Part shown: piece after piece, positions 1 through 14,401 of the stretch | Layout: the number at the start of each line of letters is the position of its first letter | Position numbering within the stretch: the stretch's first letter is position 1 | From: Candidatus Termititenax sp. | GTDB taxonomy: Bacteria > Margulisbacteria > Riflemargulisbacteria > GWF2-35-9 > DYQY01 | Assembly: GCA_020719045.1 (NCBI GenBank) | Contig: DYQY01000025.1 | Coordinates: 1 to 14,401, forward strand | Reading direction: 5' to 3' | DNA: 14,401 nt | Made by a program: the position numbers and the translations under genes | The notes under the pieces: model-generated | Told to the model about the DNA's origin: nothing | The model's input: only the letters and a program-made list of their open reading frames with translations | Databases searched by the model: none

Positions 1-644
1 CTAGGTATAACCCAGGAGACAAAGCATCTGACTTTATTGCTATTTTTAGCTTAGGATTTATACCTTTAACAAACAAAGAAGAAAAGCCTATCGTTGAAAA
101 AAAAGAAGAATTAATTATAGCTAAACAAGAAACTATTCCTGAAAAACAAGAAAAACCAAAAGAGCTTGTAGTTGTAGTTGAGGAAGAGAAGAAAGCTGAA
201 ATTGTTCCAACAATTAAGGATGAACCAAAAACTATAATTGAAGAGCCAAAAATTGAAGAAACTAAACAAGAAACACCAACGACAATAATAACAACAAAAA
301 AAGAAACCAAAATGGTTTTTGATAATGATAAAAGAATTGTTTTAGACCGTTTTTTCTACAACAGTTCTTTTATCGGTGTACCAGGCGAGGAATCAATTAA
401 AAAAGCTGAACAAATTTTACAACAAAACCCTGAGTTAAAAGCCTTAATTACTGGTTATGCCAACGAGCATGAAGAAATAAAAGAACTGGCACTAAAAAGA
501 GCAGAAAACGTTAAACAAGTGTTAATTAAGAACAACAACATTACTGCAAATAGAGTTAGCACTAACTCTGGAGGAACTAAGCCAGAAACAGACAATAACT
601 ATCTAAATAGACGTGTTGAAATTAATTTTTATACTGAAAAATAA
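1..644 (+). CDS. OmpA-family outer-membrane/peptidoglycan-binding protein, 3' part
   Basis: The gene is cut by the left edge of the window; the reading frame is open from base 3, so the ATG at 312 is internal. The visible protein (about 213 residues) starts with a short stretch ending FSLGFIPL, which resembles the last strand of an outer-membrane barrel. A Lys/Glu/Pro/Val-rich linker of about 80 residues follows (about 24-103). An OmpA C-terminal domain comes last, with a GYAN...LALKRAENVKQVL core and a closing NRRVEI motif. Such domains anchor the outer membrane to peptidoglycan non-covalently. The RA arginine that contacts diaminopimelate is kept, but the usual Asp of the GHTD motif is Asn (GYAN), and the segment between the two is about three residues shorter. 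The low-complexity charged linker would span the periplasm. OmpA family assignment is firm; the barrel part is inferred from a fragment. Confidence 0.85.
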   Translation, partial: RYNPGDKASDFIAIFSLGFIPLTNKEEKPIVEKKEELIIAKQETIPEKQEKPKELVVVVEEEKKAEIVPTIKDEPKTIIEEPKIEETKQETPTTIITTKKETKMVFDNDKRIVLDRFFYNSSFIGVPGEESIKKAEQILQQNPELKALITGYANEHEEIKELALKRAENVKQVLIKNNNITANRVSTNSGGTKPETDNNYLNRRVEINFYTEK

Positions 645-651
645 ACAAATA

Positions 652-677
652 GAAAGTCCCTCTTCCGAGGGACTTTC
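652..677. terminator. Shared hairpin terminator between ompA-like gene and htpG
   Basis: A perfect 11-bp stem (GAAAGTCCCTC paired with GAGGGACTTTC) encloses a TTCC tetraloop. It begins 7 bp after the plus-strand stop at 644 and ends 8 bp before the minus-strand htpG stop at 686. Read on the minus strand, the stem is followed by a T-rich run (TATTTGTTTATTTT), so it is a good intrinsic terminator for htpG. On the plus strand the tail is poor in T, so termination of the ompA-like gene there is less certain. Confidence 0.85.
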
Positions 678-685
678 AGTAATAT

Positions 686-2599
686 CTATAAACCTTTTAA
701 CATCAATTCTGTAATCTTCTTTGTAAACGCAACTGGGTCTTGTAACTTATCACCTTCGGCAATTAATGCTTGCTGATAAATAAGGTCTGTATAGTCTTTA
801 ACTAGCTCAGAGTTATTGTTTGACTCATACTCTTTCTTTAATACTTGAATTAACTTGTGCTCAGAATTAAGTTCTAAAATTTTCTTCTGAACTGGCATAG
901 ATTGCCCCATCGCTTTAAACATCTGTTCCATATTCTTCGTAATAGAATATTGATCATTTACTAAACAGCTTACGCTATTAGTTAATCTACTAGAAAAACG
1001 AACTTCTTTAACATTAGCAGAAAGTTCTTTTGTCATATATCCTAGTAAATCCTTATACTCTTCTTTTTTATTATCTAACTCTTTCTTTTCGCTCTCATCA
1101 GCGATGTCTACATCACCTTTATCAACCGCAACTAACTTCTTACCCTGATACTCTAAGAGAGAACTTACTACCCAATCATCTACTGGGTCTGTCATAACCA
1201 AAACCTCATAACCTTTTTTATTAAAAGCTTCTAAAACTGGTAACTTCATAGCTTCTTCTTCACTATTAGCTAATAGGTAATAAATATCCTTTTGGTCTGC
1301 TGGCATATCTACAACATATTGGCTTAACCCTTTAAAGGCATTACCAGATTTTGTTGTTTTAAAAATCGTTAAGTCAGACAATGTATCTTTATTCTCGTCA
1401 TCATGATGAATACCTTCTTTAAGTACTGCACCAAACTCTTTATAGAACTTACAATATTCATCAAACTCTTTATCCTTAAGTTGCTTAAGCGTATTCAAAA
1501 TCTTCTTTACAACACCCTTTTTAATCTTCTCTAAATGCTTATCCTGTTGAAGTATCTCCCTTGAAACATTAAGCGGCAAATCGCCTGAATCAACAACGCC
1601 CTTAATGAATCTTAAGTACTCTGGAACAATGTTGGCATAGTCATCCATAATAAAAACTCTTTTTACATATAGTTGAATACCCTTTTTATCCTCGTGATGG
1701 TACATGTTTAATGGTGACTTTGCTGGAATATACAATAGTGCTCTAAACTCTATTGTCCCTTCAGCTTTATAATGAATTACTTTAAAAGGATCATTATAGT
1801 CATGCGAAAGATGCTTATAAAACTCATTGTATTCTTCTTTCGTAACATCTGAAGCTGACTTAACCCAAATTGCTTTTCTGGAATTAAGCTCTTCCTCTTC
1901 AACAACTTCTTTTGGTGTAGCATCATAATCTCTGTCACCATCATCTTTAAGTGGATACTCATTTCTTTTTATATCCATCACAATTGGATGTTCAACGAAA
2001 TCAGAATACCGTTTAACTATCTGTTTGATTTCATACTCTTCTAAATATGTTTTATCGTCTTTCTTTAAAAAAAGCACTACCTCTGTCCCAGCTTCAGCCT
2101 TGTCAGCATCTTCTAATTCAAAGCCACCTTCACCTTGTGAAATCCATTTATAAGCTTTGTCTTCTCCAACTTTCTTGGAAATAACCTCAATCTTGTCAGC
2201 AACCATGAATGCTGAATAAAAACCAACACCAAACTGACCAATCAAGTCTATATTGCTATCTTTCTCGGCCTTTATGTTTTCTAAAAAGTTCTTTGTTCCA
2301 GACCTTGCGATAGTCCCCAAATTATCCACCAACTCTTCTTTGCTCATTCCAATACCGTTATCAGAAATGGTTAGTAACATTTTCTTTTCATCTCTATCAA
2401 TCTTAATCTTGTAAGAATCTAGACCCAAAGATGAATCAGTTAATGACTGAAACTTTCTCTTATCAATAGCATCAGATGCATTCGAAATAAGCTCACGAAG
2501 AAATATATCCTTATGTGAATAAAGCGAGTGAATTACTAAATCCAATAGCTGTTTAACTTCTGTTTTAAATTCAAATTTCTCTGTTGTTTTGTCTGACAT
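686..2599 (-). CDS. htpG: Molecular chaperone HtpG (bacterial Hsp90)
   Basis: Cytoplasmic ATP-dependent chaperone that remodels client proteins as a homodimer. At 637 residues it is close to the E. coli protein (about 624). The N-terminal GHKL ATPase domain shows the full set of motifs: RELISNASDA with E36, N40 and D43; DNGIGM at 80-85; the lid GTIARSGT at 95-102; and GQFGVGFYSAF from 121. The middle domain carries NVSRE with R347, the arginine that reaches the ATP gamma-phosphate. A C-terminal dimerisation domain follows, without the eukaryotic MEEVD tail. The start is fixed by a strong GGAGG (2607-2611) placed 7 nt before the ATG at 2599; an out-of-frame ATG lies 4 nt upstream. The gene is a single unit, with its own promoter and a hairpin terminator. 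No heat-shock operator could be recognised upstream. Confidence 0.98.
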   Translation of the reverse strand: MSDKTTEKFEFKTEVKQLLDLVIHSLYSHKDIFLRELISNASDAIDKRKFQSLTDSSLGLDSYKIKIDRDEKKMLLTISDNGIGMSKEELVDNLGTIARSGTKNFLENIKAEKDSNIDLIGQFGVGFYSAFMVADKIEVISKKVGEDKAYKWISQGEGGFELEDADKAEAGTEVVLFLKKDDKTYLEEYEIKQIVKRYSDFVEHPIVMDIKRNEYPLKDDGDRDYDATPKEVVEEEELNSRKAIWVKSASDVTKEEYNEFYKHLSHDYNDPFKVIHYKAEGTIEFRALLYIPAKSPLNMYHHEDKKGIQLYVKRVFIMDDYANIVPEYLRFIKGVVDSGDLPLNVSREILQQDKHLEKIKKGVVKKILNTLKQLKDKEFDEYCKFYKEFGAVLKEGIHHDDENKDTLSDLTIFKTTKSGNAFKGLSQYVVDMPADQKDIYYLLANSEEEAMKLPVLEAFNKKGYEVLVMTDPVDDWVVSSLLEYQGKKLVAVDKGDVDIADESEKKELDNKKEEYKDLLGYMTKELSANVKEVRFSSRLTNSVSCLVNDQYSITKNMEQMFKAMGQSMPVQKKILELNSEHKLIQVLKKEYESNNNSELVKDYTDLIYQQALIAEGDKLQDPVAFTKKITELMLKGL

Positions 2600-2633
2600 T
2601 CATTAACCTCCGTATATTTAATAACTATAAAAA

Positions 2634-2662
2634 ATTATACGACCTATAGAAATTTGAAGCAA
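2634..2662 (-). promoter_or_regulatory. Sigma70-type promoter of htpG
   Basis: On the minus strand, TTGCTT (2657-2662) and a perfect TATAAT (2634-2639) are separated by 17 bp. Transcription would start near 2627, leaving a leader of about 27 nt that holds the GGAGG ribosome site. There is no obvious CIRCE inverted repeat or sigma32-type element, so heat control, if present, works in another way. Confidence 0.7.
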
Positions 2663-2672
2663 CCACAACCTA

Positions 2673-2701
2673 TTGATAAGTTCGCATCAAATTGGTACTA
2701 T
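2673..2701 (+). promoter_or_regulatory. Sigma70-type promoter of the rhodanese gene
   Basis: TTGATA (2673-2678) and TACTAT (2696-2701) are separated by 17 bp. The expected transcription start near 2708 leaves a very short leader with an AGGGG ribosome site at 2710-2714 and the ATG at 2721. It is back to back with the htpG promoter, with only 10 bp between the two -35 boxes, so the two could affect each other. Confidence 0.5.
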
Positions 2702-2720
2702 CTAGGTAAAGGGGTAATTT

Positions 2721-3173
2721 ATGGATTTTTTCTTTTTTATTAATACAATTCTTATTACTGTCTTCGGTATTCTTACCGTCAAACTAGTATTAGAATATAA
2801 AATGAATATCTCCAGAAACACAAAATCATCAAACAACAAACCTCGATATGGTTTCATTTCTCCTTCTGCAACATACAATCTACTTTATAAATCAGATTCT
2901 GGTGATGAATATATTGTTATTGACATTCGAAGTGAAAATGAGTTTTTGCGTGGTCACATAAGAAATGCAATAAACATGCCTATACGTAACTTCAAAAATT
3001 CTTCACTACTAAAAGACCTCAACAAAAATGAATCCTATATTTTATGCGGTCAACGCCACTCAAGCTCTCAAAAAGCAATGGAAGTAATGAAACTATTTAG
3101 TTTTATGCGAGTCTACTGCATGACCGGTGGAATGATTGAATGGAATCTGCACGACTATCCTACTGAGAAATAA
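2721..3173 (+). CDS. Membrane-anchored single-domain rhodanese
   Basis: The 150-residue protein has an N-terminal hydrophobic helix (about 3-25) and then one rhodanese domain. The domain shows VIDIRSENEFLRGHIRNAINMP (residues 66-87; the CH2A/CH2B region of the family) and an active-site loop starting at C109 (LCGQRHSSS). It closes with the usual GGMIEW turn. Rhodanese cysteines carry a persulfide and move sulfane sulfur between donors and acceptors. The membrane anchor suggests work at the inner membrane, with unresolved side. The start is supported by AGGGG 6 nt upstream. The 3' end overlaps the convergent hydrolase gene by 14 bp. Its substrate and partner are unknown; the nearby hydrogenase maturation locus also handles sulfur, but nothing links them directly. 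Confidence 0.88.
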   Translation: MDFFFFINTILITVFGILTVKLVLEYKMNISRNTKSSNNKPRYGFISPSATYNLLYKSDSGDEYIVIDIRSENEFLRGHIRNAINMPIRNFKNSSLLKDLNKNESYILCGQRHSSSQKAMEVMKLFSFMRVYCMTGGMIEWNLHDYPTEK

Positions 3174-3834
3174 CTTTCGGACTAATTATTCCTTCAAACC
3201 AATCCAAAATATCTCCACAAACCTTAGTCTTTGGCAACTTGTCGACCTCCCAGAAAGTCACATCATAGCCTTTATCAAGAATCCTTCTTGAATCCCATTT
3301 AGCATGTTTTGCAGATATTTCTTCCTCAAGTAGCCCATGAACAAACAGATACGGCAAACAGTTATTCTCATCTTTGCATCTTACTATATCTGAGCTCAAG
3401 GAGCTAATAACTACCCCAGTAAAATTACATAAAGCAACAAATCTGTTCTTTTCACCAACAGCTAAATTTAATGCAAAAAAGCCACTCTCCGATACCCCAT
3501 TAAGAAGTATTTTCATCCTGCCATAATCCCTGGAAATAATACTTATTATCCTAACTATTCTTTCCTCATCTTCCTTTGTCCAAACACTACTTTTTAGTGA
3601 TTCTGGTGCAATTACTAAATAGTTACGTCTTCTTGCCTGTTCATACCAAAAATCTATAGCCTTCTTCCTATCCATTTGCCTGTCACTAAGAACCAAAATC
3701 ATCTTATCGCCTAGTTTTGGTGGCACGTATAGTCCATAATTAATCCCTTGCTCATTAAGCTCATACTTACCTTCTGGTAACTGAAAAGCAAAACAAAAAG
3801 AAATAATTAATAATAAAAACAAAGTTTTCTTCAT
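3160..3834 (-). CDS. Exported alpha/beta-hydrolase-fold protein, possibly inactive
   Basis: The 224-residue protein starts with a signal peptide (MKK, then hydrophobic LFLLLIISFCFA, likely cut after about residue 16). The body looks like the small esterase/PHB-depolymerase branch of the alpha/beta hydrolases: ILVLSD near 46, an LVIAPES strand near 73, and a nucleophile elbow GVSESG with S115. A LFVHGLLEEE segment sits where the catalytic acid normally follows. The third catalytic residue is the odd part: before the closing ILDWFEG helix the family has a GGH-type turn, but here the stretch reads DKLPKTKVCGD with no His. It may be a pseudoenzyme or use another residue. No strong Shine-Dalgarno lies close to the ATG. 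It follows the 112-residue gene on the same strand, 90 bp downstream, with a hairpin in between. Fold assignment is moderately sure; function is unknown. Confidence 0.65.
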   Translation of the reverse strand: MKKTLFLLLIISFCFAFQLPEGKYELNEQGINYGLYVPPKLGDKMILVLSDRQMDRKKAIDFWYEQARRRNYLVIAPESLKSSVWTKEDEERIVRIISIISRDYGRMKILLNGVSESGFFALNLAVGEKNRFVALCNFTGVVISSLSSDIVRCKDENNCLPYLFVHGLLEEEISAKHAKWDSRRILDKGYDVTFWEVDKLPKTKVCGDILDWFEGIISPKVISQ

Positions 3835-3853
3835 ACCTATAAAATTACCTCAT

Positions 3854-3883
3854 AAAGAACATACCAACAAGTACATGTTCTTT
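3854..3883. repeat. Perfect inverted repeat (9-bp arms) between two minus-strand genes
   Basis: AAAGAACAT (3854-3862) and ATGTTCTTT (3875-3883) flank a 12-nt loop. There is no T run after it on either strand, so it is not a standard terminator. It lies 20 bp before the hydrolase start on the minus strand and could be a protein-binding operator or an RNA hairpin in the leader. Confidence 0.45.
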
Positions 3884-3924
3884 CAACAAAATCAATAATG
3901 ATATTTATGGAATCTAGTTAATAA

Positions 3925-4263
3925 CTAAAATGACTGTAAGGTTTTTATATCTTTTAACTTATAAGCCTTTTCTATTTTAAGCATTACTTGTTTATTTCTT
4001 AAACGTGTTTTCTTATCTCCTGCTTTGACTGGGTCATATTTTTTCTTAAGCTCAGCATAAAGCTTATTAATATCTACTTTAACCTTTTTCTCTGGTTGCT
4101 TTGCTTTTTCTGCTTCAACAATATCGGTCTCGGCAGGTTCCTCTTCAAAAACTTCTTTTGGTAATGAACGATGATACATAATTGCAAGGATTGTAGCTGG
4201 CACTAATATACTTAGCAAAACTAAATACTGTGTTAATAACTCTTTTGTAATCTCAGGCAACAT
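3925..4263 (-). CDS. Small single-pass membrane protein, function unknown
   Basis: I do not recognise this 112-residue protein. It has one hydrophobic helix at about residues 12-30, then an acidic stretch (EVFEEEPAETDIVEAE). The C-terminal half is Lys-rich and probably helical or coiled (VDINKLYAELKKKYDP, and a KKTRLRNKQ segment). The likely layout is a short outside or periplasmic N-terminus and a charged cytoplasmic tail, by the positive-inside rule. No ribosome site precedes the ATG at 4263. Instead a TATAAT ends 6 nt before it, so the mRNA may be leaderless. It is divergent from hydG and upstream of the exported hydrolase gene, with which it could be cotranscribed. Composition and orientation support a real gene; nothing in it points to a reaction. 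Confidence 0.7.
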   Translation of the reverse strand: MLPEITKELLTQYLVLLSILVPATILAIMYHRSLPKEVFEEEPAETDIVEAEKAKQPEKKVKVDINKLYAELKKKYDPVKAGDKKTRLRNKQVMLKIEKAYKLKDIKTLQSF

Positions 4264-4269
4264 AACTGT

Positions 4270-4299
4270 ATTATACCGTTCACTAGTTCACTTGTTCAA
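4270..4299 (-). promoter_or_regulatory. Promoter of the small membrane protein gene, leaderless layout
   Basis: On the minus strand, TTGAAC (4294-4299) and a perfect TATAAT (4270-4275) are 18 bp apart. The -10 box ends 6 nt before the ATG at 4263, so transcription should start at or next to the A of the start codon. The -35 box sits inside the octamer repeat at 4278-4309. Confidence 0.55.
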
Positions 4300-4309
4300 T
4301 AGTTCATTA
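4278..4309 (+). repeat. Four tandem 8-bp repeats (GTTCANTW-like)
   Basis: Four head-to-tail octamers read GTTCACTA, GTTCACTT, GTTCAATA and GTTCATTA, followed by a degenerate GTAGTTGA. All four keep GTTCA. The array fills the -35 and spacer region of the minus-strand promoter and lies between two divergent genes. Octamer arrays can change copy number by replication slippage, which here would alter the promoter. Confidence 0.75.
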
Positions 4310-4364
4310 GTAGTTGAAAAAATCAGAACAACAAAAGCGTAACGAAATAATAGTAATCAATCGT

Positions 4365-4393
4365 TTGATAATGTTTAACAAAAGTATTAATAT
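4365..4393 (+). promoter_or_regulatory. Probable hydG promoter
   Basis: TTGATA (4365-4370) and TAATAT (4388-4393) are 17 bp apart. A start of transcription near 4400 would leave only about 4 nt before the ATG at 4404, and no Shine-Dalgarno is present. The -10 box is only a partial match, so this is a moderate call, supported by the same layout at other first genes in the window. Confidence 0.4.
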
Positions 4394-4403
4394 TAATTTC
4401 ACA

Positions 4404-5768
4404 ATGATAATTAATAATGAAAAAATACAAAATGCGCTTAACTACAAACCAACTCATTCCGAACTAGAAGAAATTCTATCAAAAAGCAAAAGATTAGAGA
4501 GGCTATCCATGCAAGAGGTCTCTGTTCTTCTCAATACCTACGATGATGGTGGCGTTAAGTCGATACTGCAAACAGCTAATTGGGTCAAAAACGAAATTTA
4601 CGGCAATAGACTGGTTATCTTCGCTCCATTATATATCTCCAATCTTTGTAACAATGACTGCACATATTGTGCCTTCCGTTGTACAAACACAAACATTGAA
4701 AGAAAAGCTCTATCTCAAGAAGAAATCTTAAAAGAAACTGAAGTACTTTTAAAAACAGGCCAAAAAAGAGTTTTACTTGTAGCTGGCGAATCTTATCCTA
4801 AAGAAGGAATAGATTATGTACTTAAAGCAATAGATACTGTTTACGCTGCCAGAGATGGAAAAAACAATATTAGAAGACTAAACGTTAATTTAGCTCCTCT
4901 TGAAGTAGAAGACTTTAAAAAACTTAAAAAACACGACATTGGAACCTATCAGCTATTTCAAGAAACTTATCATAAAGAGACATATGCAAAACTACATTTA
5001 AAAGGGCCAAAAAGTAACTATGACTACAGATTAACTGCTATTGACCGTGCATTTGAAGCTGGACTTGATGATGTAGGAATTGGTGTTCTCTTTGGATTAT
5101 ACGACCATAAGTATGAAGTACTTGCTCTCATCTCTCACATTGAATACTTAGAAGAAAAATTTGGAATGGGTCCACACACTATTTCTGTTCCAAGACTTGA
5201 ACCTGCAACAGGCTCAGAAATTGCTTCAACCCCTCCATACCCTGTTTCTGATGAAGACTTTAAGAAAATGATAGCTATCCTAAGACTTGCAGTCCCATAT
5301 ACTGGACTTATCCTAAGTACAAGAGAAACTGCTGAAATAAGAAGCGAAGCATTTGACCTAGGAATATCACAAATAAGTGCTGGAAGCAAAACTAATCCTG
5401 GTGGATACAATGATGTTGATAGTATGGAGCAATTCTCATTAGGCGACCATAGAAGCCTTGATGATGTTATCTATGATGTTTGTTTACATGGCTACATACC
5501 TTCGTTCTGCACTAGTTGTTACCGTTCTGGTCGTACAGGGCTAGACTTTATGGAATACGCTAAGCCAGGCGATATCAAGAAAAAGTGTTCACCAAATGCA
5601 CTTATTACTTTCCAAGAGTATCTAGAAGACTATGCCTCTCCAAAAACAAAAGCAATTGGCGAAAAAACTATAGCTAAAGGACTAGCAGATTTACCTGAGA
5701 AAATGAAAGAATTTACAATTAAATCAATTCAAAAAATTAAAAGTGGTGAAAGAGATATTTTCTGCTAA
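4404..5768 (+). CDS. hydG: [FeFe]-hydrogenase maturase HydG (radical SAM tyrosine lyase)
   Basis: HydG cleaves tyrosine to p-cresol and dehydroglycine and makes the Fe(CO)2(CN) cysteine synthon for the H-cluster. The radical SAM cluster motif CNNDCTYC (CX3CX2C) is at C82, C86 and C89. The HydG-specific C-terminal motif CX2CX22C is exact (C369, C372, C395, followed by SPNAL); it holds the second, five-iron cluster. I chose the ATG at 4404 (454 residues): the MIINNEKIQNALNY stretch matches where HydG proteins usually begin. The frame stays open upstream to a TTG at 4314, but the extra 30 residues look like translated intergenic DNA. No ribosome site precedes either candidate. The gene is separated from the other maturases by three unrelated minus-strand genes, and its TAA stop shares bases with the stop of the first of them (CTAA, 5765-5768). 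Confidence 0.96.
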   Translation: MIINNEKIQNALNYKPTHSELEEILSKSKRLERLSMQEVSVLLNTYDDGGVKSILQTANWVKNEIYGNRLVIFAPLYISNLCNNDCTYCAFRCTNTNIERKALSQEEILKETEVLLKTGQKRVLLVAGESYPKEGIDYVLKAIDTVYAARDGKNNIRRLNVNLAPLEVEDFKKLKKHDIGTYQLFQETYHKETYAKLHLKGPKSNYDYRLTAIDRAFEAGLDDVGIGVLFGLYDHKYEVLALISHIEYLEEKFGMGPHTISVPRLEPATGSEIASTPPYPVSDEDFKKMIAILRLAVPYTGLILSTRETAEIRSEAFDLGISQISAGSKTNPGGYNDVDSMEQFSLGDHRSLDDVIYDVCLHGYIPSFCTSCYRSGRTGLDFMEYAKPGDIKKKCSPNALITFQEYLEDYASPKTKAIGEKTIAKGLADLPEKMKEFTIKSIQKIKSGERDIFC

Positions 5769-6289
5769 ACCAAATCTTTTGATTTTGTATTCTTCTCCTT
5801 GCTCATAATCTGCCGAATTTCACTCTCATATTCAGGGTATTTAGTTATAAAAAACTTACATGCAAAGTGAACTGACACTTGAAAGCAGGTGGCATCTGAT
5901 TGATTAGCATGGTTCACTAATCTTGCCAACATATTCATAATACGTTTTGGACTACCATACCCCTGTCTATACACAGCATTTATTAACACATCCATTTTAT
6001 ATATTTCTAAGTGATTTAAGTACTTCCAGAATAAGTCTATTCGAGATGTTGGCGGAAGTGAGTCTATTATGTCTTTTATAGTTTTCTGAATGTTTACCTG
6101 GCTTTTTGAGTTTCTTATCTGCTTATACCATAAAAAAATATCATGTAATGCATTAGGGATAGAATACGGAACTTTATCATCTAGAAGACAAACCTCAAAC
6201 AACAAAGTATCATAGGCTGAATTATTCCAAAAAACGAATCCCTGTGCATCGAGCTTAAAATTCTTAAAAGCAATAACCTTACTATTCAT
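5765..6289 (-). CDS. Unknown family, paralogue 1 of a tandem triplet
   Basis: I do not recognise this 174-residue family. It shares with the next two genes an N-terminal MNxKxI...WN(H/N)xA(Y/F) motif, a central YLNHLEIYKMDVLI helix-like segment, and a C-terminal signature HANQSDATCFQVSVHFACKFF. The signature has two invariant cysteines nine positions apart (C135, C144), then YP. There is no signal peptide or membrane helix, so it is probably a soluble, largely helical cytoplasmic protein. It is closest to paralogue 2, with long identical DNA runs in the C-terminal part, which suggests recent duplication. Its ATG is 6 bp after the stop of paralogue 2 with no Shine-Dalgarno, so either translation is coupled or a GATAAA box (6295-6300) drives a leaderless mRNA. 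Its stop overlaps that of hydG. Confidence 0.85.
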   Translation of the reverse strand: MNSKVIAFKNFKLDAQGFVFWNNSAYDTLLFEVCLLDDKVPYSIPNALHDIFLWYKQIRNSKSQVNIQKTIKDIIDSLPPTSRIDLFWKYLNHLEIYKMDVLINAVYRQGYGSPKRIMNMLARLVNHANQSDATCFQVSVHFACKFFITKYPEYESEIRQIMSKEKNTKSKDLV

Positions 6290-6295
6290 ACTAAT

Positions 6296-6823
6296 TTATC
6301 GAGAATCCCATTGTTTGTAATAGTTTAGACTACCTCTAATCAAATGAATATTCCCAGCATGACTAGGGTAAACTTTAGCAAAAAACTTACAAGCAAAATT
6401 AACTGACACTTGAAAACAATCAGCATTTGACTGATTCGCATGGCTAACTAATTCACTTAATAAATCCATTATTACCTTAGGACCAATGTTTTTTTGCCGA
6501 TAAACAATATTTATCAAAAGCTCAAGCTTATATATGGCTAGATGATTTAAATATCCATAATCCTCTTCTTCCTCTGTAAGTGGTGGCAGTGTAGACAAGA
6601 TATCATTAACAACCTCTTGTGTCTGATCACTGTTTATCGTTAACAACCCATCATACATTTGCTGATACCTTAAAAATATCTGATGCAATTTTGGTGGAGG
6701 AATAAGTTCTTGCGGCCTATCAAGCCACTCAACTAAAGTATAATAGTCGTAAGCAGTGTGATTCCAAGCCACCCTTCCATCTTCAAAGTTAAATTCTCCT
6801 AATGAAATCATTTTATTATTCAT
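6296..6823 (-). CDS. Unknown family, paralogue 2 of a tandem triplet
   Basis: The 175-residue middle copy has the same plan as its neighbours: MNNKMISLGEF at the start, VAWNHTAYDYY near 18-28, YLNHLAIYKLELLI in the centre, and HANQSNADCFQVSVNFACKFF near the end with C136 and C145. An acidic EEEEDY patch precedes the YLNH segment; paralogue 3 has a different, longer insert there. No catalytic motif, signal peptide or membrane helix is visible. The conserved Trp, Asn, His and paired Cys could form a binding site, but this is a guess. A CGATAAATTTGC element lies directly before the ATG (GATAAA box 6829-6834, then 5 nt) and resembles the elements before the other two copies. The 69 bp between this gene and paralogue 3 hold no clear terminator. 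Confidence 0.85.
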   Translation of the reverse strand: MNNKMISLGEFNFEDGRVAWNHTAYDYYTLVEWLDRPQELIPPPKLHQIFLRYQQMYDGLLTINSDQTQEVVNDILSTLPPLTEEEEDYGYLNHLAIYKLELLINIVYRQKNIGPKVIMDLLSELVSHANQSNADCFQVSVNFACKFFAKVYPSHAGNIHLIRGSLNYYKQWDSR

Positions 6824-6892
6824 GCAAATTTATCGTACATCCCGGCATATATTCCCCATAATTTTAATAAAATATTGCAAAATTACATTCTA

Positions 6893-7444
6893 TTAACTAG
6901 CTAGACTAATTAGTCTTTTGTGATTTTCTGATGCTATTATTTTCTCAATCTGAGCTTTTCTTTTTGGATATAAATTCGCGAAATACTTACACGCGTAATG
7001 AACGCTAACTTGAAAACATTCTGCTGATGAATTATTAGCTTGTTCAACTAATTCACCAAGCAACTTGATTACAGCCTCTGACACATTAAGCTTAAACTTA
7101 CTCGCTTGTTGTACTAAAATATCTAACTTAAAAATCGCGAAATGATTCAAATAACTCCATATTTGATAATCATCTGCGGAAGTATGTATTAGCGACTCTG
7201 CCCTTGTTAAAACAGGAAAAAAAGCTCTAATATCTTTTGTTATAGAACGGACATCCCAACCATCAGAACGAATTAATCTAAGACTTGCCAGATATTGTTC
7301 ATGATACTTTGCAGGAATAACTGCAAACATGTACTCTACAAGCATCGACTCTGTAACCTTACTAATAGGAAAAGCAGGATGGTTCCAGACCACTTTTTCA
7401 TCTTCTATTATTATTCTAAAAAGTGAAACTATTTTAAAATTCAT
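6893..7444 (-). CDS. Unknown family, paralogue 3 of a tandem triplet
   Basis: The 183-residue first gene of the minus-strand cluster is the most divergent copy. It keeps VVWNHPAF near 18-25, YLNHFAIFKLDILV in the centre and ANNSSAECFQVSVHYACKYF near the end (C143, C152). It is longer because of an insert before YLNH (RAESLIHTSADDYQIW). No known domain, signal peptide or membrane segment is visible. It is transcribed divergently from the ammonia-lyase operon through a 99-bp spacer, so both could answer to the same regulator. The -10 box GATAAT ends 5 nt before the ATG and there is no ribosome site. Conservation of the same residues across three diverged copies shows that the protein is real and under selection, but its role is unknown. 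Confidence 0.85.
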   Translation of the reverse strand: MNFKIVSLFRIIIEDEKVVWNHPAFPISKVTESMLVEYMFAVIPAKYHEQYLASLRLIRSDGWDVRSITKDIRAFFPVLTRAESLIHTSADDYQIWSYLNHFAIFKLDILVQQASKFKLNVSEAVIKLLGELVEQANNSSAECFQVSVHYACKYFANLYPKRKAQIEKIIASENHKRLISLAS

Positions 7445-7449
7445 ATATA

Positions 7450-7479
7450 ATTATCGAACTACTTCTAAAGTTCTCCCAA
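7450..7479 (-). promoter_or_regulatory. Promoter of the unknown-family triplet, leaderless layout
   Basis: On the minus strand, TTGGGA (7474-7479) and GATAAT (7450-7455) are 18 bp apart, and the -10 box ends 5 nt before the ATG at 7444. Similar CGATAAW sequences stand at the same place before paralogues 1 and 2. Confidence 0.45.
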
Positions 7480-7509
7480 AAAACAATAATCCAATTGCTA
7501 CAATCAACC

Positions 7510-7537
7510 TTGAATTAAGTTATATTTCCTATACAAT
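7510..7537 (+). promoter_or_regulatory. Promoter of the aspA-hydF-hydE operon, leaderless layout
   Basis: TTGAAT (7510-7515) and TACAAT (7532-7537) are 16 bp apart. The -10 box ends 6 nt before the ATG at 7544, so transcription should begin at or next to the start codon. No Shine-Dalgarno is present. Confidence 0.55.
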
Positions 7538-7543
7538 AATCAC

Positions 7544-8872
7544 ATGAATATTTACGGAGATGAAACGCTTAAAGCACAAAAGAACTTTATAAACTCTGGA
7601 CTTCCAATCCATAGAAATCTTATTGTTGCCTACTCACAAATTAAACTTGCATGTGCACAAACCAATATAGAACTTGATTACTTAGATAAACTCAAAGGTG
7701 ACGCAATCTGTGAAGCCTGTAAACAAATAATTATCGGACAATTTCATGAACAAATAGTTGTAGACCCTCTTCAAGGCGGAGCTGGCACTTCCTTTAATAT
7801 GAATATTAATGAACTAATTTCATCATTAGCTTCAAAGACTACAAATCAACTAGTACACCCAATTGAAGATGTTAATATGCACCAATCCACCAATGATACT
7901 TATGGAACTGCTTTAAAGATTGCCATCTACACCTACCTTATTGAATTAGAAAATAGTTTAAATGACCTACTGGTCACATTGCAAGCAAAAGAACAAGATT
8001 TTTCTGGAATAGTAAAAATGGGCAGAACACAACTAATGCCTGCTGTACCATGTACTCTTGGACAGGAGTTTTCAGCCTACTCAGAGATGATTGGCAGAGA
8101 CAGATGGAGAATATTTAAATCACAAGAACGTATACGACAGATTAATCTTGGGGGCACTGCTATTGGAACAGGCATCACCGCACCGAAGAAGTACATCCCA
8201 CTAGTTAACGACAAGCTTCGAAACATCACAGGACTACCGATTGCAAGAGCAGAAAATTTGTTTGATGCAACACAGAACAACGATCAACTTGCTGAAGTCA
8301 TGGGTATGATTAAAGTTGTTGCTCTTAATTTAGAAAAAATGTCAAAAGACCTTCGATACTTAAATAGCATTGGAGAAATCACAGTAGATGAACTGCAAAA
8401 AGGCTCAACTGTCATGCCAGGGAAAACTAACCCTGTTATATTAGAGATGATTAGCTCAATTAGCAAAAAAGTAATAGGAAACGACCTAACGGTATCACTT
8501 GCTATAAAAGATGGCGAACTAGAACTAAACGCATTTATTCCACTTGCTGGTTACTGCACGCTAGAGTCTCTAGACATTTTAATACAAGGCATTAATAAAC
8601 TTAATAAACTTTGCATACAACCATTACAAGCTAACAAGAAAGCCTGCTATGAATTACTTGTATACGCACCAACTGTAACGACTATTCTAGTTACAAAAAT
8701 CGGGTATATAGAAGCAGAGAAACTTGCAACATATATGAAAGAAAACCACGTGGACATCTATGGTGCCTCAAAGACTCTCAATATCTCCGACAAAGAGACT
8801 ATTGATGAATTACTAAAGCCAGAAAGGATACTGTCGCTAGGTGAGTCCTTCGATAGTCCTAAAGACAAATGA
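7544..8872 (+). CDS. aspA: Aspartate ammonia-lyase (aspartase/fumarase superfamily)
   Basis: Aspartase splits L-aspartate to fumarate and ammonium. The three conserved superfamily regions are present: HQSTND at 113-118, GRTQLMPAVPCTLGQEF from 160, and the mobile catalytic loop GSTVMPGKTNP at 287-297. In that loop S288 is the expected base, with K294 and N296. The Gln in GRTQ is the form found in E. coli aspartase. GGAGTSFNMN precedes them, as in aspartases. At 442 residues it is slightly shorter than usual (about 470). Specificity for aspartate rather than fumarate or an analogue is inferred, because these enzymes are hard to tell apart by eye. It opens the operon and overlaps hydF by ATGA (8869-8872). 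The context suggests that it feeds ammonium to assembly of the hydrogenase bridging amine ligand. Confidence 0.85.
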   Translation: MNIYGDETLKAQKNFINSGLPIHRNLIVAYSQIKLACAQTNIELDYLDKLKGDAICEACKQIIIGQFHEQIVVDPLQGGAGTSFNMNINELISSLASKTTNQLVHPIEDVNMHQSTNDTYGTALKIAIYTYLIELENSLNDLLVTLQAKEQDFSGIVKMGRTQLMPAVPCTLGQEFSAYSEMIGRDRWRIFKSQERIRQINLGGTAIGTGITAPKKYIPLVNDKLRNITGLPIARAENLFDATQNNDQLAEVMGMIKVVALNLEKMSKDLRYLNSIGEITVDELQKGSTVMPGKTNPVILEMISSISKKVIGNDLTVSLAIKDGELELNAFIPLAGYCTLESLDILIQGINKLNKLCIQPLQANKKACYELLVYAPTVTTILVTKIGYIEAEKLATYMKENHVDIYGASKTLNISDKETIDELLKPERILSLGESFDSPKDK

Positions 8873-10104
8873 ATGAAACACCAAAAGGTAACAGAATACA
8901 CATAGCCATCTTTGGTAAACGCAATGTTGGAAAATCTTCCTTTATGAATGCGTTACTTGGACAACCGATGTCCATCGTTTCTGCCACTCCAGGAACAACC
9001 ACTGACCCAGTTGAAAAAGCATACGAACTTCAACCTGTAGGCCCTGTTATGTTTATTGACACAGCTGGACTAGATGACGAAGGTGAGCTTGGTAATCAAC
9101 GGATTAAACAAACAGAAATTGTAATCAATAAAACTGATATCGCTATTCTAATGATTGAACATACCTCTGATGGTGTATTTGAAAAAAATCTGATGAATAA
9201 ACTATCAGAACTTAAAATCCCAACTATTCTTGTTCTAAATAAAATAGACCTAGTTTCAGATGAGGAACTTAAAAACATTATTAACGTTTACAACAATCAA
9301 AACGCTACTATCTATCCAATATCTGTTATGCTCAACAAAGGAATAGAGGAAGCAAAGAAAGCACTTATAAAGCACATAGAAAATAAACAACCAGACCCAC
9401 CCATCATTATGGATTTAATAAAGCCTGGAGAGAATGTGGTTTTAGTTATTCCTATTGATAAAGAAGCTCCAAAAGGAAGACTAATCCTTCCACAGGTTCA
9501 AACAATTAGAGAATGCCTAGACGCGGATATTTCTTGTACTGTTGTAAAGGAAAAAGAACTACATCATACACTAACTCATGTCCTTAAACAGAAACCAAAG
9601 CTAGTAATTACAGATAGCCAAGCATTTCTGAAAGCAGATGCAGACACTCCTTCCGATATCATGCTAACCTCCTTTTCCATCCTCTTTGCTAGACAAAAAG
9701 GAGACCTTAACACCTATATAAAAGGTGTTAAACACGTAAACAAACTTAAGAACGGCGACAAAATTCTGGTAGCAGAACTATGCTCACACAAGCCAATTAC
9801 AGAGGACATCGGAAGAGTAAAAATACCTAGATGGCTAAGGCAACATACTGGTCTTAATCTTATATTTGACTTTGCGGTCGGAGCAAAACCAACCTTCAAT
9901 CCAAACGACTACGCTTTAATCATTCAGTGTGGTGGGTGCATGGTAACAAGGACACTAATAATGAACAGGATTAATGATTTACAGAAAAGCGAAATTCCTG
10001 TCACTAACTATGGAGTACTAATCGCTTACATGCATGGCATACTTAAAAGGGCGCTTACCCCCTTCCCGTCTGCCCTAATGGAGTTTGAAAATGAATCTAA
10101 CTGA
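8869..10104 (+). CDS. hydF: [FeFe]-hydrogenase maturation GTPase/scaffold HydF
   Basis: HydF carries the [2Fe] subcluster precursor and passes it to the apo-hydrogenase. The N-terminal GTPase domain shows the P-loop GKRNVGKS at 16-23, a TPGTTTDP switch I region, DTAG at 64-67 and NKID at 124-127. A dimerisation domain and then the cluster domain follow. The family cluster motif is CxH-X(46-53)-HCxxC. Here C305 and H307 are present, and the second part reads QCGGC (C354, C357), so the expected His is Gln353. The three cysteine ligands of the [4Fe-4S] cluster remain, and the 45-residue spacing fits the family. The start overlaps the aspA stop by ATGA and has no ribosome site, so it is probably made by coupled translation. 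The 3' end overlaps hydE by 14 bp. At 411 residues the length is normal. Confidence 0.96.
   Translation: MNETPKGNRIHIAIFGKRNVGKSSFMNALLGQPMSIVSATPGTTTDPVEKAYELQPVGPVMFIDTAGLDDEGELGNQRIKQTEIVINKTDIAILMIEHTSDGVFEKNLMNKLSELKIPTILVLNKIDLVSDEELKNIINVYNNQNATIYPISVMLNKGIEEAKKALIKHIENKQPDPPIIMDLIKPGENVVLVIPIDKEAPKGRLILPQVQTIRECLDADISCTVVKEKELHHTLTHVLKQKPKLVITDSQAFLKADADTPSDIMLTSFSILFARQKGDLNTYIKGVKHVNKLKNGDKILVAELCSHKPITEDIGRVKIPRWLRQHTGLNLIFDFAVGAKPTFNPNDYALIIQCGGCMVTRTLIMNRINDLQKSEIPVTNYGVLIAYMHGILKRALTPFPSALMEFENESN
10080..10083 (+). promoter_or_regulatory. Ribosome binding site that fixes the hydE start
   Basis: GGAG inside the end of hydF lies 7 nt before the ATG at 10091. This favours that ATG over the in-frame TTG at 10085, which is only 1 nt from the site. 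Confidence 0.7.
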
Positions 10105-11104
10105 AAAAGAAGTATTATCTCTACTTAAAGCTGAAGGCAAGGAACTTGCAGCACTATACAAGCAAGCCGACCAAGTTAGACAAGAAAATGTAGGTGACGA
10201 GGTTTACTTAAGAGGCATACTTGAAGTATCCAATTACTGCAAAAAGAGCTGTAATTACTGTGGTATACGTTCAAAAATAAAGAACATAACAAGATACAGA
10301 ATGGACACAACAGAGATTATACAAGCCTGCAAAGATATGGAAAGAAACAAGATGACAACAGTTGTTATCCAAGGTGGTGAGGATGCTAAACTTTCCAAAG
10401 AATACATTGGAGAACTGATTAGAAAAATTAAAAAGGAAACAAAACTTGCTATAACATTGTCGCTAGGAGACCAACCAAAAGATACGCTTATTCACTGGAA
10501 GAACTGTGGAGCTGACAGATATCTTATCCGCTATGAAAGTTCTGACCCAGACCTATTTGCAAAAGCGCATCCAGATGACGACTTAACAACCAGACTCACA
10601 TTCATTAAAACCTTACAAGAGATAGGTATACAAGCAGGCTCAGGCTTCTTAATAGGGATACCAGGACAAACGATTGAAGGACTGGCCAAAGAAATACTGT
10701 TCTGCTCAAGCCTCAACTTGGACATGATAGGAATTGGTCCATTCATACCACACCCAGATACCCCTTTTGGAATTGAGAGCAACCCTTTTGATAAAGAAGT
10801 ATTCTTTAAGGTTATTTCCATTATGCGTTTACTAAACCCTAAAGCGCATATACCTTCAACTACTGCCTTCGACGCTATCCAACCTAATGGAAGAAACCTT
10901 CTTCTTCAAAGAGGGGCTAATGTATTTATGCCAAATGCTACACCACAGAAGTACAGAAAATTCTATCAACTATATCCTAACAAACCATGCATTGATGAAA
11001 GCGGAGATGACTGTGCAAAGTGTGTACAAGGTAGAATTGTTTCTATTGGCAGAAAAATTGGGACTGACCAAGGACATAGCTTATTAGCAAAGGAGAAAAA
11101 ATGA
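10091..11104 (+). CDS. hydE: [FeFe]-hydrogenase maturase HydE (radical SAM)
   Basis: HydE is a radical SAM enzyme that acts on the HydG product to form an intermediate of the H-cluster. The SAM-cluster motif CKKSCNYC (CX3CX2C) is at C50, C54 and C57, followed by GIRSK. VVIQGGED, GSGFLIGIPGQT and an MRLLNP segment match the HydE barrel. The C-terminal CX7CX2C motif (C300, C308, C311) is kept; in HydE it binds a second, non-essential Fe-S cluster, and some homologues have lost it. The protein is 337 residues, close to the Thermotoga enzyme (about 348). The start ATG lies inside the end of hydF with a GGAG site; the stop overlaps the transporter gene by ATGA. The order aspA-hydF-hydE-transporter with overlaps indicates one mRNA. 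Confidence 0.96.
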   Translation: MNLTEKEVLSLLKAEGKELAALYKQADQVRQENVGDEVYLRGILEVSNYCKKSCNYCGIRSKIKNITRYRMDTTEIIQACKDMERNKMTTVVIQGGEDAKLSKEYIGELIRKIKKETKLAITLSLGDQPKDTLIHWKNCGADRYLIRYESSDPDLFAKAHPDDDLTTRLTFIKTLQEIGIQAGSGFLIGIPGQTIEGLAKEILFCSSLNLDMIGIGPFIPHPDTPFGIESNPFDKEVFFKVISIMRLLNPKAHIPSTTAFDAIQPNGRNLLLQRGANVFMPNATPQKYRKFYQLYPNKPCIDESGDDCAKCVQGRIVSIGRKIGTDQGHSLLAKEKK

Positions 11105-11463
11105 ACTTTATTCTTATCTGTTTAGCTATTGGGTCGCTTGCAGGTATACTTAGCGGGCTATTTGGAGTTGGCGGTGGAATAATTATGATTCCTGCCATGG
11201 TTTATCTGCTTGGCTTTAATCAACATCTAGCACAAGGAACCTCGCTTGCAGTTATGCTACTTCCTGTTAGCATCTTTGCAGCTATACAATACTACAAAAC
11301 AGGGAATATCGACATTAAGGCAGCGTTTTGGATAATGCTAGCCTTGGCTTTAACTAGCTTCTTTGGCGCTAAACTTGGACTCTCTCTAAATAATATGCTT
11401 CTTCAAAAACTGTTTGGCATTATAATGCTAATAATGTCCTTAAAGTTGATATTTGCTAAATAG
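11101..11463 (+). CDS. Half-size TauE/SafE (TSUP)-type membrane transporter
   Basis: The 120-residue protein is almost all hydrophobic, with about four membrane helices. The GLFGVGGGIIMIPAMVYLLG stretch (19-38) is the glycine-rich motif of the TSUP (sulfite exporter TauE/SafE) family. Typical members are about 250 residues and built of two such repeats, so this one carries only one repeat and would need to pair with itself. The 3' end is a normal helix and stop, not a ragged truncation. It has the best ribosome site in the operon (AAGGAG, 11090-11095) and overlaps the hydE stop by ATGA, so it is made along with the maturases. The family moves sulfite, sulfonates and other organic anions; the substrate here is unknown. 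Its place suggests a link to sulfur or ligand supply for the H-cluster, which is inference. Confidence 0.85.
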   Translation: MNFILICLAIGSLAGILSGLFGVGGGIIMIPAMVYLLGFNQHLAQGTSLAVMLLPVSIFAAIQYYKTGNIDIKAAFWIMLALALTSFFGAKLGLSLNNMLLQKLFGIIMLIMSLKLIFAK

Positions 11464-11480
11464 CATTAAGGGACAATAAT

Positions 11481-11558
11481 ATGACAGAGTTTTGGGAAAA
11501 ATTTTGGTATATTGTCTGCAAAAAAACTAAGTTTTACTCTTCTTTAAAAAATACTTAG
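11481..11558 (+). CDS. Possible 25-residue small ORF after the transporter
   Basis: An AAGGGA site (11468-11473) lies 7 nt before an ATG that opens a 25-codon frame (MTEFWEKFWYIVCKKTKFYS...) ending in TAG. The product would be aromatic and basic, perhaps membrane-binding. It overlaps the 3' end of the convergent fic gene. The only support is the ribosome site and its place behind the hyd operon; chance is quite possible. Confidence 0.2.
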   Translation: MTEFWEKFWYIVCKKTKFYSSLKNT

Positions 11559-12546
11559 TAGCTCTTGCTTTTCCTTCAACCTCAACAATACCAGCTTCTA
11601 TTAAAGGCGTTATTAGTTGATTAATTCTGGACCTATTTACATTTAAAGACTTTTGAAGATAAGTTGTATCTACTCTTCCTTGATATCGCAACACTTCCAA
11701 CAACTGTTGTTGTTTATCGCTCAAAATAATAGCAGTTTCCGTATTTATCCTAAGCTCCTGCAGTTTGTCATAAACTTCCTTGATAGTTACAAAAAGCCCC
11801 TCTGCAACATAATCAATCCAATAAGTGAAATCGTAATCAAGCTCTCTTGTTTGTGTTATTTTTTGATAATACCTATCCCTGTCACTAGAATAAAAATTAT
11901 CCAAATAGTAAATATGCTTGGCGTCAAATTCATTCTTATATAATATCCACTGAGACAATAACCTTGCCATTCTGCCATTCCCATCAGAAAAAGGATGAAT
12001 AGAAACAAACCAATGATGGAAAATAGCACTTTCGATTATTGGATTTCTGCTTGCATCTGCATTAAGCCAAATTAGAAGCTTGCTAATCATTTCTCTAGTT
12101 TCTTCTGGGCTAGGAGGTGTATATGTAATAATATTTTTCTCATTAACAATATAATTCTGCTTCTTTTTGTATTCACCCAAGGCTTCTTCCCTGATAAGTT
12201 TGTTACAAATAATTCTATGAAGAAATAAAATTCTTTCCTCTGTTATTTGGTTATCGTGATTCTTAAGAACCCAATCTAAAGCACTAAAATAATTTATAAC
12301 CTCTTGTTTCTGAGAAAACTCAGCAGTAATTTCTCTTTTTTCTGCTAACGCCTGCACCTGCTCCATTGATAAAGAATTTCCCTCTATGGTTGTAGATGAT
12401 TTTACTGTTAAACTCATTGCTTGTTTCTGTAGTTTATTTAAAACTGCAAACTGTATATTGCTATCATTAATCCTTGACTGCAACTGGACAATCTTTTCTG
12501 TTAAACTTAAAAAATATTCAGTTATTCTATATTTAGGGTTAAACAT
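11527..12546 (-). CDS. fic: Fic-domain protein AMP-transferase with C-terminal winged helix
   Basis: Fic proteins transfer AMP (or a related group) from a nucleotide to a target side chain. The core motif HPFSDGNGRMAR is complete at 184-195 with catalytic H184. An N-terminal helix carries the inhibitory motif (S/T)xxxE(G/N) as S51TTIEG56, where E55 would block productive ATP binding. This makes it a class II Fic protein, switched off until the helix moves. The last about 60 residues (YQGRVDTTYLQKSLNVNRSR onward) form a winged helix-turn-helix, common in such proteins and consistent with DNA binding. At 339 residues the length is usual. The ATG at 12546 has TATAAT 6 nt upstream and no ribosome site, so it may be leaderless. 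Three repeats upstream could be its own operator. The target and biological role are unknown; no antitoxin gene lies next to it. Confidence 0.93.
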   Translation of the reverse strand: MFNPKYRITEYFLSLTEKIVQLQSRINDSNIQFAVLNKLQKQAMSLTVKSSTTIEGNSLSMEQVQALAEKREITAEFSQKQEVINYFSALDWVLKNHDNQITEERILFLHRIICNKLIREEALGEYKKKQNYIVNEKNIITYTPPSPEETREMISKLLIWLNADASRNPIIESAIFHHWFVSIHPFSDGNGRMARLLSQWILYKNEFDAKHIYYLDNFYSSDRDRYYQKITQTRELDYDFTYWIDYVAEGLFVTIKEVYDKLQELRINTETAIILSDKQQQLLEVLRYQGRVDTTYLQKSLNVNRSRINQLITPLIEAGIVEVEGKARATKYFLKKSKT

Positions 12547-12552
12547 AGCTTT

Positions 12553-12558
12553 ATTATA
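12553..12558 (-). promoter_or_regulatory. -10 box of fic, leaderless layout
   Basis: A perfect TATAAT (minus strand) ends 6 nt before the fic ATG. No convincing -35 hexamer stands 16-18 bp upstream; that space is taken by the ATCGTATAG repeats, which suggests dependence on a regulator. Confidence 0.55.
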
Positions 12559-12563
12559 GCATA

Positions 12564-12595
12564 ATCGTATAGTTATCGTATAGGGAATCGTCTAG
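12564..12595. promoter_or_regulatory. Three iteron-like direct repeats upstream of fic
   Basis: ATCGTATAG (12564-12572), ATCGTATAG (12575-12583) and ATCGTCTAG (12587-12595) are spaced 11 and 12 bp apart, about one helical turn, so a protein could bind all three on one face of the DNA. They cover the -35 region of the fic promoter. They are likely an operator or activator site, possibly for the Fic protein's own winged helix. Confidence 0.6.
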
Positions 12596-12620
12596 GTTGT
12601 ACAATAAGGCCTCAATTATT

Positions 12621-12801
12621 GTTACTTTTGCTTGATCAAAAGTAACTCAAAAATCAAGAGTGCTCCAACTCGCTGCGTGACTTTTGGGTAATTTTCTTCG
12701 CACCCCTTAATGCGGGGAGCCAAATGCTCGAAAATTACTACAAAGGCATCTTGCACCCTTCGGGGTAGTCGCTAAATTCGTTCCTCATTAAGCGAGGCTA
12801 C
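12621..12801. repeat. Hairpin-rich, GC-richer intergenic element
   Basis: This 181-bp stretch has no gene but holds successive inverted repeats: a perfect 10-bp stem GTTACTTTTG/CAAAAGTAAC (12621-12646); CAAAAATCA/TGACTTTTG (12648-12686, one mismatch, with an inner GAGT/ACTC); GTAATTTTC/GAAAATTAC (12688-12738), which encloses CCCC/GGGG (12703-12717); and an imperfect GTAGTCGCT/AGCG..GCTAC pair (12765-12801). It is visibly richer in G and C than the flanking DNA. It could be a mobile repeat of the REP/palindrome type, a structured RNA, or the edge of a transferred block. Which one cannot be decided here. Confidence 0.55.
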
Positions 12802-12938
12802 TCAGGTTCGCACTCAATAAAAAAAATTTGATTTTATAATACAAATGTTGAGATGAAAATTATTCAAAAAATTCGTTATCAGGATAAAACAAATCAAAAA
12901 GTATTTTTAACACAATAATGATAAAAAATAGATTTATT

Positions 12939-12967
12939 TTGCAATATCTTGTAAAATAGTGTATATT
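12939..12967 (+). promoter_or_regulatory. Sigma70-type promoter of the AAA ATPase gene
   Basis: TTGCAA (12939-12944) and TATATT (12962-12967) are 17 bp apart. Transcription would begin near 12974, with a leader of about 25 nt that holds a GAGG (12984-12987), 11 nt before the ATG. The very AT-rich stretch 12802-12938 before it shows nothing else that I can identify. Confidence 0.55.
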
Positions 12968-12998
12968 CTAATAAAAAGACGAAGAGGTAGAGACTGAA

Positions 12999-14321
12999 AT
13001 GCTTTTACAATTCTCAATAAAAAACTTTAAAAACTTCAAAGAAAAAACTACGTTAAGCTTAGTTGCAACTAACTATGACAAAGATACGCACGAAACTAAC
13101 AATATTTATCATAACAACACATTTAATCTAAGGATTCTTAATAGCGCTGCAATTTACGGTGCTAATGCAAGCGGTAAAAGTAAACTATTTGATGCGTTAA
13201 TCTTCATGAAACACTTCGTTATTTCAAGCTCCAAAGAAAGCCAACAAGGAGATACAATAAATATTGAACCTTTTCGATTAAATACTAAGTACGAGAACTC
13301 ACCCACTGAGTTTGAGATTATTTTTATTTTTAAAAATATAATGTATCGTTATGGATTTGAAGCAAATAAAGAAAAAATTATTTCAGAATGGTTATATTAC
13401 AAACCTAAAAATAAGGAAATTAAACTTTTTCTTCGCGAAGGGGATATTTTCGAAACTCACACTAGAAAATTCACAAAAGGAAAAGCAGTAATTAACGAAA
13501 ATCTCGTGAGAGACAATGCCTTACTTGTTACAGTCTCTGCACAGTTCAATGAAGAAACAGCAATTGCTGTCATTACTTGGTTTAAAAATCTAAAAACAAT
13601 TTCTGGCTTAAATGAATCAGGATATCATGGGTACACAATGAGCAAAACAACTGACCTTATTTATAAAGAGAAAATTCTAAATTTATTAATAGCAGCCGAT
13701 CTCGGTATCCAAGATATTATTCCTCAAAAATTTGACATTAGTACTCTTCCTTCTGAAATGCCAAAAGAAATAAAAGAAATTTTCATACAAAAAATTAAAG
13801 ACGCAAAAGAAGATGTTTTTTCTGATGTACTAATTAGTCATAAAACATATGATACAAATAACCAATCTTCTGGCATTGTTAATTTTTCATTAGATAAAGA
13901 AGAATCGTCTGGAACCAGAAAATTCTTTGCACTAACTGGACCTATTTTAGATGTACTAGAAAATGGGTATACGATTGTTATAGATGAACTTGATTCTAAA
14001 TTACACCCAAACTTAGTTTGCAAAATAGTATCATTATTTAACTCAAAAGAATTAAACACAAAAAATGCACAACTAATTTTTAATACTCACAACACAAACT
14101 TATTAGGTTCTAACTTATTTAGACGTGACCAAATCTGGTTTACTGAAAAAAATAAATATGGGGCTTCAATATTATATTCTTTAGCAGATTTCAAATCAAA
14201 TAAAGTTAGAAAAAAGGAATTATTTCAAGAAAATTATATTGTGGGGAAATATGGAGCTGTTCCCTACGTAAATTCTTTCGATTACATCAACCTATCCAAC
14301 AGTAATCTAATAAATGATTAA
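12999..14321 (+). CDS. AAA/ABC-type ATPase of the RloA/AbiLi family
   Basis: The 440-residue protein has the plan of overcoming-lysogenization-defect-like and RloA-type ATPases. The start LLQFSIKNFKNFKEKTTLSL is the classical first strand. Walker A GANASGKS is at 54-61, and an SMC-like signature ESSGTRKF carries S303, S304, G305 and R307. Walker B IVIDE has D329 and E330, followed by the D-loop LDSKLHP; a switch histidine lies in NTHNTNLL (H364). Between Walker A and the signature lies an insert of over 200 residues, as is usual in the family. Such proteins pair with a nuclease-like RloB/AbiLii partner in phage-defence operons. The gene overlaps the next ORF by 8 bp, which fits such a pair. 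Its own promoter and the adjacent hairpin-rich element suggest a separate cassette. The ATPase class is sure; the defence role is inferred from the family. Confidence 0.9.
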   Translation: MLLQFSIKNFKNFKEKTTLSLVATNYDKDTHETNNIYHNNTFNLRILNSAAIYGANASGKSKLFDALIFMKHFVISSSKESQQGDTINIEPFRLNTKYENSPTEFEIIFIFKNIMYRYGFEANKEKIISEWLYYKPKNKEIKLFLREGDIFETHTRKFTKGKAVINENLVRDNALLVTVSAQFNEETAIAVITWFKNLKTISGLNESGYHGYTMSKTTDLIYKEKILNLLIAADLGIQDIIPQKFDISTLPSEMPKEIKEIFIQKIKDAKEDVFSDVLISHKTYDTNNQSSGIVNFSLDKEESSGTRKFFALTGPILDVLENGYTIVIDELDSKLHPNLVCKIVSLFNSKELNTKNAQLIFNTHNTNLLGSNLFRRDQIWFTEKNKYGASILYSLADFKSNKVRKKELFQENYIVGKYGAVPYVNSFDYINLSNSNLIND

Positions 14322-14401
14322 CAAAAAAACAAAACAAGTTGCTACGAAAAAACAACATAAAGAACAATTAAAGAGCAAAAAAAGACTTGAACCTAACTTA
14401 G
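14314..14401 (+). CDS. Start of second gene of the ATPase pair, possibly RloB/AbiLii
   Basis: Only 29 residues are inside the window. The ATG lies 8 bp before the end of the ATPase gene (overlap 14314-14321) with no Shine-Dalgarno, so translation is probably coupled. The visible N-terminus is very basic (MINKKTKQVATKK..., then KSKKRLEPNL). This is how RloB-like partners of RloA ATPases often begin, before their Toprim-like region. No catalytic motif is visible yet, so the identity rests on position and the basic start. Confidence 0.5.
   Translation, partial: MINKKTKQVATKKQHKEQLKSKKRLEPNL

Follow-up and report, generated by a model that had tools for sequence, protein, structure and literature searches.

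The locus analysed here raises the question of why three reverse-strand genes stand in the middle of a hydrogenase maturation operon, and whether they take part in the pathway whose genes surround them. The DNA (the window) is a stretch of 14,401 nucleotides from Candidatus Termititenax sp., which makes up one entire contig (14.4 kb) of an assembly of 1.75 Mb with 99% completeness. A first-pass annotation, made from the sequence alone, had described the three genes as tandem paralogues and proposed two origins for them, either an accessory factor for the H-cluster or an unrelated, lineage-specific cluster that was inserted there.

Results

The maturation locus and its three reverse genes

On the forward strand, hydG, which encodes a radical SAM maturase of the H-cluster, occupies positions 4404..5768 (TIGR03955, 518.7 bits against a cut-off of 312). 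Its start lies near 4404; the TTG at 4314, which had been listed as the start, is too early. Also on the forward strand are the aspartate ammonia-lyase-like gene aspA at 7544..8872 (Lyase_1, 1e-71; NF008909, 466 bits against a cut-off of 510), hydF at 8869..10104 (TIGR03918, 530 bits) and hydE at 10085..11104 (TIGR03956, 320.6 bits). HydG, HydF and HydE are all above the NCBIfam cut-offs. Upstream of the locus lies a gene whose product has a rhodanese domain and, at its N-terminus, a membrane-like segment (2721-3173, forward strand). Beyond the hyd operon, there are genes for a Fic-domain protein whose C-terminal region is winged-helix-like (11527-12546, reverse strand) and for an AAA_21 (AbiEii-like) ATPase (12999-14321, forward strand). 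No tRNA or Rfam element was found in the window.

Between hydG and aspA, three genes are encoded on the reverse strand. Copy 3 (6893..7444, 183 aa) is the first in the array and the most diverged of it, followed by copy 2 (6296..6823, 175 aa) and copy 1 (5765..6289, 174 aa), which is the last. As the first-pass annotation had pointed out, the stop of copy 1 overlaps that of hydG; four nucleotides (CTAA) are common to both. Compared with the middle copy, copies 1 and 3 gave E-values of 3.3e-37 and 1.7e-24, indicating that they are homologous, and in optimised alignments the array copies are 31-45% identical to each other. The tandem reverse paralogues are thus borne out by both the open reading frames and homology. 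The repeats found here consist for the most part of the gene copies, and no clear target-site duplication was found among them.

Between copies 1 and 2, conservation at codon positions 1, 2 and 3 was 0.55, 0.68 and 0.40. Among the four close members, positions 1 and 2 were better conserved than position 3, and nearly so in every pair, indicating that the three are genes under protein-level selection and not chance open reading frames. This agrees with the selected function that had been proposed for them. The predicted pI differs between the array copies (9.2, 5.3 and 8.8), and no membrane-type hydrophobic stretch was found in the proteins of the family.

An undescribed family restricted to one genus

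The first-pass annotation had noted no known family with this signature, and we likewise found no credible match in Pfam, NCBIfam, PHROGs, PADLOC or PDB sequences. NCBIfam and the PDB sequences gave no match. The best Pfam candidate was OSK (E 0.0032, under its cut-off), the best PHROGs candidate had an E-value of 0.17, and PADLOC PDC-M02B matched one member only, over 64 residues (E 0.0019, 15 bits). When phages, plasmids, IMG/VR and GTDB contigs were scanned with short single-protein and alignment patterns, no relative was found; distant members could escape such a pattern-based scan, which did not cover the window's own genome or those very close to it.

Profile searches with four and five members found the family in two of the 74 genomes of the phylum. 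Both belong to the same genus, which is represented by these two genomes: that of the window (G000), with three copies, and that of a congener (G001), with two. One copy of the congener stands at the hyd locus and was found with a single protein at E 1.1e-48. Its closest match in the array is copy 2 (46%), and a tree of the five members fails to resolve which array copy is its orthologue. The other copy is diverged and lies away from the hyd site; it was found at E 3.1e-7 with a profile (A2) that excludes it. The first-pass annotation had asked whether homologues sit beside hydE, hydF or hydG in other genomes, and this holds for the first copy of the congener but not for the diverged one. Several candidates were rejected, namely the weak hits to a histidine-kinase-like open reading frame and a 106-aa orphan in G006 and to a ferredoxin-type open reading frame in G046 and, by profile comparison, a 181-aa open reading frame beside a CheY gene in G004. 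We conclude that the trio forms an array of three copies from a protein family that is real, undescribed and restricted to the genus.

The diverged member of G001 adjoins a 106-aa orphan, a CheY-like gene and mla genes; where G001 carries this member, the genome of the window has ksgA. We also observed that the 106-aa orphan belongs to a second orphan family of 105-110 aa (L031:5300-5620, reverse; L011:860-1180, reverse; L007:1501-1833, forward; L037:4816-5133, forward), which spans the order and has no Pfam match above the cut-off. Three of its four members have the motif FPEQxFPI, and in three of four genomes (G000, G001 and G004) it adjoins a CheY-like gene.

Probable insertion into a collinear operon

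In three relatives of the same order (G003, G005 and G006), hydG, aspA, hydF and hydE are collinear, with ends that overlap or nearly abut and with no insert. In G002 and G007, hydG, hydF and hydE stand together without aspA. The association of hyd genes with aspA in operons has been described, and aspA is a reported ammonia source for the dithiomethylamine ligand (PMC11736057). The present locus shares this association with the published operons (hydG, aspA, hydF, hydE; PMC11736057), but it is split by three reverse genes, and the site of the congener lacks aspA.

Considering that the four genes form one collinear operon in three relatives, the trio would have entered this site in reverse orientation in the genus ancestor, with the insertion boundary at the hydG stop. 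From this comparison of operon order, the reverse trio most likely breaks an ancestral hydG-aspA-hydF-hydE operon. Of the two origins that had been proposed, the inserted lineage-specific cluster is the one that fits a genus-only family and an uninterrupted operon in the relatives.

In the congener, hydG is followed at this site by one reverse copy, an aspA remnant, hydF and hydE. The remnant, which corresponds to the AspA C-terminus (MNLTDEELLKPERIIALNNYF...), is located at 3680-3766 of locus L012 (G001:C83), upstream of hydF. It is a short open reading frame that stands between this reverse copy and hydF, and its product aligns with the 31 C-terminal residues of AspA (E 2.8e-5); like the intact aspA, it overlaps the start of hydF. 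The presence of this aspA end before hydF indicates that aspA was deleted from the hyd operon of the congener, and the deletion may also have removed further copies of the family. Elsewhere, G001 encodes an AspA-like protein with 41% identity (G001:C1:52385-53707).

Conserved residues and predicted structure

The motifs WN(H/N)xA(Y/F), YLNHxxI(Y/F)K and ANxSxAxCFQVSVxxACK(F/Y)F, which the first-pass annotation had listed as invariant, are all present in the three copies. Two AlphaFold (AF2) models, which have different first sequences and rest on five sequences, agree with each other (pLDDT 74 and 79; pTM 0.75 and 0.79). They show a low-confidence N-terminal beta hairpin, followed by six to seven helices. 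N93 and H94 are at the start of predicted helix 89-110, N130 and S132 are in the turn after predicted helix 115-131, and C136 is at the start of helix 135-151. Judging from the secondary structure, these five residues probably sit at the same end of the bundle. In most copies, S132-x-x-D/E135 also resembles a helix cap.

Two fixed cysteines had been described, and a metal or ligand site had been suspected there. The first (C136 of copy 2) is kept in the diverged fifth member, but the second (C145) is not. These residues are i and i+9 on one predicted helix, which by ideal helix geometry, and not by model coordinates, places them about 13 Å apart on opposite faces. Given this spacing along one helix, and the loss of C145 in the fifth member, a metal site formed jointly by C136 and C145 within one monomer is unlikely in the modelled helical fold; a site shared by two subunits may nevertheless exist.

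On the one hand, the predicted arrangement of five to six antiparallel helices is like that of HEAT, ARM, TOG and VHS superhelices. In VIA-align, the helical part resembled designed helical repeats as well as domains of the ARM, TOG, PP2A-B56 and VHS types, at Z values of up to 9.7; the best matches were 5h78_A (Z 9.7, rmsd 3.2 over 117) and 5h7c_C (Z 9.5, rmsd 4.1 over 127). On the other hand, the family has no sequence relation to these superhelices, and Foldseek gave no match with an E-value below 0.1 in PDB or BFVD. Many VIA-align rows were tied and came from differing families, and a Z under about 13 for helical proteins may reflect a common arrangement only, so that a scaffold reading of these matches is weak.

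Start-proximal boxes and promoters

A CGATAA(A/T)T box lies a few nucleotides before the ATG in all three array copies and in the diverged copy of G001; in the in-locus copy of the congener, it is not clearly seen. The box CGATAAATT is found on the reverse strand at 6290..6302, just before the start codon of copy 1, where it overlaps the stop codon of copy 2, and it is repeated with copy 2 (repeat family D2), at 6824..6836 of the same strand, just before the copy-2 start codon. The box CGATAATTA stands just before the start codon of copy 3 (7445..7457, reverse strand) and overlaps a weak sigma-70-like site (TTGGGA-18-GATAAT). The common box before the array starts suggests shared regulation. 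Across the genome, CGATAAWT-N3-5-ATG is not enriched (15 occurrences against 18 in the reversed control). We also observed a CGATAATT box before the ATG of a UPF0489 gene (G000:C1:6431, reverse strand, locus L038), whose protein begins MYKIISL, like the orphan families; both likenesses are perhaps coincidence.

The first-pass annotation had placed the promoter of the trio back to back with that of aspA. The copy-3 and aspA starts are indeed divergent and 99 bp apart, but promoter-like matches were no more numerous than in shuffled sequences (12 against 10.1 +/- 3.3), so that back-to-back promoters are plausible at most. In both species, TATAAT-N5-6-ATG is moderately over-represented relative to the reversed control (113 against 91 and 142 against 69), and thus short-leader or leaderless transcripts may be common in the lineage. 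The CGATAA box itself may be a -10-like element, which we offer as a lead only. TATAAT-like hexamers were seen 6 nt before the ATG at window positions 4263 (reverse), 12546 (reverse) and 7544 (forward).

Discussion

We consider it rather probable that the trio is a tandem expansion of an inserted, genus-restricted, fast-evolving helical family that is probably protein-binding, and that its position is inherited and not functional. A founding gene would have landed in reverse between hydG and aspA of the collinear operon in the genus ancestor, and would have been duplicated together with its start-proximal leader. Based on the models, the proteins would be small, cytosolic and all-alpha, with a compact HEAT/ARM/VHS-like alpha superhelix, and would most likely serve as protein- or peptide-binding scaffolds. 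One end, made up of the Asn-His of the YLNH helix and the ANxSxAxC turn, would be conserved, while the remainder strongly diverges; accordingly, we propose that each paralogue may bind a different or co-evolving partner. The array resembles lineage-specific orphan families with tandem paralogues, which are also unrecognised, narrow, fast-diverging and inserted in a conserved locus. What sets it apart is that its three copies form a clear array within a hydrogenase maturation operon and that their N-H ... S-x-A-x-C-F core is invariant. However, both species of the genus retain the family beside hydG, as would also be expected from a functional link, and this speaks against an inserted scaffold.

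The main rival is an array of immunity, antitoxin or defence type, in which the small helical proteins would neutralise matching toxins or phage factors. Immunity proteins are often tandem, fast-diverging, narrowly distributed and of differing charge, and defence, toxin-antitoxin and immunity proteins are often undescribed. The trio shares the tandem arrangement, rapid divergence, narrow distribution and differences in charge. However, no toxin gene is adjacent, no credible match was found in PADLOC, PHROGs, Pfam or NCBIfam, and the nearby genes for the Fic-domain protein and the AAA_21 ATPase are at least 4 kb off, beyond hydF-hydE. We regard this array type as unlikely.

An H-cluster accessory or regulatory factor of this genus only, which helps HydG, AspA or HydF, for example as a chaperone or precursor-transfer scaffold, would explain why the family lies between hydG and aspA or hydF in both species, each of which encodes one HydA. 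HydA is present in G000, G001, G002, G003, G005, G006 and G007, and HydF in the same seven, but profile searches did not find the family in the last five of these. Relatives within the order, together with an outgroup from the class, thus have HydA and HydEFG but not the family, indicating that its presence does not track [FeFe]-hydrogenase and hydEFG across genomes. In both species, the genes are on the strand opposite to the hyd operon, and one paralogue is away from it. The family is 46% identical between the species, against 86% for HydG, 81% for HydE and 75% for HydF (TauE-like, 69%; CheY, 79%; 106-aa orphan, 74%), so it evolves far faster than the maturases. The absence in relatives, the off-site member and the fast divergence are unexpected for a factor needed in H-cluster assembly, and the cysteines, nine residues apart on one helix with the second lost in the fifth member, also speak against it. 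The hydrogenase link of the family is positional, and the accessory role that the first-pass annotation had put forward is improbable. It is very improbable that a genus-specific helical factor was recruited to the hyd operon to assist or regulate H-cluster assembly or the ammonia supply for dithiomethylamine, with paralogues adapted to different Hyd partners.

A signalling adaptor tied to the CheY-like regulator, by which the family would belong with the 106-aa orphan and CheY of the congener's second site, is hardly probable: the diverged G001 member is convergent with these two genes and both orphan families begin MxxKI(I/V)(S/G), but in a profile comparison with the 106-aa family (A5) only the first 14 residues align (probability 17%), the 106-aa orphan and CheY of the window's own genome have no family member beside them, and the pair also occurs in G004, where the family was not found.

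In summary, a gene between maturase genes need not be a member of the pathway, and comparison of gene order exposes an operon that was broken by orphans. With its clear signature, the trio establishes a protein family that is new and undescribed. Additionally, the gain of orphans and the loss of aspA at one hyd locus bear on the strength of the tie between aspA and H-cluster assembly.
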